Shown in pieces: positions 1 through 64,000 of a stretch of DNA of 64,000 nt. Numbering within the stretch: the first letter of the stretch is position 1; every line of letters begins with the position of its first letter. The notes beneath the pieces are model-generated. The model saw nothing but the letters and a program-made list of their open reading frames with translations. It was not told where the DNA came from and did not search any database. A program made the translations under genes and the position numbers. Origin of the DNA: Candidatus Barnesiella excrementavium (GTDB lineage: Bacteria > Bacteroidota > Bacteroidia > Bacteroidales > Barnesiellaceae); contig DXDM01000006.1 of the NCBI GenBank assembly GCA_019115485.1, positions 1-64,000 on the forward strand, written 5' to 3'.

Positions 1-46
1 TACCTTTGTTCTCGGGTTAAATGCGCTTTCTTTTTCATTTGCAACA

Positions 47-98
47 CAAAAGTACGTTGTTTGACCTGACAATCGGTTGGAATATTCCAACCGATTGT
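47..98 (-). promoter_or_regulatory. Promoter -7 element and 30-bp perfect palindrome for a gene left of the window
   Basis: Read on the minus strand, positions 54 to 47 give TACTTTTG, a match to the Bacteroidetes -7 element TAnnTTTG. Just upstream of it (69-98) lies a perfect 30-bp palindrome with half-sites ACAATCGGTTGGAAT and its complement. It covers the region where the -33 contact would fall, as an operator would. It could instead form a hairpin in a longer transcript begun at the upstream repeat promoter (163-194). The gene served starts left of position 1. Confidence 0.5.
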
Positions 99-140
99 GC
101 TTTTGAGTTGCATTTTCTAGTTTAATTCACATTGACTATA

Positions 141-196
141 CCGAACCGACTCCTATCTTCTGTAAAGATAGCGAAAGGTAAAAGCTGTGGCAAAGA
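141..196 (-). repeat. Promoter-bearing intergenic repeat, single unit facing left
   Basis: A divergent unit of the repeat family seen also at 1741, 32051, 33123, 36537 and 60637. On the minus strand it has TTTG (194-191), a 20-bp spacer ending CCTTTCGC, and TATCTTTA (170-163), followed by the family segment ACAGAAGATAGGAGTCGGTT. It points to the gene off the left edge. The rest of 1-296 contains no coding sequence that I can support. Confidence 0.7.
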
Positions 197-262
197 AAGA
201 GCTGAAAAAAATGAAACCTCGACTTTTATCGGTACAAAATTCAGAGAATAACAAAATTTGTG

Positions 263-270
263 TATTTTTG
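263..270 (+). promoter_or_regulatory. pyrH promoter, -7 element
   Basis: TATTTTTG matches TAnnTTTG and lies 26 bp before the pyrH ATG. No TTTG is seen at the usual -33 distance, so this is a -7-only call. Confidence 0.5.
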
Positions 271-296
271 AAAAATCAACGAACAACCAGGTTATC

Positions 297-1007
297 ATGA
301 ACAATCAATACAAACGAATCCTCTTGAAACTGAGCGGCGAGTCGCTCATGGGCGAAAAGCAGTATGGCATCGACGAAAAGAGAGTCAACGAGTATGCCAC
401 CCAAATCAAAGAGATTGCCGAGATGGGCATCGAGATAGGTATCGTAATCGGCGGGGGAAACATCTTCCGCGGACTGAGCGGAACCACTCAGGGGGTCGAC
501 CGGGTCAAGGGCGACCAGATGGGTATGCTCGCCACGGTCATCAACAGCCTGGCCCTGAGCTCGGCACTCGAAAAGGTAGGACAGAAGGCCCGGGTATTCA
601 CGGCTATCAACATGTTCCCCATCGGCGAACATTACAGCAAATGGAAGGCCATCGAGGCCATGCAGCGGGGCGAAATCGCCATCATCTCATGCGGCACGGG
701 TAACCCCTTCTTCACCACCGACACGGGCTCGGCCCTGCGAGGTATCGAAATCGAGGCCGACGTCATGCTCAAAGGCACCCGCGTCGACGGCATCTACACG
801 GCCGATCCCGAGAAAGATCCCACGGCTGTGAAATTCGACAAAATCAGCTACGACGAAATCTATACCCGGGGTCTGAAAGTGATGGACCTCACCGCCACGA
901 CCCTCTGCAAGGAGAACCACCTGCCCATCATCGTGTTCGACATGGATACTGTGGGCAATCTGAAAAAGGTGATGTCGGGCGAAAACATAGGAACGCTGGT
1001 ATATTAA
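297..1007 (+). CDS. pyrH: UMP kinase
   Basis: Phosphorylates UMP to UDP with ATP in the cytoplasm, in de novo pyrimidine nucleotide synthesis. The 236-residue product has the bacterial amino-acid-kinase fold signature: KLSGES at residues 11-16, the glycine-rich GGGNIFRG loop near residue 57, and TGNPFFTTD in the nucleotide-binding half. The length is normal for bacterial PyrH. I chose the ATG at 297 over the in-frame upstream start at 258 because the -7 element (263-270) lies between them and homologues begin near [16 protein letters not shown]. frr follows 79 bp later with its own promoter; the pyrH-frr order is widely conserved. Confidence 0.97.
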
Positions 1008-1017
1008 TAACGCAGCC

Positions 1018-1048
1018 TTTGTCATTCTTGAAAAAAAGAGTACATTTG
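1018..1048 (+). promoter_or_regulatory. frr promoter, full consensus
   Basis: TTTG at 1018-1021, a 19-bp spacer, and TACATTTG at 1041-1048: a complete match to the Bacteroidetes housekeeping promoter. The frr ATG is 38 bp after the -7 element. Confidence 0.8.
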
Positions 1049-1086
1049 TTCACCAAACTAATAGAAACATTTCAACCTTACTTATT

Positions 1087-1647
1087 ATGGACGACGTAAA
1101 AACATATCTCAACGCGGCCGAAGAAAAGATGACCATGGCCATCGAATTTCTCGACGAGGCTCTGGCTCATATTCGTGCCGGTAAAGCCAATCCGCGGATT
1201 CTCGACGGCATACGGGTCGACTACTACGGCAGTCTGGCTCCGCTCTCCAACGTGGCCAACATCTCGGTACCCGACGCCCGCACCATCGTAATTACCCCGT
1301 GGGAAAAATCGATGTTCAAGGTAATCGAAAAAGCCATCTTGGACTCCGAGCTGGGTATCACGCCCGAGAACAACGGCGAGATTATCCGCCTCTCCATTCC
1401 CCCGTTGACCGAAGAGCGGCGCAAGGCTCTCGTGAAACAGTCGAAACAGGAGGCCGAAAATGCCAAGGTGAGTGTGCGCAATGCCCGCCGTGATGTCATC
1501 GACGCCTTGAAAAAGGCTCAAAAAGAGGGTATGGCCGAAGATGTAGCCAAAGACGGTGAAGCCTCGGCTCAAAAACTCCACGACAAATACATGAAGAAAA
1601 TCGACGATATCTTTGCCGAGAAGGAGAAAGAGATTCTCACCGTATAA
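1087..1647 (+). CDS. frr: Ribosome recycling factor
   Basis: With EF-G, splits the post-termination 70S complex so ribosomes can start again. The 186-residue length is typical. Family features visible are the N-terminal helix region (residues 1-30), [26 protein letters not shown] in the beta domain, and the closing long helices with [28 protein letters not shown]. It lies downstream of pyrH and has a good promoter of its own. A weak hairpin follows the stop codon at 1674-1703. Confidence 0.97.
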
Positions 1648-1673
1648 ACGGCCGATTTCGCAAAAACAGATTC

Positions 1674-1703
1674 GAGGGCTTTCGGTTCATGCCGGAGGCC
1701 CTC
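1674..1703 (+). terminator. Possible frr terminator hairpin
   Basis: GAGGGC (1674-1679) pairs with GCCCTC (1698-1703), with an inner CGG/CCG pair. The T run that follows is short, so the call is weak. Confidence 0.35.
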
Positions 1704-1740
1704 TGCCTTTACAGCCTGTCCAAGCCACCCACGAAGCATG

Positions 1741-1979
1741 GAGAGGCTGCGGCCCGACCGAGTTCTACTCGAAAACTTCGCTCCCCGCTTGCCATTACTC
1801 TCGCCTTTCACTATCTTTGTTTCACGAAGACAGGAGGCGGCTCGGCCTTGTCAAACTTGAAAACTCCGTTTCCGTTTGCCACGGCTCTCGCCTTTCACTA
1901 TCTTTGTAGAAGATAAGATGCGTCTCAGCAGAAAAATCAAGTGGGCTTGTTTTTCTGCTTTCGACTTTCACTATCTTTG
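1741..1979 (+). repeat. Tandem promoter-bearing repeat array before rsgA (3 units)
   Basis: Three units end in TATCTTTG at 1812-1819, 1899-1906 and 1972-1979 (spacing 87 and 73 bp). Unit 2 has TTTG at 1875-1878 and a 20-bp spacer; unit 1 has CTTG at 1788-1791 with a 20-bp spacer; unit 3 has a poor -33. Units 1 and 2 share CTCGCCTTTCAC before the -7 element. Between units lies the conserved GACAGGAGGCGGCTCGGCC (about 1829-1848). The last -7 element ends 20 bp before the rsgA GTG. This array fills most of the 352-bp gap after frr; I see no gene in it. Confidence 0.85.
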
Positions 1980-1999
1980 TCCTGAAAAAAACAGTCGAC

Positions 2000-2932
2000 G
2001 TGGAAGGACTTGTCATCAAAAATACAGGAAGTTGGTATATCGTACGCACCGAAACCGGTGAGTCGATACCGTGTAAAATCAAGGGGAATTTCCGGTTGAA
2101 GGGGATTCGCAGCACCAACCCCGTGTCGGTGGGCGACCGCGTCAACATCGAGCTTAACCCCGACCGCACCGCCTTTATCACACGCATACACGAGCGCAAG
2201 AACTACATCATACGCCGGGCCTCCAACCTGTCGAAAGAGTCGCACATCATCGCGGCCAACATCGACCTGGCCCTGCTGGTGGTGACCGTCAACTCACCGC
2301 TCACCTCGACCACCTTTATCGACCGGTTCCTGGCTACGGCCGAAGCCTACCGCATTCCCGTGCACATTGTCATCAACAAATGCGATACCTTTTCGCCCGA
2401 CGACCGGGAGTATGCCGAAGCCCTCTGCTACCTCTACCGCTCCATCGGCTACGAGTGCCGCTGCGTGTCGGCGGCCACCGGCGAAGGGTTCGATTTCATC
2501 ACCGACAGTCTGAAAGACCGCATTACCCTCCTCTCGGGCAACTCGGGGGTGGGCAAATCGACCATCATCAGCCGCATTCTGCCCGGTGTCGAAATCAAGA
2601 TAGGCGCCGTATCGACGGCTCACCACAAAGGCATGCACACGACCACCTTCTCCGAGATGTACCCGCTGCCACAGGGAGGATACCTTATCGACACCCCGGG
2701 CATCAAAGGGTTCGGCACCATCGATTTCGAACCCGGCGAGGTGGCCCACTTCTTCCCCGAAATCTTCCGTATTTCACAGGAGTGCCGTTTCAGCAACTGC
2801 ACCCACCGGCACGAACCGGGCTGTGCGGTACTGAAAGCGCTCGAAAATCATGAGATAAGCGAATCGAGATATGCCAGTTACCTGAGTATCATCGACGACA
2901 GCTCCGACGGGAAATACCGGGAGGCCTTCTAA
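2000..2932 (+). CDS. rsgA: Ribosome small-subunit-dependent GTPase RsgA (GTG start)
   Basis: Circularly permuted GTPase that checks late 30S subunit maturation. In the 310-residue protein the G motifs appear in permuted order: NKCD (126-129), then GNSGVGKST (180-188), then DTPG (231-234). An N-terminal OB fold comes first, and a C-terminal zinc site has C262, C267, H269 and C275. The start is GTG: it is the only start that sits just after the last promoter unit and gives the family N-terminus ([13 protein letters not shown]). The gene is read from a tandem array of repeat promoters. The NlpC-type lipoprotein follows 58 bp later and may be cotranscribed. Confidence 0.95.
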
Positions 2933-2990
2933 CCTACCCGACTGCTCCCCACCCCCTTTGCCGGTCGACCTGCTCACAAAAACAAGAAAG

Positions 2991-3671
2991 ATGATGAAAA
3001 GTGCCTTGATTACCATTTGCAGACATACACTGCTCCTGCTCCTGATAGGAGCCTGTGCCCTGTCGGTCGACGCAGCCAAAAAGAAAAGCACGAAACCGAC
3101 AACCCGCCAGACTGCCGCAACGAAGGTCGACACCGACTCGGTCGAGCCGCTCTCGACACTGCCGCTGCCTCAAACCTTTGTCGACAAACAGATAGACAGT
3201 CTCATCGTCTTTGCCCGCAAATACACCGGCACGCCTTACCGCCGTGGCGGAAAAGGCCCCAACCGCTTCGACTGCTCGGGATTCATGCAATATGTATTCA
3301 ACCATTTTTCCTGTGAACTCAACGCCAGTTCGGCGTCGCAATATCTGCAAGGCATCTCGGTAGAAGACGAGAAGATTCGCCGGGGCGACCTGGTCTTTTT
3401 CAAGGGACGGAACAGCCGCCGCGCCTCCGTGGGGCATGTGGGTCTCGTGACCGAGGTCTATCCCGACGGCCGGTTCAAGTTCATACACGCCTCGACCTCG
3501 CAGGGGATACGCGAAGATTGGAGCTCGTCGCCCTATTATGCCTTGCGATACATGGGTGCCCGCCGCATCTACTTTGCCCAAATTGACCCAAGCGTACTGC
3601 TCGACGCCATCATCAACCTCGAAGATGTCGACAACGACCTCCCGTTTGAAGAGGATAATCTGTCGGAATGA
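2991..3671 (+). CDS. NlpC/P60 family peptidoglycan endopeptidase, likely lipoprotein
   Basis: Probable cell-wall hydrolase cutting peptide stems. The 226-residue product has an N-terminal hydrophobic segment ending LLIGAC, with Cys22 a possible lipidation site, then a lysine/threonine-rich linker, then an NlpC/P60 domain from about residue 65. The catalytic set is C95 in FDCSG, H149 in VGHVGLV and H166 in FIHAST. The ATG at 2991 gives a proper signal sequence; the longer frame would need a TTG at 2958. The 3' end faces the lytic transglycosylase gene with a 1-bp gap, so two wall hydrolases are convergent here. Exact substrate is not visible. Confidence 0.88.
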   Translation: MMKSALITICRHTLLLLLIGACALSVDAAKKKSTKPTTRQTAATKVDTDSVEPLSTLPLPQTFVDKQIDSLIVFARKYTGTPYRRGGKGPNRFDCSGFMQYVFNHFSCELNASSASQYLQGISVEDEKIRRGDLVFFKGRNSRRASVGHVGLVTEVYPDGRFKFIHASTSQGIREDWSSSPYYALRYMGARRIYFAQIDPSVLLDAIINLEDVDNDLPFEEDNLSE

Positions 3672-3672
3672 T

Positions 3673-5199
3673 TCAGGCGGCAGGTATCTTCAACCGCTGA
3701 CCCGGTCGAATGGAATTGCCCCTCAAATTATTTTCCCGCCGAATGTCTTCGGCCGAAACGCCTTTGTATTTTTGGGAGATGGTCCACAAGCTCTCGCCCT
3801 TGCGCACCGTATGATATTTCGATGACGACGAAGCCTTGGTCTTGCTCTTGGACGAGGCGGCAACCGTCGTGCTGCTCTTCTTCACCGCCCCCTTGCTGCT
3901 CACCGCCAGGCGTTGCCCGATGCGCAGATAAGAGCTCTTGCCCAAATTGTTCCAGGCCCGCAGCTTGCTTACCGACACACCGTACTTGCGGGCTATCTTC
4001 GAGAGGGTCTCACCCTTGCGCACCTTGTGATAGACCATTGTTCCCGGAGCTATACCGGCCGGCTCGACCGAAAGGCGCTGAGCATAAAGCTCGGCATCGT
4101 GAGCGAAAATGTCGTCCTGCGCCTCGATGTAGGCATAGACCTGTTGCGAGGGCAAAATCAGGGCATAGGGACGCGAGGTGTTGCCCGGGATAATGTCGCG
4201 GCGGTATTGGGGATTGAGGCTGCGAATCTCTTCCAGCGGAATCTGCAACACGTCGGCCACCTGTTTCAGGTGCAACCGACGAGTCACCTGCACCGTATCG
4301 GTGAGGAGCGGACGACGGGTGAGCACGGGACAGATGTTGTGGTCGCTGTAATAGTTCATCACATAGTTGACGGCGATAAAGGCCGGCACATAGCCCCTCG
4401 TCTCGCGGGGCAGATAGGGATAGATTTCCCAATAATCGGTCTTGCCACCCGAGCGGCGAATTGCCTTGCTCACATTGCCGGGCCCGCAGTTGTACGAGGC
4501 GATGGCCAGAGCCCAATCGTGATAGATGGCGTAGAGGTCTTTGAGGTAACGGGCGGCCATGGCCGACGACTTGATGGGGTCGCGACGCTCGTCTACTAGG
4601 CTGTTGACCTCCAACCCCATGCTCTTGCCGGTACGGACCATGAATTGCCACAAACCGGCAGCGCCGGCCCGCGACGTAGCATCGGGACGCAGGGCCGACT
4701 CGATAATGGGCAGGTATTTGAGTTCGAGCGGAAGTCCCTCACGTTCGAGAGCCTCCTCGAAAATAGGCATGTAATAGGTGCCCAGCCCCAACAGGTTCTC
4801 GACCAGTGCCCGGCGTTTCTGTACATACATGTCGATGTAGCGACGCACCACGCTGTTGTAGGGCATCTCGATGACGGTGGGCAGTTGGGCCAACTTGCGC
4901 ATGTAGACCGAGTCGGGGTAGTCGATATTCACACTGGTCTCCAAACAGGAGTCGTCGACCACGGCATACTGCTGCATGTACCAGTTGGTCAGCAGCGTAT
5001 TCAGGTCGTCCTCCATGCTCTCGGGATAGACCACCGAGTTGTCAATGGAGTCGGTCAAGGCCAAATCCAACGAATCGGACATCACGATCTCGGCCGTATC
5101 CGACTCGACATATATCTCTTCATCAAGCTCTGCATCTTGGGCAAAGCCCAACAGCGAGAATCCCAATCCCGCCAAAATAAAACTTATCCTCTTCTTCAT
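3673..5199 (-). CDS. mltD: Membrane-bound lytic murein transglycosylase (MltD-like) with two LysM repeats
   Basis: Cleaves the glycan strand of peptidoglycan. The 508-residue protein begins with a signal peptide (MKKRISFILAGLGFSLLGFA), then an acidic region, then an SLT domain: IESALRPDATSRAGAAGLWQFM places the catalytic glutamate at E167, and ASYNCGPGN follows further on. The C-terminus carries two LysM modules (about residues 390-420 and 462-506), each with a VRKGE-type start, joined by a Ser/Lys-rich linker; these bind peptidoglycan. It is the last gene of the minus-strand series parA, parB, DUF5683 protein, this gene, an order I recall from other Bacteroidales. Confidence 0.93.
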   Translation of the reverse strand: MKKRISFILAGLGFSLLGFAQDAELDEEIYVESDTAEIVMSDSLDLALTDSIDNSVVYPESMEDDLNTLLTNWYMQQYAVVDDSCLETSVNIDYPDSVYMRKLAQLPTVIEMPYNSVVRRYIDMYVQKRRALVENLLGLGTYYMPIFEEALEREGLPLELKYLPIIESALRPDATSRAGAAGLWQFMVRTGKSMGLEVNSLVDERRDPIKSSAMAARYLKDLYAIYHDWALAIASYNCGPGNVSKAIRRSGGKTDYWEIYPYLPRETRGYVPAFIAVNYVMNYYSDHNICPVLTRRPLLTDTVQVTRRLHLKQVADVLQIPLEEIRSLNPQYRRDIIPGNTSRPYALILPSQQVYAYIEAQDDIFAHDAELYAQRLSVEPAGIAPGTMVYHKVRKGETLSKIARKYGVSVSKLRAWNNLGKSSYLRIGQRLAVSSKGAVKKSSTTVAASSKSKTKASSSSKYHTVRKGESLWTISQKYKGVSAEDIRRENNLRGNSIRPGQRLKIPAA

Positions 5200-5222
5200 C
5201 TACTCCTCTTCTTCATTAATCA

Positions 5223-6131
5223 TTAAAACGTAATCGCACACTGCAATCCCACCGCCGGCAAGGCCGAACGTCCCGTGGGGATAATCGCCGGCTGCCACTG
5301 CATGGAGAGATCGGGGCTGATATCGAAATGATACAGCTGGGCATCGACATAGGCATCGATCATACACACGGCGTAAAGACCAATCATGCAGATGATACAC
5401 AGGTCGCGATACTGCCGGTAATAGTCCTTGCGCTGTTTCAACACGCTGGTGAGCCACTCCTTATCAATATCCTCCTCGCGGTAAGCCGAAGAGAAGAAAT
5501 CCATGTAGCTGTTGGTCGTGGGGTCACTGTCCATGATATCGAGGTAAGCCCGCTGGTAATCGGCCAGCATGTTGCTGTTCCACGTGGTAGCATAGAAGAG
5601 CCCCACATAACCGCCCACGACAATAGGCAGTTTCCAGTAGCGTCGGTTGTAAATCTGCCCCAATCCGGGGAAGAGGGCCGACAGCCACACCGCCCGCATG
5701 GGATCGGGGTTGAACGACGAGGTGCGCCACCGCTTGTGCGTCTCGGTGCGGGTGGCTATCGAATCGCCCGGCATCAACGAGCCCAGCGAGTCGGTAATCA
5801 TCAGCGGTACCGAGTCTTGCCCCAAAGCCTCCACACTGTCACCGGCGGCCACCGACACCGAATCGGGTACGACCGGCCGCGTTCCACTTTGGACAGAGTC
5901 GGTCACCAGGGGCATCACCCCTTGGGCTTTACGCATCGCCTCCCCGGCTGCCGCACGTCGGCCCGCAATGGAGTCAGGCGGAATGCTCTTGGCCCCCCGG
6001 GCTTTGCGCGTCTCGGCCGTGACAGACTTTTCCTGAGCTGCGGGGTGCGACGGTTCGGGAACCGCGCCCCACGACGACAAGGTCCACCACCCGATTATCC
6101 ACACCAGTATCGAGGCTCTCTTCCAGCCCAT
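5223..6131 (-). CDS. DUF5683 domain-containing protein
   Basis: Function unknown. The 302-residue protein begins with a signal peptide (MGWKRASILVWIIGWWTLSSWGA), then a low-complexity region rich in Asp-Ser-Val repeats, then the conserved DUF5683 region from about residue 140. That region holds ALFPGLGQIYNRRYWKLP, two hydrophobic segments, and SYMDFFSSAYREEDI. It is probably in the envelope. ATG 6131 is preferred to the upstream in-frame TTG at 6149. parB ends 22 bp upstream, so these genes are likely cotranscribed. A parS-like 16-mer lies inside this gene at 5576-5591. Confidence 0.85.
   Translation of the reverse strand: MGWKRASILVWIIGWWTLSSWGAVPEPSHPAAQEKSVTAETRKARGAKSIPPDSIAGRRAAAGEAMRKAQGVMPLVTDSVQSGTRPVVPDSVSVAAGDSVEALGQDSVPLMITDSLGSLMPGDSIATRTETHKRWRTSSFNPDPMRAVWLSALFPGLGQIYNRRYWKLPIVVGGYVGLFYATTWNSNMLADYQRAYLDIMDSDPTTNSYMDFFSSAYREEDIDKEWLTSVLKQRKDYYRQYRDLCIICMIGLYAVCMIDAYVDAQLYHFDISPDLSMQWQPAIIPTGRSALPAVGLQCAITF
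5576..5591. promoter_or_regulatory. Candidate parS centromere-like site
   Basis: TGTTCCACGTGGTAGC matches 13 of 16 positions of the B. subtilis-type parS palindrome, including an unbroken 12-base core. It lies inside the DUF5683 gene, about 0.6 kb from the parB stop codon. ParB sites often lie close to parAB. One imperfect site is not proof. Confidence 0.35.
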
Positions 6132-6153
6132 GTTATCCGACAGTCTCAAAACA

Positions 6154-7032
6154 CTATTTCAATTTATCGAACAAACCGATAATTCGTTCCAAATCTTCCT
6201 CGTTCTTGAACGGAATCGATATTTTCCCTTTTCCTTTCTCATCACAGCTGAACTGTACCTTGGCCTGGAAGAAATCGGAGAGGTGCGATTTGAGCACGTT
6301 GTACTCCTGCCGCATCATCACCTTCTTCTGCACCTTCTTGCGGGCCCGTTCGCCACCGGCCGCGAGAGTCTTGGCCAACTCCTCGACGTTGCGCACGCTC
6401 AACCCGTCGGAGAGGATACGCTCGTAGAGTTCGAGCTGCAAGGCGGGGTCGGCCACCGACAGCAAAGCCCGGGCATGGCCCATGTCGATGCGCTTGTCGC
6501 GCAAGCCTATCTGCACCTCGGCCGGGAGTTTCAGCAACCGCAGGTAGTTGGCGATGGTTGTCCGTTTCTTGCCCACCCGTTCGCTCAGTTTCTCCTGAGT
6601 GAGTTGGTAGAGTTCAATCAGTTTCTGAAAGGCGAGGGCAATCTCTATGGCGTTCAAGTCTTCGCGTTGAATATTCTCGATAAGGGCCATCTCCATGAGG
6701 GTCTCGTCCTCGGCCGTACGCACATAGGCGGGAATCGTTTCGAGCCCGGCCATCTGGGCGGCCCGGTACCGACGTTCACCGGCAATGATTTGATATTCGC
6801 CGCCGGCCAATTGCCTGAGCGAAACAGGCTGTATGATACCCAGTTCGCGAATCGAAGCGGCCAACTCTTCCAGAGCCTCCTGGTCGAACTCGCGACGGGG
6901 CTGGTCGGGGTTGGGGACAATCTTCGACAGTTCGATTTCATGGATCGAGGAGGTACCGCTGGTCACGATGTCGTCCATCGAAATCAGGGCGTCCAAACCT
7001 CTACCCAATGCACTTCTTTTAGGTGCTGACAT
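6154..7032 (-). CDS. parB: Chromosome partitioning protein ParB
   Basis: CTP-dependent DNA clamp that loads at parS and works with ParA in chromosome segregation. In the 292-residue protein, residues 1-15 (SAPKRSALGRGLDALI) are the usual N-terminal ParA-contact box. GEYQIIAGERRYRAAQMAGL is the CTP-binding ParB/Srx motif, with ENIQREDLNAIE and the helix-turn-helix LSERVGKKRTTIANYLRLLKLP following. A C-terminal dimer domain ends the protein. The ATG at 7032 gives the standard N-terminus. parA lies 26 bp upstream. Confidence 0.97.
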   Translation of the reverse strand: MSAPKRSALGRGLDALISMDDIVTSGTSSIHEIELSKIVPNPDQPRREFDQEALEELAASIRELGIIQPVSLRQLAGGEYQIIAGERRYRAAQMAGLETIPAYVRTAEDETLMEMALIENIQREDLNAIEIALAFQKLIELYQLTQEKLSERVGKKRTTIANYLRLLKLPAEVQIGLRDKRIDMGHARALLSVADPALQLELYERILSDGLSVRNVEELAKTLAAGGERARKKVQKKVMMRQEYNVLKSHLSDFFQAKVQFSCDEKGKGKISIPFKNEEDLERIIGLFDKLK

Positions 7033-7058
7033 ATTTTTCTTCTCCTTCTTTTTGCAGC

Positions 7059-7823
7059 TTAACGGTTCTTCGTTATCAACTCCTTGGCCAGCTCCATGTG
7101 GTTGACGCTGCCCCGCGACTCACAGTCGTAGAGCAGGGCGGGCAACCCGTGACTGGGGGCCTCGCTCAAACGGATATTCCGCTGAATTACCGTATTGAAT
7201 ACCAGACTGCCGAAGTGGCTTTTCAGCTCCTCGTAAATCTGGTTGGCCAGTCTCAAACGCGAATCGTACATCGTCAGCAGGAAACCTTCGATTTCGAGCT
7301 TCGGATTCAGTTTCGATTTGATAATCTTAATCGTATTCAACAACTTGCTGATTCCTTCCAGGGCGAAATACTCGGCCTGTACCGGGATAATAACAGAATC
7401 GGCCGCGGTGAGAGCGTTGACCGTAATCAGCCCCAACGAGGGAGAGCAGTCGATCAAGATGTAATCGTAGTCGTCGCGCACCACGCCCAAGGCCTGGGCC
7501 AACACCCGTTCCCGGTTTTGCATATTCATCAGTTCCAACTCGGCACCTACCAGGTCGATGTGCGAAGCTACCAGACTGAGCCCATCGACACAGGTACTTA
7601 CTACCGAATCCTTAATCGATGACTGCCCTACCAGGCACTCGTAAATCGACGACTTTACCTGCTGCGGGTCTATACCCAACCCCGACGATGCATTGGCCTG
7701 AGGGTCGGCATCGAGAAGCAAAACCTTCTTTTCCAAAACAGCCAGCGAGGTAGCCAGATTGATGGAAGTCGTTGTCTTCCCGACTCCTCCTTTTTGATTG
7801 GCAATAGCGATAATTTTACCCAT
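7059..7823 (-). CDS. parA: Chromosome partitioning ATPase ParA (Soj)
   Basis: Deviant Walker-type ATPase that forms DNA-bound gradients moved by ParB. The 254-residue protein starts MGKIIAIANQKGGVGKTT, with the signature lysine K11 and the Walker lysine K16. LLDADPQANASSGLG and the Walker B-like YDYILIDCSPSLG follow. The ATG at 7823 is preferred to an in-frame GTG 21 bp upstream because it gives the standard chromosomal Soj N-terminus. First gene of the minus-strand group parA-parB-DUF5683-mltD. Confidence 0.97.
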   Translation of the reverse strand: MGKIIAIANQKGGVGKTTTSINLATSLAVLEKKVLLLDADPQANASSGLGIDPQQVKSSIYECLVGQSSIKDSVVSTCVDGLSLVASHIDLVGAELELMNMQNRERVLAQALGVVRDDYDYILIDCSPSLGLITVNALTAADSVIIPVQAEYFALEGISKLLNTIKIIKSKLNPKLEIEGFLLTMYDSRLRLANQIYEELKSHFGSLVFNTVIQRNIRLSEAPSHGLPALLYDCESRGSVNHMELAKELITKNR

Positions 7824-7960
7824 ACTGTTATTTTTTCTCTTCACAAAGGAATATTTTTTAATTCATATTCCGCTGTCCCGGCAGCTCGAAAATAGGATAA
7901 TTGTTGATAAGTGGCCCCTTTTGTTGATAAACGCATGAGTCACTTTGCTGTTTTTCTGCG

Positions 7961-7968
7961 TAAAGATA
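7961..7968 (-). promoter_or_regulatory. Probable parA promoter, -7 element
   Basis: On the minus strand this reads TATCTTTA, 7 of 8 to TAnnTTTG, about 138 bp before the parA ATG. No clear -33 element. The rest of the 282-bp gap to surE is AT-rich with no gene seen. Confidence 0.4.
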
Positions 7969-8070
7969 CACTTTTTTTCAGAAAAGACCACCCAACCTCC
8001 CCGACTCTTTTACCTATTTTAGGACTCCATATTATCCGTTAAAGTATAAAAGATTAAGGCTTTTATTCAT

Positions 8071-8078
8071 TACTTTTG
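8071..8078 (+). promoter_or_regulatory. surE promoter, -7 element
   Basis: TACTTTTG fits TAnnTTTG and ends 27 bp before the surE ATG. This rules out the in-frame TTG at 8076, which overlaps it. Confidence 0.6.
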
Positions 8079-8105
8079 CAGGTGTCAAAATTTGAGTTTC
8101 ACGAT

Positions 8106-8891
8106 ATGAAAAAAATAACACATTCCCATCGACCGCTTATCCTCATTACCAACGACGACGGCGTGCAGGCCAAGGGGCTACAACAGGTTGCCGAGTTTCT
8201 GAAACCGCTGGGCGACATTGTCGTCGTGGCTCCCGACGGTCCCCGTTCGGGGCAGAGCTCGGCCATCACGGTCACCACGCCCCTGCGCATGAAAGTTCTC
8301 GACGAGCAGGAGGGTTTCTGCCTGATTCGCACCAACGGCACCCCGGTCGACTGCATCAAGCTGTCGATGAATATCCTCTTCGACCGTCACCCCGACCTCA
8401 TCGTCTCGGGCATCAATCACGGCTCCAATTCGGGAGTGAGTGTCATCTATTCGGGCACGATGGGGGCCGTCTTCGAGGGGGCGCTGCTGCACATACCCTC
8501 CATCGGCTTCTCCCTATGCAACCACCAACCCGACGCCGATTTCTCGCCCTGCCGCGATTTGGTTGTCGAGATTTGCCGCAAGGCTCTGGCTACTACCGAG
8601 TGGCCCCGGGGCATCGGGCTCAATGTCAACATTCCCAAGACACCGCAACTCAACGGCGTGAAGATGTGCCGGGCCGCCCAAGGCTACTGGACCGAGGAGT
8701 ATGACTGCCGGGTCGACCCTCACGGTCGGGAATACTACTGGCTCACAGGCACCTTCAAAAACAACGAACCCGATGCCGACGATACCGACGAGTATTGGCT
8801 CGACCGTGGCTATGCCACGATTGTCCCCTGCTCGACCGACCGCTCGGCCACAGTCACGTTGCCCGAACTGGCTTCGATACTGGGTCTGTAA
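8106..8891 (+). CDS. surE: 5'/3'-nucleotidase SurE
   Basis: Metal-dependent nucleoside monophosphate phosphatase of the cytoplasm. The 261-residue length is normal. The metal site TNDDGVQAKG lies near residues 16-25, with APDGPRSGQSSAIT next and SGINHGSNSGVSVIYSGTMGAV carrying further conserved residues. ATG 8106 is chosen because the -7 element lies just upstream. Monocistronic, with a strong terminator at 8927. It lies divergent from parA. Confidence 0.95.
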   Translation: MKKITHSHRPLILITNDDGVQAKGLQQVAEFLKPLGDIVVVAPDGPRSGQSSAITVTTPLRMKVLDEQEGFCLIRTNGTPVDCIKLSMNILFDRHPDLIVSGINHGSNSGVSVIYSGTMGAVFEGALLHIPSIGFSLCNHQPDADFSPCRDLVVEICRKALATTEWPRGIGLNVNIPKTPQLNGVKMCRAAQGYWTEEYDCRVDPHGREYYWLTGTFKNNEPDADDTDEYWLDRGYATIVPCSTDRSATVTLPELASILGL

Positions 8892-8926
8892 AAGAAAGAA
8901 CACAAACAACTATTTTCTATTGCGGG

Positions 8927-8955
8927 AAGGAGGGTACGACACCCTCCTTTTTTAT
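8927..8955 (+). terminator. Rho-independent terminator after surE
   Basis: A perfect 9-bp stem AAGGAGGGT/ACCCTCCTT (8927-8935 with 8941-8949), a 5-base loop, and a long T run. Confidence 0.9.
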
Positions 8956-9018
8956 TTTGTCCGATTGTATAGTCATGCAATCGAAGTTTAAATTTTACCT
9001 CTACTGTAAAAAAATATG

Positions 9019-9072
9019 CAAATATTATTCCATTATACGATTTTTTAGCTATATTTGTCGAATAATTATTCA
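9019..9072 (+). promoter_or_regulatory. argR promoter with ARG box(es)
   Basis: The -7 element TATATTTG is at 9050-9057. Right after it, 9060-9071 reads GAATAATTATTC, a perfect match to the core of the ARG box (TGAATwwwwATTCA) bound by ArgR; with the next A the site extends to 9072. The likely transcription start falls inside it. A weaker copy, CAAATATTATTC (10 of 12), is at 9019-9030, with its centre 41 bp upstream. This points to ArgR autorepression and control of the whole arg operon. Confidence 0.75.
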
Positions 9073-9092
9073 ACCTTAAAAAGCTCCGAAAT

Positions 9093-9578
9093 ATGAAAAA
9101 TAAATCTGCTCGACTACAAGCCATTCGAGAAATCATCATTCACTCGCGAGTAAAGAGCCAGGACGAGATACTGAAACGACTGCACGAATCGGGATTCGAC
9201 CTGACACAGGCCACCCTCTCGCGCGACCTGAAACAGCTGCGCATCGCCAAGGTGCCCGGCAGCGACGGCTCCTACGTCTACATCATGCCCGAAATAGGCA
9301 GCGTGGGCAAACTCATGCAAGAGAAGATTGCCGACAACCCCGATCGCCCCGTATCGGGGAGCTTCATCTCCATCAATTTCTCGGGCAACCTGGCCGTCAT
9401 CAAAACTCGTCCGGGATATGCCGGCAGCCTGGCCTACGACATCGACAGCAACACGCCACCCGAAGTCCTCGGCACCATTGCCGGCGACGACACCGTGTTG
9501 GTGATTCTCGAAAAGAACATCAACCACCAGCAGGCCATGCTGGCGCTCTCGCCCTTCATGCCCGACCTGCACAAGTAA
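9093..9578 (+). CDS. argR: Arginine repressor ArgR
   Basis: Arginine-sensing hexameric transcription factor. The 161-residue protein has an N-terminal winged helix (residues 1-70) with DEILKRLHESGFDLTQATLSRDLKQLRIAKV. The C-terminal oligomerisation and arginine-binding domain holds KTRPGYAGSLAYDID and GTIAGDDTVLVI; the GTIAGDDT segment contains the conserved arginine-contacting aspartates. It heads a tightly packed operon with a GNAT protein, argG, argC, argD and proC, and an ARG box covers its own transcription start. Confidence 0.95.
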   Translation: MKNKSARLQAIREIIIHSRVKSQDEILKRLHESGFDLTQATLSRDLKQLRIAKVPGSDGSYVYIMPEIGSVGKLMQEKIADNPDRPVSGSFISINFSGNLAVIKTRPGYAGSLAYDIDSNTPPEVLGTIAGDDTVLVILEKNINHQQAMLALSPFMPDLHK

Positions 9579-9638
9579 ACCGCTCTATTTACCCCCGACG
9601 TCATAGCCCTCTTTTAAGGAGAAGAGGTCACTCACATT

Positions 9639-10202
9639 ATGGAAGATATCAAAGTCATCGTAGCCGACGAAAGCCATATCAAATACGTCGACACCATTCT
9701 CGACACCATCGAGAAAGCCGCCAAAATCAGAGGAACCGGTATTGCCAAACGTTCCCCCGAATATGTCAAACAAAAGATGCTCGAGCGCAAAGCCATCATC
9801 GCCCTCGACGGCGACCGGTTTGCCGGCTTCTGCTACATCGAGAGTTGGAGCAACAAGCAATTTGTAGCCAACTCGGGACTTATTGTGGTCGACACCTACC
9901 GCGGGCACGGCTTGGCCAAACGCATCAAGCGTAAAGCCTTCGAGCTGTCGCGGGAGCGCTTCCCCGAAGCCAAAATCTTCGGCCTCACCACGGGCGAAGC
10001 CGTGATGAAAATCAACAACGAGCTGGGCTACCGGCCTGTGGCTTTCGCCTCGCTCACCGACGACCCGGCCTTCTGGAAGGGGTGCGAAAGTTGCGTCAAC
10101 TTCGATATCCTGCAACGCAACAACCGCCGCATGTGCCTCTGCACCGGCATGCTCTACGACCCCCACGAGCACGAAAACAACGACAACCAACCTCAAAAAT
10201 AA
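9639..10202 (+). CDS. GNAT-family N-acyltransferase of the arginine operon
   Basis: Probable acyl-CoA-dependent N-acyltransferase, 187 residues. The acyl-CoA loop is YRGHGLAKRI (88-97); the preceding strand is NSGLIVVDTYR and the C-terminal GNAT part is MKINNELGYRPV. By position it is a good candidate for the first arginine step, acylation of glutamate, since no ordinary argA or argJ is present here. Bacteroidetes are known to use N-succinyl intermediates, so the donor may be succinyl-CoA or acetyl-CoA; this is inference. Odd for the family is a cysteine-rich tail (C149, C152, C166, C168), which could hold a metal. Confidence 0.8.
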   Translation: MEDIKVIVADESHIKYVDTILDTIEKAAKIRGTGIAKRSPEYVKQKMLERKAIIALDGDRFAGFCYIESWSNKQFVANSGLIVVDTYRGHGLAKRIKRKAFELSRERFPEAKIFGLTTGEAVMKINNELGYRPVAFASLTDDPAFWKGCESCVNFDILQRNNRRMCLCTGMLYDPHEHENNDNQPQK

Positions 10203-10211
10203 CTGCACACC

Positions 10212-11414
10212 ATGGCTAAAAAGAAAGTAGTATTGGCTTTTAGCGGAGGTCTCGACACCTCCTTTTGCGTGAAATACCTGTCGGAAGAGTGCGGGTATGA
10301 CGTCTATACCGCCATTGCCAACACCGGCGGTTTCGGTCCCGAAGAGTTGAAATCGATTGAAGAGCGAGCCTATCGGCTGGGTGCCGTCAAGCACGCTACC
10401 CTCGACATCACCCAGGAGTATTACCGGAAGAGTATCAAATACATGGTATTCGGCAATATCCTGCGCAACGGAACCTACCCCATCTCGGTCAGCTCCGAGC
10501 GCATCTTCCAGGCCATCGCCATCATCAACTACGCCAAGGAAATCGGGGCCGACTATGTGGCTCATGGCAGTACCGGGGCGGGCAACGACCAGGTGCGGTT
10601 CGACCTCACCTTCCAGATTCTGGCGCCCGAGATTGGTATCCTTACCCCTACCCGCGACATGACCCTCACCCGCGAATACGAAATCGAGTACCTCAAAAAG
10701 CATGGCTACACGGCCGACTTCAAGAAGATGGAATACTCCATCAACAAGGGGCTGTGGGGTACCAGTATCGGCGGGAAGGAGACCCTCAAAAGCAACCAGA
10801 CGCTGCCCGAGGAGGCCTATCCCTCGCAGATGACGGCCACCGAAAGCCGCACCATCACGCTCGACTTCGTCCGGGGCGAAATTGCCGGTATCGACGGCAA
10901 AGCCTACGACGACAAGGTAGCGGCCATACAGGCCCTCGAAGCCATCGCCTCGCCCTATGCCATCGGGCGCGACATGCACATAGGCGACACCATCATCGGC
11001 ATCAAGGGCCGGGTGGGATTCGAGGCGGCCGCCCCCATGCTCATCATCGCCGCCCACAAGATGCTCGAGAAACATACCCTCACCAAGTGGCAGCAATACT
11101 GGAAAGACCAGGTAGGCACCTGGTACGGCATGTTCCTGCACGAAGCCCAGTACCTCGAACCGGTCATGCGCGACATCGAGGCCTTCCTCGACAGCTCGCA
11201 GCAGAACGTCACCGGCCGGGTCATCGTCGAACTGCACCCCTACCGTTATGTACTGGTGGGTGTCGAGAGCGACTACGACCTGATGAAATCGGATTTCGGC
11301 GAATACGGCGAAGTGAACAAGGCGTGGAGCGCCGACGACGTGAAGGGCTTCACCAAAATTTTGGGGAACCAGATGAAAATTTTCTATGCCGTACAAAATA
11401 AAAACAAAAAATAA
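10212..11414 (+). CDS. argG: Argininosuccinate synthase
   Basis: Joins citrulline and aspartate with ATP to argininosuccinate. The 400-residue protein has the ATP pyrophosphatase P-loop AFSGGLDTSFCVKYL near residues 9-23, then ANTGGFGPEELKSIEERA, and STGAGNDQVRFDLTF near residue 120. The start ATG at 10212 is 9 bp after the GNAT stop codon, so the genes are translationally close. It is third in the ARG-box operon. Confidence 0.96.
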   Translation: MAKKKVVLAFSGGLDTSFCVKYLSEECGYDVYTAIANTGGFGPEELKSIEERAYRLGAVKHATLDITQEYYRKSIKYMVFGNILRNGTYPISVSSERIFQAIAIINYAKEIGADYVAHGSTGAGNDQVRFDLTFQILAPEIGILTPTRDMTLTREYEIEYLKKHGYTADFKKMEYSINKGLWGTSIGGKETLKSNQTLPEEAYPSQMTATESRTITLDFVRGEIAGIDGKAYDDKVAAIQALEAIASPYAIGRDMHIGDTIIGIKGRVGFEAAAPMLIIAAHKMLEKHTLTKWQQYWKDQVGTWYGMFLHEAQYLEPVMRDIEAFLDSSQQNVTGRVIVELHPYRYVLVGVESDYDLMKSDFGEYGEVNKAWSADDVKGFTKILGNQMKIFYAVQNKNKK

Positions 11415-11463
11415 ATCGTAGCTTAGAGTCCGAAATCAAATTACTAACCCTTTACGATGATTT

Positions 11464-12432
11464 ATGATTAAAGTAGGTATTATTGGAGGCGCCGGATACA
11501 CCGCCGGAGAGCTGATAAGATTGTTGATCAACCACCCCGACGTCGAGATTGTCTTCGTCCACAGCGAGAGCAATGCCGGCAACCGGGTAACCGACGTGCA
11601 CACGGGTCTGTTCGGCGAGACCAACCTGGTCTTCACCCGCGAACTGCCCTTCGACGCCATCGACCTGCTTTTCTTCTGTACGGCACACGGCGATACCCGC
11701 AAGTTCATGGAGACTCACGCGCTGCCCGACGAGTTGCGCATCATCGACCTCTCGGCCGACTATCGGCTCGACGCCCCCGACAACGACTTTATCTACGGGC
11801 TGCCCGAGCTGAACCGGAAGTATATCATTCGCTCCAAGCGGGTGGCCAACCCCGGTTGTTTCGCAACCGCCATTCAACTGGCGCTGCTCCCCCTGGCCAA
11901 GAACCTGCTGCTCAACAGCGAGATTCACGTGCACGCCATCACCGGCTCGACCGGCGCGGGGCAGAAACCGTCGCCCACCAGCCATTTCAGCTGGCGCAAC
12001 GACAACATCTCCATCTACAAGCCTTTCAACCACCAGCATCTGGCCGAGATAAGGCAAAGCCTCTCGAAACTGCAAACCAGTTTCGCGGCCCCCATCAACT
12101 TCATTCCCGTCAGGGGGAACTTCTCACGGGGCATCTTTGCCACGCTCTACCTCAACTGTCCCATCGAGCTCGACCTGCTCAAAGAGTTGTACAACAACTA
12201 CTACGAGGATCACAACTTCACCTTCCTCACCGACCGGATGCCCGACCTGAAACAGGTGGTCAACACCAACAAATGCCTCCTGTATCTCGAAAAGCACGAG
12301 GGCAAGCTGCTCATCGTGTCGGTCATCGACAACCTGCTGAAAGGTGCCTCGGGACAAGCCGTACACAACATGAACCTCCTGTTCGGCCTGCACGAACGGG
12401 TGGGGTTGCATTTGAAGGCCTCGGCTTTTTAA
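11464..12432 (+). CDS. argC: N-acetyl/N-succinyl-gamma-glutamyl-phosphate reductase
   Basis: NADPH-dependent reductive dephosphorylation to the semialdehyde, third step of arginine synthesis. The 322-residue protein has the Rossmann start KVGIIGGAGYTAGEL, and the catalytic cysteine is C132 in NPGCFATA. TGSTGAGQKPS and NFSRGIFATLY are further family motifs. It is shorter than the long type-1 enzymes but complete. The acyl group (acetyl or succinyl) cannot be told from sequence. Fourth gene of the operon, 13 bp before argD. Confidence 0.95.
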   Translation: MIKVGIIGGAGYTAGELIRLLINHPDVEIVFVHSESNAGNRVTDVHTGLFGETNLVFTRELPFDAIDLLFFCTAHGDTRKFMETHALPDELRIIDLSADYRLDAPDNDFIYGLPELNRKYIIRSKRVANPGCFATAIQLALLPLAKNLLLNSEIHVHAITGSTGAGQKPSPTSHFSWRNDNISIYKPFNHQHLAEIRQSLSKLQTSFAAPINFIPVRGNFSRGIFATLYLNCPIELDLLKELYNNYYEDHNFTFLTDRMPDLKQVVNTNKCLLYLEKHEGKLLIVSVIDNLLKGASGQAVHNMNLLFGLHERVGLHLKASAF

Positions 12433-12445
12433 CTGCTGAAACGTT

Positions 12446-13570
12446 ATGAAACTATTCGATGTATATCCGCTGTTCGATTTGGAAATCGTATCGGGGAAAG
12501 GGTGCTACACCTACGACTCCCACGGGACCGAATACCTCGACCTGTATGGCGGCCACGCCGTCATCTCCATCGGCCATTCGCACCCCTACTACGTGAACCG
12601 AATTACCGAACAGGCCCAAAAGCTCGTCTTCTACTCCAACTCGGTCATCAACAGCCTGCAACAGCAGCTGGCCGACAAGCTGGGTGCGCTGTCGGGCTAC
12701 GACGACTACTCGCTCTTCCTCATCAACTCGGGAGCCGAGGCCAATGAAAACGCCTTGAAGCTAGCCTCGTTCCACACCGGGAAGAAGAAGGTCATCGCCT
12801 TTGCCCACTCGTTTCACGGACGCACCTCGGCCGCGGTGAAGGTGACCGACAATCCCCGTATCGTCGCCCCCATCAACGACACCTTCGAGGTGGCCTTCCT
12901 CCCCCTCAACGACATGGCTCGGGTGGAGCAGGAGCTGGCCGCCGGCGACGTCTGTGCCGTTATCATCGAGGGAATACAGGGCGTGGGCGGCATCCAGATT
13001 CCCGAGGTGCAATTCCTGCAAGAGTTGCGCGAGGCGTGCAACCGCCACCACGTCGTACTCATACTCGACGAGGTGCAGTCGGGCTACGGCCGCACGGGCA
13101 AGTTCTTTGCCCACCAGTATGCCGGCATACGCCCCGACCTCATTACCATGGCCAAGGGAATGGGCAACGGATTTCCCATCGGCGGCGTCCTCATCAGCCC
13201 CCGGTTCACCCCGGTCTACGGCATGCTGGGGACCACCTTCGGCGGCAACCACCTGGCCTGTGCCGCAGCCTGCGCCGTGCTCGACGTCATGCGCGACGAG
13301 CTCCTGGTCGACAACGCTGCCCAGGTGGGTCAATACCTCATTGACCGACTCCGCGAGATACCTCAAATCAAGGAGGTGCGGGGCAAGGGATTGATGATAG
13401 GCCTCGAATTCGACCAGCCCGTCAAGGAGTTGCGCAACCGGTTGCTGTTCGAACAGCACGTCTTTACCGGAGCCTCGGGCACAAACGTGATACGGCTGCT
13501 GCCCCCCCTTTCACTATCGCAAGAACAAGCCGATTGTTTTATCGGTAAACTTAAAAACATACTTCCATGA
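12446..13570 (+). CDS. argD: Acetylornithine/succinylornithine aminotransferase
   Basis: Class III PLP-dependent aminotransferase for the fourth arginine step. The 374-residue protein has INSGAEANENALKLA for phosphate binding, HSFHGRT, LILDEVQSGYGRTG, and the Schiff-base lysine K237 in LITMAKGMGNGFPIGG. GTTFGGNHLACAAA completes the fold. Its stop codon overlaps the proC start by four bases (ATGA), suggesting coupled translation. Confidence 0.95.
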   Translation: MKLFDVYPLFDLEIVSGKGCYTYDSHGTEYLDLYGGHAVISIGHSHPYYVNRITEQAQKLVFYSNSVINSLQQQLADKLGALSGYDDYSLFLINSGAEANENALKLASFHTGKKKVIAFAHSFHGRTSAAVKVTDNPRIVAPINDTFEVAFLPLNDMARVEQELAAGDVCAVIIEGIQGVGGIQIPEVQFLQELREACNRHHVVLILDEVQSGYGRTGKFFAHQYAGIRPDLITMAKGMGNGFPIGGVLISPRFTPVYGMLGTTFGGNHLACAAACAVLDVMRDELLVDNAAQVGQYLIDRLREIPQIKEVRGKGLMIGLEFDQPVKELRNRLLFEQHVFTGASGTNVIRLLPPLSLSQEQADCFIGKLKNILP

Positions 13571-14355
13571 AAATAACGATTATAGGATGCGGGAACATGG
13601 GTGGTGCCATAGCACGCGGCCTGGCAAAAAGCGATTTTGTAACCCCGGCCGATATTACGGTGAGCAACCGGGGCCAGGAGAAACTGGACCTGCTCAAAAC
13701 GTACAACCCGCAGATTCACACTACGACCGACAACAAGGCGGCCATTCAAGAGGCCGACATCATCATTCTGGCCGTAAAACCCTGGGTTCTCGACAGCGTA
13801 GCCATCGACATTCGCAAGGGGCTCGACCTGCCCCGGCAGATGATTGTATCGGTCGTTGCCGGCGCCACCATCGAACGGCTGGCTGCGCTCTTCACCTCGG
13901 GCGATGCCATTCCGGCCATCTTCCGGGTAATGCCCAACACGGCCATAGCCATTCGCGAAAGCATGACCCTCTTCACCCCCTACAACGCTACTCCCGAGCA
14001 GGTCGACTGCGTTCGGGCCATGCTCGACAGTCTGGGCAAGAGCCTGCTGGTCGACGAAAGCCTTATGGAGGCCGGGACAGCCCTCTGCTCATGCGGTACC
14101 GCCTTTGCCATGCGCTACATGCGGGCAGCCATCGAAGGCGGTGTCGAGATGGGATTCCATGCCAAGGACGCCCAACTGGTGGTCGAGCAAACCGTGAGAG
14201 GGGCAGCCGAACTGCTGCTGGCTACCGGCAACCACCCCGAGGTGGAGATTGACCGGGTGACCACGCCCGGCGGCATTACCATCAAGGGATTGAACGAGAT
14301 GGAGATGGCAGGATTCTCGGCCGCCGTTATCCGGGGATTGAAAGCCTCGAAATAA
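13567..14355 (+). CDS. proC: Pyrroline-5-carboxylate reductase
   Basis: Reduces pyrroline-5-carboxylate to proline. The 262-residue protein has the N-terminal Rossmann motif IIGCGNMGGAIARGL, VKPWVLDSV, and MPNTAIAIRESMTL. The C-terminal dimer helix contains TTPGGITIKGLNEME. Last gene of the ARG-box operon; two hairpins follow. Its presence ties proline formation to arginine control. Confidence 0.95.
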   Translation: MKITIIGCGNMGGAIARGLAKSDFVTPADITVSNRGQEKLDLLKTYNPQIHTTTDNKAAIQEADIIILAVKPWVLDSVAIDIRKGLDLPRQMIVSVVAGATIERLAALFTSGDAIPAIFRVMPNTAIAIRESMTLFTPYNATPEQVDCVRAMLDSLGKSLLVDESLMEAGTALCSCGTAFAMRYMRAAIEGGVEMGFHAKDAQLVVEQTVRGAAELLLATGNHPEVEIDRVTTPGGITIKGLNEMEMAGFSAAVIRGLKASK

Positions 14356-14367
14356 ACTTTTCGGGAA

Positions 14368-14435
14368 GGAAAGCCTCGCCGGCTTTCCCTCCTCACACCC
14401 CTTTCAGCCCTGTTCCACCCGGGACAGGGCTGAAA
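14368..14435 (+). terminator. Two hairpins ending the arginine operon
   Basis: First stem GGAAAGCC/GGCTTTCC (14368-14388); second, a perfect 12-bp stem TTTCAGCCCTGT/ACAGGGCTGAAA (14402-14413 with 14424-14435). The bases after it are AT-rich but not a pure T run. Confidence 0.65.
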
Positions 14436-14473
14436 AATTATATGCCCCGCTTGTTTGGCGATTCTCTTATTTG

Positions 14474-14481
14474 TATCTTTG
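14474..14481 (+). promoter_or_regulatory. ssb promoter, -7 element
   Basis: TATCTTTG, exact to TAnnTTTG, 37 bp before the ssb ATG. A TTTG at 14454-14457 is 16 bp upstream, shorter than the usual 19-21. Confidence 0.65.
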
Positions 14482-14518
14482 GAAATAAAATTTTTTCACC
14501 AACTCATTTTATCGTATT

Positions 14519-14986
14519 ATGTCTGTCAATAAAGTTATCCTGATAGGGAACGTAGGGAAAGACCCCGACGTGCGATACCTCGAAAACAACGTGTGCGTGG
14601 CCAACTTTACCCTGGCTACGACCGAACGTGGCTATACCACCCAAAACGGTGTTCAGATACCCGACAAGACCGAGTGGCACAACATCGTGGCCTGGCGCGG
14701 ATTGGCCGAGGTAGCCGAGAAATATGTGCGCAAAGGTACCCAACTCTACATCGAGGGGAAGATTCGCACCCGTTCGTGGGAAGACCAGAACAAGATTCGC
14801 CGCTACACGACCGAAATTTATGTCGACAACATGGAGCTGCTGGGCCGTCGCGACAGCCAGACCCCATCGGCTCCCGCCCCACAGGCAGCACCTACCCAGG
14901 CACAACCGGCAGGATACCAGACACCTGTCAACCCGGGATTTGCACCGACGGGCGGAAATAGTGGCGACGACGATTTGCCGTTCTAA
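14519..14986 (+). CDS. ssb: Single-stranded DNA-binding protein
   Basis: Coats single-stranded DNA in replication, repair and recombination. The 155-residue protein has an OB fold in residues 1-110: MSVNKVILIGNVGKDPDVRYLENNV, EWHNIVAWRGLAEVAEKYVRKGTQLYIEGKI. A Pro/Gln/Ala-rich flexible tail ends in the acidic GDDDLPF, the tip that recruits partner proteins. It has its own promoter and stands between the arginine terminators and gldE. Confidence 0.97.
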   Translation: MSVNKVILIGNVGKDPDVRYLENNVCVANFTLATTERGYTTQNGVQIPDKTEWHNIVAWRGLAEVAEKYVRKGTQLYIEGKIRTRSWEDQNKIRRYTTEIYVDNMELLGRRDSQTPSAPAPQAAPTQAQPAGYQTPVNPGFAPTGGNSGDDDLPF

Positions 14987-14996
14987 TATAATGTTG

Positions 14997-15004
14997 TAAT
15001 TTTG
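14997..15004 (+). promoter_or_regulatory. gldE promoter, -7 element
   Basis: TAATTTTG, exact to TAnnTTTG, 111 bp before the gldE start codon. The resulting leader is long and structured (15017-15090). Confidence 0.55.
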
Positions 15005-15016
15005 CAGGCAATTAAC

Positions 15017-15090
15017 GGGCCTCGGTTCTCACCCCCGGAGCGATTCGGGGGTGGGGATACCGCCAAACGGGTAGACGAGGCGGCAGGCCT
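15017..15090 (+). ncRNA. Structured 5' leader before gldE (candidate cis-regulatory RNA)
   Basis: A 12-bp hairpin runs 15026-15037 with 15046-15057 (core ACCCCCG/CGGGGGT, with two G-U pairs, loop of 8). A short hairpin around ACC/GGT (15059-15072) follows. Both are enclosed by one of two mutually exclusive helices: GGCCT (15018-15022) with AGGCC (15085-15089), or GCCTCG (15019-15024) with CGAGGC (15076-15081). I do not recognise a known riboswitch class. The 12-bp hairpin lacks a T run, so it does not look like an ssb terminator. Confidence 0.4.
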
Positions 15091-15115
15091 ATTGTTTAAC
15101 TAATTCTATTGTTTC

Positions 15116-16438
15116 TTGGACCCTGATTCGTATTTATCGGTTTTCTCGGCCATCGAGGTTACGCCCCCCTCGGGCGGTGCCATTCTGGCAATAATCCTGG
15201 CGGGATTGTTTTTGTGTGTCTCTGCATTTGTTTCAGCTTCCGAAATAGCCTACTTCTCGCTCTCGTCCGAAGAGCTGCACGAGTTTGACGACGAGTCGAC
15301 CACCAACACCTTGGTGAAGAAACTACTGGCCAAACCCGAGTATCTGTTGGCAACGATACTCATCTCGAACAACCTGGTCAACGTGGCTATCGTTATCCTC
15401 TGCAATTTTTTCTTTTCCGACATTCTCCATTTTCACAGCGACGTGCTGGATTTCATCTTCCAGACCATTCTGCTCACCTTCCTGCTGCTGCTCTTCGGCG
15501 AGGTCATGCCCAAGTTTTATGCCAACCAAAAGCCTGTCAACTGGGTGAAACGGAGCTGCCGGGGGCTGTCGTTGCTGGAAAAGATTTTCTCCCCGCTGGC
15601 CAATCTGCTGGTCAACTCGACCCAGATTGTCAACAAGCACATGGCGCGCAAGCGGACCAACATCTCGATGAACGAACTTTCGCAGGCACTTGAAATGACT
15701 CAGGTCGAAGCCAACGACGAGAAAGAGATGCTCGAAGGCATCATCAAGTTCGGCGGCAAAACCGTGCAGGAGGTGATGACGGCCCGGGTCGACATTACCG
15801 ACGTGGAGATTCGTACCGACTTCAAGGAGCTGCTCGACCTCATCATCGAGACCGGCTATTCGCGGCTGCCCGTCTACGACACCACCGAAGACGACATCAA
15901 AGGCATCATATACAGCAAGGACCTGCTGCCCTACATCGGACAGGAGGCCTCGTTCAACTGGCGCAAACTCATGCGTCGGGCCTATTTCGTGCCCGAGACC
16001 AAGATGATTGACGACCTGCTGGAAGAGTTCCGCACCAAGAAAATCCACATGGCCATCGTGGTCGACGAGTTCGGCGGCACCTCGGGTATCGTCACCATGG
16101 AGGATATTCTCGAAGAGATTGTGGGCGACATCAGCGACGAGTATGACGAGGAGGAGAAAAACTACGTGAAACTCGACGACAACACCTACATCTTCGAGGG
16201 GAAAACCGTGCTGAACGACTTCTACAAGATTACGGGGCTCGACGAAAGCGAATTCGGCGACAAGGCCGAAGATGCCGAAACACTGGCCGGTCTGATACTC
16301 GACATCAAGGAGGATTTCCCCAAAGTGAAAGAGCAGATTGACTACGGCCGTTGCAGCTTTGTGGTGCTCGAACTCGACAAGCGCCGCATCGGCAAGGTAA
16401 AGGTAAAAATCAACCCGGCTGCGCCGCAGGACGAATAA
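15116..16438 (+). CDS. gldE: Gliding-motility-associated protein GldE (CNNM/CBS family, TTG start)
   Basis: Inner-membrane protein of the CNNM/CorC class. In 440 residues there are about four membrane segments (residues 20-175) including FVSASEIAYFSLSSEE, a CBS pair (about 215-345; VMTARVDITDV and IVVDEFGGTSGIVTMEDILEEIVGDI), and a C-terminal transporter-associated domain. In gliding Bacteroidetes GldE supports GldD; in non-gliding gut species its role is unknown, with ion transport or type IX secretion support possible. The start is TTG: no ATG or GTG lies between it and the first membrane span. gldD follows 21 bp later. Confidence 0.88.
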   Translation: MDPDSYLSVFSAIEVTPPSGGAILAIILAGLFLCVSAFVSASEIAYFSLSSEELHEFDDESTTNTLVKKLLAKPEYLLATILISNNLVNVAIVILCNFFFSDILHFHSDVLDFIFQTILLTFLLLLFGEVMPKFYANQKPVNWVKRSCRGLSLLEKIFSPLANLLVNSTQIVNKHMARKRTNISMNELSQALEMTQVEANDEKEMLEGIIKFGGKTVQEVMTARVDITDVEIRTDFKELLDLIIETGYSRLPVYDTTEDDIKGIIYSKDLLPYIGQEASFNWRKLMRRAYFVPETKMIDDLLEEFRTKKIHMAIVVDEFGGTSGIVTMEDILEEIVGDISDEYDEEEKNYVKLDDNTYIFEGKTVLNDFYKITGLDESEFGDKAEDAETLAGLILDIKEDFPKVKEQIDYGRCSFVVLELDKRRIGKVKVKINPAAPQDE

Positions 16439-16459
16439 CGTCGAAAACCTCCTGCCGCC

Positions 16460-17083
16460 ATGAGTCTGTTCCCGTTTTCCATACGTCCCGGCCGCCTGGT
16501 GCTCTATCTCCTGCTCGGTCTCACGGCAGTGACGACATGTCACTCCTGCCGCCGCCAGTATACGCCGAAGCCCGACGCCTACTTCCGCATCGACCCTTAT
16601 GCCGAGACCTACCGGCGCACCACCCTGCCGGGGCCCCGCCTCTCGTTCGAGATTCCCGAGGGGACGACCGAGACACTCGACCCCGACTCGACCCATCGCC
16701 ACGACGGCGTACAGTGGCTCAACATACGGTTCCCACGCTACCGGGCTACCCTCTATTGCAGCTACCACCCTCTGCGGGGCAACCTCGACCGACTGACCGA
16801 CGAAAGCCGCGAACTGGTCTACCGCCAGAGTATCCGCCCCGATGTCGTGCAGGCGAGTCACTACGAAAACGACAGCTTGAAGATTTATGCCACTCTCTAC
16901 GACCTCTCGGCCGAGAGTGCCACACCGTTGCAATTTATCGTAACCGACAGCACCCGATACCTGTTGCGGGGAGCCCTCTATTTCGACGAACCGGGTAAGA
17001 GCGACTCCATCGCCCCCGTCGTCGACGACCTGTCGAAACACATCGTCCACCTCATCGAAAGCATAGAAACCCCCGCCCGATAG
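16460..17083 (+). CDS. gldD: Gliding-motility lipoprotein GldD
   Basis: The 207-residue protein has an N-terminal signal with CHSC at residues 30-33, so lipidation at Cys33 is likely. Then come the family-type segments YTPKPDAYFRID, LPGPRLSFEIPEGT and WLNIRFPRYRATLYCSY, and further on YFDEPGKSDSIAPVVDDLSKHIVHLIES. GldD is required for gliding in Flavobacterium; its biochemical role is unknown. It is paired with gldE upstream and a phosphopantetheinyl transferase 2 bp downstream, so the three are probably cotranscribed. Confidence 0.88.
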   Translation: MSLFPFSIRPGRLVLYLLLGLTAVTTCHSCRRQYTPKPDAYFRIDPYAETYRRTTLPGPRLSFEIPEGTTETLDPDSTHRHDGVQWLNIRFPRYRATLYCSYHPLRGNLDRLTDESRELVYRQSIRPDVVQASHYENDSLKIYATLYDLSAESATPLQFIVTDSTRYLLRGALYFDEPGKSDSIAPVVDDLSKHIVHLIESIETPAR

Positions 17084-17085
17084 CC

Positions 17086-17733
17086 ATGCCGTTTCACACC
17101 TTCATATCGACCCCGACCGATGCCCGCATCGCCCTGTGGCACCTCACCGAAACGGAAGCAGCTCTGGCGTCCCTGCTCGGCGACGAGGTGTACAGACAAC
17201 TGTCGAGCCAGGGCCTGTCGCCCAAACGGTTCTGCGAGCAGGCGGCCACCCGGCTGTTGCTGGACCACCTCGACGAGACCCGCGGGGGTATCCTGGGCCA
17301 CACGACCGAGGGGCAGCCCTATCTGACCGATCGTCCCGGGCACCTCTCCATCTCGCACACCCGACAATGGATAGCCGTCGCCTGGCACCCCACATGCCCC
17401 GTGGGAATAGACATCGAGCGGCTGGGCGCCCGGGTAGAACGCGTAGCCGCTCGAGTATTCAACGAAAATGAATTGCAGGCACACTCCGACCCGCCCCACT
17501 CGCACACCTTGTGGCTGCACCTGTGCTGGTCGGCCAAGGAGGCGCTCTTCAAGGCGATGCCTGAGGCGGGGGTGGACTTTCGCACACAGCTGCACGTCAC
17601 ACCGCCCCACACGCTCAACCACAAAGGACTCTTTACCGCCGTCGAAAGCCGCACATCGGCCCACGACCGCTACACCCTGTGGTATGCCACCCACGACGAG
17701 TGGGTGATGGTCTGCGCCACTCCCTTACCGTAA
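17086..17733 (+). CDS. 4'-phosphopantetheinyl transferase superfamily protein
   Basis: Transfers phosphopantetheine from CoA to a carrier-protein serine. The 215-residue (Sfp-type) length fits. Metal and catalytic motifs are GIDIERLG near residue 107 and WSAKEALFKA near residue 149; ISHTRQW supplies the conserved histidine. The carrier protein is not in the window; fatty-acid or aryl-polyene/flexirubin type carriers are possibilities, not shown. The 3' end overlaps the convergent HMA gene by 9 bp. Confidence 0.9.
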   Translation: MPFHTFISTPTDARIALWHLTETEAALASLLGDEVYRQLSSQGLSPKRFCEQAATRLLLDHLDETRGGILGHTTEGQPYLTDRPGHLSISHTRQWIAVAWHPTCPVGIDIERLGARVERVAARVFNENELQAHSDPPHSHTLWLHLCWSAKEALFKAMPEAGVDFRTQLHVTPPHTLNHKGLFTAVESRTSAHDRYTLWYATHDEWVMVCATPLP

Positions 17734-17925
17734 TTCGGCCTTGAAGCCGGCCGCACGCACGGCATCGACCACCCGCTCGGCAGGCACGTCGGCATTGACG
17801 GTCAGCAATTTATCGGGAGTAGACAAATCGAGGCTCCACTGATCGGGCGTGAGAAACTGATTCAACTGTTCGCCAATCTTGGCTACACAACCGGCACATT
17901 TGGCCGAAGTCTTTACTTGTATCAT
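17725..17925 (-). CDS. Heavy-metal-associated (HMA) domain protein, CopZ-like
   Basis: Small (66-residue) cytoplasmic copper carrier candidate. It has a KCAGCVAKIGEQL motif with C10 and C13 as the CxxC metal site, and the ferredoxin-like beta-alpha-beta layout. The usual M-x-C-x-x-C methionine is replaced: the residues before the first cysteine are SAK. It lies 27 bp downstream of copA on the same strand, so it is likely cotranscribed and hands Cu(I) to the ATPase. Confidence 0.85.
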   Translation of the reverse strand: MIQVKTSAKCAGCVAKIGEQLNQFLTPDQWSLDLSTPDKLLTVNADVPAERVVDAVRAAGFKAELR

Positions 17926-17952
17926 CTTTATTTGGTTTTAAATCGATTCTTC

Positions 17953-20109
17953 TTATCGTAACCGCAAACTGTTGAGTACCACCGATACCGAGCTGAACGC
18001 CATGGCCGCACTGGCCCACATGGGGGTGAGCAACAGCCCGACGGGATAGAGCACACCGGCCGCCACGGGGATACACACCACGTTGTAACCGAAGGCCCAG
18101 AACAGATTCTCGCGAATAATCCGCACCGTCCGGCGCGACAGGGTCACCGCCCGGGACAACAACAGCAGGTCGGAGTTCATCAAGGTCACCATGGCCACGT
18201 CCATGGCCACATCGGTACCCTTGCCCATGGCCACGCTCACGTCGGCCCGGGCCAGCGCCTGCGAGTCGTTGATGCCGTCGCCCACCATGGCCACACACTT
18301 GCCGGCCTGTTGCAGCTCGGCCACAAAGCGCTCCTTGTCGTCGGGCAACACGCCCCACCGGTAGTGGTCGATACCGGCCGCCCGAGCCACCTCGGCTGCG
18401 GTCGACTCCTTGTCGCCGGTGAGCATATAGACCTCGATGCCGCAGCGTTTCAACTGCTCCACCGCCTCGCGCGAGGTAGTCTTCAAGGCATCTTTCACCT
18501 CGAAGAGGGCCAACAGCTCCCGGTCGTTCCCGAAATAGACGGTATATCCATCGGGCACCGAAACACCCGGCAGGCGCTCTTCGGCCAAAGCACGATTGCC
18601 CACCCAGAAGGTGGTCCCGCCGCTGGTGCAGGTCACCCCGCGCCCCGTGAAGCTCTCAAAGTCGGCCAGGTCGTCGGCCGGGCGATAGCCCCGCTGCCGC
18701 AACGTATCGGCCAAGGCCAGAGCCAGCGGGTGTTCCGACCGCGTCTCGGCGGCCAGCAATACGGGGGCAAACTGCTCGAAGTCGGGAAAGAGCTGCTCGT
18801 CGACTACCTGCGGGTGCCCCTCGGTGAGGGTCCCCGTCTTATCGAGGACAACGGCATTGACCCGACACATGTTTTCCAGGGCAAACGCATCTTTAATGAG
18901 AATATGTTGCTGTGCCGCCTTGCCTATCCCCACCGTCAAAGCCGTTGGGGTAGCCAGTCCGAGGGCACAGGGGCAGGCGATTACCAGCACCGAGACGGCA
19001 CTCAACAAAGCGTAGGGGAACATGCCCCACCCGGCCACGGCCACCCAGACAATAAAGGTGAGTATGGCCAGTGCAATAACCGTGGGAACAAAGACGGCCG
19101 ACACCTTATCGACAATACCCTGCACGGGTGCCTTGCTTCCCTGAGCTTCGCGCACCATGCGCACCATGCGCGAGAGCACCGTATCGGCGCCCGAAGCCTC
19201 GACCCGTATCAGGAAAGCTCCCCGCTGGTTGAGGGTCCCGGCCAGCACCCGGTCGCCGGGTTGCTTGGCCACCGCCTCCGACTCGCCGCTAATCATACTC
19301 TCGTCGACATACGACGACCCTTCGAGCAACACGCCGTCGACCGGAATCTTCTCGCCGGGACGCACACTCACCCGATTGCCGGGACGCAGCATGCCGATAG
19401 GCACATCGCGCTCCTCGCCGCTCTCGTCGACCAGGCGGGCCGTCTTGGGTTGCAGCCCCATGAGCGAGCGAATCGAGGCCGACGTGCTCTGCTTGGCCCG
19501 GGCTTCGAGCAACTTACCCGAGAGGACAAAGGCGATAATCATCGCCACCGATTCGTAGTAGACGTGGGGAACCAGCCCCAGCGACTCCCAAAAGCGGGGA
19601 TAGAGGGTTGTGAACAGGCTGAAAACAAACGACACGGCGGTACTGAGCATGACCAGCGTGTCCATGTTGGCACGCCCCTTTCGGGCGGCCTTCCAGCCCG
19701 AGGTATAGAACGAGCGGCCCAGATAGAGCACCGGCAAGGTGAGTACCATCAAAAGCCACATCAACCCAATCGGAGGCTCGTGGAAACACATCGAAAGCAC
19801 CATCACCGGGATACCGAAAATCCAGGCTCCCGCGGTGCGGCGTTTCAACGCAACATAGTGCCGGTGCTCGGCATCGGCGGCATCGGCCTCGGCATTCTCC
19901 GAGATAACCAAATCGTATCCAGCCGCCTGCACGGCCGCCTGCATATCCTTCAACGAAATTTTCCTGGAATCATAAACCACCTGCAAGGTGTTGGCCGAGA
20001 AGTTGACCGTAGCCTCGGCCACCCCCGGCAATTCTCTCACGGTCTTCTCGACCGTAGCCGCGCACACGGCGCAACTCATCTCCAAAACGGGTATTACTTG
20101 CTTTTCCAT
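17953..20109 (-). CDS. copA: Copper-exporting P-type ATPase CopA
   Basis: P1B-type ATPase that exports Cu(I) across the inner membrane. In 718 residues: one N-terminal HMA domain with MSCAVC (C13, C16), eight predicted membrane segments, and GEKIPVDG and SGESEAV in the actuator region. C379-P-C381 forms the membrane copper site, with DKTGT phosphorylated at D423, SEHPLA in the nucleotide domain, and [13 protein letters not shown] see no clear -7 element directly before it, so it may be read through from the bactofilin gene 77 bp upstream. Confidence 0.96.
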
Positions 20110-20186
20110 ACGTTTTTCCTTTCGGTCAGACTCTTAACACCCTACGACCGGTTTTTGCTCACCGGTCACGACAATCGCCCTACGGG

Positions 20187-20552
20187 TCAAGCCTCGCCGC
20201 TCTCGTCGAGCGGTTGCTGCATGGTACATTTGCCATTCAACACGGCTCCCGGCTCTATGGCCAGGCGCCGGACCTGTATGTCGCCTTCAAGCGACGAGGT
20301 GGCTTTCAGCACCAGCATCTCGGCCACCATCACGTTGCCGGTTACACTCCCCACCACCTCGGCATTCACCGCCACGATATCGCCGACCACCCGGCCGGTC
20401 TCTCCGATCACGACCTTGCCCTGGCATTCCAACCGGCCTTCGAGCGTACCGTCGATGCGAATATCCTTTTGCGAAACAATTTTGCCTACAATGGTAGTCT
20501 CTGCGGTGAGCGCATTGTGCGCCATACCCGAAAAAGTATTCTCCTTTGCCAT
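20187..20552 (-). CDS. Bactofilin (polymer-forming cytoskeletal protein)
   Basis: The 121-residue protein has one bactofilin (DUF583) domain. The right-handed beta-helix repeats appear as I-x-G-x-x-x-G pieces: IVSQKDIRIDGTLEGRLECQGKVVIGETGRVVGDIVA, VVGSVTGNVMVAEMLVLKATSSLEGDI. It should self-assemble into filaments without nucleotide and place envelope proteins in the cell. A short acidic tail ends the protein. The promoter at 20642-20649 is on the same strand. Confidence 0.92.
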   Translation of the reverse strand: MAKENTFSGMAHNALTAETTIVGKIVSQKDIRIDGTLEGRLECQGKVVIGETGRVVGDIVAVNAEVVGSVTGNVMVAEMLVLKATSSLEGDIQVRRLAIEPGAVLNGKCTMQQPLDESGEA

Positions 20553-20641
20553 ATCTGCATCTTGTTTTTATATCCACAAGGCAATGCCAACCGCCTTCGA
20601 GTTGCGCCTGCCCAGGTGAGAGTCTATTTTTACATCTCGTG

Positions 20642-20649
20642 CAAAAGTA
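20642..20649 (-). promoter_or_regulatory. Bactofilin gene promoter, -7 element
   Basis: On the minus strand TACTTTTG, exact to TAnnTTTG, 89 bp before the bactofilin ATG. Confidence 0.6.
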
Positions 20650-20800
20650 GAAAGAATCTCCTGAAATAAGCGCATCGAGTCTGATAATCATTGTAAAAAG
20701 AGGTAATAATATTTTCACTGCGCACGACCAAGCGGGAAACGATGGCCGAGAAAAATAAAAAAGAGAGCTCCCGCAAGGAACGGCATCGCCCGATTCTTTA

Positions 20801-20808
20801 TACCTTTG
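20801..20808 (+). promoter_or_regulatory. MATE gene promoter, -7 element
   Basis: TACCTTTG, exact to TAnnTTTG, 26 bp before the ATG at 20835. It lies inside the longer open frame from 20742, which argues against that longer start. Confidence 0.6.
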
Positions 20809-20834
20809 TCCCCGACTTAACCCCGAGCGCAATC

Positions 20835-22214
20835 ATGTCGAACCCACACCTGAACCTTACCGAAGGGAGCATTACCGGGACCCTGCTGCGGTTCACCCTG
20901 CCCATGATGGCCGGAGCCCTGTTGCAGCAATGCTACAACATGGCCGACACCCTCATCGTGGGACAGTTTATCGGTCCCGCGGCATTGGCGGCCGTAGGGT
21001 CGGCCTATACGCTCATGGTCTTTCTCTGCTCCATTCTGCTGGGGCTCTCGCTGGGCAGCAGCACGGTCTTCTCCCAACAATATGGCCGGGGCGACCTCCC
21101 GGCCCTGCGCCACAGTACTTATGTGGCCTTTGTCCTGATTCTGGCCATTACCCTCGCACTCAACCTGGCCGCATTCCTCGCGCTCGACCCCATACTGCGG
21201 TTCCTGCAAGTACCGGCCGATGTCTATCCACTCATGCGTGACTATCTGTGGATTATCTTTTGGGGTATTCTCTTTACCTTTATCTATAACTTCTATGCCG
21301 CCCTGCTGCGTGCCGTAGGCGACTCGGTGACTCCGTTGTGGTTTCTCTCGCTGTCGGTCGTCCTCAATATCGGGCTCGACCTCTTCTTTATCCTGATTCT
21401 GCACTGGGGCATACAAGGGGCTGCCGCAGCGACCGTCATCGCCCAGGGTGCTGCCGCACTGGGCATAATCCTCTATACTCACCGCAAGCGCCCCGAACTG
21501 AGAATCGGCCGCAGCGACCTCTATTTCGACCGGGCTACGCTGAAAGAGATTACCGCCTTCTCGACTCTCACCTGCGTACAACAGTCGGTGATGAATCTGG
21601 GTATTCTGCTGGTACAGGGATTGGTCAACAGCTTCGGTACCGTGGTGATGGCCGCCTTTGCCGCCGCCGTCAAGATAGACTCCTTCGCCTATATGCCGGT
21701 ACAGGAGTTCGGCAATGCCTTCTCGACCTTCGTGGCCCAAAACTTCGGCGCCCGCAAACGGCAACGTATTCGCCGGGGCATACGCCAGGCACTACTCATC
21801 ACCTGCCTCTTCTCCTTCACCGTTTCGCTGCTGATATTCCTTTTTGCCGAGCCCCTCATGCTCATCTTCGTCAAACCCGAGGAGCAGGCGATTATACAAA
21901 TCGGAGCCCAGTATCTGCGCATCGAAGGGAGCTTCTACGCCCTCATCGGCATTCTCTTTCTGTTCTATGGGTACTACCGGTCGATGCGATGGCCGGGCAT
22001 GTCGGTCATACTCACCGTGCTGTCGCTGGGCACACGGGTAGCCTTGTCCTATGTTCTGGCTTCGCTGCCGTCGATAGGCGTCATCGGCATCTGGTGGTCG
22101 ATACCTATCGGTTGGTTCATCGCCGACCTTGTTGGATTCGTCTACTATCGGATTTCGTCACCGCGCCTCTATCGAGCCATGGAGTTTCCTGCCCACGCCC
22201 CATGCCGGCGGTGA
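20835..22214 (+). CDS. MATE family multidrug efflux transporter
   Basis: Cation- or proton-driven exporter of the inner membrane. The 459-residue protein has about 12 hydrophobic segments and the MATE start GSITGTLLRFTLPMMAGALLQQCYNMADTLIVGQFIG. The second half repeats the fold from about residue 240 (LKEITAFSTLTCVQQSVMNLG). Substrate is unknown. ATG 20835 was chosen from the promoter and from family N-termini. It is convergent with glpR, 44 bp apart, with no clear terminator between. Confidence 0.92.
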   Translation: MSNPHLNLTEGSITGTLLRFTLPMMAGALLQQCYNMADTLIVGQFIGPAALAAVGSAYTLMVFLCSILLGLSLGSSTVFSQQYGRGDLPALRHSTYVAFVLILAITLALNLAAFLALDPILRFLQVPADVYPLMRDYLWIIFWGILFTFIYNFYAALLRAVGDSVTPLWFLSLSVVLNIGLDLFFILILHWGIQGAAAATVIAQGAAALGIILYTHRKRPELRIGRSDLYFDRATLKEITAFSTLTCVQQSVMNLGILLVQGLVNSFGTVVMAAFAAAVKIDSFAYMPVQEFGNAFSTFVAQNFGARKRQRIRRGIRQALLITCLFSFTVSLLIFLFAEPLMLIFVKPEEQAIIQIGAQYLRIEGSFYALIGILFLFYGYYRSMRWPGMSVILTVLSLGTRVALSYVLASLPSIGVIGIWWSIPIGWFIADLVGFVYYRISSPRLYRAMEFPAHAPCRR

Positions 22215-22258
22215 CCGGTTCTATATATATAATAATGTGGAATCCTCTCAACCATCAA

Positions 22259-23053
22259 TCAACTGCGGCCGGAGGGTATTGGCACCGGAGCGTCGGCAAT
22301 GGTCAGGACGATACCCATCTCTTCGATGCGTTTGGCAATCGCCGGCGAAACCTTCGAGTCGGTGATAATCTGGTCGACGTCCTCCATGTCGGAAATCTTA
22401 CTGAAACCACGCCGCCCGAACTTCGACGAATCGGCCAGCACAATGGTCTTCTGAGCCGTCCGCATCATCACCCGGTTGAGACTCGCCTCCATCATATCGG
22501 TTGTCGTAATTCCGAAATCCAGGTCGATACCGTCGACCCCCAGAAAAAGTTTGCTGCACGAAAAGTCGGCAAGTGCCGCCTCGGCATACTTGCCCACTAC
22601 CGACAGACTGCTGTGCCGCAAGATACCTCCCAACTCGATAATGTCGATATTGCGATCTTTCGACAAGATAATGGCAACCTGCAACGATGCGGTAATCACG
22701 GTGAGCTTGTCGGTCGTCTGGATACAGCGGGCCAAAGCGTGCATGGTCGTTCCCGAAGCAATCAAGATGGAGTCCTTTTTCGTAATTAAACTCGCAGCTT
22801 GCATACCGATAAGTCTTTTCTCTTCGGTATAAAACTTTTCCTTTTCGTTTACGTTTCGGTCGTTGATATATGGATTAATCAAAATTGCCTTCCCATGATT
22901 CCGATAGAGTTTTTTCTCCTTCTCCAAATCGGTCAAATCCTTTCGTATCGTAACCGACGAAACATTCAAATGCTCGGCCAGATCGGTAACCAGTATGGAA
23001 TTATGTTGCATCAACAACTCCAAGATAATGGAATGTCTTTCTTCTTTCGTCAT
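22259..23053 (-). CDS. glpR: DeoR-family regulator, GlpR-like
   Basis: Transcription factor divergent from the glp genes, so a likely glycerol-3-phosphate-responsive repressor. The 264-residue protein has an N-terminal DeoR helix-turn-helix (residues 1-57; ILVTDLAEHLNVSSVTIRKDLTDLEKEKKLYRNHGKA) and a C-terminal DeoR sensor domain with IASGTTMHALARCIQ and LFLGVDGIDLDFGITTTD. The effector is inferred from context only. A candidate operator brackets the glpA -7 element, and a TTCGTATC copy also lies inside this gene (22942-22949). Confidence 0.85.
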   Translation of the reverse strand: MTKEERHSIILELLMQHNSILVTDLAEHLNVSSVTIRKDLTDLEKEKKLYRNHGKAILINPYINDRNVNEKEKFYTEEKRLIGMQAASLITKKDSILIASGTTMHALARCIQTTDKLTVITASLQVAIILSKDRNIDIIELGGILRHSSLSVVGKYAEAALADFSCSKLFLGVDGIDLDFGITTTDMMEASLNRVMMRTAQKTIVLADSSKFGRRGFSKISDMEDVDQIITDSKVSPAIAKRIEEMGIVLTIADAPVPIPSGRS

Positions 23054-23266
23054 AAAAGTACAATAGTTTGTATTATTAATGCAAGTTAGTTCATTTTTAA
23101 AGAAATAAAGGTCTGTTTTTTGTTAAAAGAACTGAATCTATCAATCCTTTAAACACGTATTATTCTATGCTTCGGTACACAAATTCACAATCAGGGATTA
23201 AAAATAATTTTTTCGCTTTGAAAAGATATTACATTCCAATTACAAAAAAATTGCACAAAAATTTCA

Positions 23267-23305
23267 TTCGTATCAAAAAACTATATATATTTGTTGCGAT
23301 ACGAA
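23267..23305 (+). promoter_or_regulatory. glpA promoter with inverted-repeat operator
   Basis: The -7 element TATATTTG is at 23286-23293, 58 bp before the glpA ATG. It is bracketed by a perfect 8-bp inverted repeat, TTCGTATC (23267-23274) and GATACGAA (23298-23305), centres 31 bp apart, about three helical turns. This fits cooperative binding by a dimeric DeoR-type repressor. The rest of the 298-bp glpR-glpA gap is very AT-rich with no gene. Confidence 0.6.
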
Positions 23306-23351
23306 ACAACGAAGGTTTTATATCAATAAACAAAGGACAATATAAATTACC

Positions 23352-24971
23352 ATGAATCTCAACGGCAAAAGCAATGAGTTTGATGTCATCATCATCGGAG
23401 GTGGCATTACAGGAGCAGGCACAGCGAGAGACTGCTCCCTGCGAGGTATGAGAGTCTTGCTATTGGAGCGCTTCGATTTCGCTGCGGGAGCAACCGGTCG
23501 CAACCATGGTTTACTGCACAGCGGTGCCCGCTATGCCGTCACCGACAAGGAATCGGCCTCGGAATGCATCAAGGAGAACATGATACTCCGAAAGATTGCC
23601 CGGCATTGTGTCGAAGAGAACAACGGGCTGTTTATCTCTCTGCCCGAAGACGATATAAACTTCCAATCCAAATTTGTCGAATCGTGTCATGAAGCCGGCA
23701 TCGATGCCCAGATTATCGACCCGGCCGAGGCCCGTCGCATGGAACCTTCGGTCAACCCCAACCTGATCGGGGCCGTCAAGGTACCCGACGGTTCGGTCGA
23801 CCCCTTCCGGCTTACCCTGGCCAACATTATCGACGCCAAAGCCCACGGTGCCCAGATACGGGTCTACCACGAAGTGACGGCCCTCATCAAGGAACAGTGT
23901 CGCGTGATAGGGGTCACCGCCTGGGACCACAAGAAAAAAGAGTCGACCAACTACTACGCCCCGCTCACCATCAACGCCGGTGGTATCTGGGGTCACAACA
24001 TTGCCAAGATGGCCGGAATCGAAGTGGGCATGTACCCCGCCAAGGGTTCGCTGCTCATCTTCGGACACCGGGTCAACAACGTCGTGCTCAACCGTTGCCG
24101 CAAGCCGGCCGATGCCGACATCTTGGTACCCGGCGACACCATCTGCCTCATCGGTACCACATCGAGCCACGTCGGGTTTGACGAGGTCGACGACATGCGG
24201 GTAACCTCGGAAGAGGTCGACCTGCTGTTGCGCGAAGGCGAGAAACTGGCTCCGGCTCTGGCTACCACGCGTATCCTGCGCGCCTATGCCGGTGTGCGCC
24301 CGCTGGTAGCTGCCGACAACGACCCCACGGGCCGGAACATCAGCCGAGGCATCGTACTGCTCGACCACGAGACTCGCGACGGAGTGGCCGGTTTCGCCAC
24401 CATCACGGGAGGCAAACTGATGACCTACCGACTGATGGCCGAGAAGGCTACCGACCTGGCCTGTGCCAAACTGGGTATCGACAAACCCTGCACGACCATG
24501 AACGAGCCCCTGCCCGGATCCCGGGACGAAGAGCCTGAGCTGAAAGACAAGAAACACGCCGCCAGCCCCATCAGACGTTCGACCATCGGCCGTCACGGCG
24601 ACCTGGCTACCCGAATTTCCACAGACAACGAGATGGACAACAGCCTCGTGTGCGAATGCGAAGATGTGTCGGTGGGAGAGGTAAAATATGCCTTGAAAGA
24701 GCTCGACGTGCACAACATGGAGGACCTGCGCCACCGCACCCGCGTGGGCATGGGTACCTGCCAAGGCGAACTCTGCGCCTGCCGGGCCGCCGGTCTGCTA
24801 AGCGACGCACACAACTGCGCCCACCAGGCCAAAGCCGACCTGGCCCGATTCCTGAACGAACGCTGGAAAGGCATGTACCCCGTAGCCTGGGGCGAAGCCC
24901 TTCGGGAAGGCGAATACACCCAATGGGTCTACAAAGGATTATGTGGAATGAATAAAATGGAAGAGAAATGA
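23352..24971 (+). CDS. glpA: Anaerobic glycerol-3-phosphate dehydrogenase subunit A
   Basis: FAD-dependent catalytic subunit that oxidises glycerol-3-phosphate to dihydroxyacetone phosphate. In 539 residues: dinucleotide fold DVIIIGGGITGAGTARDCSLRGM (from residue 11), ATGRNHGLLHSGARY, and a C-terminal BFD-like [2Fe-2S] region with CECEDVSVGE and GTCQGELCACRAAGL. The final segment adds NERWKGMYPVAWGEALREGEY, as in GlpA. The stop codon overlaps the glpB start by four bases. Confidence 0.95.
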   Translation: MNLNGKSNEFDVIIIGGGITGAGTARDCSLRGMRVLLLERFDFAAGATGRNHGLLHSGARYAVTDKESASECIKENMILRKIARHCVEENNGLFISLPEDDINFQSKFVESCHEAGIDAQIIDPAEARRMEPSVNPNLIGAVKVPDGSVDPFRLTLANIIDAKAHGAQIRVYHEVTALIKEQCRVIGVTAWDHKKKESTNYYAPLTINAGGIWGHNIAKMAGIEVGMYPAKGSLLIFGHRVNNVVLNRCRKPADADILVPGDTICLIGTTSSHVGFDEVDDMRVTSEEVDLLLREGEKLAPALATTRILRAYAGVRPLVAADNDPTGRNISRGIVLLDHETRDGVAGFATITGGKLMTYRLMAEKATDLACAKLGIDKPCTTMNEPLPGSRDEEPELKDKKHAASPIRRSTIGRHGDLATRISTDNEMDNSLVCECEDVSVGEVKYALKELDVHNMEDLRHRTRVGMGTCQGELCACRAAGLLSDAHNCAHQAKADLARFLNERWKGMYPVAWGEALREGEYTQWVYKGLCGMNKMEEK

Positions 24972-26209
24972 AATTCGATACCGTAATTATTGGAGGAGGT
25001 TTGGCCGGTCTGACTTGTGGCATTCGCTTGCAGCAGGCAGGCACGAAATGTGCCATCGTATCGGCCGGACAGAGTGCGTTGCATTTTTCTTCGGGTTCAT
25101 TCGATTTGCTGAACGAACTGCCCGACGGTACTCCCGTAAGCAACCCCGAAGAGGCTGTGGCTCAACTCGACAAGAGCCACCCTTACGCCAAGATAGGCGA
25201 CCGCTTTACCCACTATGCCCAAGAGGCCAAACAGCTGCTCATCGCATCGGGCGTTGGGGTACACGGCGACTCGAAACACAATACCTATCGCATATCGCCC
25301 ATGGGAACGACCCTGCCCACCTGGCTCACGCTGGACGACTTCACCACGCTGGAATCGCCCGACGAGCTGAAAGGCAAAAAGATATTGCTGGTCAACATCA
25401 CCGGCTTCCTCGATTTCAACACCAAGTTCGTGGCCGACGCCTTCGAGACCGCCGGAGCCTCGTGCCAGATTGTCGCCATCTCGCTGCCCGAGTTTGAGCG
25501 GTTGCGCCAAAGTCCCACCGAGATGCGGTCGGCCAACATCGCCCGCGTCATGGAATCGGGAAGCGTACTCGAAACCTTTATCGCCCGGCTGCAAGAGAAG
25601 AGCAAAGGGTTCGACATCGTAGCCGTACCGGCCATCTTCGGGCTCGCGTCGTCACAGACGGTAAGCACACTGAAAAAACAACTCGACACCCCGGTGTACG
25701 TCATTCCCACCATGCCTCCCTCGGTTCCCGGCATACGCACCCAGCAACGGCTGCGCCACGTATTCGAGCAGGCCGGCGGATATTATATGCTGGGCGATAC
25801 CGTAGTCAATGCCGAGACGGGCGACAGCCGGGTATACAGCGTCTATACCGTGAACCACGGCGACATCGCCTTGCAGGCCGACCACTTCGTACTGGCTTCG
25901 GGCAGCTTTTTCAGCAACGGACTGTATGCCCTCATGGACCGGGTATTCGACCCCGTGTTCGACGCCGACGTCGAGTTTGACCCCAACCGCAACACGTGGT
26001 ACGACCCCTCGGTATTCGCCTCACAGCGCTACCGCACCTTCGGCGTCGCCACCGACGACCGGTTCCGGATAAAAATCCACGGGAAAACCCAGGAGAATGT
26101 ATATGCAATCGGCTCGGTTTTGAGCGGGTTCGACGCCCTGCAAGAGGGCTGCGGAGCCGGAGTATCCCTGTTGACTGCCCTGTATGTGGCCGATAACTTG
26201 AAAAAATAG
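24968..26209 (+). CDS. glpB: Anaerobic glycerol-3-phosphate dehydrogenase subunit B
   Basis: Second flavin subunit of the GlpABC complex. The 413-residue protein begins MKFDTVIIGGGLAGLTCGIRLQQAG, a dinucleotide-binding fold. It also has LHFSSGSFDLLNELPDG near residue 38 and, at the end, YAIGSVLSGFDALQEGCGAGVSLLTALYVAD, typical of GlpB. It is translationally coupled to glpA (ATGA overlap) and 7 bp from glpC. Confidence 0.94.
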   Translation: MKFDTVIIGGGLAGLTCGIRLQQAGTKCAIVSAGQSALHFSSGSFDLLNELPDGTPVSNPEEAVAQLDKSHPYAKIGDRFTHYAQEAKQLLIASGVGVHGDSKHNTYRISPMGTTLPTWLTLDDFTTLESPDELKGKKILLVNITGFLDFNTKFVADAFETAGASCQIVAISLPEFERLRQSPTEMRSANIARVMESGSVLETFIARLQEKSKGFDIVAVPAIFGLASSQTVSTLKKQLDTPVYVIPTMPPSVPGIRTQQRLRHVFEQAGGYYMLGDTVVNAETGDSRVYSVYTVNHGDIALQADHFVLASGSFFSNGLYALMDRVFDPVFDADVEFDPNRNTWYDPSVFASQRYRTFGVATDDRFRIKIHGKTQENVYAIGSVLSGFDALQEGCGAGVSLLTALYVADNLKK

Positions 26210-26216
26210 AGTAACG

Positions 26217-27464
26217 ATGAATACGCAACAATATAACATCAGCGACAATAATTTTGAACAATGCCTCAAATGTACGGTATGCACCGTCTATTGTCCGGTT
26301 GTTCCCGTAAATCCCAACTACCCGGGCCCGAAACAGGCGGGTCCCGACGGCGAACGGTTGCGGCTGAAAAGAGGCGAGTTTTTTGACGAAGCCCTCAAAT
26401 ACTGTCTGAACTGCAAACGCTGCGAGGTGGCTTGTCCCTCCAACGTGCGCATCGGCGACATTATCCAGCTGGCCCGCATCAAATACAGCCAGAAGAAACC
26501 TTCGTTGCGCGACATGATTCTGGCCAACACCGATATCGTGGGTACCCTGTCGTCGACCTTCGCCCCCGTGGTCAACACCACCGTAGCGCTGAAACCGGTG
26601 AAAGCGGTAATGGACAGTGTCTTGAAGATAGACAAGCACCGCACCTTCCCCAAATATGCCGGACAAACCTTTGTCAGCTGGTTCAAGAAAAACGCTGCCG
26701 ACAAACAGGAGCTCTACCTCAACCACGTGAGCTTCTTCCACGGCTGCTACATCAACTACAACTATCCCCAGTTGGGTAAGGACGTGGTGAAGGTGATGAA
26801 TGCCATCGACTACGGCGTGCATCTGCTGGAAAAGGAGAAATGCTGCGGCGTGGCCCTCATCTCCAACGGCCTCATCAACCAGGCCAAGAAACAGGCCCAC
26901 ATCAACATCGAATCGATACGCAAATCGGTGAACGAAGAGAAACGTCCGGTTATCGCCGCCTCGTCGACCTGCACCTTCACCATACGCGACGAATACCCCC
27001 ACTTGCTGCAAGTCGAGAACAGCGACGTGCGCGACTCGGTCGAACTGGCCACCCGCTTCATCTACCGGCTGCTCGAAGAGGGGAAAGTGAAACTGAAATT
27101 CCGCGACACCCAACCGGTGAGAGTCGCCTACCACACCCCCTGCCACATGGAGAAACTGGGGTGGGGCTACTACTCCATCGAACTGTTGCGGCAAATCCCC
27201 CATCTCGACCTGGTCGTACTCGACTCGCAATGCTGCGGCATAGGCGGTACCTACGGCTTCAAGAAAGAGAACTACCCCACCTCGCAAGGCATAGGCGAAT
27301 CGCTCTTCAAACAAATCAAGGCAGCAGGCGTACAATACGTAGCCACCGACTGTGAGACTTGCAAATGGCAAATCGAGATGTCCACCCCCTACGAGGTGAA
27401 GCACCCGATCAGTATCCTGGCCGAAGCCCTCGATGTGGAAGGAACCATGAAACTCAACAAATAA
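26217..27464 (+). CDS. glpC: Anaerobic glycerol-3-phosphate dehydrogenase subunit C
   Basis: Iron-sulfur subunit that anchors GlpAB at the membrane and passes electrons to the quinone pool. The 415-residue protein has two [4Fe-4S] motifs near the N-terminus (CLKCTVCTVYCP and CLNCKRCEVACP). Two CCG domains follow (CCGVALISN and CCGIGGTYGF, the latter followed by CETCKWQIEM). Length and layout match GlpC. Confidence 0.95.
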   Translation: MNTQQYNISDNNFEQCLKCTVCTVYCPVVPVNPNYPGPKQAGPDGERLRLKRGEFFDEALKYCLNCKRCEVACPSNVRIGDIIQLARIKYSQKKPSLRDMILANTDIVGTLSSTFAPVVNTTVALKPVKAVMDSVLKIDKHRTFPKYAGQTFVSWFKKNAADKQELYLNHVSFFHGCYINYNYPQLGKDVVKVMNAIDYGVHLLEKEKCCGVALISNGLINQAKKQAHINIESIRKSVNEEKRPVIAASSTCTFTIRDEYPHLLQVENSDVRDSVELATRFIYRLLEEGKVKLKFRDTQPVRVAYHTPCHMEKLGWGYYSIELLRQIPHLDLVVLDSQCCGIGGTYGFKKENYPTSQGIGESLFKQIKAAGVQYVATDCETCKWQIEMSTPYEVKHPISILAEALDVEGTMKLNK

Positions 27465-27505
27465 ACAAAATTATCTTATAAATCTTACATTAAAATCTAA
27501 TTATC

Positions 27506-28897
27506 ATGTGGAACTTTATGGCACCCCCTGCCCACAAGCCGGAACTCCCGGCCGACCAGATAGACTCCCGCTATAAGAGTCTGAGATGGCAGGTATTCTT
27601 AGGAATTTTTATTGGTTACGCAGGTTACTACATTGTCCGCAAGAACTTCTCCATGGCCATTCCCGAGCTGGCTCAGTTTGGCTACGAAAAGGGAGAGCTG
27701 AGTATCGTTTTGTCTATGAACGCCATAGCCTATGCCCTCTCGAAGTTCTTGATGGGTAGTGTATCGGACCGCAGCAATGCGCGGGTATTCCTCCCGTTGG
27801 GATTGATTCTGGCCGCCCTGTCCATGATGTTTATGATTGTTCCCGTTGTCGCCTTCGGTCCCGAAAACAAAGGTTGGGCTATCTTCATGATGGCCGCCCT
27901 CAACTTCCTGGTAGGTTGGTTCAACGGTATGGGCTGGCCCCCGTGCGGACGTGTGATGACGCACTGGTTCTCGGTAAAAGAGCGCGGTACCAAGATGGCT
28001 ATCTGGAACTGTGCCCACAACGTGGGTGGCGCCCTGGTAGGCCCGATGGCCGTTTACGGTGCCATCTGGTTCGGATCGTGGTTCTACGGAGCCGACACGA
28101 CTCACTACTTCCTCATCGGTACTTATGTATTCCCGTCGGCCGTGGCTATCCTCATCGCCCTCTTTGCCTACGTGTTGATTCGCGACACCCCGCAATCGTG
28201 CGGTCTGCCCTCGATTGAAAAGTATCGCAACGACTATCCCCGCAATTACAGCGCCAAGCAGGAAGAGGTGCTGACCACGAAAGAGATCTTCTTCAAGTAT
28301 GTGCTCAACAACAAGATGCTGTGGTTCATCGCCATCGCCAACGCCTTCGTCTACATGGTACGCTACGGCTGCCTCGACTGGGCTCCTACCTTCCTGAAAG
28401 AGGCTCAGGGCTACGACATCAAAGAGGCCGGTTGGGCCTACTTCGCCTACGAATTTGCCGCCATACCGGGCACGCTCTTCTGCGGTTGGGTGAGCGACAA
28501 ACTCTTCAAGGGTCGCCGGGCCATCACTACCATCATCTTCATGCTCATTGTGGCCGTGTTTATCTTCACCTACTGGCGATTCTCCGACAACTACACGCTG
28601 GTAACCCTGTCGCTCATCGCCATCGGATTCTTCATCTACGGCCCGGTGATGCTGATTGGTGTACAGGCTCTCGACCTGGCTCCGAAAAACGCAGCCGGTA
28701 CATCGGCCGGTTTGACGGGGTTCTTCGGTTACTTCTTCGGTACCGCTATCCTGGCCAACATCGTAATCGGTTACGTAGCCGAGCACGCCGGTTGGGACTG
28801 GACCTTTATCCTGCTGCTGGCAGCCTGCTTCCTGTCGATATTCTTTGTTAGCTTTACCTATAAAGAGGAACAATACCTGATTCAAAACAAGAAATAA
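27506..28897 (+). CDS. glpT: Glycerol-3-phosphate transporter (MFS)
   Basis: Organophosphate:phosphate antiporter of the inner membrane that imports glycerol-3-phosphate. The 463-residue protein has 12 predicted spans and the family signature RWQVFLGIFIGYAGYYIVRKNFSMAIPEL near residue 30. FNGMGWPPCGRVMTHWFSVKERG and YMVRYGCLDWAPTFLKEA are also of GlpT/UhpT type. It follows glpC by 41 bp and is probably in the same transcript; a hairpin after it may reduce reading into the phosphodiesterase gene. Confidence 0.94.
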   Translation: MWNFMAPPAHKPELPADQIDSRYKSLRWQVFLGIFIGYAGYYIVRKNFSMAIPELAQFGYEKGELSIVLSMNAIAYALSKFLMGSVSDRSNARVFLPLGLILAALSMMFMIVPVVAFGPENKGWAIFMMAALNFLVGWFNGMGWPPCGRVMTHWFSVKERGTKMAIWNCAHNVGGALVGPMAVYGAIWFGSWFYGADTTHYFLIGTYVFPSAVAILIALFAYVLIRDTPQSCGLPSIEKYRNDYPRNYSAKQEEVLTTKEIFFKYVLNNKMLWFIAIANAFVYMVRYGCLDWAPTFLKEAQGYDIKEAGWAYFAYEFAAIPGTLFCGWVSDKLFKGRRAITTIIFMLIVAVFIFTYWRFSDNYTLVTLSLIAIGFFIYGPVMLIGVQALDLAPKNAAGTSAGLTGFFGYFFGTAILANIVIGYVAEHAGWDWTFILLLAACFLSIFFVSFTYKEEQYLIQNKK

Positions 28898-28905
28898 CAC
28901 ACAAC

Positions 28906-28931
28906 GGTTGGGCGTGTAAAAACGCCCAACC
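28906..28931 (+). terminator. Hairpin between glpT and the phosphodiesterase gene
   Basis: A perfect 10-bp stem GGTTGGGCGT/ACGCCCAACC around a 6-base loop. No T run follows, so it may be a partial terminator or an mRNA-protecting structure. Confidence 0.5.
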
Positions 28932-29031
28932 CCTCAAACCGAATTAAGAGGATTTTAACATAACACATTAAGAACCGTTAATTCTATCCGTGAATCTTAA
29001 CAACACAATAATCACCTTAAAATTTTATTCC

Positions 29032-30477
29032 ATGCTAAAGAACCTATTTAAATTAGGCATCACTTGCAGTGTTGCCGTGGTGGCTCTCTCCTCATGCGAG
29101 AACCAAGATTTTACCAGCTTTAATGTCGATGTACAGCGCATTGAAGTCAACAAGATTTCTCCTGAAATGGCAAAAGTCCGCGACTATGTTCCCAAGTATG
29201 CCGTTATGGCTCACCGAGGTTCTACCTTCTGGGCTCCCGAAGAGACCGAGGCTGCTTGGCGCTGGGCCCGTGAAATGGGTGCCGACTATCTGGAATCGGA
29301 CTTGCAATGCACCAAAGACGGTGTAATCCTCTCCAACCATGATGACAACCTGAAACGTACAACCAACATCGAAAACGTGTATGGCGAACTGGTGCCCGAA
29401 AGCCGTAAGGATTTCTACATGCGTCACGGTTTGACGGCCGAACAAGCCGACGCACAGGTGGCCAAGGACAAAGCCTCGTTCCGCCCCTATTACGCCATGT
29501 CGTACATGTATGAAGAGTTGCTGGCACTCGATGCCGGTACCTGGTTCAACGAGTCGAGTCTGGAACAGGCCCGTCAATCTTTCTCGGACCAGAAACAATA
29601 TGTATCTACTCTGGAAGACCAAATCCGCTATGCTGAGGGAAAAATCCTGAAACGCGATGCTAACGGCGACCGTATCTACCAAGTAGAAGGTACCTGGGAT
29701 TCCGACCACCCCAGAGACTGCTTGACCTACACGTTTGAATACGAAGACGACCCCCAAGACACAGGCAACCGTCCCGGTGTGTACATCGAGTTCAAGGAGT
29801 CTTGGCTGAACCCGACCGACTTTGAGAAACGAGTTTACGACGAGCTCGACCGTCTGGGTTGGAACATCATTACCAAACCTTGCGACGGTGTAGCTCACTA
29901 TGTAAACGGCAAAGTAAACGTAGGTAACACCAACGGTAAGGTGGTTCTCCAAACCTTCTCGCTCGAAAGTCTCCGCCGTACGGCCGAATACTTCCAAGGC
30001 AAAATACCCATGTGTTTCCTGTTCTGGGAAGGTACCGCCGCTACCGACCTGAAATATGACGACCCCTCGGGCTATGCCTCGTTCATCAACCTGGGATTGG
30101 AGCACAAGGCTCACATCATCGGCCCCTGCATCGCCGGTGCACCCAACAACTATCCCGAAATGAACGCCCCCTGGCAAGCCTACCTCATCAGAAAAGCCGG
30201 TATGCTCAACCACCCCTACTCCTTCGACTCGTATGCTCAAATGGGTAAATATTTCGGGGAATACAACTGGGGTAATAACACTCAATTTGACGACCTCCTG
30301 AAATTCGACATCAGCGGTCAACCTCTGCCGACAAGCATCTGCGGTGACGGTGCATTCACCAACCGCTCCGAAATGACCTTGAAATATTTCATCGAACACG
30401 GATTGCGTCCCGCTCCTGCTCCCCAAGATGTTCCTGATGCCGTAGAAACACTCGAAAGATTGGGCTATTACAAATAA
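29032..30477 (+). CDS. Glycerophosphodiester phosphodiesterase lipoprotein (GlpQ-like)
   Basis: Hydrolyses glycerophosphodiesters to glycerol-3-phosphate outside the inner membrane. The 481-residue protein has a lipoprotein signal ending ALSSC (Cys22). Catalytic GDPD motifs are H61-R62 in MAHRGSTFWAPEET, E88 and D90 in ESDLQCTKDG, and H103 in SNHDDNLKRTTN. A GDPD is usually shorter; here about 110 residues lie between these and the next core motif (YIEFKESW), so there is an insertion. ATG 29032 is preferred to a GTG 42 bp upstream because it starts the signal peptide. The neighbours glpT and porin support uptake of the product. Confidence 0.9.
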   Translation: MLKNLFKLGITCSVAVVALSSCENQDFTSFNVDVQRIEVNKISPEMAKVRDYVPKYAVMAHRGSTFWAPEETEAAWRWAREMGADYLESDLQCTKDGVILSNHDDNLKRTTNIENVYGELVPESRKDFYMRHGLTAEQADAQVAKDKASFRPYYAMSYMYEELLALDAGTWFNESSLEQARQSFSDQKQYVSTLEDQIRYAEGKILKRDANGDRIYQVEGTWDSDHPRDCLTYTFEYEDDPQDTGNRPGVYIEFKESWLNPTDFEKRVYDELDRLGWNIITKPCDGVAHYVNGKVNVGNTNGKVVLQTFSLESLRRTAEYFQGKIPMCFLFWEGTAATDLKYDDPSGYASFINLGLEHKAHIIGPCIAGAPNNYPEMNAPWQAYLIRKAGMLNHPYSFDSYAQMGKYFGEYNWGNNTQFDDLLKFDISGQPLPTSICGDGAFTNRSEMTLKYFIEHGLRPAPAPQDVPDAVETLERLGYYK

Positions 30478-30525
30478 TTAAATACCGAAACAATACTATT
30501 AAACACAAAAAAAGAATATCGTAAT

Positions 30526-31857
30526 ATGAAAAAATATATTTTAGTACCAGTATTGGCAGCCCTGTCTTTCTCGGGTCTGGTTGCCCAGGATTTCGATACT
30601 GATCCTGTCGTAAAGATTCAAAACGACGACGTTAAATTTACCGTAGGTGCCCGCATGATGGCCGACGTGGCTTACTACCACTCCGACTTCACTCCGGTAA
30701 AATCGGGAGCAGCATTGACCGATGCCCGTATCCGCACCTCGATGTCGTATAAAGATTGGTATTTCTATGCCGACTTTGACTTCTCAAAAGGTAAATTTGC
30801 TCAAAAGAACATCTTCCTGCAATATGCCTTGGAAGGTCTCAGAGGTACTCACCTGTTCAAGGCCGGTTACTACAATAACCCTGCCTCCATGGCCAACAAC
30901 ACGAGCCGCGGCAGTTTGCACTTCATTTCGCGTGCCGCACCGGTCAACGCCATGTCGCCGGGTCGTGAGCTGGGTTTCAGCTACATCTTCTACAACGACC
31001 ACTTCTTTGCCAACCAAGGTGTGTTTGCCGAGAATATGTATAACGACCAAATAGCCGGTTTCCAAGGTGTTACATTCGGTGGTCGCTGGCTGTGGCGTCC
31101 AGTAAACAATGAAAACCACACGTTCCACATCGGTGCCAACTTCCGCTATGCCAACATCGCAACAGGCGAAGTGTACAACAATACGCTGCAAACCAACTAT
31201 ACCATCGGCACTTCGTTGGAAACTTACGTAGACCCCACCAAACAATTCGTAACGGCTACGATGCCTTGGGCCAAGAACGTATTCGATGTCGGTGCCGAGT
31301 TACTCTACAAGAACGACAACTTCTTTATCCGTGGTGAATACATGTACAAATATGTGACCAAAGAGCGCGACGACCAAACTCTGTTCGAGGCCAACCTCGG
31401 TTCTATCGACTCGTGGGGCTCGCTCGAATCTTGGCAAAAAGGTAACCCCCTGGGATCAAATCAATTCCACGGCGGTTATGTAGAAGCCGGTTACAAGATT
31501 TTCGGTAAAGCCTATGGATACAGCAATTCCGAAGGTTTGTTGAAAGGTCTGGACGGCCAAGCCTTGGAAATCGTAGCCCGTTACAGCTATGTAGGCTTGA
31601 ACGACATCGTGGACGGCGAACGCTATGTGCTGGGTCGTGACCAATACTATCCCGATGGTATTCTGGCCGACTATCCCTCAACCTCGTTGAGCATTGGCGG
31701 TGGTAACATGCACTCGGCTACACTGGGTATCAACTACGCATTCAACAAATTTGCACAGATCATGTTAAGCTACACTTACAACAACCTCGATCGTGACAAA
31801 TTTGCCTACGACGAGAACTTCCACACCGTGCAAGCTCGCTTGATGTTCCAATTCTAA
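30526..31857 (+). CDS. Outer-membrane porin, phosphate-selective O/P-like family
   Basis: The 443-residue protein starts with a signal peptide (MKKYILVPVLAALSFSGLVAQ), then a beta-barrel pattern with many alternating aromatic strands, and ends in LMFQF with the terminal phenylalanine of outer-membrane barrels. FTVGARMMADVAYY and DARIRTSMSYKDWYFYADFDFSKGKF resemble the OprO/OprP family. By position it probably lets glycerophosphodiesters or phosphate compounds cross the outer membrane; the exact solute is inferred. A strong double terminator follows. Confidence 0.85.
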   Translation: MKKYILVPVLAALSFSGLVAQDFDTDPVVKIQNDDVKFTVGARMMADVAYYHSDFTPVKSGAALTDARIRTSMSYKDWYFYADFDFSKGKFAQKNIFLQYALEGLRGTHLFKAGYYNNPASMANNTSRGSLHFISRAAPVNAMSPGRELGFSYIFYNDHFFANQGVFAENMYNDQIAGFQGVTFGGRWLWRPVNNENHTFHIGANFRYANIATGEVYNNTLQTNYTIGTSLETYVDPTKQFVTATMPWAKNVFDVGAELLYKNDNFFIRGEYMYKYVTKERDDQTLFEANLGSIDSWGSLESWQKGNPLGSNQFHGGYVEAGYKIFGKAYGYSNSEGLLKGLDGQALEIVARYSYVGLNDIVDGERYVLGRDQYYPDGILADYPSTSLSIGGGNMHSATLGINYAFNKFAQIMLSYTYNNLDRDKFAYDENFHTVQARLMFQF

Positions 31858-31919
31858 AATAATTTCATACATATCTGTAAAACAGTTCTTATTTCACGCT
31901 CTGCACTCGCAGACAACAG

Positions 31920-32020
31920 GCCCAGTCTACTTGTGATAAGTAGACTGGGCTGACCATAGGAGACAGCGAGGGGAAAGAAAGAGTCAACGCTACTCTTTCT
32001 TTCCCCTCTTCTTTTTTTCT
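31920..32020 (+). terminator. Double terminator after the porin gene
   Basis: First hairpin: a perfect 13-bp stem GCCCAGTCTACTT (31920-31932 with 31938-31950), loop 5. Second: a perfect 17-bp stem GAGGGGAAAGAAAGAGT (31968-31984 with 31992-32008), loop 7, then TTCTTTTTTTC. The second is a textbook intrinsic terminator. It closes the glp region. Confidence 0.9.
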
Positions 32021-32050
32021 CGGGACGAAACAGTCGTCAGGTCCCGCCCT

Positions 32051-32252
32051 CAAAACCGGATTTTCGTTTGCCCCTGCTCCCGACTTTGGCCCATCTTGCT
32101 GGATACCGCATCGGGGTGCGGTATGGCTGCGGAAGCCTGAGTATCCCCGCACCGTGACGCGGGAGTCGGCAAAAGAGGCATATCTAAGACAAAGCTCAGC
32201 CAAGCAAATTCGGCAAGCTTCTTTGCGTTGCGCTTACCTTTCGCTATCTTTA
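32051..32252 (+). repeat. Promoter-bearing repeat array before folB (2 units, the upstream one decayed)
   Basis: The gene-proximal unit has TTTG (32222-32225), a 19-bp spacer ending CCTTTCGC, and TATCTTTA (32245-32252), 17 bp before the folB ATG. Upstream family fragments are CAAAACCGGATTTTCGTTTG (from 32051) and GCTCAGCCAAGCAAATTC (from about 32194). Between them lies a perfect 8-bp hairpin ATACCGCA/TGCGGTAT (32103-32124). No gene is seen in 31858-32269. Confidence 0.7.
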
Positions 32253-32269
32253 CCCAAAAGTTTTTCGTT

Positions 32270-32623
32270 ATGAAGACAGCAATACATATAGGCTCCATGC
32301 GCTTCTATGCCTATCATGGCGTATTGCCGCAGGAGCAGAAGGCGGGCAACTATTTCAGGGTGGAGGCTACACTCTATACCGATTTCGCCCGGGCGCTCAC
32401 CTCGGACTCTCTGACCGACACCGTCAACTATGCCGACATCTATCAAGTTATTGCCGACGAGATGGCCCGTCCTTCGCAACTGCTCGAACATGTGGCCGGC
32501 CGCATCATCGCGGCCCTTACCCGACAATTCCCCTCCATCACCGGCGGCAAGCTCATCGTGACGAAAGAGAAGCCGCCCATTACCGGCGACATTCGCGACG
32601 TCTCGGTTGTGGTCGAGTGGTGA
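32270..32623 (+). CDS. folB: Dihydroneopterin aldolase
   Basis: Converts dihydroneopterin to hydroxymethyl-dihydropterin plus glycolaldehyde in folate synthesis. The 117-residue length is normal. Conserved sites are FYAYHGVLPQEQKAG (residues 12-26), the tyrosine in VNYADIY (53), LEHVA, and the C-terminal catalytic lysine region VTKEKPPI (K99/K101). ATG 32270 is chosen because the promoter repeat lies just upstream. Monocistronic, convergent with rpiB, 20 bp apart. Confidence 0.94.
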   Translation: MKTAIHIGSMRFYAYHGVLPQEQKAGNYFRVEATLYTDFARALTSDSLTDTVNYADIYQVIADEMARPSQLLEHVAGRIIAALTRQFPSITGGKLIVTKEKPPITGDIRDVSVVVEW

Positions 32624-32643
32624 CCCTGTGCGACTGCCAATCG

Positions 32644-33099
32644 TTATTGCTTCACCGGTATCTTGTCAATGCGACGTTGGTGGCGGCCGCCTTCAAACCC
32701 GGTATTCAAAAAGATGTCGACCAGGCGACGACACAAATCGGCCGAGATGAACCGGCCGGGCATCACCAGCACGTTGGCATCGTTGTGCTGACGGGCCAGC
32801 GAAGCAATCTCTTCGTTCCAGCACAAGGCAGCACGAATGCCCTGATGCTTGTTCAAAGTCATGTTTATGCCATTGCCGCTACCGCAGATGGCAATACCCG
32901 GATAGCACTCGCCCTGCTCCACGGCAACGGCCAGGGGGTGGGCATAGTCGGGATAATCGCAACTGTCGGTCGAATAGGTACCGAAATCCTTATAGGCAAT
33001 ACCCCGAGCATCGAGTTCCTGCATCACAACTTGTTTCATCTCATACCCGGCATGGTCGCAGGCCAATCCCACCGGCTTTCCCGATTTCAATATACTCAT
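32644..33099 (-). CDS. rpiB: Ribose-5-phosphate isomerase B
   Basis: Interconverts ribose-5-phosphate and ribulose-5-phosphate in the pentose phosphate pathway. The 151-residue protein has ACDHAGYEMKQ near residue 13, DYPDYAHPLA, and ICGSGNGINMTLNKHQGIRAALC around the active site; the general-base cysteine of the family is usually near this CGSG loop. Transcribed from a promoter-repeat array on its 5' side (33123-33275). Confidence 0.95.
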   Translation of the reverse strand: MSILKSGKPVGLACDHAGYEMKQVVMQELDARGIAYKDFGTYSTDSCDYPDYAHPLAVAVEQGECYPGIAICGSGNGINMTLNKHQGIRAALCWNEEIASLARQHNDANVLVMPGRFISADLCRRLVDIFLNTGFEGGRHQRRIDKIPVKQ

Positions 33100-33122
33100 A
33101 GACGTTCAATTTTATTTTATGA

Positions 33123-33275
33123 CAAAGATAAGTAAAGTGAGAGTAACGCATATCAAGTTTACCTGAATATGTTCTGTCAAACGTGTCTTTATCTGCTATA
33201 ACGAGCGCGAACGGCGAGAGCCGTGGCAAACGAAAACACGGTTTTCAAATTTGCTTATACCGAGCCTCAGCCTCA
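33123..33275 (-). repeat. Promoter-bearing repeat array before rpiB (2 units, the upstream one decayed)
   Basis: On the minus strand the gene-proximal unit ends in TATCTTTG (33130-33123), 24 bp before the rpiB ATG. The distal unit (about 33190-33275) keeps GAGGCTCGGTATAAGCAAAT, then GAAAACCGTGTTTTCGTTTG and CCACGGCTCTCGCC, nearly identical to the rsgA array, but its -7 element is lost. 33276-33591 is AT-rich with no gene that I can support. Confidence 0.7.
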
Positions 33276-33591
33276 GCAATCGTGAAGAGCATTTTTGAGA
33301 ATTATAACAAATAGTTTGCAGGTCTGTTGAAACTTATTAATTCTCTGGCAACGGTCACAAAAATCTCAAAAAGTTTTTCCGGATTGCGCCCCCAACTTCA
33401 CCAAACAAAAGAGTTTTTATATAAATAGTGTCATCGGGTCAAACCTTCTGAACCGTAATTTGTTACTACTTGGAAAAACGAATTGGACTACCTCTGATTC
33501 TCGTTGATTTCAATCCTCCTCCAAAAAGAAATTTTATACAAAAGTTAACAAGTTGATTGAAAAGCGATTAGGCAATCCACTTTGAAAAATA

Positions 33592-33599
33592 TACATTTG
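33592..33599 (+). promoter_or_regulatory. D15-type gene promoter, -7 element
   Basis: TACATTTG, exact to TAnnTTTG, 36 bp before the ATG at 33636. Confidence 0.6.
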
Positions 33600-33635
33600 C
33601 AGCCCACTCGTGAGAGAACCTAAACCAAATTATAT

Positions 33636-34841
33636 ATGAAACTATTTGTACGATATTCGCTCCTCTGCCTCGGCCTCCTCGCCGCAGGAACACTGTGCTC
33701 CACAAAGGCCCAGGTTACGACCGGGAACGACAGCACTACCGCAATAGCTTCAATCGACACACTTCTCTCTCCCGAACCGAAAGTCCAAAAGTTGAACATC
33801 TTCCAGAAGGTGGTGAAATATTTCAACGATTCGAACGAGCCACGGCCCGAAAAGAAATTCGACTTCGGTATTATCGGCGGGCCTCACTACTCGTCGACCA
33901 CCAAACTGGGACTGGGTATAGTGGCTTCGGGTACCTACCGCATGCGTCGCGATTCGCTCACACAGCTCTCCAACGTGTCGCTCTATGGCGATGCCACCAC
34001 CACGGGCTTCCTGCTCATCGGGGTGAAGGGCAACAACCTCTTCCCCGAGAACAAATATCGCATCGACTACGATTTCTACCTCTACACCTTCCCCAGTGAT
34101 TTTTGGGGAATCGGCTACGACAACGGGAACAACAACGCCAACAAGAGCAGCTACAACCGACTCGAAACCATCTTGCTCGCCAACTGGCTGGCCCGCTTCC
34201 ACCGGAATCTCTACGGGGGTGTCTCCACGGGGTTCAACTGGGTGAAAGGCTCGCGCTTTACCAAACCCGAGCTGCTCAACGGCGAGCCGCACGAGGTCAT
34301 CAGTACCAGCGTGGGACTGGTACTCACCTACGACAGCCGCGACTTTATCCCCAATGCTGCCCGGGGGGTCTATCTGAATGTGAACCAACGCTTCTTCCCC
34401 CGGTTTCTCGGCAACAAGCAGCCTTTCACCCGCACCGCCTTCATCTTCGACGTGTACCAGCGGTTGTGGAAGGGTGCAATTCTCGCCTTCGACCTGCACG
34501 GCGAGTTCAACTACGGCGACGTGCCCTGGAACATGCTCGCCTCGCTGGGCGGGTCGACCCGCATGCGGGGATACTACGAAGGGCGTTACCGCGACAAGAA
34601 CCTCATCGAGACCCAACTGGAACTGCGGCAGCACATCTGGCGACGCAACGGTATCGCCGTGTGGGTGGGAGCCGGAAACGTATTCCCCTCATTCTCGGGC
34701 TTCAAGTGGGGCCACACACTGCCCAACTACGGGATTGGCTACCGCTGGGAGTTCAAGAACCGGGTGAATCTGCGACTCGACTATGGATTTGGCAAGAAAG
34801 GACAATCGGGATTTTTATTCAACATCAATGAAGCATTTTAA
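33636..34841 (+). CDS. BamA/TamA (D15) family outer-membrane barrel protein
   Basis: The 401-residue protein has a signal peptide (residues 1-27, ending STKAQ). The beta-barrel surface-antigen domain contains the strand-rich ISTSVGLVLTYDSRDFIPNAARGVY, LGGSTRMRGYYEGRYRDKN (an RGY-type lid motif), and the C-terminal GFLFNINEAF ending in phenylalanine. No POTRA domains are visible, so it is a short member, not BamA itself. It is possibly involved in outer-membrane assembly or lipid handling. The last 14 bp overlap the start of the phosphoethanolamine transferase gene, suggesting coupled translation. Confidence 0.85.
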   Translation: MKLFVRYSLLCLGLLAAGTLCSTKAQVTTGNDSTTAIASIDTLLSPEPKVQKLNIFQKVVKYFNDSNEPRPEKKFDFGIIGGPHYSSTTKLGLGIVASGTYRMRRDSLTQLSNVSLYGDATTTGFLLIGVKGNNLFPENKYRIDYDFYLYTFPSDFWGIGYDNGNNNANKSSYNRLETILLANWLARFHRNLYGGVSTGFNWVKGSRFTKPELLNGEPHEVISTSVGLVLTYDSRDFIPNAARGVYLNVNQRFFPRFLGNKQPFTRTAFIFDVYQRLWKGAILAFDLHGEFNYGDVPWNMLASLGGSTRMRGYYEGRYRDKNLIETQLELRQHIWRRNGIAVWVGAGNVFPSFSGFKWGHTLPNYGIGYRWEFKNRVNLRLDYGFGKKGQSGFLFNINEAF

Positions 34842-36513
34842 CCGACTCTTCACACAACGGCGTATCTTCTGGATATTTGCGGTCATCATGCTGGTGCCCA
34901 ACCTATTCCTGTGCTTTACCGAGCATCTGCCCGCTCTGTTCAAGATTTCGTATATACTCATACCGGGAGCCCTCTATCTGGTACTGCTCAACCTCTCGCG
35001 CAAACCGGGAATCACCTTCTGGGCTCTCCTGCCACTGCACTTTATCAGTGCGGCCCAACTGGTTTTGCTCTACCTCTTCGGCAACTCCATCATCGCCTCC
35101 GACATGTTCCTCAACATATTCACCACCAACAGCGGCGAAGCCTTCGAACTGCTCGACAAACTGGCTCCGGCAGTCGTAGGGGTATTCGTGCTCTACCTGC
35201 CGGCTCTGGCTCTGGCCGTCTACTCCATACGGCGGAGCGACACCCTCTCGCCACTCTTCCGAAAACGAATCTTCATGCTGGCCATGCTCCTGCTGGGGAG
35301 CGGTCTGCTGGTCTATACCCCGGCCCACCGCAAGGCTCCACACCGGGCTCGGCTCGACAACCTCTATCCCATCAACGCCTTCAACAACGCCCGGTTTGCC
35401 GTGCGCAGCTGGGAGGCAGCCAAAAACTACAACCGCACCTCGCGCGACTTTGACTACCACGCCTCATCGACCCGCGACTTCCGGCAACCCGAGGTCTATA
35501 TCTTCGTCATCGGCGAGACTGGCCGAGCCGGCAACTGGGGCCTCTATGGCTATGAACGTAACACCACACCCCGACTGAGTGCCCGACACGATGTGATTCA
35601 TTTCGACGACGTACTCACCCAAATCAACGCTACCCACAAGAGCGTACCCCTCATGCTCTCCCCGGCCGACGCCCTCGACTTCAACCAAATCTACCGGCAA
35701 AAAAGCCTCATCACCGCCTTCAAACAAGCGGGATTCCACACGGCGTTCATCTCCAACCAGCTGCACAACGGCTCGTTTACCGATTTCTTTGCCGACGAAG
35801 CCGATTGCACACTCTACCTCGTGGCGCCCAAAAACAAGCCCCACCTGCATGACGACGCTCTGTTGCCCGTAGTCGACTCGCTGCTCCACAGCGGAGCGAC
35901 CAAGCAGCTCATCGTGCTGCACACCTACGGTTCTCACTTCAACTACTGCGAGCGGTATCCGACCGACTGCCGGCTGTTCACGCCCGACCACATCAACGAG
36001 ATAGACCGTAAAAACCGACAGGCCATGATCAATGCCTACGACAACTCGATTGTGGCGACCGACCGGTTTCTCGACCAGGTTATCGAGCGGCTCGACCGCA
36101 CCGGCAAGACGGCGGCCATGCTCTACCTGTCGGACCACGGTGAGGACCTGCTCGACGACGACCGCAACCGATTCCTGCATGCCTCGCCCGTGCCTACCTA
36201 CTACCAGCTGCATGTGCCCTTTATCCTGTGGTTCTCGCCGCAATATGTCCGACAATTCCCCACCGAGGTACAACAGGCTCGCGAACGGCACACGACGCCC
36301 TTCGACTCGCGGGTAGTCTTCCACACGCTGCTGGCCATCGGCGGCATCGATACCGACTATCGCAACGACAGCCTCTCGCTCGTGAGCCAGTCGTTCCAAC
36401 TCGACAAACGCTACTATCTGGGAGAGCGCAATACCCCGATACCGGTACAGTATCTGCCTTTCGACGAGGAGGACTACCGGGCATTCGAACGTCGGGGAAT
36501 CTTACCCCGATAA
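34828..36513 (+). CDS. Phosphoethanolamine transferase (EptA/sulfatase-like)
   Basis: Inner-membrane enzyme that moves phosphoethanolamine from a phospholipid to lipid A or another glycan. The 561-residue protein has about five N-terminal membrane spans (residues 13-165) and a periplasmic alkaline-phosphatase-fold domain. Catalytic threonine T231 sits in VIGETGRAGNWGLYGYERNTTP, with E230 as metal ligand; TYGSHFNY and SDHGEDLLDDDRNRFLHA supply the other metal ligands. Such enzymes give polymyxin resistance in other bacteria; here the acceptor is not known. Overlaps the barrel protein gene upstream. Confidence 0.88.
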   Translation: MKHFNRLFTQRRIFWIFAVIMLVPNLFLCFTEHLPALFKISYILIPGALYLVLLNLSRKPGITFWALLPLHFISAAQLVLLYLFGNSIIASDMFLNIFTTNSGEAFELLDKLAPAVVGVFVLYLPALALAVYSIRRSDTLSPLFRKRIFMLAMLLLGSGLLVYTPAHRKAPHRARLDNLYPINAFNNARFAVRSWEAAKNYNRTSRDFDYHASSTRDFRQPEVYIFVIGETGRAGNWGLYGYERNTTPRLSARHDVIHFDDVLTQINATHKSVPLMLSPADALDFNQIYRQKSLITAFKQAGFHTAFISNQLHNGSFTDFFADEADCTLYLVAPKNKPHLHDDALLPVVDSLLHSGATKQLIVLHTYGSHFNYCERYPTDCRLFTPDHINEIDRKNRQAMINAYDNSIVATDRFLDQVIERLDRTGKTAAMLYLSDHGEDLLDDDRNRFLHASPVPTYYQLHVPFILWFSPQYVRQFPTEVQQARERHTTPFDSRVVFHTLLAIGGIDTDYRNDSLSLVSQSFQLDKRYYLGERNTPIPVQYLPFDEEDYRAFERRGILPR

Positions 36514-36536
36514 ATTGCTGGATATAGTCATCGACC

Positions 36537-36759
36537 AAGGCAATTCTGAAAACTATGCCCCATTTATCCTTGCGCTCGCCTTTCACTGTATTTACAGAAT
36601 ACAGGAGGCGGCTCGGCCAAGGCAATTCTGAAAACTACGCCCCATTTATCCTTGCACTCGCCTTTCACTGTATTTACAGAATACAGGAGGCGGCTCGGCC
36701 AAGGCAATTCTGAAAACTACGTTTTCATTTGCCTTTGCGCTCGCCTTTCACTATATTTG
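36537..36759 (+). repeat. 82-bp tandem promoter-repeat array (3 units) before the Dpm1-like gene
   Basis: Units begin at 36537, 36619 and 36701 (period exactly 82 bp), each starting AAGGCAATTCTGAAAACTA. The first two are nearly identical and carry the degraded -7 sequence TGTATTTA. The third has a full promoter: TTTG (36728-36731), a 20-bp spacer ending CTCGCCTTTCAC, and TATATTTG (36752-36759), 27 bp before the ATG. Between units is ACAGGAGGCGGCTCGGCC. No gene is seen in 36514-36786. Confidence 0.9.
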
Positions 36760-36786
36760 CTCCTGTAATATCCAAACAAGAATCAT

Positions 36787-37542
36787 ATGGACCCTATTGC
36801 ACCTTCGAGATCAGACTGTATCGTTCTCATTCCCACCTACAACGAGAAGGAAAATATTGCTGCAATTATCCATGCCGTATTCGAGTTGCCTCGTCCGTTT
36901 CATATCCTCATCATCGACGACAACTCACCCGACGGAACTGCCGACATCGTGCGCTCGCTGCAAAAACAGTTCCCCGGAGCACTCCACATGATTGAACGCC
37001 CCGGCAAACAGGGGTTGGGCACGGCCTATATCACCGGGTTCAAATGGGCTATCGCCCGCGGCTATGAATATATCTTCGAGATGGATGCCGACTTCTCCCA
37101 CAACCCGCAAGACCTGATGAACCTGCTGGCGGCCTGCAAAACCGGCGGCGCCGATGTGGCCATAGGCTCCCGCTACGTGACGGGGGTCAACGTGGTGAAC
37201 TGGCCCATGGGGCGGGTGATGATGTCCTATTTCGCCTCGAAATATGTGCGCTTCATCACCGGCATGAAGATTCACGATACGACGGCAGGCTTCGTATGCT
37301 ACCGTCGCCGGGTACTCGAAACCATCGGCCTCGACTCGATTCGGTTCAAGGGATACGCCTTCCAGATTGAGATGAAATTCACTGCCTACAAGTGCGGCTT
37401 TGTCATCAAGGAGGTGCCTATCATATTCATCAACCGGGTATTGGGCGAGAGCAAGATGAACAGCAGCATCTTCGGCGAAGCCGTATTCGGTGTCATCAAA
37501 CTGAAAATAGACAGTTGGTTCCGCAAATATCCCAAGCGGTAA
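36787..37542 (+). CDS. Polyprenol monophosphomannose synthase-like glycosyltransferase (GT2)
   Basis: Transfers a sugar, probably mannose from GDP-mannose, to polyprenyl phosphate on the cytoplasmic face. The 251-residue GT-A protein has LIPTYNEKENI, IDDNSPDGTADIV, and the metal site EMDADFSHNPQDL, then IGSRYVTGVNVVNWPMGR and GFVCYRRRVLE, all of Dpm1 type. It has no membrane span. pyrC follows after 40 bp and probably shares the repeat-array promoter. Confidence 0.88.
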   Translation: MDPIAPSRSDCIVLIPTYNEKENIAAIIHAVFELPRPFHILIIDDNSPDGTADIVRSLQKQFPGALHMIERPGKQGLGTAYITGFKWAIARGYEYIFEMDADFSHNPQDLMNLLAACKTGGADVAIGSRYVTGVNVVNWPMGRVMMSYFASKYVRFITGMKIHDTTAGFVCYRRRVLETIGLDSIRFKGYAFQIEMKFTAYKCGFVIKEVPIIFINRVLGESKMNSSIFGEAVFGVIKLKIDSWFRKYPKR

Positions 37543-37582
37543 CCCGTCGGGTATCGAGGAATCTCCATAATTACCAATCGAC

Positions 37583-38944
37583 ATGGGCAAAACGATTATC
37601 AAAAACGGAACAATCATAAACGACGGCGAACGATTTACGGGTTCGGTCGTCATCGACGGGGAGTGCATCGACAGCATCATTCGAGGCGAACTGCCCGAGC
37701 CGGTGGCCGGCACTGCCCAACGCATCATCGACGCTGCGGGCAAATGGGTGCTGCCCGGCGCCATCGACGACCAGGTGCATTTCCGCGAACCGGGACTCAC
37801 CCACAAGGCCGAAATCGCTACCGAGTCGGTAGCCGCGGTGGCCGGTGGGGTTACCTCGTTCATGGATATGCCCAACACCAAACCTCAGACGACTACACTC
37901 GAAGCCCTCGACTGGAAATATGAGCGGGCCGCCCAGGTATCACCGGCCAACTACTCGTTCTACATCGGTGCCACCAACGACAATTTCGAGGTGCTCAAAC
38001 AGGTCGATTTCTCACAGGTATGCGGCGTGAAAATCTTCATGGGCTCGTCGACCGGCAACATGCTTGTCGACAACGAAAAGACACTGCGCCGTATCTTTGC
38101 CGAGATTCCCGCCCTCATCGCCGTGCATTGCGAAGAGGAGCATATCATACAGGCCAACCGAAAATACTATACCGAGCGGTTCGGCGAGGAGTTGCCCATC
38201 TTCTTCCACCCCCTTATCCGCAGCGCCGAAGCCTGCTATGCCTCGTCGTCACGGGCAGCCGAACTGGCCTCGCAATACGGCACCCGGCTGCACCTGCTGC
38301 ACCTCTCGACGGCTCGTGAGATGTCGCTGCTCGATGCGGCGCCACTCGCTCAGAAACGCATCACCGGCGAGGTGTGTGTGCACCACCTCTGGTTCGACGA
38401 CAACGACTACGCCCAATATGGCAACCGCATCAAGTGGAATCCTGCCATCAAGACCTGCGGCGACCGCAAAGCCCTGCTCGAAGCGCTGCGCAACGACCGC
38501 CTCGATGTGGTAGCGACCGACCACGCCCCACACCTGTGGAGCGAGAAACAGGGCTCGTGCCTCCAAGCGGCCTCGGGCGGTCCCCTGGTACAGCACTCCC
38601 TGCAAGTGATGCTCGAACTGTCGCAACGGGGCGAGTTCCCGCTCGAACGAGTTGTCGAGAAGATGTGCCATGCCCCGGCCCAACTCTACCGCATAGAGCA
38701 CCGAGGCTATCTGCGCCCCGGCTACTATGCCGATATTGTGGTGGTCGACCCCCACAAGCCCTACACCGTCACCCGCGACAACATCTTGTCTAAATGCGGG
38801 TGGTCGCCCTTCGAGGGGCACACCTTCCCCGCTTCAATCGAGCGCACCTTTGTCAACGGCAACGAGGTATTTGCCGAGGGTCGGCTCCTGAACCGCACCC
38901 CGGGCAAACGGCTCACCTTCCACCCGGCAACGGCCGAAGGCTAA
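37583..38944 (+). CDS. pyrC: Dihydroorotase
   Basis: Closes carbamoyl aspartate to dihydroorotate in pyrimidine synthesis. The 453-residue protein is of the class I (amidohydrolase) type. Metal ligands lie in [17 protein letters not shown], the carboxylated lysine region is [13 protein letters not shown], histidines are in AVHCEEEH and LHLLHLSTA, and the last aspartate is in VVATDHAPH. Allantoinase is the close alternative, but no allantoin genes are nearby. A terminator follows at 38992. Confidence 0.92.
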
Positions 38945-38991
38945 ATCGGCCGGCCGCCTATTCAAGGGCTCCTCTTAAATTTTTATAAAAA

Positions 38992-39027
38992 CCCCGTTGT
39001 AACATTTTGGTAACGACGGGGCTTTTT
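38992..39027 (+). terminator. Terminator after pyrC
   Basis: Stem CCCCGTTGTAAC (38992-39003) with GTAACGACGGGG (39010-39021), nearly perfect, then CTTTTTC. Confidence 0.85.
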
Positions 39028-39047
39028 CTTTTCTCAACGAGTTTTTA

Positions 39048-39055
39048 TACCTTTA
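39048..39055 (+). promoter_or_regulatory. Alkaline phosphatase gene promoter, -7 element
   Basis: TACCTTTA, 7 of 8 to TAnnTTTG, 26 bp before the ATG at 39082. Confidence 0.45.
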
Positions 39056-39081
39056 TCCCCGAAACAAACAGATAAACAGCT

Positions 39082-40482
39082 ATGAAAAGGAACGCACAAA
39101 AATGGGTTTTAACTCTGGTTATCCTACTCATCTCCACCACCTTATTATCGGCCAAGACACCCAAATACATCTTCTACTGTATCGGCGACGGCATGAGCTT
39201 CGCCCACGTCATGGCTACCCAACTCTACTACGAACACGGCAACAACCCCAACGGCAAGGAGTCGCTCGCCATTCTCGACTTCCCGGTGCGGTCGGCCATC
39301 AGAACCTACGCCAACAACAGCCTCATCACCTGCTCGGCCGCTGCGGGTACGGCTCTGGCTACCGGCCATAAGACCAACATCGACTTCGTGGGCATCGACC
39401 CCGAGAGGAAACCGCTCACCTCGATTGCCAAACAGCTGCGCGACAAGGGTTATGCCATCGGTATCGTGACCAGCGGACAAATCGACGATGCCACTCCGGC
39501 CGCCTTCTATGCTTCGCAAATGCGCAAAGATGCCTATCTCATCGGACGTGACGGCGCCGACAGCCAGTTCGATTATCTGGCGGGCAGTGCCCTGAAACAG
39601 CCTTACGGCAAGGACCAGAAGCAACCTTCGCTCTACGACTACTACCGTCAAAAGGGCTACAAGATATGCCGGGGTATCGACGGCTTCGATGCCCGGGCCG
39701 ACAAGATTCTCCTGCTCGATGCCGACACGACGCTGCGTTCGTGGCTGCCCTACGTCATCGAACGGGACCCCGAAGCCATGGGTTTGGAATTTATGGTCAA
39801 GGCTGGTATCGACAAACTCAGCCGGGAGAAGGGAAAGAAGGGCTTCTTCATGATGATCGAGGGGGCCAGCATCGACCACGCCTCGCACCCCTGCGACATT
39901 GCCACCGCCGTGAAAGAGGGTGCCGAGTTTGACCGCTGCGTCAAACTGGCCTACGAATTCTATCGGCAACACCCCGACGAGACCCTCATCATCGTGACGG
40001 CCGACCACGAAACCGGCGGACTCACTCTGGGCGAAACCGGCATGAAGCCTTTCCACTGGGAGTATGTCAATTACCAGAAGATGTCCAAAGAGTCGCTCTC
40101 GAATCTGTTCCAACACCTGAGAAAGACGGGTGGAATCGACACTTGGGAAAAGACCCGGAAAATCCTGGCCGAGAATACCGGACTGTGGGACAAGATTCCC
40201 GTGAATGCCGGCGAAGAGGCGAAACTCATGCAGTGCTACTACGAGACCATTGTCAAGAAAAACTCCGAACAGGAGATTACGCTATACTCGCGCAACGAGC
40301 CGCTCGTAGCCGAGGCTATCGCCCTGCTGGCGCGCAAAATAGGTGTAGGGTGGACCACCTTCTCGCACACCGGCAGCTTTGTTCCCCTCTATGTCATCGG
40401 CTGCCAGGCCCAGCAATTCGGCAGTTTGAACGACAACACCGAGATACCCAACACGATACGTAAAATCATGAAGATAAAATAA
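39082..40482 (+). CDS. Alkaline phosphatase family protein
   Basis: Periplasmic phosphomonoesterase. The 466-residue protein has a signal peptide ending LLSA. The metal aspartate is D36 in CIGDGMSFAH, and the nucleophile is S85 in LITCSAAAGTALATGHKTNID. Ligands are also in MIEGASIDHASH and TADHETGG. The residue before the nucleophile is Cys84, where E. coli PhoA has Asp101; the rest of the active site looks complete. Monocistronic, between the pyrC terminator and its own. Confidence 0.92.
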   Translation: MKRNAQKWVLTLVILLISTTLLSAKTPKYIFYCIGDGMSFAHVMATQLYYEHGNNPNGKESLAILDFPVRSAIRTYANNSLITCSAAAGTALATGHKTNIDFVGIDPERKPLTSIAKQLRDKGYAIGIVTSGQIDDATPAAFYASQMRKDAYLIGRDGADSQFDYLAGSALKQPYGKDQKQPSLYDYYRQKGYKICRGIDGFDARADKILLLDADTTLRSWLPYVIERDPEAMGLEFMVKAGIDKLSREKGKKGFFMMIEGASIDHASHPCDIATAVKEGAEFDRCVKLAYEFYRQHPDETLIIVTADHETGGLTLGETGMKPFHWEYVNYQKMSKESLSNLFQHLRKTGGIDTWEKTRKILAENTGLWDKIPVNAGEEAKLMQCYYETIVKKNSEQEITLYSRNEPLVAEAIALLARKIGVGWTTFSHTGSFVPLYVIGCQAQQFGSLNDNTEIPNTIRKIMKIK

Positions 40483-40517
40483 CTATCCCCCCTTTTCTCC
40501 ACATGGGACAATAAACA

Positions 40518-40552
40518 ACGAGGGCGGCTCCCGTCAGGAGAGTCGCCCTCGT
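40518..40552 (+). terminator. Terminator after the alkaline phosphatase gene
   Basis: Outer stem ACGAGGGCG/CGCCCTCGT (40518-40526 with 40544-40552) plus an inner stem, then TCTTAT. Confidence 0.7.
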
Positions 40553-40634
40553 CTTATACGTACAATCCGCGATAGAATCCCCGACCCTCTCTTTCCTCCT
40601 TTCGGGGGAGAGACCGGCCGCACATCATCGGGAT

Positions 40635-40666
40635 AAAAAAAGAGCTAACCCTCACCGAGGGATAGC
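40635..40666 (-). terminator. Terminator of the small lipoprotein gene
   Basis: On the minus strand GCTATCCCTC/GAGGGTTAGC (40666-40657 with 40653-40644; one mismatch), then CTCTTTTTTT. A second hairpin (40518-40552) faces from the other side, so 40483-40694 holds only terminators. Confidence 0.8.
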
Positions 40667-40694
40667 CCCAATTCTTTCTCAGTTCTTGCTGGAA

Positions 40695-40895
40695 TTATTC
40701 AGCAACAACAGCAGCAGCTTCTACAGTAGTATCAGCAGCAGCAGAGTCAACAGCAGCAGAATCAACTGTTTCAACAGCAACTTCTTCTACAACAGCAACG
40801 CTATCAACAGCTTCAGTAGACTCAGCGGCTTTATTACCACAAGAAGCGAAAGACATTGCAAAAGCAACAGCGAAGAACAAAACTAACTTTTTCAT
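40695..40895 (-). CDS. Small Ala/Val/Glu/Asp-rich lipoprotein
   Basis: Function unknown. The 66-residue precursor MKKLVLFFAVAFAMSFASC has a clear lipobox with the lipidated cysteine at residue 19. The mature part is an acidic low-complexity stretch of Val, Ala, Glu, Asp and Ser with no Lys or Arg after NK, made of repeats such as VDSAAVDSAAAD. It has its own promoter (40945-40952) and terminator, so it is a real gene and may be well expressed. ATG 40895 is preferred to an upstream TTG at 40904. I recall similar small proteins in Bacteroidales. Confidence 0.8.
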   Translation of the reverse strand: MKKLVLFFAVAFAMSFASCGNKAAESTEAVDSVAVVEEVAVETVDSAAVDSAAADTTVEAAAVVAE

Positions 40896-40944
40896 TTCCT
40901 TCAAATTAAAGATAAAACAATATTTTTTTGCTTCAAAAACGCTA

Positions 40945-40952
40945 CAAAGGTA
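40945..40952 (-). promoter_or_regulatory. Small lipoprotein gene promoter, -7 element
   Basis: On the minus strand TACCTTTG, exact to TAnnTTTG, 49 bp before the ATG. Confidence 0.65.
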
Positions 40953-41038
40953 TACATTCTTTTTATATGTTGTACTCCTAATCTTATTTTTTTTTCAGAA
41001 TATTTTGTTTTTTCTGTGAAAAATCGCCTCAAAAAAGC

Positions 41039-42700
41039 TCAATTATCATATAAATAGCGCTTTATGCTGCGCTTCGGAGTCTTCTCAAATTCGTTCGGAT
41101 AGAGTTGGATACGGGTAATCTGCTCGTAAGGAGCCAACATTTTGTTGAGATTGCCCCGAACTTCCTCCATCGCCATGGGCAAATCGTGGTTGGAAACGCC
41201 ATAGCTGTCCATTGCATCATAGTCGGGACAGACGAGAGCCACCAGTTTCCCGTCGCGCTCGACCACCAGACTCTCCATCACGAAGGGCATGTTGTTCAAT
41301 TTGGCCTCAATCTCCTCGGGGTAGATGTTCTGCCCGTTCGAGGTGAGAATCATCGTCTTGCTGCGCCCCTTGATGTAGATGGTGCCGTCGGGGGTCATGG
41401 TTCCCATGTCGCCGGTGTGCAGCCACCCGTCTTCATCGAGCACGGCTTTGGTAGCCTCCTCGTTCTTGTAATAACCCTTCATCACATGCTCGCCCCGCAC
41501 GCAGATTTCGCCGGGGATATTCTCCGGGTCGAGCGAATCGATTTTGGTCTCGACATAGCCGAACAGCGTGCGGCCGGCCGATCCGGGACGAAACTCGCGA
41601 TGCGACGTGTAGCTCACCAGCGGGGCACACTCGGTCATGCCATAGCCCACGGTAAAGGGAAACTTGATTTTGTGCAGGAACTGCTCCACCTCGCGGTTGA
41701 TGGGGGCACCGCCCACGATTACCTCTTCGAAACGGCCTCCGAAGGCATCGATCAGTTTCTTTCTCACCTGCCCGTAGATGCGGTTGTCGAGAATGGGTAT
41801 GTTCAACGCCCAGCGCATGGGAGTCTTGTTGAGCAGCGGCTGTATCTGCTTCTTGTATATCTTTTCGAGGATAAGCGGCACGCAGATAATCAGGTTGGGA
41901 CGCACCTCCTCCAACGCCTTCAACAGAATTTTGGGCGAAGGAATTTTTCCCAGAAGGGTGATGTGCGTACCCACGGCCAAGGGGGTCAGCAGGTCGAAGG
42001 CGCAACCATAGGCGTGAGCCAGCGGCAGGAACGAGATGCACTTACTCCCCTTGTAATGCAGGTGTGAGCGGACACCGAACATCACATTCCCGGCCAGATT
42101 GTTGCCCGTGAGCATGACGCCCTTGCTGAATCCGGTAGTTCCCGAGGTATAGTTAATGAGCACCACCTTGTCGTTGTCGAGGTCGGCATAGCGAATGTCG
42201 TCGCGGCTGAACCCGTTCGGATAGGTATTCTTGAAGCGGCGCTTCATGTCGCGCAGGCACTTGGCAATCTCCTCGCCGTCGCGTTGCACGAGGCAGGAGA
42301 AGTCTTGCAGCGAAATGGCGGCGCGCACCTCGGGCAGCTTCTCCATCTCGATATTCTCCCAGATGTTCTCACCCACGAAGAGCAATACCGAGTCGGAGTG
42401 GTTGATGATGTGGTGTATGTCGTGCGGATTGAACTCCTGCAAGATAGGTACGAGAATCGCACCATACGACACCGTGGCCATAAAGGCGATACACCAGTTG
42501 GGGGTATTCTTCCCCACGAGGGCAATCTTGTCGCCTCGCCTGATTTGACAATGGCGGAAGAGGATATGCAATTTGGCTATCTCGCGTGCCACGTCCTGAT
42601 AGGTATAGGTGCGCTGCTCGTTATAGTCGGTCAACGCCGGCAAGTCCCAGTTTTCACGAAAACTCGACTCGTATATTTTAATGAAATTTTCAGAAATCAT
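41039..42700 (-). CDS. AMP-dependent synthetase, probable long-chain acyl-CoA ligase
   Basis: Activates a carboxylic acid via acyl-AMP, probably a fatty acid to CoA. The 553-residue protein has the AMP-binding P-loop NYTSGTTGFSKGVMLTG near residue 181, VGYGMTECAPLV, the aspartate in LHTGDMG, and a C-terminal domain with IKGRSKTMILTSNGQNIYPEEIE. The acid and acceptor cannot be fixed from sequence; a carrier protein is also possible. Divergent from mtaB. Confidence 0.88.
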   Translation of the reverse strand: MISENFIKIYESSFRENWDLPALTDYNEQRTYTYQDVAREIAKLHILFRHCQIRRGDKIALVGKNTPNWCIAFMATVSYGAILVPILQEFNPHDIHHIINHSDSVLLFVGENIWENIEMEKLPEVRAAISLQDFSCLVQRDGEEIAKCLRDMKRRFKNTYPNGFSRDDIRYADLDNDKVVLINYTSGTTGFSKGVMLTGNNLAGNVMFGVRSHLHYKGSKCISFLPLAHAYGCAFDLLTPLAVGTHITLLGKIPSPKILLKALEEVRPNLIICVPLILEKIYKKQIQPLLNKTPMRWALNIPILDNRIYGQVRKKLIDAFGGRFEEVIVGGAPINREVEQFLHKIKFPFTVGYGMTECAPLVSYTSHREFRPGSAGRTLFGYVETKIDSLDPENIPGEICVRGEHVMKGYYKNEEATKAVLDEDGWLHTGDMGTMTPDGTIYIKGRSKTMILTSNGQNIYPEEIEAKLNNMPFVMESLVVERDGKLVALVCPDYDAMDSYGVSNHDLPMAMEEVRGNLNKMLAPYEQITRIQLYPNEFEKTPKRSIKRYLYDN

Positions 42701-42725
42701 ACTCCCAATCTAACTAGTTTGGTAG

Positions 42726-42733
42726 CAAATATA
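42726..42733 (-). promoter_or_regulatory. Acyl-CoA ligase gene promoter, -7 element
   Basis: On the minus strand TATATTTG, exact to TAnnTTTG, 25 bp before the ATG at 42700. Confidence 0.65.
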
Positions 42734-42809
42734 CGACTTTGTTTGTAAAATCATACATTCTTACACAACTATTCAAAAGAGAGGGGGTCACATTTTTAAA
42801 CGAAATGCG

Positions 42810-42817
42810 TAACTTTG
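42810..42817 (+). promoter_or_regulatory. mtaB promoter, -7 element
   Basis: TAACTTTG, exact to TAnnTTTG, 33 bp before the ATG at 42851. The in-frame TTG at 42815 overlaps it and is rejected as the start. Confidence 0.6.
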
Positions 42818-42850
42818 TCGCCTATATTGGCTTTTGAAACCACCTGTCGT

Positions 42851-44167
42851 ATGATTGATGTAAACACATTTCAAGATAAAACCGCGGCCTACTACACCCT
42901 GGGTTGCAAACTCAATTTTGCCGAGACCTCTACCATCGGGAAGATGCTCGAAGCACACGGCATTCGCAAGGCGCGCCCGGGCGAGAAGGCCGATGTTTGT
43001 GTCATCAACACCTGCTCGGTAACCGAGCTGGCCGACAAGAAGTGCCGGCAGACCATTCGCCGGATTGCCCGGCAGCACCCGCAGGCCTTTATCGTCGTGA
43101 CCGGCTGCTATGCCCAGCTCAAACCCGATGAGATTGCCCACATCCCCGACGTGGACCTGGTGCTGGGTGCCGAACAGAAACTCGACATCTTGCAATACCT
43201 GGGCGACCTGCACAAGCAGGAGTCGGGCCATGTGGTCACCACCCCCACCCGCGACATTCGCAAGTTCTCGCCCTCCTGTTCGCGGGGCGACCGCACCCGC
43301 TACTTCTTGAAGGTGCAGGACGGGTGCGACTACTTCTGTACCTACTGCACCATACCCTTTGCCCGGGGCCGCAGCCGCAGTGGCACCATCGAGCAACTCA
43401 CCGCCCAGGCCCGCGAGGTGGCGGCCGCCGGGGGTAAGGAGATTGTCATCACGGGGGTGAACATCGGCGACTTCGGCAAACAGACGGGCGAGACCTTCCT
43501 CGACCTCATCAAGTCGCTCGACCGGGTCGAAGGCATCGCCCACTACCGCATCTCCTCGATAGAGCCCAACCTGCTCACCGACGAGATTATCGCCTTCGTC
43601 GCCGCCTCGAAACGCTTTGCCCCCCACTTCCACATACCGTTGCAGTCGGGGAGCGACACGGTGCTGAAACTGATGCACCGCCACTACGACACCGCCCTGT
43701 TCGCCCACAAAATCGAGACGATTCGCCGCCTGCTGCCCGACGCCTTTATCGGGGTCGATCTCATCACCGGGGTACGGGGCGAGACCGAAGAGCTGTTCGA
43801 GGAGAGCCGCCACTTTGTCGAGGGGCTCGACATCTCGCAGCTGCACGTCTTCACCTACTCCGAGCGGCCCGGCACGCAGGCGTTGAAAATCGAACCGGTC
43901 GTGCCCATTCCCGAGCGGCACGAGCGCTGCCGCCGCATGCTCGAAATATCGGAACGGAAACTGCACGACTTCTACACCCGATTCCAGGGGTCGACACGCC
44001 CCGTGCTGTTCGAGCAACCGCGCAAGGGGGCACCCATGCACGGCTTTACCGACAACTACATACGGGTGGAGATGCCCTACCGCAAGGAGTGGGTCAACAC
44101 CTGCCGGCCGGTGCAGCTGGGCGATTTCAACGCGGCAGGCGATGCGCTCACAGCCACCGAAATATAA
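42851..44167 (+). CDS. mtaB: tRNA (t6A37-C2)-methylthiotransferase MtaB
   Basis: Radical-SAM enzyme that adds a methylthio group to t6A37 of ANN-decoding tRNAs. In 438 residues: an N-terminal MTTase domain with cluster cysteines C19, C55 and C86, then the radical-SAM CxxxCxxC C159, C163 and C166 in DGCDYFCTYCTIPFARG, then a C-terminal TRAM-like region. LGCKLNFAET at the N-terminus separates it from MiaB and RimO. The acyltransferase gene follows 10 bp after the stop. Confidence 0.93.
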   Translation: MIDVNTFQDKTAAYYTLGCKLNFAETSTIGKMLEAHGIRKARPGEKADVCVINTCSVTELADKKCRQTIRRIARQHPQAFIVVTGCYAQLKPDEIAHIPDVDLVLGAEQKLDILQYLGDLHKQESGHVVTTPTRDIRKFSPSCSRGDRTRYFLKVQDGCDYFCTYCTIPFARGRSRSGTIEQLTAQAREVAAAGGKEIVITGVNIGDFGKQTGETFLDLIKSLDRVEGIAHYRISSIEPNLLTDEIIAFVAASKRFAPHFHIPLQSGSDTVLKLMHRHYDTALFAHKIETIRRLLPDAFIGVDLITGVRGETEELFEESRHFVEGLDISQLHVFTYSERPGTQALKIEPVVPIPERHERCRRMLEISERKLHDFYTRFQGSTRPVLFEQPRKGAPMHGFTDNYIRVEMPYRKEWVNTCRPVQLGDFNAAGDALTATEI

Positions 44168-44177
44168 CTTGCATGAC

Positions 44178-45089
44178 ATGAAAAAAGAGACGCTCCAAAA
44201 TATCCTCTACTCGCCGCTCTACCTCTGGTTCAAGCTGCATGCGCTGTTGCCCATGCGGGTGCTCTACCTGCTGGCCGACCTGCTCTACTACCCGCTCTAC
44301 TACGTGGTGCACTACCGCCGCAAGCTGGTGTTCGAAAACCTGCGCAACTCTTTCCCCGACAAGAGCGACCGGGAGTTGCGGCAGCTCGAAAAACGATTCT
44401 ACCGCCACTTCTGCGACTACGTCGCAGAGACGATAAAGCTGCTGCATATCTCCGACAGCGAGATGCGTCGCCGCATGGTGTTCGAACAGGTCGACATCAT
44501 CGACCGCCTGTTTGACCAGAACCGTTCCATCATCATACTGCTGGGCCACTTCGGCAACTGGGAGTGGGTGCCCTCCGTCACCCTGTGGACCCATACCCCC
44601 GATGTAACTTTTGCCCAGATATACCGCCCGTTGAACAACGAATGGTTCGACCGCTTCTTCCTGAAACTGCGCTCCCGCTTCGGCTCCGTCTGCATCGCCA
44701 AAAAAGACACCCTGCGGGCCATCTTGCAGATGAAACGCTCGGGCCGCCCCTCCATCACCGGCTTCATGTCGGACCAGACCCCCTCGCCGGCCAACATTCA
44801 CCACTGGACCCGCTTCCTTTCGCAAGACTCGCCCGTGCTCACCGGCTACGAGAAGATTGCCCGCAAGGCCGACTTTGCCGTGCTCTACTTCGATGTCGAG
44901 ATGGTGAAACGGGGATACTACAAGGCTACAATCCGGGAGATTGCCCTGCACCCCAACGAATTGCCCGAGTTTGAAATCACCGACCGCTATACCGCCCTGA
45001 TGGAGCAGACCATCTTGCGCAAACCCTGGGGGTGGCTTTGGACCCACAAGCGCTGGAAATACAAACACGAAAATTTTCCCAATACCTGA
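44178..45089 (+). CDS. Lysophospholipid/lipid A acyltransferase (LpxL/HtrB family)
   Basis: Inner-membrane acyltransferase that adds a secondary acyl chain, probably to lipid A. The 303-residue protein has one membrane segment near residue 25 and the catalytic HxxxxE motif in LLGHFGNWEWVPS; VHYRRKLVFENLRNSFP and TGFMSDQTPSP are further family features. ATG 44178 follows mtaB by 10 bp. The glycosyltransferase gene comes 6 bp after, so mtaB, this gene and the glycosyltransferase look like one operon. Confidence 0.9.
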   Translation: MKKETLQNILYSPLYLWFKLHALLPMRVLYLLADLLYYPLYYVVHYRRKLVFENLRNSFPDKSDRELRQLEKRFYRHFCDYVAETIKLLHISDSEMRRRMVFEQVDIIDRLFDQNRSIIILLGHFGNWEWVPSVTLWTHTPDVTFAQIYRPLNNEWFDRFFLKLRSRFGSVCIAKKDTLRAILQMKRSGRPSITGFMSDQTPSPANIHHWTRFLSQDSPVLTGYEKIARKADFAVLYFDVEMVKRGYYKATIREIALHPNELPEFEITDRYTALMEQTILRKPWGWLWTHKRWKYKHENFPNT

Positions 45090-45095
45090 GAGAAT

Positions 45096-46091
45096 ATGAA
45101 AAAGAAAGTCGCCGTCGTCATTCTCAACTGGAACGGTGCCGCCCTGCTGCGCCGCTTCCTCCCCTCGGTATGCGCCCACACCAACGACCAACTGGCCGAC
45201 GTGGTTGTCGTCGACAACGGGTCGGACGACACGTCGGTCGAGATTCTCAACCGGGAGTTCCCCCAGGTGCGCACCCTGCTCTTCCCCCGCAACTACGGCT
45301 TTGCCGAGGGATACAACCGGGCTCTCGACGCACTCGACTACGAATATGCCGTGCTGCTCAACTCGGACGTCGAGGTGACTCCCCGGTGGCTCGAACCGCT
45401 GCTTGCCTTCGTCGAGGCTCACCCCGACGTGGCTGCCTGCCAGCCCAAGATACGGGCACTGCGCGAACCCGAGAAATTCGAGTATGCCGGAGCTGCCGGC
45501 GGATTTATCGACCGCTATGGCTACCCCTTCTGCCGGGGACGTCTGTTCGGCACCCTCGAAACCGACAACGGACAGTATGACGACCCGCTCGACATCTTCT
45601 GGGCCAGCGGCGCCGCCCTCTTCGTGCGCACGGCCGTCTACCGTGCGGTGGGCGGTCTCGACCCCAGCTTCTTCGCCCACATGGAGGAGATAGACCTCTG
45701 CTGGCGCATTCACCTGGCCGGGCACCGCATCGCCGTGGTTCCACAAAGCGTGGTCTACCACCAGGGCGGAGCCTCGCTCGACGCCGCCAATCCGCGGAAG
45801 ACCTACCTCAACTTCCGCAACAACCTGCTCATGCTACACAAGAACCTGCCCAGACAGGAGGGGAAAAAGATTCTGTTTATCCGCAGGCTCTACGACACGC
45901 TGGCCTTCGCGCGGTTCGTCATGCTGGGACAACTGCCCCACGCCCGGGCCATACTGCGGGCCCACAACGACTTCCGCAAGATGCGCAAGCAATACACCCG
46001 CTACCCCGACGAGAACCTGCTGGGACGATTCCCCGAGACGGGGCGAAACATCACCATCGACTACTTTCTCAAAGGTAAAAAAAGGTTCTGA
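45096..46091 (+). CDS. Family 2 glycosyltransferase (rhamnosyltransferase-like)
   Basis: GT-A glycosyltransferase, 331 residues, probably acting on a surface glycan. VVILNWNGAALLRRFLPSV and VVDNGSDDTSVE are the nucleotide-sugar site, NSDVEVTPRWLEPL holds the metal-binding region, and HMEEIDLCWRIHLAG the acceptor-side motif. VVYHQGGASLD is typical of the dTDP-rhamnose type. There is no membrane span. Donor and acceptor are not known. Last gene of the mtaB group. Confidence 0.85.
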   Translation: MKKKVAVVILNWNGAALLRRFLPSVCAHTNDQLADVVVVDNGSDDTSVEILNREFPQVRTLLFPRNYGFAEGYNRALDALDYEYAVLLNSDVEVTPRWLEPLLAFVEAHPDVAACQPKIRALREPEKFEYAGAAGGFIDRYGYPFCRGRLFGTLETDNGQYDDPLDIFWASGAALFVRTAVYRAVGGLDPSFFAHMEEIDLCWRIHLAGHRIAVVPQSVVYHQGGASLDAANPRKTYLNFRNNLLMLHKNLPRQEGKKILFIRRLYDTLAFARFVMLGQLPHARAILRAHNDFRKMRKQYTRYPDENLLGRFPETGRNITIDYFLKGKKRF

Positions 46092-46116
46092 GGCGACCAC
46101 CGGTCACCCCAGAACC
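46084..46116. terminator. Hairpin between glycosyltransferase and sufS
   Basis: GGTTCTG/CAGAACC (46084-46090 with 46110-46116) with an inner GACC/GGTC stem. It overlaps the glycosyltransferase stop codon and lies between convergent genes. Confidence 0.55.
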
Positions 46117-46141
46117 CTCGATTTATTTCCATAAAATCCTT

Positions 46142-47359
46142 TTAGCGAAACATCTTCACTACCCGATGCAGGGCGGCGATAAAGGCGTCGGCCTCGGCTT
46201 GGGTATTGTACATGGCAAACGACACCCGCACCGTCCCCTCGATACCGAGCGAGGTCATGAGCGGCTGGGCGCAGTGGTGCCCCGTGCGCACGGCTACGCC
46301 CAACTTGTCGAGCAACATGCCCATGTCGTAGTGGTGTATGCCGTCGACCAGGAACGAGATGACCGAGCTCTTGTGAGGCGAGGTGCCGAAGATGCGCATA
46401 CCCTCGATTTGCTCCATCTGGGCGGTGGTGTAGCGCATCAGTTCATTCTCATGGGCGGCGATGGCTTCCAACCCAATACCGTCGACATAGTCGAGTGCCG
46501 AAGCAAAGGCAGCCGTGCCCACATAGTCGGGAGTTCCGGCCTCGAACTTGAAGGGTAGTTCGCCGAAGGTGGTTCCCGAGAAATCGACGTGGGCAATCAT
46601 CTCGCCACCCCCCTGATAGGGAGGCATGGCATCGAGCCACTTCTCCTTGCCATAGAGTATGCCGATACCCGTAGGACCATAAATCTTGTGAGCCGAGAAG
46701 GCATAGAAGTCGGCATCGAGCTCCTGCACATTCACCCGCAGGTGAGGTATGGCCTGAGCGCCGTCGACCAGCACCGGCACCCCCTGGGAGTGGGCATAGG
46801 CAATCATCTCGCGCACCGGGTTGATGGTACCCAGCACGTTGGAGACCTGTGCGACGCCTACCAGACGGGTGTGCTCGTTGAAGAGCTGTTTATAGACATC
46901 GAGTTGCAGTTCGCCCCGCTCGTTGATGGGGACTACCCGCAACTTGATTTTGCGCCGACGTTGCAGGAGTTGCCAGGGCACGATATCGGCGTGATGCTCC
47001 ATCACGGTGAGAATCACCTCGTCGCCGTCGTGCAGGAACTCGTCGCCAAACGAAGAGGCCACCAGATTGATGGCTTCGGTCGTCCCCCGCGTGAAGACAA
47101 TCTCGGAAGGCGAAGCGGCACCAATAAACTGCTGTACCCGTCGACGGGCCGCCTCGTGAGCATCGGTAGCCTCCTGGCTCAGGGTATGCACCCCGCGATG
47201 CACGTTGGCATTCACCCGGTAGTAGGTATCGGCAATGTGGTTGACTACGCACCGGGGGGTCTGCGAGGTGGCCGCATTGTCCAGATAAATCAGCGGACGC
47301 CCCGATACCTCCCGTTTCAGAATGGGAAAATCGTCTCTTATCTTCTCAATATCCAACAT
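46142..47359 (-). CDS. sufS: Cysteine desulfurase SufS
   Basis: Takes sulfur from cysteine as a persulfide for Fe-S assembly; group II, PLP-dependent. The 405-residue protein has the PLP lysine in DFYAFSAHKIYGPTGIGILYG, TRGTTEAINLVA, and the catalytic cysteine in VRTGHHCAQPLMTSLG. Last gene of the cvpA-sufB-sufC-sufD-sufS set. No sufE or sufU partner is in the window. Confidence 0.95.
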   Translation of the reverse strand: MLDIEKIRDDFPILKREVSGRPLIYLDNAATSQTPRCVVNHIADTYYRVNANVHRGVHTLSQEATDAHEAARRRVQQFIGAASPSEIVFTRGTTEAINLVASSFGDEFLHDGDEVILTVMEHHADIVPWQLLQRRRKIKLRVVPINERGELQLDVYKQLFNEHTRLVGVAQVSNVLGTINPVREMIAYAHSQGVPVLVDGAQAIPHLRVNVQELDADFYAFSAHKIYGPTGIGILYGKEKWLDAMPPYQGGGEMIAHVDFSGTTFGELPFKFEAGTPDYVGTAAFASALDYVDGIGLEAIAAHENELMRYTTAQMEQIEGMRIFGTSPHKSSVISFLVDGIHHYDMGMLLDKLGVAVRTGHHCAQPLMTSLGIEGTVRVSFAMYNTQAEADAFIAALHRVVKMFR

Positions 47360-47380
47360 GGTGGAACTCCTTTCTTCTTT

Positions 47381-48736
47381 TTAATCCTGACGGCACGCCT
47401 GGCAGCCCGAGCACTTGGCCAGTTCCCCGCGGAACCGCTTCTCGACCAACTGACGCAACCGGTCTTTGAGGGCGTCGAGACGCACCTGCTCGATGACATC
47501 GTTGGTAAAGGCAAACATCAACAACATGCGGGCCTCGGCCTCGGTGATACCGCGCGACCGCATGTAGAACAGGGCGTTCTGGTCGAGCTGCCCCACGGTA
47601 GCGCCGTGGCTGCACTTCACGTCATCGGCATAAATTTCGAGCTGAGGTTTGGTGTACATCTTGGCCAGCGGCGAGGCGCACAGGTTCTTGTTGCCCTGAT
47701 AGGCCTCGGTCTTCTGGGCGCCGTGGCGCACCAGTATGCGGCCGCAGAAAGAGCCGCGGGCCGAGTCGTTAAGTACGTATTTGAACAGTTCGTTGCTGTG
47801 GCAATGCGAAACGGCGTGGTCGATGAAGGTATAGGTGTCGACCGACTGCTCCTTGTCGACAATGCCCATGCCGCAGAGCGACAACTCGGCATGCTCGCCG
47901 GCGAAGGTCGAGTAGTAGTTGCTGCGGGTGATGCCGTTGTGCAACACGATGCCGTTGACCAGTACGTTCGACCGGGCTCCCTGACGCACAAATACCGAAG
48001 CCACCTTGGCCGTATTCTCCGACGACTCTTCCATGTCGTAGTAGTCGAAGACGGCATCGTCGTCGACAAAAATCTCGCACACCTGCGAGGCGAGGAAGCG
48101 TACCGACGACTCGTCGGAGTGGTCACACACCAGCAGTTTGGCCTGCGCCCCCTTGCCCACCACGATGAGCAACCGGCGGTTGACCATGAAATCGACATTG
48201 CCCCGCAGGATATTCACCAGCTGAATGGGCTTCTCAACGACCACCCCGTCGGGGATATAGATGAAAAACCCGTCCTGGGCAAAGGCAGTGTTGAGCGCCA
48301 CCGTACCGTCGCGCTTCATGTCGGCTACCCGACCGTAATAGCGTTCCACCAGTTGCGGATATTGCCGGGCCATCTCGCAAAGGCTGCCCACGAGGACACC
48401 CTCGGGCAACTTGGCCGCTGCGGGCTGGGCCTGCGCATAGAAGGTATCGTTGACCACGAAATAGAGCAACGTGCTCAGATTGGGCACATCGCAACGGAAC
48501 ACTTCATAGGGATTGACCTCGATGTTGACCCGTCCCAGGTTCAAGCCATAGTCGGGGGCATAGAGGGCCTCGATGTCGGTGCGGCGGAACTCCTCGTCTT
48601 TGAGCGTGGGCAGGCCCCGGCTTTCGAGCAGCGCAACCGCCTCGTCGCGCAAGGCGTTCATCACCGGCGACGAATGGCCCGTAATCAAATCCTTCTGCGC
48701 ATGATATAAATCTATATATTGCTGTACTGCACTCAT
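47381..48736 (-). CDS. sufD: Fe-S cluster assembly protein SufD
   Basis: Scaffold subunit that pairs with SufB and SufC. The 451-residue protein is rich in beta strands. KCSHGATVGQLDQNALFYMRSRGI is the conserved SufB/D C-terminal region, with a cysteine and histidine near the cluster site. The C-terminus has CSGCQACRQD, an extra cysteine cluster (CSGCQAC) not needed for SufD. Start: ATG 48736 is preferred to ATG 48778, which would overlap sufC by about 35 bp. Confidence 0.93.
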   Translation of the reverse strand: MSAVQQYIDLYHAQKDLITGHSSPVMNALRDEAVALLESRGLPTLKDEEFRRTDIEALYAPDYGLNLGRVNIEVNPYEVFRCDVPNLSTLLYFVVNDTFYAQAQPAAAKLPEGVLVGSLCEMARQYPQLVERYYGRVADMKRDGTVALNTAFAQDGFFIYIPDGVVVEKPIQLVNILRGNVDFMVNRRLLIVVGKGAQAKLLVCDHSDESSVRFLASQVCEIFVDDDAVFDYYDMEESSENTAKVASVFVRQGARSNVLVNGIVLHNGITRSNYYSTFAGEHAELSLCGMGIVDKEQSVDTYTFIDHAVSHCHSNELFKYVLNDSARGSFCGRILVRHGAQKTEAYQGNKNLCASPLAKMYTKPQLEIYADDVKCSHGATVGQLDQNALFYMRSRGITEAEARMLLMFAFTNDVIEQVRLDALKDRLRQLVEKRFRGELAKCSGCQACRQD

Positions 48737-48743
48737 AACTCTC

Positions 48744-49499
48744 TTAAATTTCACCCAACTCTTTCTTAATCCAGTCATAACCGCGCTCTTCGAGCTCCAA
48801 GGCCAACTCGGGTCCGCCCGACTTCACGATGCGGCCCTTGTAGAGCACATGTACGAAATCGGGAGCGATATAGTCGAGCAACCGTTGGTAGTGGGTGATG
48901 ACAATGGTGGCGTTCTTCTCGCTCTTCAACTTGTTCACCCCCCCGGCAACGATGCGCAGGGCGTCGATGTCGAGACCGCTGTCGGTCTCGTCGAGAATCG
49001 AGAGACGGGGCTCCAGCATGGCCATCTGGAAAATCTCGTTGCGTTTCTTCTCACCGCCCGAGAAACCCTCGTTGACCGAGCGGCTGGCCAGCTTGTTGTC
49101 GAGCTCGACAATCGCACGCTTCTCGCGCATGAGTTTCAGGAAATCGGAGGCCGAGAGGGGTTCGAGTCCGCGATACTTGCGCTGCTCGTTCACGGCCGTA
49201 CGCATGAAATTGACCATGCTCACCCCCGGAATCTCGACCGGGTACTGGAAGCTCAGGAAGAGCCCCTCGTGCGAACGGTCTTCGGGCGAAAGGGCCAGGA
49301 GGTCCTTGCCGTAAAACTCGACCGAACCGCGGGTCACCTCGTAGGCGGGATTACCGGTAAGCACGGCCGAGAGCGTACTCTTGCCCGAGCCGTTGGGTCC
49401 CATGATGGCATGCACCTCGCCCGGTTTCACCACGAGGTTGATGCCCTTCAATATCTCTTTGCCATTGATACTGGCATGCAGGTCTGTAATCTTCAACAT
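48744..49499 (-). CDS. sufC: Fe-S cluster assembly ATPase SufC
   Basis: ABC-type ATPase that drives the SufBCD scaffold. The 251-residue protein has Walker A in [12 protein letters not shown] (about residue 34), signature [14 protein letters not shown], and Walker [13 protein letters not shown]. Cytoplasmic, with no membrane part. Seven base pairs separate it from sufD. Confidence 0.96.
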
Positions 49500-49574
49500 A
49501 GATATCTGGTTTTATTTTTTTCTTTCATTCTATTCTGCGGCCGGGAAGCGGCAGGCCTCCCCGCCGGCAACGTC

Positions 49575-51026
49575 TTATCCCACCGAACCTTCGAGCGAAA
49601 TCTGCAACAGTTTCTGAGCCTCTACGGCAAACTCCATGGGCAGCTTGTTCATCACCTCCTTGGCATAGCCGTTGACGATAAGCCCCACGGCATCTTCGGT
49701 GGGGATACCCCGTTGGTTGCAGTAGAAAATCTGGTCTTCGTTGATTTTCGAGGTGGTAGCCTCGTGCTCGACGATGGCGGTATCGTTCTGTATATCCATA
49801 TAGGGGAAGGTGTGCGCCCCGCAGTCGGAGCTGAGCAGCAGGCTGTCGCACTGGGTGAAGTTGCGGGCGTTCTCGGCGCCGGGCAATACCTTCACCAGAC
49901 CGCGGTAGCTGTTTTGGCTGCGGCCGGCCGATATGCCTTTCGAGACGATGGTGCTGCGGGTATTCTTGCCGATGTGTATCATCTTGGTACCCGTGTCGGC
50001 CTGCTGGTAGTTGTTGGTGACGGCAACGGAGTAGAACTCGCCCACCGAGTGGTCGCCCGCCAGCACGCAACTGGGGTATTTCCAGGTGATGGCCGAACCG
50101 GTCTCGACCTGGGTCCACGACAGTTTCGAGTGGTCGCCCTTGCACATGCCGCGCTTGGTCACGAAATTGTAGATGCCGCCTTTCCCCTCCTTGTCGCCGG
50201 GATACCAGTTCTGCACGGTCGAGTATTTCACCTCGGCCCGGTCGTGCACCACAATCTCGACAATGGCGGCGTGCAGCTGATTCTCATCGCGCATGGGGGC
50301 CGTGCACCCTTCGAGGTAGCTCACATAGCTGTCGTCGTCGGCCACGATGAGCGTGCGCTCGAACTGGCCGGTATTGGCGGCATTGATGCGGAAGTAGGTC
50401 GACAGTTCCATGGGACAGCGTACCCCCTTGGGGATATAGACAAACGAGCCGTCGCTGAACACGGCCGAGTTGAGGGCGGCAAAGAAGTTGTCGCGGTACG
50501 ACACAACCGAACCCAGGTAGCGTTTCACCAGGTCGGGGTAATCTTTCACCGCCTCGCTGAACGAGCAGAAGATGACACCCAGCTCGGCCAGCTTCTCCCG
50601 GAAGGTGGTGCGCACCGACACACTGTCCATCACGGCGTCGACAGCCACCCCCGACAGTTTCATCTGCTCTTCGAGCGAGATACCCAGCTTGTCGAAGGTC
50701 TTGCGCAGCTCGGGGTCCACCTCTTCGAGGCTCTTGGGAGCCGTCTTGGTCTTGGGCGCAGCATAGTAGCTGATAGCCTGGTAGTCGATTTCGGGAATCG
50801 TCAGATGCGCCCAATGGGGCATCTCGAGCGTCTTCCAGTAGGCATAGGCTTTAAGCCGGAATTCGAGCAGCCACTCGGGCTCGCCCTTCTTCTCGGAGAT
50901 ATGGCGGATAATCTCCTCGCTCAGACCGTTGGGGATAATATCGGTCTCTATATCGGTGACGAAACCATATTTGTATTCATTCGCGGTAACGTCGCTTAAT
51001 ATTTCATTCGGATTCTCCTGTTTCAT
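49575..51026 (-). CDS. sufB: Fe-S cluster assembly protein SufB
   Basis: Scaffold on which the Fe-S cluster is built. The 483-residue protein has RVDP-type ring regions, [18 protein letters not shown], and the C-terminal [29 protein letters not shown] with conserved cysteine and glutamate. Start ATG 51026 (a TTG at 51032 is rejected). cvpA ends 2 bp upstream, so cvpA and suf are one transcript. Confidence 0.96.
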
Positions 51027-51028
51027 TT

Positions 51029-51607
51029 TCAATCGTCTTTACTATTTTCACAACAGAGATAGGGCTCGTCGCTCGCCGTCGCACAGGGTATAAACAATCG
51101 GTCACCGGGTTTGTTTCCCGCGGCCAACTGCTCCTGGGCAATCGAGAAAAGCGCCGGAGCCACTCGCAGCGTATGCTGATAGAGATGCGAGGAGGCCACC
51201 GCATGCGACGGCAGGAGTCGCAATTTGGAATCGGCCAGATGAACGAGATTCAACACAATGCTCAGAATTACCAGGTACTTGGCCGCCCCGAAAATGGCCC
51301 CGCCCAAGCGGTCGAGCCACCCCAGCGCCACCTGATGCGAGATGTGGTGTATGAGCCGCATCAATTGCAGGCACACGAGGTAGACCAGCAGAAAGAGCAG
51401 CGAATAGGCCACGATGCGGCTCACGCCTGCCGGCAGGTCGAACATCTGTTGCAACAGCCCGGCAAACGAACCGCCGAACAGCCGCGAAACCAGAATACCG
51501 GCCACGAAACCGCCCAACGAACCCAACTGACGGAACACGCCTTTAATGAGCCCGTACAAGGCGCCCACGAGGACAACCAGCACTATGATAAAATCGATAT
51601 AGTTCAT
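51029..51607 (-). CDS. CvpA family membrane protein
   Basis: The 192-residue protein has four membrane segments (first [44 protein letters not shown]). CvpA proteins are linked to colicin V production and purine-related phenotypes; the molecular role is unclear. Here it leads the suf operon (2 bp from sufB), an arrangement that suggests cotranscription only. Confidence 0.88.
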
Positions 51608-51634
51608 CGTTTCAACACGCGTTTCTTAGCAGTG

Positions 51635-51642
51635 CAAAATTA
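51635..51642 (-). promoter_or_regulatory. cvpA-suf promoter, -7 element
   Basis: On the minus strand TAATTTTG, exact to TAnnTTTG, 27 bp before the cvpA ATG. It lies after the infB terminator. Confidence 0.6.
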
Positions 51643-51703
51643 CTTCTTTTATTTTGAATGGCAGACTTTTCGGTCTTATTATGCGTTAAAGAGGGATAAC
51701 AAA

Positions 51704-51728
51704 GGCCGCCCCGCGTGGCGGGGCAGCC
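51704..51728 (-). terminator. Terminator after infB
   Basis: On the minus strand GGCTGCCCCGC/GCGGGGCGGCC (11 bp, one G-U pair), a 3-base loop, then TTTGTTAT. It separates rimP-nusA-infB from cvpA-suf. Confidence 0.8.
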
Positions 51729-51755
51729 TTGTCCTATGCATAAACTCCTCGGAAT

Positions 51756-54638
51756 TTAAAGAGTCTTCTTTACCTCTACCTCTTCGTAGGCTTCGATCAA
51801 GTCGCCTACCTTCACATCGTTGTAGTTGGCAATATTCAACCCGCACTCAAAGCCGGTAGCCACCTCTTTGACATCGTCCTTGAAGCGCTTCAACGAACCC
51901 AGGTCGCCGCTGTAAATCACGATACCGTCGCGTATCAGGCGCACCTTGCTCGAACGTTTGATCTTGCCCTCCTTCACGATACAGCCGGCCACGGTACCCA
52001 CCTTGGTGATGTGGTAGGTTTCCAATACCTCGGCCGTACCGAGAATCTCTTCCTTGATTTCGGGCGACAACATACCCTCCATGGCGGCTTTCACCTCCTC
52101 GATGGCATCGTAGATAATCGAGTAGAGACGTATGTCCACACCCTCTTTCTCGGCCAACCGGCGGGCGGCTACCGAAGGACGCACCTGGAAGCCAATGATG
52201 ATGGCGTTGGAGGCGGCGGCCAGCGTGATATCCGACTCGGAAATCTGACCTACGGCCTTATGCAGCACGTTGATCTGAATCTGAGGCGTGGAGAGCTTGA
52301 TGAGCGAGTCGCTCAGAGCCTCTACCGAACCGTCTACGTCGCCCTTGACCACGAGGTTCAACTCCTGGAAGTTGCCGACGGCGATGCGGCGGCCTATATC
52401 GTCGAGGGTGAGCAGCTTGTGGGTGCGCAGACCCAACTCGCGTTGCAGTTGCTCACGCTTGTTGGCAATCTCGCGGGCCTCCTGCTCGGTATCCATCACG
52501 TGGAAGGTATCGCCGGCCTGGGGGGCTCCGTTCAATCCCAGTATCTGTACCGGGGCCGACGGTCCGGCCGACTCGATGCGGGCGTTACGCTCGTTGAACA
52601 TGGCCTTGACACGACCGTGGTTGGTCCCGGCCAGGACGATGTCGCCCTTGTGCAACGTTCCGTTTTGTACCAGCACGGTGGCCACATAGCCCCGTCCCTT
52701 GTCGAGGGTCGACTCGATAATCGTACCCGTGGCCTTGCGGTTGGGGTTGGCTTTCAGGTCGAGCAACTCGGCTTCGAGCAGCACCTTCTCCATGAGTTCG
52801 TGCACGCCGGTACCTTTCTTGGCCGAGATTTCCTGCGACTGGTATTTGCCGCCCCAGTCCTCGACCAGGTAGTTCATATTGGCCAGCTCCTCCTTAATCT
52901 TGTCGGGGTTGGCATTGGGCTTATCAATCTTGTTGATGGCAAAGACGATGGGCACGCCTGCGGCCGATGCGTGGTTGATGGCCTCGACCGTCTGCGGCAT
53001 CACGTTGTCGTCGGCGGCCACGATGATGATGGCGATATCGGTCATCTGGGCACCACGGGCACGCATGGCGGTGAAGGCTTCGTGACCCGGCGTATCGAGG
53101 AAGGTGATGCGACGACCGTCGTCGAGCTTCACGTTGTAGGCTCCGATGTGCTGGGTGATACCTCCGGCCTCGCCGGCAATCACGTTGGAGTTGCGAATGT
53201 AGTCGAGCAACGAGGTTTTACCGTGGTCTACGTGACCCATCACCGTTACGACCGGCGGCCGCGACTGCAAGTCTTCCTCCTTGTCTTCCTCCTCGTGAAT
53301 GGCCTCGACCACCTCGGCGCTCACATACTCGGTCTTGAACCCGAACTCCTCGGCCACGATGTTAATCGTTTCGGCATCGAGGCGCTGGTTGATGGAGACC
53401 ATGATGCCGATGCTCATGCAGGTGGCGATTACCTCGTTGACCGGCACGTTCATCATCGAGGCCAAGTCGTTGGCCGTCACAAACTCGGTCAGTTTCAGCA
53501 CCTTGCTTTCGGCCTCTTCCATCTCGGCGAGTTCACGCTCGCGATTCGAGAAGGCTTCGCGCTTTTCCTTACGCCACTTGGCCGACTTCTTCTGGCCCTT
53601 GGTGGTGAGTCGGGCAAGAGTCTCCTTGATCTGTTTCTGAACGTCCTCTTCGCTGACTTCGGCCTTGATGGGGCGTTGTTTCTGTTTGTTGGGCTTATTG
53701 TTGTTGCCGTTGTTCTTGTTGTTTCCGCCACGGGTCGGCTGGTTGCCGCCCATCGACGAAATGCTCTTCGAGATGTCGACTTTCTCTTTGCTGATGCGCT
53801 GACGTTTGCGGCGCTCGCCACCTTGTGCGTTGGCCTCGTCGCCATTGCCGGCAGCAGGCTTGTGGGCCTCCTGACGTTGTTTCTCCTTGTTCTCGCGCTC
53901 CTTGCGTTTCTCCTCCTTGGTTTTCTTCTTGGGGCGAGTCTGCTGGTTAAGAGCATCGAGGTCGATGTGTCCCACCACATTGATGTTCGAGGTGAAAGCG
54001 GGACGGCCAAGGGTAAACACCTCGTCGTCGTCCGAAGCCTTGGGAGCAGCAGTAGATTCCTGAGGTTTCTCGGCCGATGCGGGAGCCGGGGTTTCATCGG
54101 CAGGTTTTTCCGGTTCGGCGGGAGTTTCGGGCCGGGCCGGTGCAACCGGGGTCTCGGGCTGGGACTTCACCTCGGGTTGAGCGGGTGCAGCCTCTTTTTT
54201 CTCCTCGATCGGTTTCTCCATGGGCTTGGGCTCTTCGACCGGTTTCTCGACCGGGGCCGATGCAGCTTTGTGGTCGGCCGTCTTGGGACGGTTGAGAGCG
54301 TCGAGGTCGACATGTCCCACTACCTTGGGTCGCTGAGGTTCGGGGATAACCGTTTTCAGTTCTTTCGGTTCTTCCTTGGCCTGAGCATTGTTTTCGGCAG
54401 CCTCGGCCGATGCCGCAGCTTTAACGCGCTCTTTATGCCGTTCGAGACTAATGCTCTCCGACTCGAGTTTCAAACTCTTGTCCTTGCTAAACTCCTTCAC
54501 GAGCAGGGCATACTGTTCGTCGGTTATCTTGGCGTTGGGATTAGCCTCTACCGTAAAACCTTTCTTTTGCAGGAACTCGACAGCGGTCTGGATTCCTACA
54601 TTCAAATCTCTTGCTACTTTATTTAACCTTATCGACAT
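51756..54638 (-). CDS. infB: Translation initiation factor IF-2
   Basis: GTPase that brings fMet-tRNA to the 30S subunit. The 960-residue protein begins with an IF2N helix ([16 protein letters not shown]). A long Pro/Glu/Ala/Lys-rich region (about residues 70-345) precedes the G domain: [34 protein letters not shown]. Domains II to IV follow, with the C-terminal fMet-binding domain ([23 protein letters not shown]). ATG 54638 is chosen for the family N-terminus. Third gene of the rimP-nusA-infB operon. Confidence 0.97.
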
Positions 54639-54730
54639 ACTCAGTTTTAGTTTATAAATATTGGAAGAATAAAAGGAGGCCTTTCTCGAAGGCACAAGGG
54701 AGCGACACTCGGCGCCCCCTCCGCAGCGGA

Positions 54731-55984
54731 TTATTCTTCAAACTCCGCTTTCAGGATAGAGAGTACCTCGTCGACGGTGCTCTCTTCGAGATCGGCTTTC
54801 TCGATCAAGGTCTCGCGCGGCAAAGCCAGCACGCTCTTGGCCGTGGCACAACCGATACCTTTCAGGGCCTCGATTACCCAGTCGTCGATTTCGTCTCTGA
54901 ACTCGTCGAGGTAGATATCTTCCTCCTCGTCCTCATCGATGTCGCGATATACATCGATGTTGTAGCCGGTGAGCATGCAGGCGAGCTTGATGTTCAAACC
55001 GCCCTTGCCGATGGCGAGCGAAACCTCTTCGGGTTTGAGGAATACCTCGGCCTTTTTCTCCTCCTCGTTCAACCGTATGGACGAAATCTTGGCGGGGCTC
55101 AGGGCACGCTGTATGAAGAGCGAGGGGTTGGAGGTGTAGTTGATGACGTCGATGTTCTCGTTGCGCAACTCCCGCACGATGCCGTGGATACGCGAACCTT
55201 TCACACCCACGCAGGCTCCTACGGGGTCGATACGGTCGTCGTACGACTCGACGGCGATTTTGGCACGCTCGCCCGGAATGCGGGCAATGGCCCGTATGAG
55301 AATGAGGCCATCGTGAATCTCGGGTACTTCGAGTTCGAACAAGCGACGCAGGAAGTCGTTCGACGTACGCGAAACGATAATCTTGGGATTGTTGTTCTTG
55401 TTGTCGACATCGAGCACCACAGCCCGCACGGTCTCACCCTTGCGGTAGAAGTCCGACGGAATCTGCTCGGTCTTCGGCAGCAGCAACTCGTTGCCGTCGT
55501 CGTCGATGAGCAACATCTCCTTTTTCCAAATCTGGTAAACCTCGGCGCTTACCAGTTCGCCGATTTTATCCTTGTATTTGTTGTAAATGGCATCTTTCTG
55601 CAAATCGAGAATCTTCGAGGCCAGCGTCTGGCGCAGGTTCAAGATGGCCCGACGGCCGAATTTCTCGAAATGAACCTCGTCGGTCATCTCCTCGCCTACC
55701 TCGAAGTCGGGGTCGGTCTTGCGGGCTTCCGACAACGATACTTGCAGGTTGCTGTCGGTCACGGCACCGTCTTCAACGATTTCACGGTTACGCCATATCT
55801 CAAAGTCACCCTTGGTAGGGTTCACGATTATGTCGAAATTTTCATCGGTCCCGAACATCTTTGCCAACACATTCCGGAAAGATTCTTCCAGCACACTGAT
55901 CATCGTGGTTATCTCGATGTTCTTCAACTCTTTGAACTCAGCAAAGGTATCGACCATGCTTACGGGTTCCTCTTTTTTTGCCAT
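54731..55984 (-). CDS. nusA: Transcription termination/antitermination factor NusA
   Basis: RNA-polymerase-bound pausing and antitermination factor. The 417 residues are normal for Bacteroidetes: N-terminal domain, S1 domain near 135-200 ([20 protein letters not shown]), and two KH domains ([31 protein letters not shown] and [25 protein letters not shown]). An acidic tail follows. The C-terminal repeats of E. coli NusA are absent. One base separates it from rimP. Confidence 0.96.
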
Positions 55985-55985
55985 A

Positions 55986-56453
55986 TTATTTAAATCTAAT
56001 TAGATATTTTGTATATTTTATTTCATCGTAGGTCAAGGTGCAGTCCTCTTCCACCTCTACTTTGCGTTTGCTGGTTTCGCTCTTCACCTTCTTGGTCACG
56101 GTCACGACAAATCGCTCGGGGTCGGCGCACTTCAAGATACCCGACAACTTCCGGCCGTCCTTGGTGAGCACCTCCACTTCGTTGCCGATGTTTTTCTTGT
56201 ACTGCCCCAGCACTTTGAAGGGCGAGGTGATACCGGCCGAACCCACTTCGAGTTCATAGTCCTCGACATCGCGGTCGAGTTTCGACTCCAAAAAACGATG
56301 CAGGGCCACGCAGCGGTCTATGTCTACCCCCTCTTCGTTGTCAATCTCTACTACCAGTACATTGTCCGGACTCACTTGTACATCGACCAGGAAACAGTCG
56401 GTTCCTGCCAACCCCTCCTGGACCAATGCCTCTAACTCTTTTTTGTCTATCAT
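55986..56453 (-). CDS. rimP: Ribosome maturation factor RimP
   Basis: Assists 30S subunit assembly. The 155-residue protein has an N-terminal alpha-beta domain with GTDCFLVDVQVSPDNVLVVEIDNEEGVDIDRCVALHRFLESKLD, then the typical ELEVGSAGITSPFKVLGQYKKNIGNEVEVLTKDGRKL. The C-terminal SH3-like domain follows. It heads the rimP-nusA-infB operon, and a small hairpin lies in its leader. Confidence 0.94.
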   Translation of the reverse strand: MIDKKELEALVQEGLAGTDCFLVDVQVSPDNVLVVEIDNEEGVDIDRCVALHRFLESKLDRDVEDYELEVGSAGITSPFKVLGQYKKNIGNEVEVLTKDGRKLSGILKCADPERFVVTVTKKVKSETSKRKVEVEEDCTLTYDEIKYTKYLIRFK

Positions 56454-56478
56454 ATCGGTTGTTGTCGTGAAAAAAACG

Positions 56479-56524
56479 AGGGGACATCGTTGCCCCCTCT
56501 TCCATTCCTATCGCTGCAAAGATA
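56479..56524 (-). promoter_or_regulatory. rimP promoter and leader hairpin
   Basis: The -7 element on the minus strand is TATCTTTG (56524-56517). Downstream in the leader, near 56501-56479, AGGGG can pair with TCCCCT around a 9-base loop (GCAACGATG). This may allow feedback on the operon; that part is inference. Confidence 0.5.
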
Positions 56525-56628
56525 GTACAATATTATATAATACACAACTGCGACGGCCTGACAGCCCGTGAAATAGAATATTTCGCCCCTATTATTTAAT
56601 TATTTTTTACATTATATAATCTTATTTA

Positions 56629-57339
56629 TCAGAACAAAAAGGTGAAAGTCCGCAACTGTTTGCGCAGTGCAAGTTCCTCCCCGCCACAATAGCGATTGCA
56701 CAAGGCGTGAAATCGGGGGCCGTGGTTCATCTGCTGCAAATGGGCCAGTTCGTGGCAAATGACATAATCGACAAGCGGCTCGGGCAGGAACATGAGGTAG
56801 AACGAGAGCTGTATCTCGCGGCTGCGGGTGCAATGCCCCAGCTTGCGACGTCCCCGACCTATCGACACGGCACGAGGCTCGGCTCCCACCCGCTGCGCCA
56901 CCTGGGCCAACCGCCGGGGCAACAGCTCCTGAGCCCGCCGATAAAGTAGCCGGCACACCCCCTGTGCCAGGCGTTTCCGCACCCGCGGGTCGTTCAAATC
57001 GGCTCCCGGCGGACAGAGCACTTGCAGGGTATCACCCTCATACCGAAAGAGAAAACGGTCGCTCACTATCCCGGCTACCAACGCAATGTCGCCTCCGTAA
57101 CAGGGTATGCGGTCTCCTACCGACAACCGACGTCGCTCCTGCACGGCTTCGCCCCGAGCCATCAGTTGCCGCAACCGCCCGCGATACTCGTCGACCGACC
57201 GGCGCACCTGCTCGAGCGAATAGTCCGAAGGCGAGGTAATGGACATCGCCCCCTCCCTTACCCGGAATATCAACCGACGGGCCCGGCTGTCGACCCGCAC
57301 CTGCACGGTACCGAACTCAGTGTCATGAAATTCATACAT
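56629..57339 (-). CDS. YgjP-like metallopeptidase (DUF45)
   Basis: Predicted zinc peptidase with the DUF45 fold. The 236-residue protein has the zinc motif CHELAHLQQMNHGPRF: H196, E197, H200 and H206. KLGHCTRSREIQLSFYLMFLPEPLVDYVICHELAH is the family core. ATG 57339 is chosen over a TTG 30 bp upstream because the -7 element overlaps that TTG. Substrate unknown. Alone in its strand group, before rimP by 175 bp. Confidence 0.88.
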   Translation of the reverse strand: MYEFHDTEFGTVQVRVDSRARRLIFRVREGAMSITSPSDYSLEQVRRSVDEYRGRLRQLMARGEAVQERRRLSVGDRIPCYGGDIALVAGIVSDRFLFRYEGDTLQVLCPPGADLNDPRVRKRLAQGVCRLLYRRAQELLPRRLAQVAQRVGAEPRAVSIGRGRRKLGHCTRSREIQLSFYLMFLPEPLVDYVICHELAHLQQMNHGPRFHALCNRYCGGEELALRKQLRTFTFLF

Positions 57340-57366
57340 AAAATCTTCTCCCTCCCTTTTTCCCTG

Positions 57367-57374
57367 CAAATGTA
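57367..57374 (-). promoter_or_regulatory. DUF45 peptidase gene promoter, -7 element
   Basis: On the minus strand TACATTTG, exact to TAnnTTTG, 27 bp before the ATG. Confidence 0.6.
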
Positions 57375-57495
57375 ATGCGATTCAACTCCCCAAACAACCT
57401 CTGCCCGCCTCTTTTCAATCGACTTTCCCCCTTGCTTCACCTGTTAAAAAATATTATTTATCAGTACTATGCAATACAAGTTACCATATAATACC

Positions 57496-57503
57496 TATAT
57501 TTG
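57496..57503 (+). promoter_or_regulatory. padR-pspC promoter, -7 element
   Basis: TATATTTG, exact to TAnnTTTG, 20 bp before the padR ATG. It overlaps the GTG at 57503, ruling out that start. Confidence 0.65.
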
Positions 57504-57523
57504 TGCCGTATAAGATATTAAAC

Positions 57524-57850
57524 ATGAACACAGACAATGTAAAATCGCAGATGCGCAAAGGGATATTGGAGTATTGCACCCTGCTCATTCTGAAAAAGAG
57601 GCGAGCCTATGTATCGGACATTATCCAGTCGCTCAAAGCCTCGAAACTCATCGTGGTGGAGGGCACGCTCTACCCACTGCTCACCCGGCTCAAAAACTCG
57701 GGGTTGCTCACCTACGTGTGGGAGGAGTCGACCCAGGGTCCCCCGCGCAAATACTACGAGCTTACCGACGAAGGCGAACTCTTCCTCAACGAACTCGACA
57801 CCGCCTGGAACGAGCTGAACCAGGTAATCGCCCACATTAAAGAACAATAA
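57524..57850 (+). CDS. PadR-family transcriptional regulator
   Basis: The 108-residue protein is a single winged-helix domain plus a C-terminal helix. QMRKGILEYCTLLILKKRRAYVSDIIQSL and VVEGTLYPLLTRLKNSGLLTYVWEESTQGPPRKYYELTDEG are the classic PadR segments. It lies 18 bp before a PspC membrane protein gene and probably controls this two-gene unit. In this pairing (PadR plus PspC-type membrane protein) an envelope-stress role is plausible but inferred. Confidence 0.92.
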   Translation: MNTDNVKSQMRKGILEYCTLLILKKRRAYVSDIIQSLKASKLIVVEGTLYPLLTRLKNSGLLTYVWEESTQGPPRKYYELTDEGELFLNELDTAWNELNQVIAHIKEQ

Positions 57851-57868
57851 AATCAATACACTCGACTT

Positions 57869-58951
57869 ATGAAAAAGACTGTTACCGTCAACCTCGACAA
57901 GACCATCTTCAACATCGACGACGATGCCTACGAAATACTCGACGCCTACCTGAAATCGCTGAACGACCACTTTGCCCGGGAAAAGGGCGGACAAGAGATT
58001 CTGAACGATATCGAGAGCCGCATAGCCGAACTGTTCAAGGAGCGGCTGGGATATGGCATGCAGGTCATCACCCTCCAAGAGGTGAACGAGGTGATTGCCA
58101 TCATGGGACGCCCCGACGAAATCGAGAACCCGCTCGAAAGCGAAACCTCCGACAAAACGACCGGTGAGAAGGAGTCCGATTCCGATTCAAGTTCAGGCTC
58201 CAACACAACCCGCAATGCCGACGCCGCAACCGAGTCGGCCACACCCCGGCGCCGCCGGCTCTACCGTGACCCCGACAACCGCATCTTGGGCGGTGTGGCC
58301 TCGGGTATCGCCTACTACATAGGCATCGACGTGGTTCTTGTCCGGGTCATTCTGGTCCTGCTGCTACCGCTGTGGGCCTCGTCGATATGGATTTACCTGC
58401 TCCTGTGGATTTGCGTCCCCGAAGCCCGCACCACTGCCCAAAAGCTCGAAATGCGGGGCGAGACTCCCACCGTCGACAACATACGTCGTGCCGTCGAAGA
58501 GGAGCATGAGAACAGCAGCCCGACCGGCAGTGCACTCTCGCACACGCTGGGCGAAATCGTCCGCGGGGTATTCAAGGTCTTCTTCATCGGCATAGGCGCC
58601 CTCATTGCCCTCTCGATTATCGGGGCGCTGGTTACCTGCATCGTCAGTCTGCTGAGCCTCCTCTTCCTGGGCTCCACAGCCGTCGTCACCCCGTTCATCT
58701 CGATTTTCCCGGGGCACATCGACGTCATCAACGGCCATTGGGAACTGATACTCTTCACCGTATCGCTACTGCTCACCTTCGGCATACCCCTCTATGCCAT
58801 CTTGCGCCTGGTGCTGGGGTCGATTTTTCGCTGGAAGTCACAATCGACAGCACTCAACATCTTCCTGTTGGTACTGTGGCTGCTCTCGCTGGCGGGGCTC
58901 TTCTTCTCGACCTTCGTCGCCATTCCCAACCAAGAGTTGATGGTTCTGTAA
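57869..58951 (+). CDS. PspC domain-containing membrane protein
   Basis: The 360-residue protein has an N-terminal soluble region (residues 1-90) with GGQEILNDIESRIAELFKERL, a Ser/Asp linker, then a PspC domain (about 128-186: RLYRDPDNRILGGVASGIAYYIGIDVVLVRVILVLL). Several membrane spans follow to the C-terminus. PspC acts in phage-shock/envelope-stress response elsewhere. Forms a two-gene unit with the padR gene upstream. Confidence 0.88.
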   Translation: MKKTVTVNLDKTIFNIDDDAYEILDAYLKSLNDHFAREKGGQEILNDIESRIAELFKERLGYGMQVITLQEVNEVIAIMGRPDEIENPLESETSDKTTGEKESDSDSSSGSNTTRNADAATESATPRRRRLYRDPDNRILGGVASGIAYYIGIDVVLVRVILVLLLPLWASSIWIYLLLWICVPEARTTAQKLEMRGETPTVDNIRRAVEEEHENSSPTGSALSHTLGEIVRGVFKVFFIGIGALIALSIIGALVTCIVSLLSLLFLGSTAVVTPFISIFPGHIDVINGHWELILFTVSLLLTFGIPLYAILRLVLGSIFRWKSQSTALNIFLLVLWLLSLAGLFFSTFVAIPNQELMVL

Positions 58952-58974
58952 ACAGCTTCCACCCTTAAATACCC

Positions 58975-59016
58975 AAACGCCCCGGGCAACCGATTGTCGG
59001 ATTGCCCGGGGCGTTT
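58975..59016. terminator. Bidirectional terminator between pspC and nadK genes
   Basis: A perfect 15-bp stem AAACGCCCCGGGCAA/TTGCCCGGGGCGTTT (58975-58989 with 59002-59016), with an inner CCGA/TCGG stem. It lies between convergent genes. Confidence 0.8.
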
Positions 59017-59045
59017 GCCATACGTTTTCCATCATCAGGCAGGGA

Positions 59046-59921
59046 TTACTCGCGCTTGTCGACTCCCCACATCAGTTTGGCCCGCAGCGTCTCCGAAAAG
59101 CTGTGGCCCAACCGCTTCACCACCCTGACGGGGAAAGGAGCCTTGCGCAAGACTACCTGCGTATCGGTGTCGAGCATAATCGAACGGCCGTCGAGACTGA
59201 GCAGATAGCTGTGGTTGCGACTGTCGACCCGGAGGGTAATGGCGGTATCGTCGTTCACCACCAGCGGTCTGATGGTGAGGCTGTGAGGAGCCACCGGCGA
59301 GATTACCCAGTTGGCCGTCTGCGGCATGAGAATGGGGCCGCCCACACTCATCGAATAGGCGGTCGAACCGGTAGGCGTAGCCACGATAAGACCATCGGCC
59401 TGATAGGTGTTGAGGAAACTCTCGCCCACCGTGGTGTGTATCGAAATCATCGACGAAATCTCCTGTCTCAACACAGCCACCTCGTTGAGGGCATAGGGCC
59501 AAAAGTCGGCCGGGCGGCCGTCAAACTCCACTTGCAACAACGACCGCTCCTCGATTTTGTAACGTCCTGCGAGAATCTCGGTCATGACCGCTTCCGTCTC
59601 CTCGGCCGGGACATCGGCCAGGAATCCCAGACGTCCGATATTCACCCCCAGCACGGGGATACCCCGGTCGCCAATCTTCTCGGCGGCCCGCAAGAACGTG
59701 CCGTCGCCCCCGATGCTCAACGCCATGTCGGCCGGGTAGTCGCTGCAACAGGCTATGGGTTCGATACCCCGGCACACGTCGGGCAATTCACGGGAAAGCA
59801 GTTCGTAAAACTCGCTATGGGCTGCCAGCGAGACCTCCATGCGCGACAAGACCTGCAACACCTCGTGCACCTGAGCCAACCGGGAGCCTTGATAATTATG
59901 TCCGAATAAGAGAATTTTCAT
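59046..59921 (-). CDS. nadK: NAD kinase
   Basis: Phosphorylates NAD to NADP. The 291-residue protein has the GGDGT motif (71-75) in SIGGDGTFLRAAEKI, then GVNIGRLGFLADV, the conserved LNEVAVLR, and DGLIVATPTGSTAYSMSVGGPI. ATG 59921 is chosen: a GTG at 59933 would overlap the upstream CBS gene. Eight bp after that gene, so they form one unit driven by the repeat array at 60637. Confidence 0.96.
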   Translation of the reverse strand: MKILLFGHNYQGSRLAQVHEVLQVLSRMEVSLAAHSEFYELLSRELPDVCRGIEPIACCSDYPADMALSIGGDGTFLRAAEKIGDRGIPVLGVNIGRLGFLADVPAEETEAVMTEILAGRYKIEERSLLQVEFDGRPADFWPYALNEVAVLRQEISSMISIHTTVGESFLNTYQADGLIVATPTGSTAYSMSVGGPILMPQTANWVISPVAPHSLTIRPLVVNDDTAITLRVDSRNHSYLLSLDGRSIMLDTDTQVVLRKAPFPVRVVKRLGHSFSETLRAKLMWGVDKRE

Positions 59922-59929
59922 CACACGCC

Positions 59930-60586
59930 TCACATTTCCAAATAATACATCAACTCTTTGATACGCTGCTCGATGCGGTCGTCCATCACGCTGTGCAACT
60001 GGTAGCAGCTCAGCACCCGATAGTCAAACCGCTCCAACGAACGCAGCACCGGTGTGGCGTCCTCACGGTCGATGCGCAGACAAGCACGCCACAGGCCCGA
60101 CTCCTCGTCGGGGCGTATCATCAGATTCATCACCCGACAACCGTTATCCTCCACCAGGCGGGTAAGCTCGGTCGCCGAGTAGTCGGCCCGAGGGATTTCC
60201 AGTTCGATGATGGCCCCCGACGACGAAGTCTGACACAACCGGGCCACGGCCACCATCACCGCATGAATGGGGATAGCCCCCACGTAGCGGCGGTTCCGGT
60301 CGACCACGGGAAGCACGTCGTCGGTATATTGGGCAAACTGGTTCACCACGTCGAGCAGATGAGTCTCCTCCCGCACGGCGGGCCGCCTGAGCGTCTCCCG
60401 TCCGACCGTATCCTCGTCGTGCTCGCCGGCCAGTTCCTGCCGGTGAAGAATGCCCACATACTCCCCCACATCGACCACCGGCAGACTCGACCGGCCCGAA
60501 CGGTCCAACACCGCACGGGCCTGCCCCACCGTCATCTCGGCCGACAAGTAAGGTATTTCGGGCAATATCATATCTTTTGCTTTCAT
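59930..60586 (-). CDS. CBS-domain protein (AcuB-like)
   Basis: The 218-residue protein has two CBS domains (about residues 1-125: MILPEIPYLSAEMTVGQARAVLDRSGRSSLPVVDVGEYVGILHRQEL and TDDVLPVVDRNRRYVGAIPIHAV). A C-terminal ACT-like domain follows (AIIELEIPRADYSATELTRLVEDNGCRVMNLMIRP). The AcuB-like build suggests nucleotide sensing, perhaps linked to NAD(P) through its nadK neighbour; this is inference. Read from the three-unit promoter array. Confidence 0.85.
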   Translation of the reverse strand: MKAKDMILPEIPYLSAEMTVGQARAVLDRSGRSSLPVVDVGEYVGILHRQELAGEHDEDTVGRETLRRPAVREETHLLDVVNQFAQYTDDVLPVVDRNRRYVGAIPIHAVMVAVARLCQTSSSGAIIELEIPRADYSATELTRLVEDNGCRVMNLMIRPDEESGLWRACLRIDREDATPVLRSLERFDYRVLSCYQLHSVMDDRIEQRIKELMYYLEM

Positions 60587-60636
60587 TTATTGCACATATT
60601 TCTGTAAATCGTATTATTTTTGCACGAAAGATTATA

Positions 60637-60802
60637 CAAAGATAGTGAAAGGTGAGTGCAAAGCAAAGATGCTTGCAGAATTTGCTTGGCCGAACCGCCT
60701 CCTGTCTTCTGTAAAGATAGTGAAAGGTGAGAGTAGAGACAAACGAAAACACAGTTTTCAAGTTTAGCCACGCCGAGCCCGATTCTATCGCACATAAAGA
60801 TA
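60637..60802 (-). repeat. Tandem promoter-bearing repeat array (3 units) before the CBS-nadK unit
   Basis: On the minus strand the -7 elements are TATCTTTG (60644-60637), TATCTTTA (60719-60712) and TATCTTTA (60802-60795), spaced 75 and 83 bp. The two gene-proximal units have TTTG with 19- and 20-bp spacers (60667-60664; 60743-60740) and share ACCTTTCAC. The conserved GACAGGAGGCGGTTCGGCC lies between units. The rest of the gap to pdxJ (60803-60905) holds no gene; a weak plus-strand TACCTTTC at 60833-60840 might serve pdxJ. Confidence 0.85.
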
Positions 60803-60905
60803 GCTATTTTTTCGGTGAACGCCGCAATCGGCTACCTTTCATTGAAAACGAAACAAACTGTGCCGACCAAGAGTCACACCGAAACAAGATTAGGGTAAAA
60901 GAGAA

Positions 60906-61619
60906 ATGACCAAATTAAGCGTTAATGTAAACAAGATAGCCACCCTGCGCAATGCACGGGGTGGGAATGTGCCCAATGTATTGAAAGTCACGCTCGATTG
61001 CGAATCGTTCGGAGCCGAAGGTATCACCGTACACCCGCGTCCCGACGAGCGGCACATTCGCTATGCCGACGTCTACGAACTGAGACCGGCCGTAAGTACC
61101 GAATTTAACATCGAGGGATATCCTTCGGAGAAATTTCTCGACCTGATACTCAAAGTGAAGCCTACCCAGGTAACACTGGTTCCCGATGCTCACGATGTAA
61201 TTACCTCAAACGCCGGTTGGGACACCAAAACCAACTTTGATTTCCTCTCCAAGATTATCGACCGCTGCAAAGCCGCCAATATACGCACCTCGATTTTCGT
61301 CGAGCCCGACCTCGAGATGGTCGACTATGCCGCCAAGACCGGTACCGACCGCATCGAGCTCTACACCGAACCCTATGCCGTGCGCTATGCACAGGACCGC
61401 GAGGCGGCCGTCGCCCCCTTCGTACAGGCGGCCGAGCATGCCCGCAGCCTGGGACTGGGCGTGAATGCCGGTCACGACCTCAACCTCGAAAACCTGAGGT
61501 TCCTCCACGAAAGCATTCCCTTCCTGAGCGAGGTATCCATAGGCCACTGCCTCATCTGCGATGCCCTCTACCTGGGACTGAGAGAGACTATCAAACAATA
61601 CAAAGACTGCCTGAAATAA
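60906..61619 (+). CDS. pdxJ: Pyridoxine 5'-phosphate synthase
   Basis: Forms pyridoxine 5'-phosphate from deoxyxylulose 5-phosphate and 3-amino-2-oxopropyl phosphate (vitamin B6). The 237-residue TIM barrel has [33 protein letters not shown] (catalytic His, Arg), VTLVPD and [11 protein letters not shown], and ends with [15 protein letters not shown]. exbB follows after 19 bp. Confidence 0.95.
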
Positions 61620-61638
61620 ACCTGTTAAAAGCTATATC

Positions 61639-62340
61639 ATGAATCTGCTTACTTTGCTCCTGCAAACTACCGACACACTGGCCACGCCGCCCGTGCTTAC
61701 CCCGGTCGAGACCGCCAGCGACCTGAACCTTTGGGACCTGGCCTGCAAGGGAGGAATCATCATGATACCCCTGTTGCTCCTCTCGCTGCTCTCCATCTAT
61801 ATCTTTGTCGAGCGGCTGCAAGTGATTCGCCGCGCCGCCCGCGAAGACAACTCCTTCATGGAACGCATCAAGGACTATATCCACGAGGGCAACATCGACA
61901 GTGCCTTGAAGCTCTGCAAAAAGACCAACACCCCCTATGCCCGGCTCATCGCCAAAGGCATCTCGCGGCTGGGCCGCCCCATGAACGACGTGCTGGTGGC
62001 CATCGAGAACGTGGGCAACATCGAGATTGCCAAACTCGAAAAGGGCTTCCCCTGGCTCGCCACCACGGCTGCCGGTGCCCCCATGATTGGGTTCCTCGGT
62101 ACCGTGACCGGTATGGTACGGGCCTTCTACAACATGGCTTCGGCCGGTAACAACGCCGACATCTCGACACTCTCGGGCGGTATCTACGAGGCTCTGGTGA
62201 CCACCGTGGCCGGACTTATCGTGGGTATCATCGCCCTGTTTGCCTACAACTACCTCGTGTCGCGTGTCGACGGCGTGATGAACCAGCTCGAATCGAAAAC
62301 GATGGAATTTATGGACCTGCTCAACGAGCCGGCCGAATAA
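61639..62340 (+). CDS. exbB: MotA/TolQ/ExbB proton channel protein
   Basis: Inner-membrane channel of a TonB or Tol energy-transducing complex. The 233-residue protein has an N-terminal span (IIMIPLLLLSLLSIYIFVERL), a cytoplasmic loop, and two C-terminal spans: the TAAGAPMIGFLGTVTGMVRAF core and SGGIYEALVTTVAGLIVGIIALFAYNYL. First of three linked genes (ExbB, ExbD, TonB-like). Confidence 0.92.
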   Translation: MNLLTLLLQTTDTLATPPVLTPVETASDLNLWDLACKGGIIMIPLLLLSLLSIYIFVERLQVIRRAAREDNSFMERIKDYIHEGNIDSALKLCKKTNTPYARLIAKGISRLGRPMNDVLVAIENVGNIEIAKLEKGFPWLATTAAGAPMIGFLGTVTGMVRAFYNMASAGNNADISTLSGGIYEALVTTVAGLIVGIIALFAYNYLVSRVDGVMNQLESKTMEFMDLLNEPAE

Positions 62341-62359
62341 CCAGAGGGGAGACAAGACC

Positions 62360-62776
62360 ATGGCACTGAAACGAAGACACAAGATAGAGGCCACATTCAG
62401 CATGGCATCGATGACCGATGTTATCTTTCTGTTGCTTATCTTCTTCATGATTACCTCGACAATCGTCTTTCCCAACTCCATCAAGGTGAACCTGCCGCAG
62501 AGCAACCAGCAGGCGGCTGCCAAGCCCCTCACCCGGGTGCTCATCGACGAAAACATGGACTACTACATCTCCTTCGGCAACGAAGCTCCGCAAGCGGTCA
62601 CCTACGACCAACTGGTACAACAGCTGGCCGAGACGCCCCAACACGACGCCGAACGCTACGTAGCCCTCTATGCCGATGAAACGGTACCCTACCGCGAGAT
62701 TGTCAAGATACTCAACGTCGCCAACGACAACCATCTGAAAATGGTACTGGCCACCAAGCCGGTACGCAACCCGTAA
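62360..62776 (+). CDS. exbD: ExbD/TolR family biopolymer transport protein
   Basis: The 138-residue protein has one N-terminal span (MTDVIFLLLIFFMITSTIVFP) carrying the channel aspartate in ASMTDVIFLL, and a periplasmic domain (from residue 45). Partner of the ExbB protein just upstream (19-bp gap). Confidence 0.92.
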   Translation: MALKRRHKIEATFSMASMTDVIFLLLIFFMITSTIVFPNSIKVNLPQSNQQAAAKPLTRVLIDENMDYYISFGNEAPQAVTYDQLVQQLAETPQHDAERYVALYADETVPYREIVKILNVANDNHLKMVLATKPVRNP

Positions 62777-62816
62777 CGAACTCTCCCGATACCGTAAATC
62801 CTTCAACCCTCTCCCT

Positions 62817-63569
62817 GTGGAACCGCAAAAAAGAGATAAGATACAAGCCATAGCCGCTACCGTTGCCGTGCATCTGGTCGTGCTGCTCGTCTTGTGGTTT
62901 ACCCTTCTGGGGCCCGAGCCCATGGGGTCGGGCAGCGGCGTGCTGGTGCAGGTGGGTCTGGTCGACGAGGCATCGGGCATGTTCGAGTCGAATGCCACCG
63001 AGCCGCAACGGCCTCAGGCCGAAGAGCCCCGTACCAACGACGACGAACTGATAACCCAAACCGACGAGGAGAGTATCCAAATCGAAAAGAAGAAAGAGGA
63101 GGAGAACAAAAAGAAAGCCGTCCAGGAGAACAAACAGGACAACCGCATTGCCAACCAGGTGAAGAATGCCTTTGGCAAAGGGGTGTCGAACGACGGCAGC
63201 CGGGGCGACAGCGACCAGGGTAGCGGCACACAGGGCAACCCCTTCGGCAACTCGTCGACCGGCGAACTCACCGGCGTGGGCGGATACGGAGGCTACAACC
63301 TCGGCGGCCGCGGGCTGGTGGGCTCATTGCCTTATCCCCAATACGACAACAGCAACGACGCCGGTACCATTGCCATATCGATTACGGTCAACCCCCAGGG
63401 ACAGGTCATCAGTGCCATCGCCACCGTCAAAGGGAGTGAAGGCACCGCCTTCTCCAACCCCAAGTTGCGGGCCTCGGCCGAAGCAGCCGCCCGCCGCTCG
63501 CGCTTCGAGCGCAGCAACCGCTCGTCGAACCAGACGGGGGTTATCGTCTATATCTTCAAACAGAACTGA
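62817..63569 (+). CDS. TonB/TolA-like energy transducer (GTG start)
   Basis: The 250-residue protein has one N-terminal span (about 12-33), then a Glu/Lys/Asn-rich linker (residues 75-110) and a Gly/Ser-rich stretch (about 120-175). The C-terminal domain (DAGTIAISITVNPQGQVISAIATVKGSEG) is TonB-like. The start is GTG 62817; there is no upstream in-frame ATG after exbD. It probably links ExbBD proton flow to outer-membrane receptors or to Tol-like envelope constriction. Confidence 0.88.
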   Translation: MEPQKRDKIQAIAATVAVHLVVLLVLWFTLLGPEPMGSGSGVLVQVGLVDEASGMFESNATEPQRPQAEEPRTNDDELITQTDEESIQIEKKKEEENKKKAVQENKQDNRIANQVKNAFGKGVSNDGSRGDSDQGSGTQGNPFGNSSTGELTGVGGYGGYNLGGRGLVGSLPYPQYDNSNDAGTIAISITVNPQGQVISAIATVKGSEGTAFSNPKLRASAEAAARRSRFERSNRSSNQTGVIVYIFKQN

Positions 63570-63590
63570 CCACTGCATCACTCAATAAAC

Positions 63591-63621
63591 AAGGGGCCCG
63601 AACTTACCGTTCAGGCCCCTT
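63591..63621. terminator. Bidirectional terminator after the tonB-like gene
   Basis: Stem AAGGGGCC/GGCCCCTT (63591-63598 with 63614-63621) plus inner GAAC/GTTC, then TTC. It lies between convergent genes. Confidence 0.8.
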
Positions 63622-63644
63622 TTCTTATCATCAATATGCGGATA

Positions 63645-64000
63645 TCAATACCCCAACGCGATGTTGTCGATCCAGAGGGTACTGCCCAGTCCGCCCACAT
63701 AGGCGGTGCCGCAGGTGGCTGAAGCCATCACGAGCATGTGGGTGACCGGCTCGTCGGGTTTACCCCAACCCACCTCGACCACAGGCACCATCTTGCCCTT
63801 GCTGTTGCGGCAGTAGTAGGAGCTCTCCTTGGGAATAAGTCCCATGTAGGATTTGTAAAAGGGCTCGTCGGTGATATCGCCGTAGTGAATGGGAATGCTG
63901 TGACCGTTCACCCACCCCGCGGTACTCTTGCCGTAGCGTTCCCGGCCAGTGCCCACCCGATGGGCGTAGACGTTGCCGTCGGCATCTTCCCAACGGTGTT
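63645..64000 (-). CDS. C-terminal part of a PCMD-like (putative carbohydrate metabolism domain) protein
   Basis: The reading frame is open from its stop at 63645 to the window edge, so the start is outside. The visible end has WEDADGNVYAHRVGTGRERYG, then a segment with SYYCRNSKGKMVPVVEVGWGKP, and ends with STLWIDNIALGY. This resembles the ending of PCMD proteins of Bacteroidetes, which are secreted and linked to glycan loci; the match is from memory, not a search. Convergent with the tonB-like gene. Confidence 0.55.
   Translation of the reverse strand, partial: HRWEDADGNVYAHRVGTGRERYGKSTAGWVNGHSIPIHYGDITDEPFYKSYMGLIPKESSYYCRNSKGKMVPVVEVGWGKPDEPVTHMLVMASATCGTAYVGGLGSTLWIDNIALGY

Follow-up and report, generated by a model that had tools for sequence, protein, structure and literature searches.

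Tandem copies of a short foldback DNA unit precede genes in a Barnesiella genome. The reading that best accommodates them, and which we regard as probable, is that of a mobile, non-autonomous element that lands in promoter −7 boxes and itself ends in a new one. The window, a stretch of 64,000 nucleotides, is part of contig C56 in the 2.68-Mb draft genome of a Barnesiella species. The evidence comprises direct observations on the position and direction of the units, on empty and filled sites in related genomes, on the pairing of the two arms of the unit, and on differences between species.

Units, arrays and neighbouring genes

The repeat family proposed in the first-pass annotation of the window is real. 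The core 20-mer CTCGCCTTTCACTATCTTTG has eight matches in the window with three or fewer mismatches versus none in 100 shuffles, and GACAGGAGGCGGCTCGGCC has four window matches where 0.05 are expected. Together with a profile of the unit, these matches place related units at all six loci named in that annotation; at the locus at 141, where tandem repeats had been described, there is a single diverged unit. The features of the window are as follows.

164..203, minus strand: diverged single unit, found with the profile
1744..1819, plus strand: unit 1 of the rsgA array, ending in the −7 box TATCTTTG
1832..1906, plus strand: unit 2 of the rsgA array, inner type A (CAAACTTGAAAAC..GTTTCCGTTTG)
1917..1979, plus strand: unit 3 of the rsgA array, inner type B (AAAAATCAAG..CTTGTTTTT), with the terminal −7 box TATCTTTG
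32050..32251, plus strand: folB array of two degenerate units (folB identified by TIGR00525)
33207..33272, minus strand: single unit upstream of rpiB, a minus-strand gene at 32644-33099
36531..36593, plus strand: unit 1 of the array before the gene at 36787, found with the profile
36603..36675, plus strand: unit 2 of the same array, found as repeat family D4
36685..36759, plus strand: unit 3 of the same array, with the terminal −7 box TATATTTG
60637..60703, minus strand: terminal unit, inner type C, before the minus-strand gene at 59930-60586
60713..60785, minus strand: first unit, inner type A, of the 60637-60785 array, found with the profile
60795..60802, minus strand: probable native −7 box TATCTTTA at the upstream edge of the 60637 array

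Each unit is a foldback of about 65-90 bp in which conserved outer arms, AAGATAGGATGCGGYTCGG ... CTCRCCTTTCRCTATMTTTG, surround an inner segment. The −7 boxes of the units match TATMTTTG by pattern, which corresponds to the TAnnTTTG element in the consensus for Bacteroidales sigma-ABfr promoters quoted in PMC7366714. From this motif and from their position, the boxes are putative promoter elements. The promoter match proposed earlier holds for the −7 box; the TTTG element at −33 that was described with it is not constant, since TTTG lies 19-21 nt upstream of the −7 box in 132 of 219 units (raw count). At rsgA, which is identified by NCBIfam family TIGR00157, the terminal box TATCTTTG is located 20 nt ahead of the GTG start codon at 2000. 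The second unit of the array before the gene at 36787, a gene that has no NCBIfam match at the threshold used, belongs to an 82-bp period that is 96% identical to the preceding one. The diverged unit at 164..203 points, as judged by eye, at an ATG about 126 nt further on, whose reading frame runs off the contig. Between this unit and the ATG lies a perfect 30-bp palindrome (window 69-98; ACAATCGGTTGGAATATTCCAACCGATTGT) with an operator-like appearance. Elsewhere, an inverted repeat at 31920-31950 (GCCCAGTCTACTTGTGATAAGTAGACTGGGC) resembles a terminator and is located downstream of a gene ending at 31857.

A genome-wide search with the pattern CCTTTCRCTATMTTTR gave 46 exact matches and 28 with one mismatch, versus none for its reversed control. 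The profile then yielded 54 arrays holding 86 units, a count that covers 217 kb, including the window, fetched around pattern and BLAST hits, so that diverged copies elsewhere are missed. The downstream gene lies on the strand of the array in all 52 arrays for which a downstream gene was called, and the two arrays that lack one are near contig ends. Thus, the claim that the units point at a gene start is borne out, as is the promoter-directed bias that the first-pass annotation had named as support. Genes flanking these 52 arrays are codirectional in 27 cases and divergent in 23, with two arrays lacking a called upstream gene; random direction would give half at the 27 arrays between codirectional genes. 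None of the 54 arrays is inside a called gene. For comparison, 7 of the 54 gaps in the window are convergent. From the last unit to the called start codon the median distance is 46 nt, with 42 of 52 distances at 110 nt or less and one of 1101 nt; start codons come from a crude gene caller, which probably placed the folB start 27 nt too far downstream.

Proteins encoded downstream of 20 of the 52 arrays were scanned against NCBIfam. Seven are above the family cut-off (rsgA, folB, rpiB, ispD, rpe, a MATE transporter and xerD), six have matches exclusively below it (RNase R, PriA, CutC, a dehydrogenase, an aminotransferase and MgtC), some of these being truncated at the edge of the fetched stretch, and seven have no match at 1e-20. 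The downstream genes in this scanned sample form no visible regulon. At L016:424-1353 (contig C34 of genome G000), the gene downstream of a two-unit array is the housekeeping recombinase gene xerD itself.

Spacing within arrays is regular. When the own genome and four relatives are considered together, 48 of 75 pairs of adjacent units have their right ends separated by 82-85 bp, most commonly by 83 bp (27/75) or 85 bp (12/75). Similarity between neighbours falls into two extremes. Adjacent units are at least 85% alike in their inner part in 27 of 61 pairs versus 2.6% of unlinked Barnesiella pairs, which agrees with the earlier suggestion that the family is homogenised. At the same time, 24 of the 61 pairs have less than 65% inner identity, compared with 64% of unlinked pairs, and some of the dissimilar neighbours alternate in order between two types. 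The coexistence of near-identical and unrelated neighbours makes it likely that two processes, tandem duplication and successive insertion, build the arrays. Insertion into an existing array is expected if the right end of the unit is its own target.

Foldback structure of the unit

The unit is not simply a promoter but a foldback whose arms covary, a feature that the first-pass annotation overlooked. A parser kept 232 units with both arms, taken from Barnesiella and, in other Bacteroidales, from loci no longer than 8 kb, with units lacking a readable left arm being dropped. Covariation was assessed in 111 units: 14 belong to the own genome, and each of the other 97 lies on a different contig, with some of these contigs sharing an organism. 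Of the ten arm pairs tested, three exceed all 500 shuffles. At S1.3, 94 of 109 units are paired versus a shuffle mean of 54 (G-C in 62, T-A in 32); at S2.2, 107 of 111 versus 93 (G-C in 100, C-G in 5, T-A in 2); and at S2.3, 104 of 111 versus 59 (C-G in 69, T-A in 35). The remaining seven pairs are near-invariant or not above shuffles. In a two-by-two table for S2.3, 171 of 180 units are matched and nine unmatched, after 47 of the 232 units were skipped and five further units with other letters were set aside. The units are related, and these counts are not independent. Mismatched arms also occur when all units are considered, with C-A at S1.5 in 63 of 220 and A-C at S1.3 in 19 of 220.

The inner segment keeps its shape while its sequence changes. 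Clustering at 70% identity gives 59 inner groups, of which 40 are clearly palindromic (fold z < −2 versus mononucleotide shuffles) and 19 have z values of −2 or more. The mean inner fold is −6.0 kcal/mol, compared to −2.6 kcal/mol for arm-swapped chimeras, and the native fold beats the mean chimera in 51 of the 59 groups and is no better in eight. This combination of a free inner sequence and a conserved shape points to recognition of the folded form, and template-switch correction of palindromes could add to the conservation of shape.

Imperfect terminal inverted repeats (AAGATAG/CTATCTT) are formed by the arms, and the left arm can also pair with the −7 box located upstream of the unit. The variable base of this pairing is matched in 58 of 67 cases (G-C in 40, T-A in 17, A-T in one) among upstream boxes taken as native, some of which may belong to decayed units. 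Where the upstream box is readable, TAnnTTT is 4 nt from the left arm in 117 of 176 units and 8-14 nt away in 51 of 176. By eye, long gaps between box and arm are often palindromic, with a sequence that differs from copy to copy (L192, L244, L245, L246 and L256).

Empty and filled sites and the distribution of the family

Inspection of the rsgA locus by eye reveals units in three of nine Barnesiella genomes, whereas the other six lack them and carry another promoter-like box. These empty sites have boxes such as TACATTTG, compared to the TATCTTTG that ends the array. As the boxes differ, this is not plain target duplication, and the right box either arrived with the unit or has changed since.

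For the 26 multi-unit arrays of the own genome, orthologous upstream regions were sought in three relatives (G008, G003 and G007), and 75 of 78 were found. The own genome and G008 have different numbers of units at 15 of the 26 loci, five of which are unit-free in G008, although absence elsewhere is inflated by the choice of loci with at least two units in the own genome. A few locus matches are short or weak, and some compared regions may therefore not be orthologous; the counts include locus 4, for which the G008 region rests on a 30-nt match with a misplaced start, and locus 15, for which the three relatives rest on 67-nt matches at 78-79%. The array at 36531-36759 illustrates the variation, with one unit in G008, two in G003 and none in G007. 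Among 29 unit-free orthologous places, a TAnnTTTG box is located within 3 nt of the place of the terminal box in 12, compared to 3.1% of random places, and within 8 nt in 19. No box is present within 8 nt at the other ten.

An informative junction is found at window position 60637. The empty site in G003 reads TAGCTATCTTTG/TATAACTTTCG with no array between, and the own genome reads TAGCTATCTTT[array]CTATCTTTG/TATAATCTTTCG. With longer flanks, TAGCTATCTTTG in G003 is followed by TATAACTTTCGTGC, and the CTATCTTTG that ends the array in the own genome is followed by TATAATCTTTCGTGC. In the empty site, the box TATCTTTG runs directly into the native downstream sequence, and one unit occupies this place in G007. 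These junctions indicate that the native box forms the left boundary of the array, whose right boundary is a box of its own. As a test of target-site duplication, the two loci give different pictures, with a −7 box on both sides of the array at 60637 and different boxes at rsgA.

A survey of 393 Bacteroidales genomes gave an exact 16-mer match in 25, some with a single match that might be due to chance given the three matches of the reversed control. In 19 genomes chosen after this survey, a 20-mer search allowing two mismatches produced 15-74 matches in nine genomes and zero or one in the other ten, and this split between carriers and non-carriers runs inside four genera. Carriers among the matches listed include Paraprevotella clara, Paraprevotella xylaniphila, Leyella lascolaii, Xylanibacter rarus, Bacteroides caecigallinarum, a Paludibacter and an Alistipes. 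No match was found in 197 genomes from the rest of the phylum with one mismatch allowed. In the samples searched, the family thus occurs exclusively in Bacteroidales and is patchy within genera.

Viral contigs contain no exact match, and weak matches are limited to three phage contigs and one plasmid; an origin from phages or plasmids is not supported by these searches. The plasmid, from Phocaeicola massiliensis, carries one unit-like stretch (OY726013.1, 16435-16516), and three unannotated fecal phage contigs (MT835991.1, MT836408.1 and MT836672.1) carry single ones. These stretches are possible vehicles or lie on misassigned contigs.

Proposed mobility, rival explanations and known systems

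In the mechanism that we favour, each unit would be one copy of a non-autonomous mobile DNA, about 65-90 bp long and with a complete −7 box at its right end. Insertion would take place at the TAnnTTTG of an existing promoter, leaving the native box upstream of the unit, and the unit's own box would presumably take over the task of driving the gene. Because the unit ends in a new −7 box, it could re-insert into itself while the gene stays transcribed. Later copies would insert into the element's own box and, along with tandem duplication, give rise to the arrays. Since the arms pair and the inner sequence varies freely, it is presumably the folded form, as a single strand or a cruciform, that is recognised, and a factor acting in trans might move the unit. 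Mobility itself is our inference from sequence comparisons. A more specific version of this mechanism is possible but doubtful. It describes a transposition system in which the hairpin is read by shape, the left arm pairs with the −7 box of an open promoter, the unit inserts one way as a folded single strand, its own −7 box serves as the next target, the enzyme belongs outside the families tested, and housekeeping promoters are replaced repeatedly without loss of expression.

No enzyme able to move the units was found among the families tested. A Y1 (RAYT) mover is not supported, with PF01797 present in 5 of 29 genomes, including one of nine Barnesiella. The Y1 genes observed (L161-L170) belong to G002, G149, G315, G342 and G378, four of which carry many units. 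The Y2/IS91 family (PF04986) occurs in one of 19 genomes, a non-carrier, and reverse transcriptase (PF00078) in five of 20, four of them carriers, with none in the own genome; neither is supported as a mover. Tyrosine recombinases were compared in seven genomes. The Xer group is present in all seven, and no group is present in every one of the four carriers yet absent from all three non-carriers. One pair is shared exclusively by the carriers G000 and G076, and the carrier G036 has two other tyrosine recombinases whose nearest relatives in the set are from non-carriers. This comparison makes a dedicated recombinase unlikely, and Xer proteins may act on the unit. No integron integrase was found among the tyrosine recombinases of the same seven genomes, and TIGR02249 appears among the scanned downstream proteins as a below-cut-off match of one XerD. 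Of the 227 left arms in the fetched loci, 12 have no right arm in the next 80 nt, and no full-length autonomous copy was seen in the 120 nt following each of these 12.

The same arrangement might have arisen from old promoters without transposition, if they were spread and homogenised by homologous or microhomology-driven recombination between −7 regions, together with tandem slippage, and were kept by selection for strong tandem promoters. Such a process would account for the excess of near-identical neighbours and for the usual agreement in type between the upstream box and the one belonging to the unit, and it agrees with transposase searches that found none fitting. We nevertheless consider it unlikely, as the promoters read at empty sites have little in common with the unit apart from the 8-bp box, and species of one genus have either at least 15 copies or nearly none. 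Selection on promoters also leaves the paired arms and the variable inner palindrome unexplained, although template-switch correction might account for them. Another explanation, to which we give a low probability, is a structured 5′ leader RNA, whereby the upstream −7 box starts a transcript at about the left arm, the hairpin stabilises or regulates the mRNA, and the second box is a further promoter. The arms covary as RNA would, and the left arm is located near the expected start, at either of the two common distances past the upstream TAnnTTT. In 19 of 29 comparisons, however, the terminal box lies close to the native box's position, and the main transcript would consequently lack the hairpin. 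Moreover, nothing about a leader requires that it turn up at dozens of unrelated genes or that sister species lack it, and membership in a known RNA class was rejected because no Rfam family reached the gathering score in six sources.

An operator family for one DNA-binding regulator would also show conserved arms and palindromes in front of genes, but this explanation is very improbable given that the sequence of the inner palindrome is free, that the scanned downstream genes are functionally mixed, and that presence at a given gene varies among related species. The first-pass annotation had offered both a mobile or homogenised promoter cassette and a binding site for a regulator. The cassette is the better-supported of these, given a genome-wide family with full directional bias, empty and filled sites, and an array boundary that coincides with the native −7 box. 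The regulator site is disfavoured by an inner palindrome that changes its sequence yet mostly stays palindromic and by the lack of a visible regulon among the 20 scanned genes. Finally, a REPIN-like element moved by a RAYT (Y1 transposase) would likewise produce foldback copies between genes, and the pairing of the presumed-native upstream box with the left arm at a variable base recalls the guide-target pairing of IS200/IS605 elements (PMC6006769). With PF01797 missing from the own genome, from eight of the nine Barnesiella and from eight of the 11 other carriers in the set, we regard this as extremely improbable.

If the mobile foldback reading is true, dozens of promoters of ordinary or housekeeping genes in some gut Bacteroidales would be recent, interchangeable cassettes. 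This would constitute a natural route to rewire expression without silencing the host gene, and would explain how a mobile element survives in the promoters of important genes. The presence of carrier and non-carrier species within one genus permits a clear search for a new recombinase or transposase, and the units represent a ready natural set of tandem promoters for a little-studied genus.

In the open-access literature searched, we recognised no earlier description of the element. The features that appear new are the foldback with a free inner sequence, the edge at a native −7 box, the self-target end, and the patchy spread. REP/RAYT systems are similar in having short, multi-copy palindromes between genes and guide-target pairing (PMC6006769). 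In contrast, the own genome has no Y1 match, and the units are fixed in position and direction at promoters. Integron attC sites provide another parallel, with low sequence conservation, an imperfect palindrome, recombination of a folded strand, oriented insertion and arrays (PMC8946536). The units share the attC-type trait of a conserved, predicted fold with a variable inner sequence. Unlike attC sites, they carry no gene, no integrase was found in the seven genomes compared, and their target is promoter boxes across the chromosome. The imperfect arms also provide the terminal inverted repeats of a MITE of a DDE transposon. ERIC, BOX and similar repeats are imperfect intergenic palindromes whose mover is unknown, and in this respect they resemble the units; they are not known to insert, with a fixed orientation, into one promoter element. 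The target of the units resembles what we take to be the integration site of CTnDOT.

The BrickBuilt MITE of Porphyromonas gingivalis is similar in occurring in Bacteroidales, in being always intergenic (19 copies in one strain), and in its tandem repeats of varying number; it has promoter activity in a reporter and is discussed as a possible putative mobile promoter (PMC4596501). As described there, its own features include 23-nt repeats, terminal repeats such as GAGACCTTTGCA, promoters both ways and fairly stable places (PMC4596501). Membership of the units in BrickBuilt was rejected because these 23-nt repeats and GAGACCTTTGCA ends are lacking and the unit length and ends differ. Unlike BrickBuilt, the units are foldbacks of 65-90 bp that face one direction, have edges at −7 boxes, and differ greatly between species. 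More generally, putative mobile promoters, or cases of promoter reuse, are recognised as similar promoters in front of unrelated genes. The concept is named in PMC4596501, and to it the units described here add a defined edge, a foldback structure, and a terminus that serves as a target for the unit itself.
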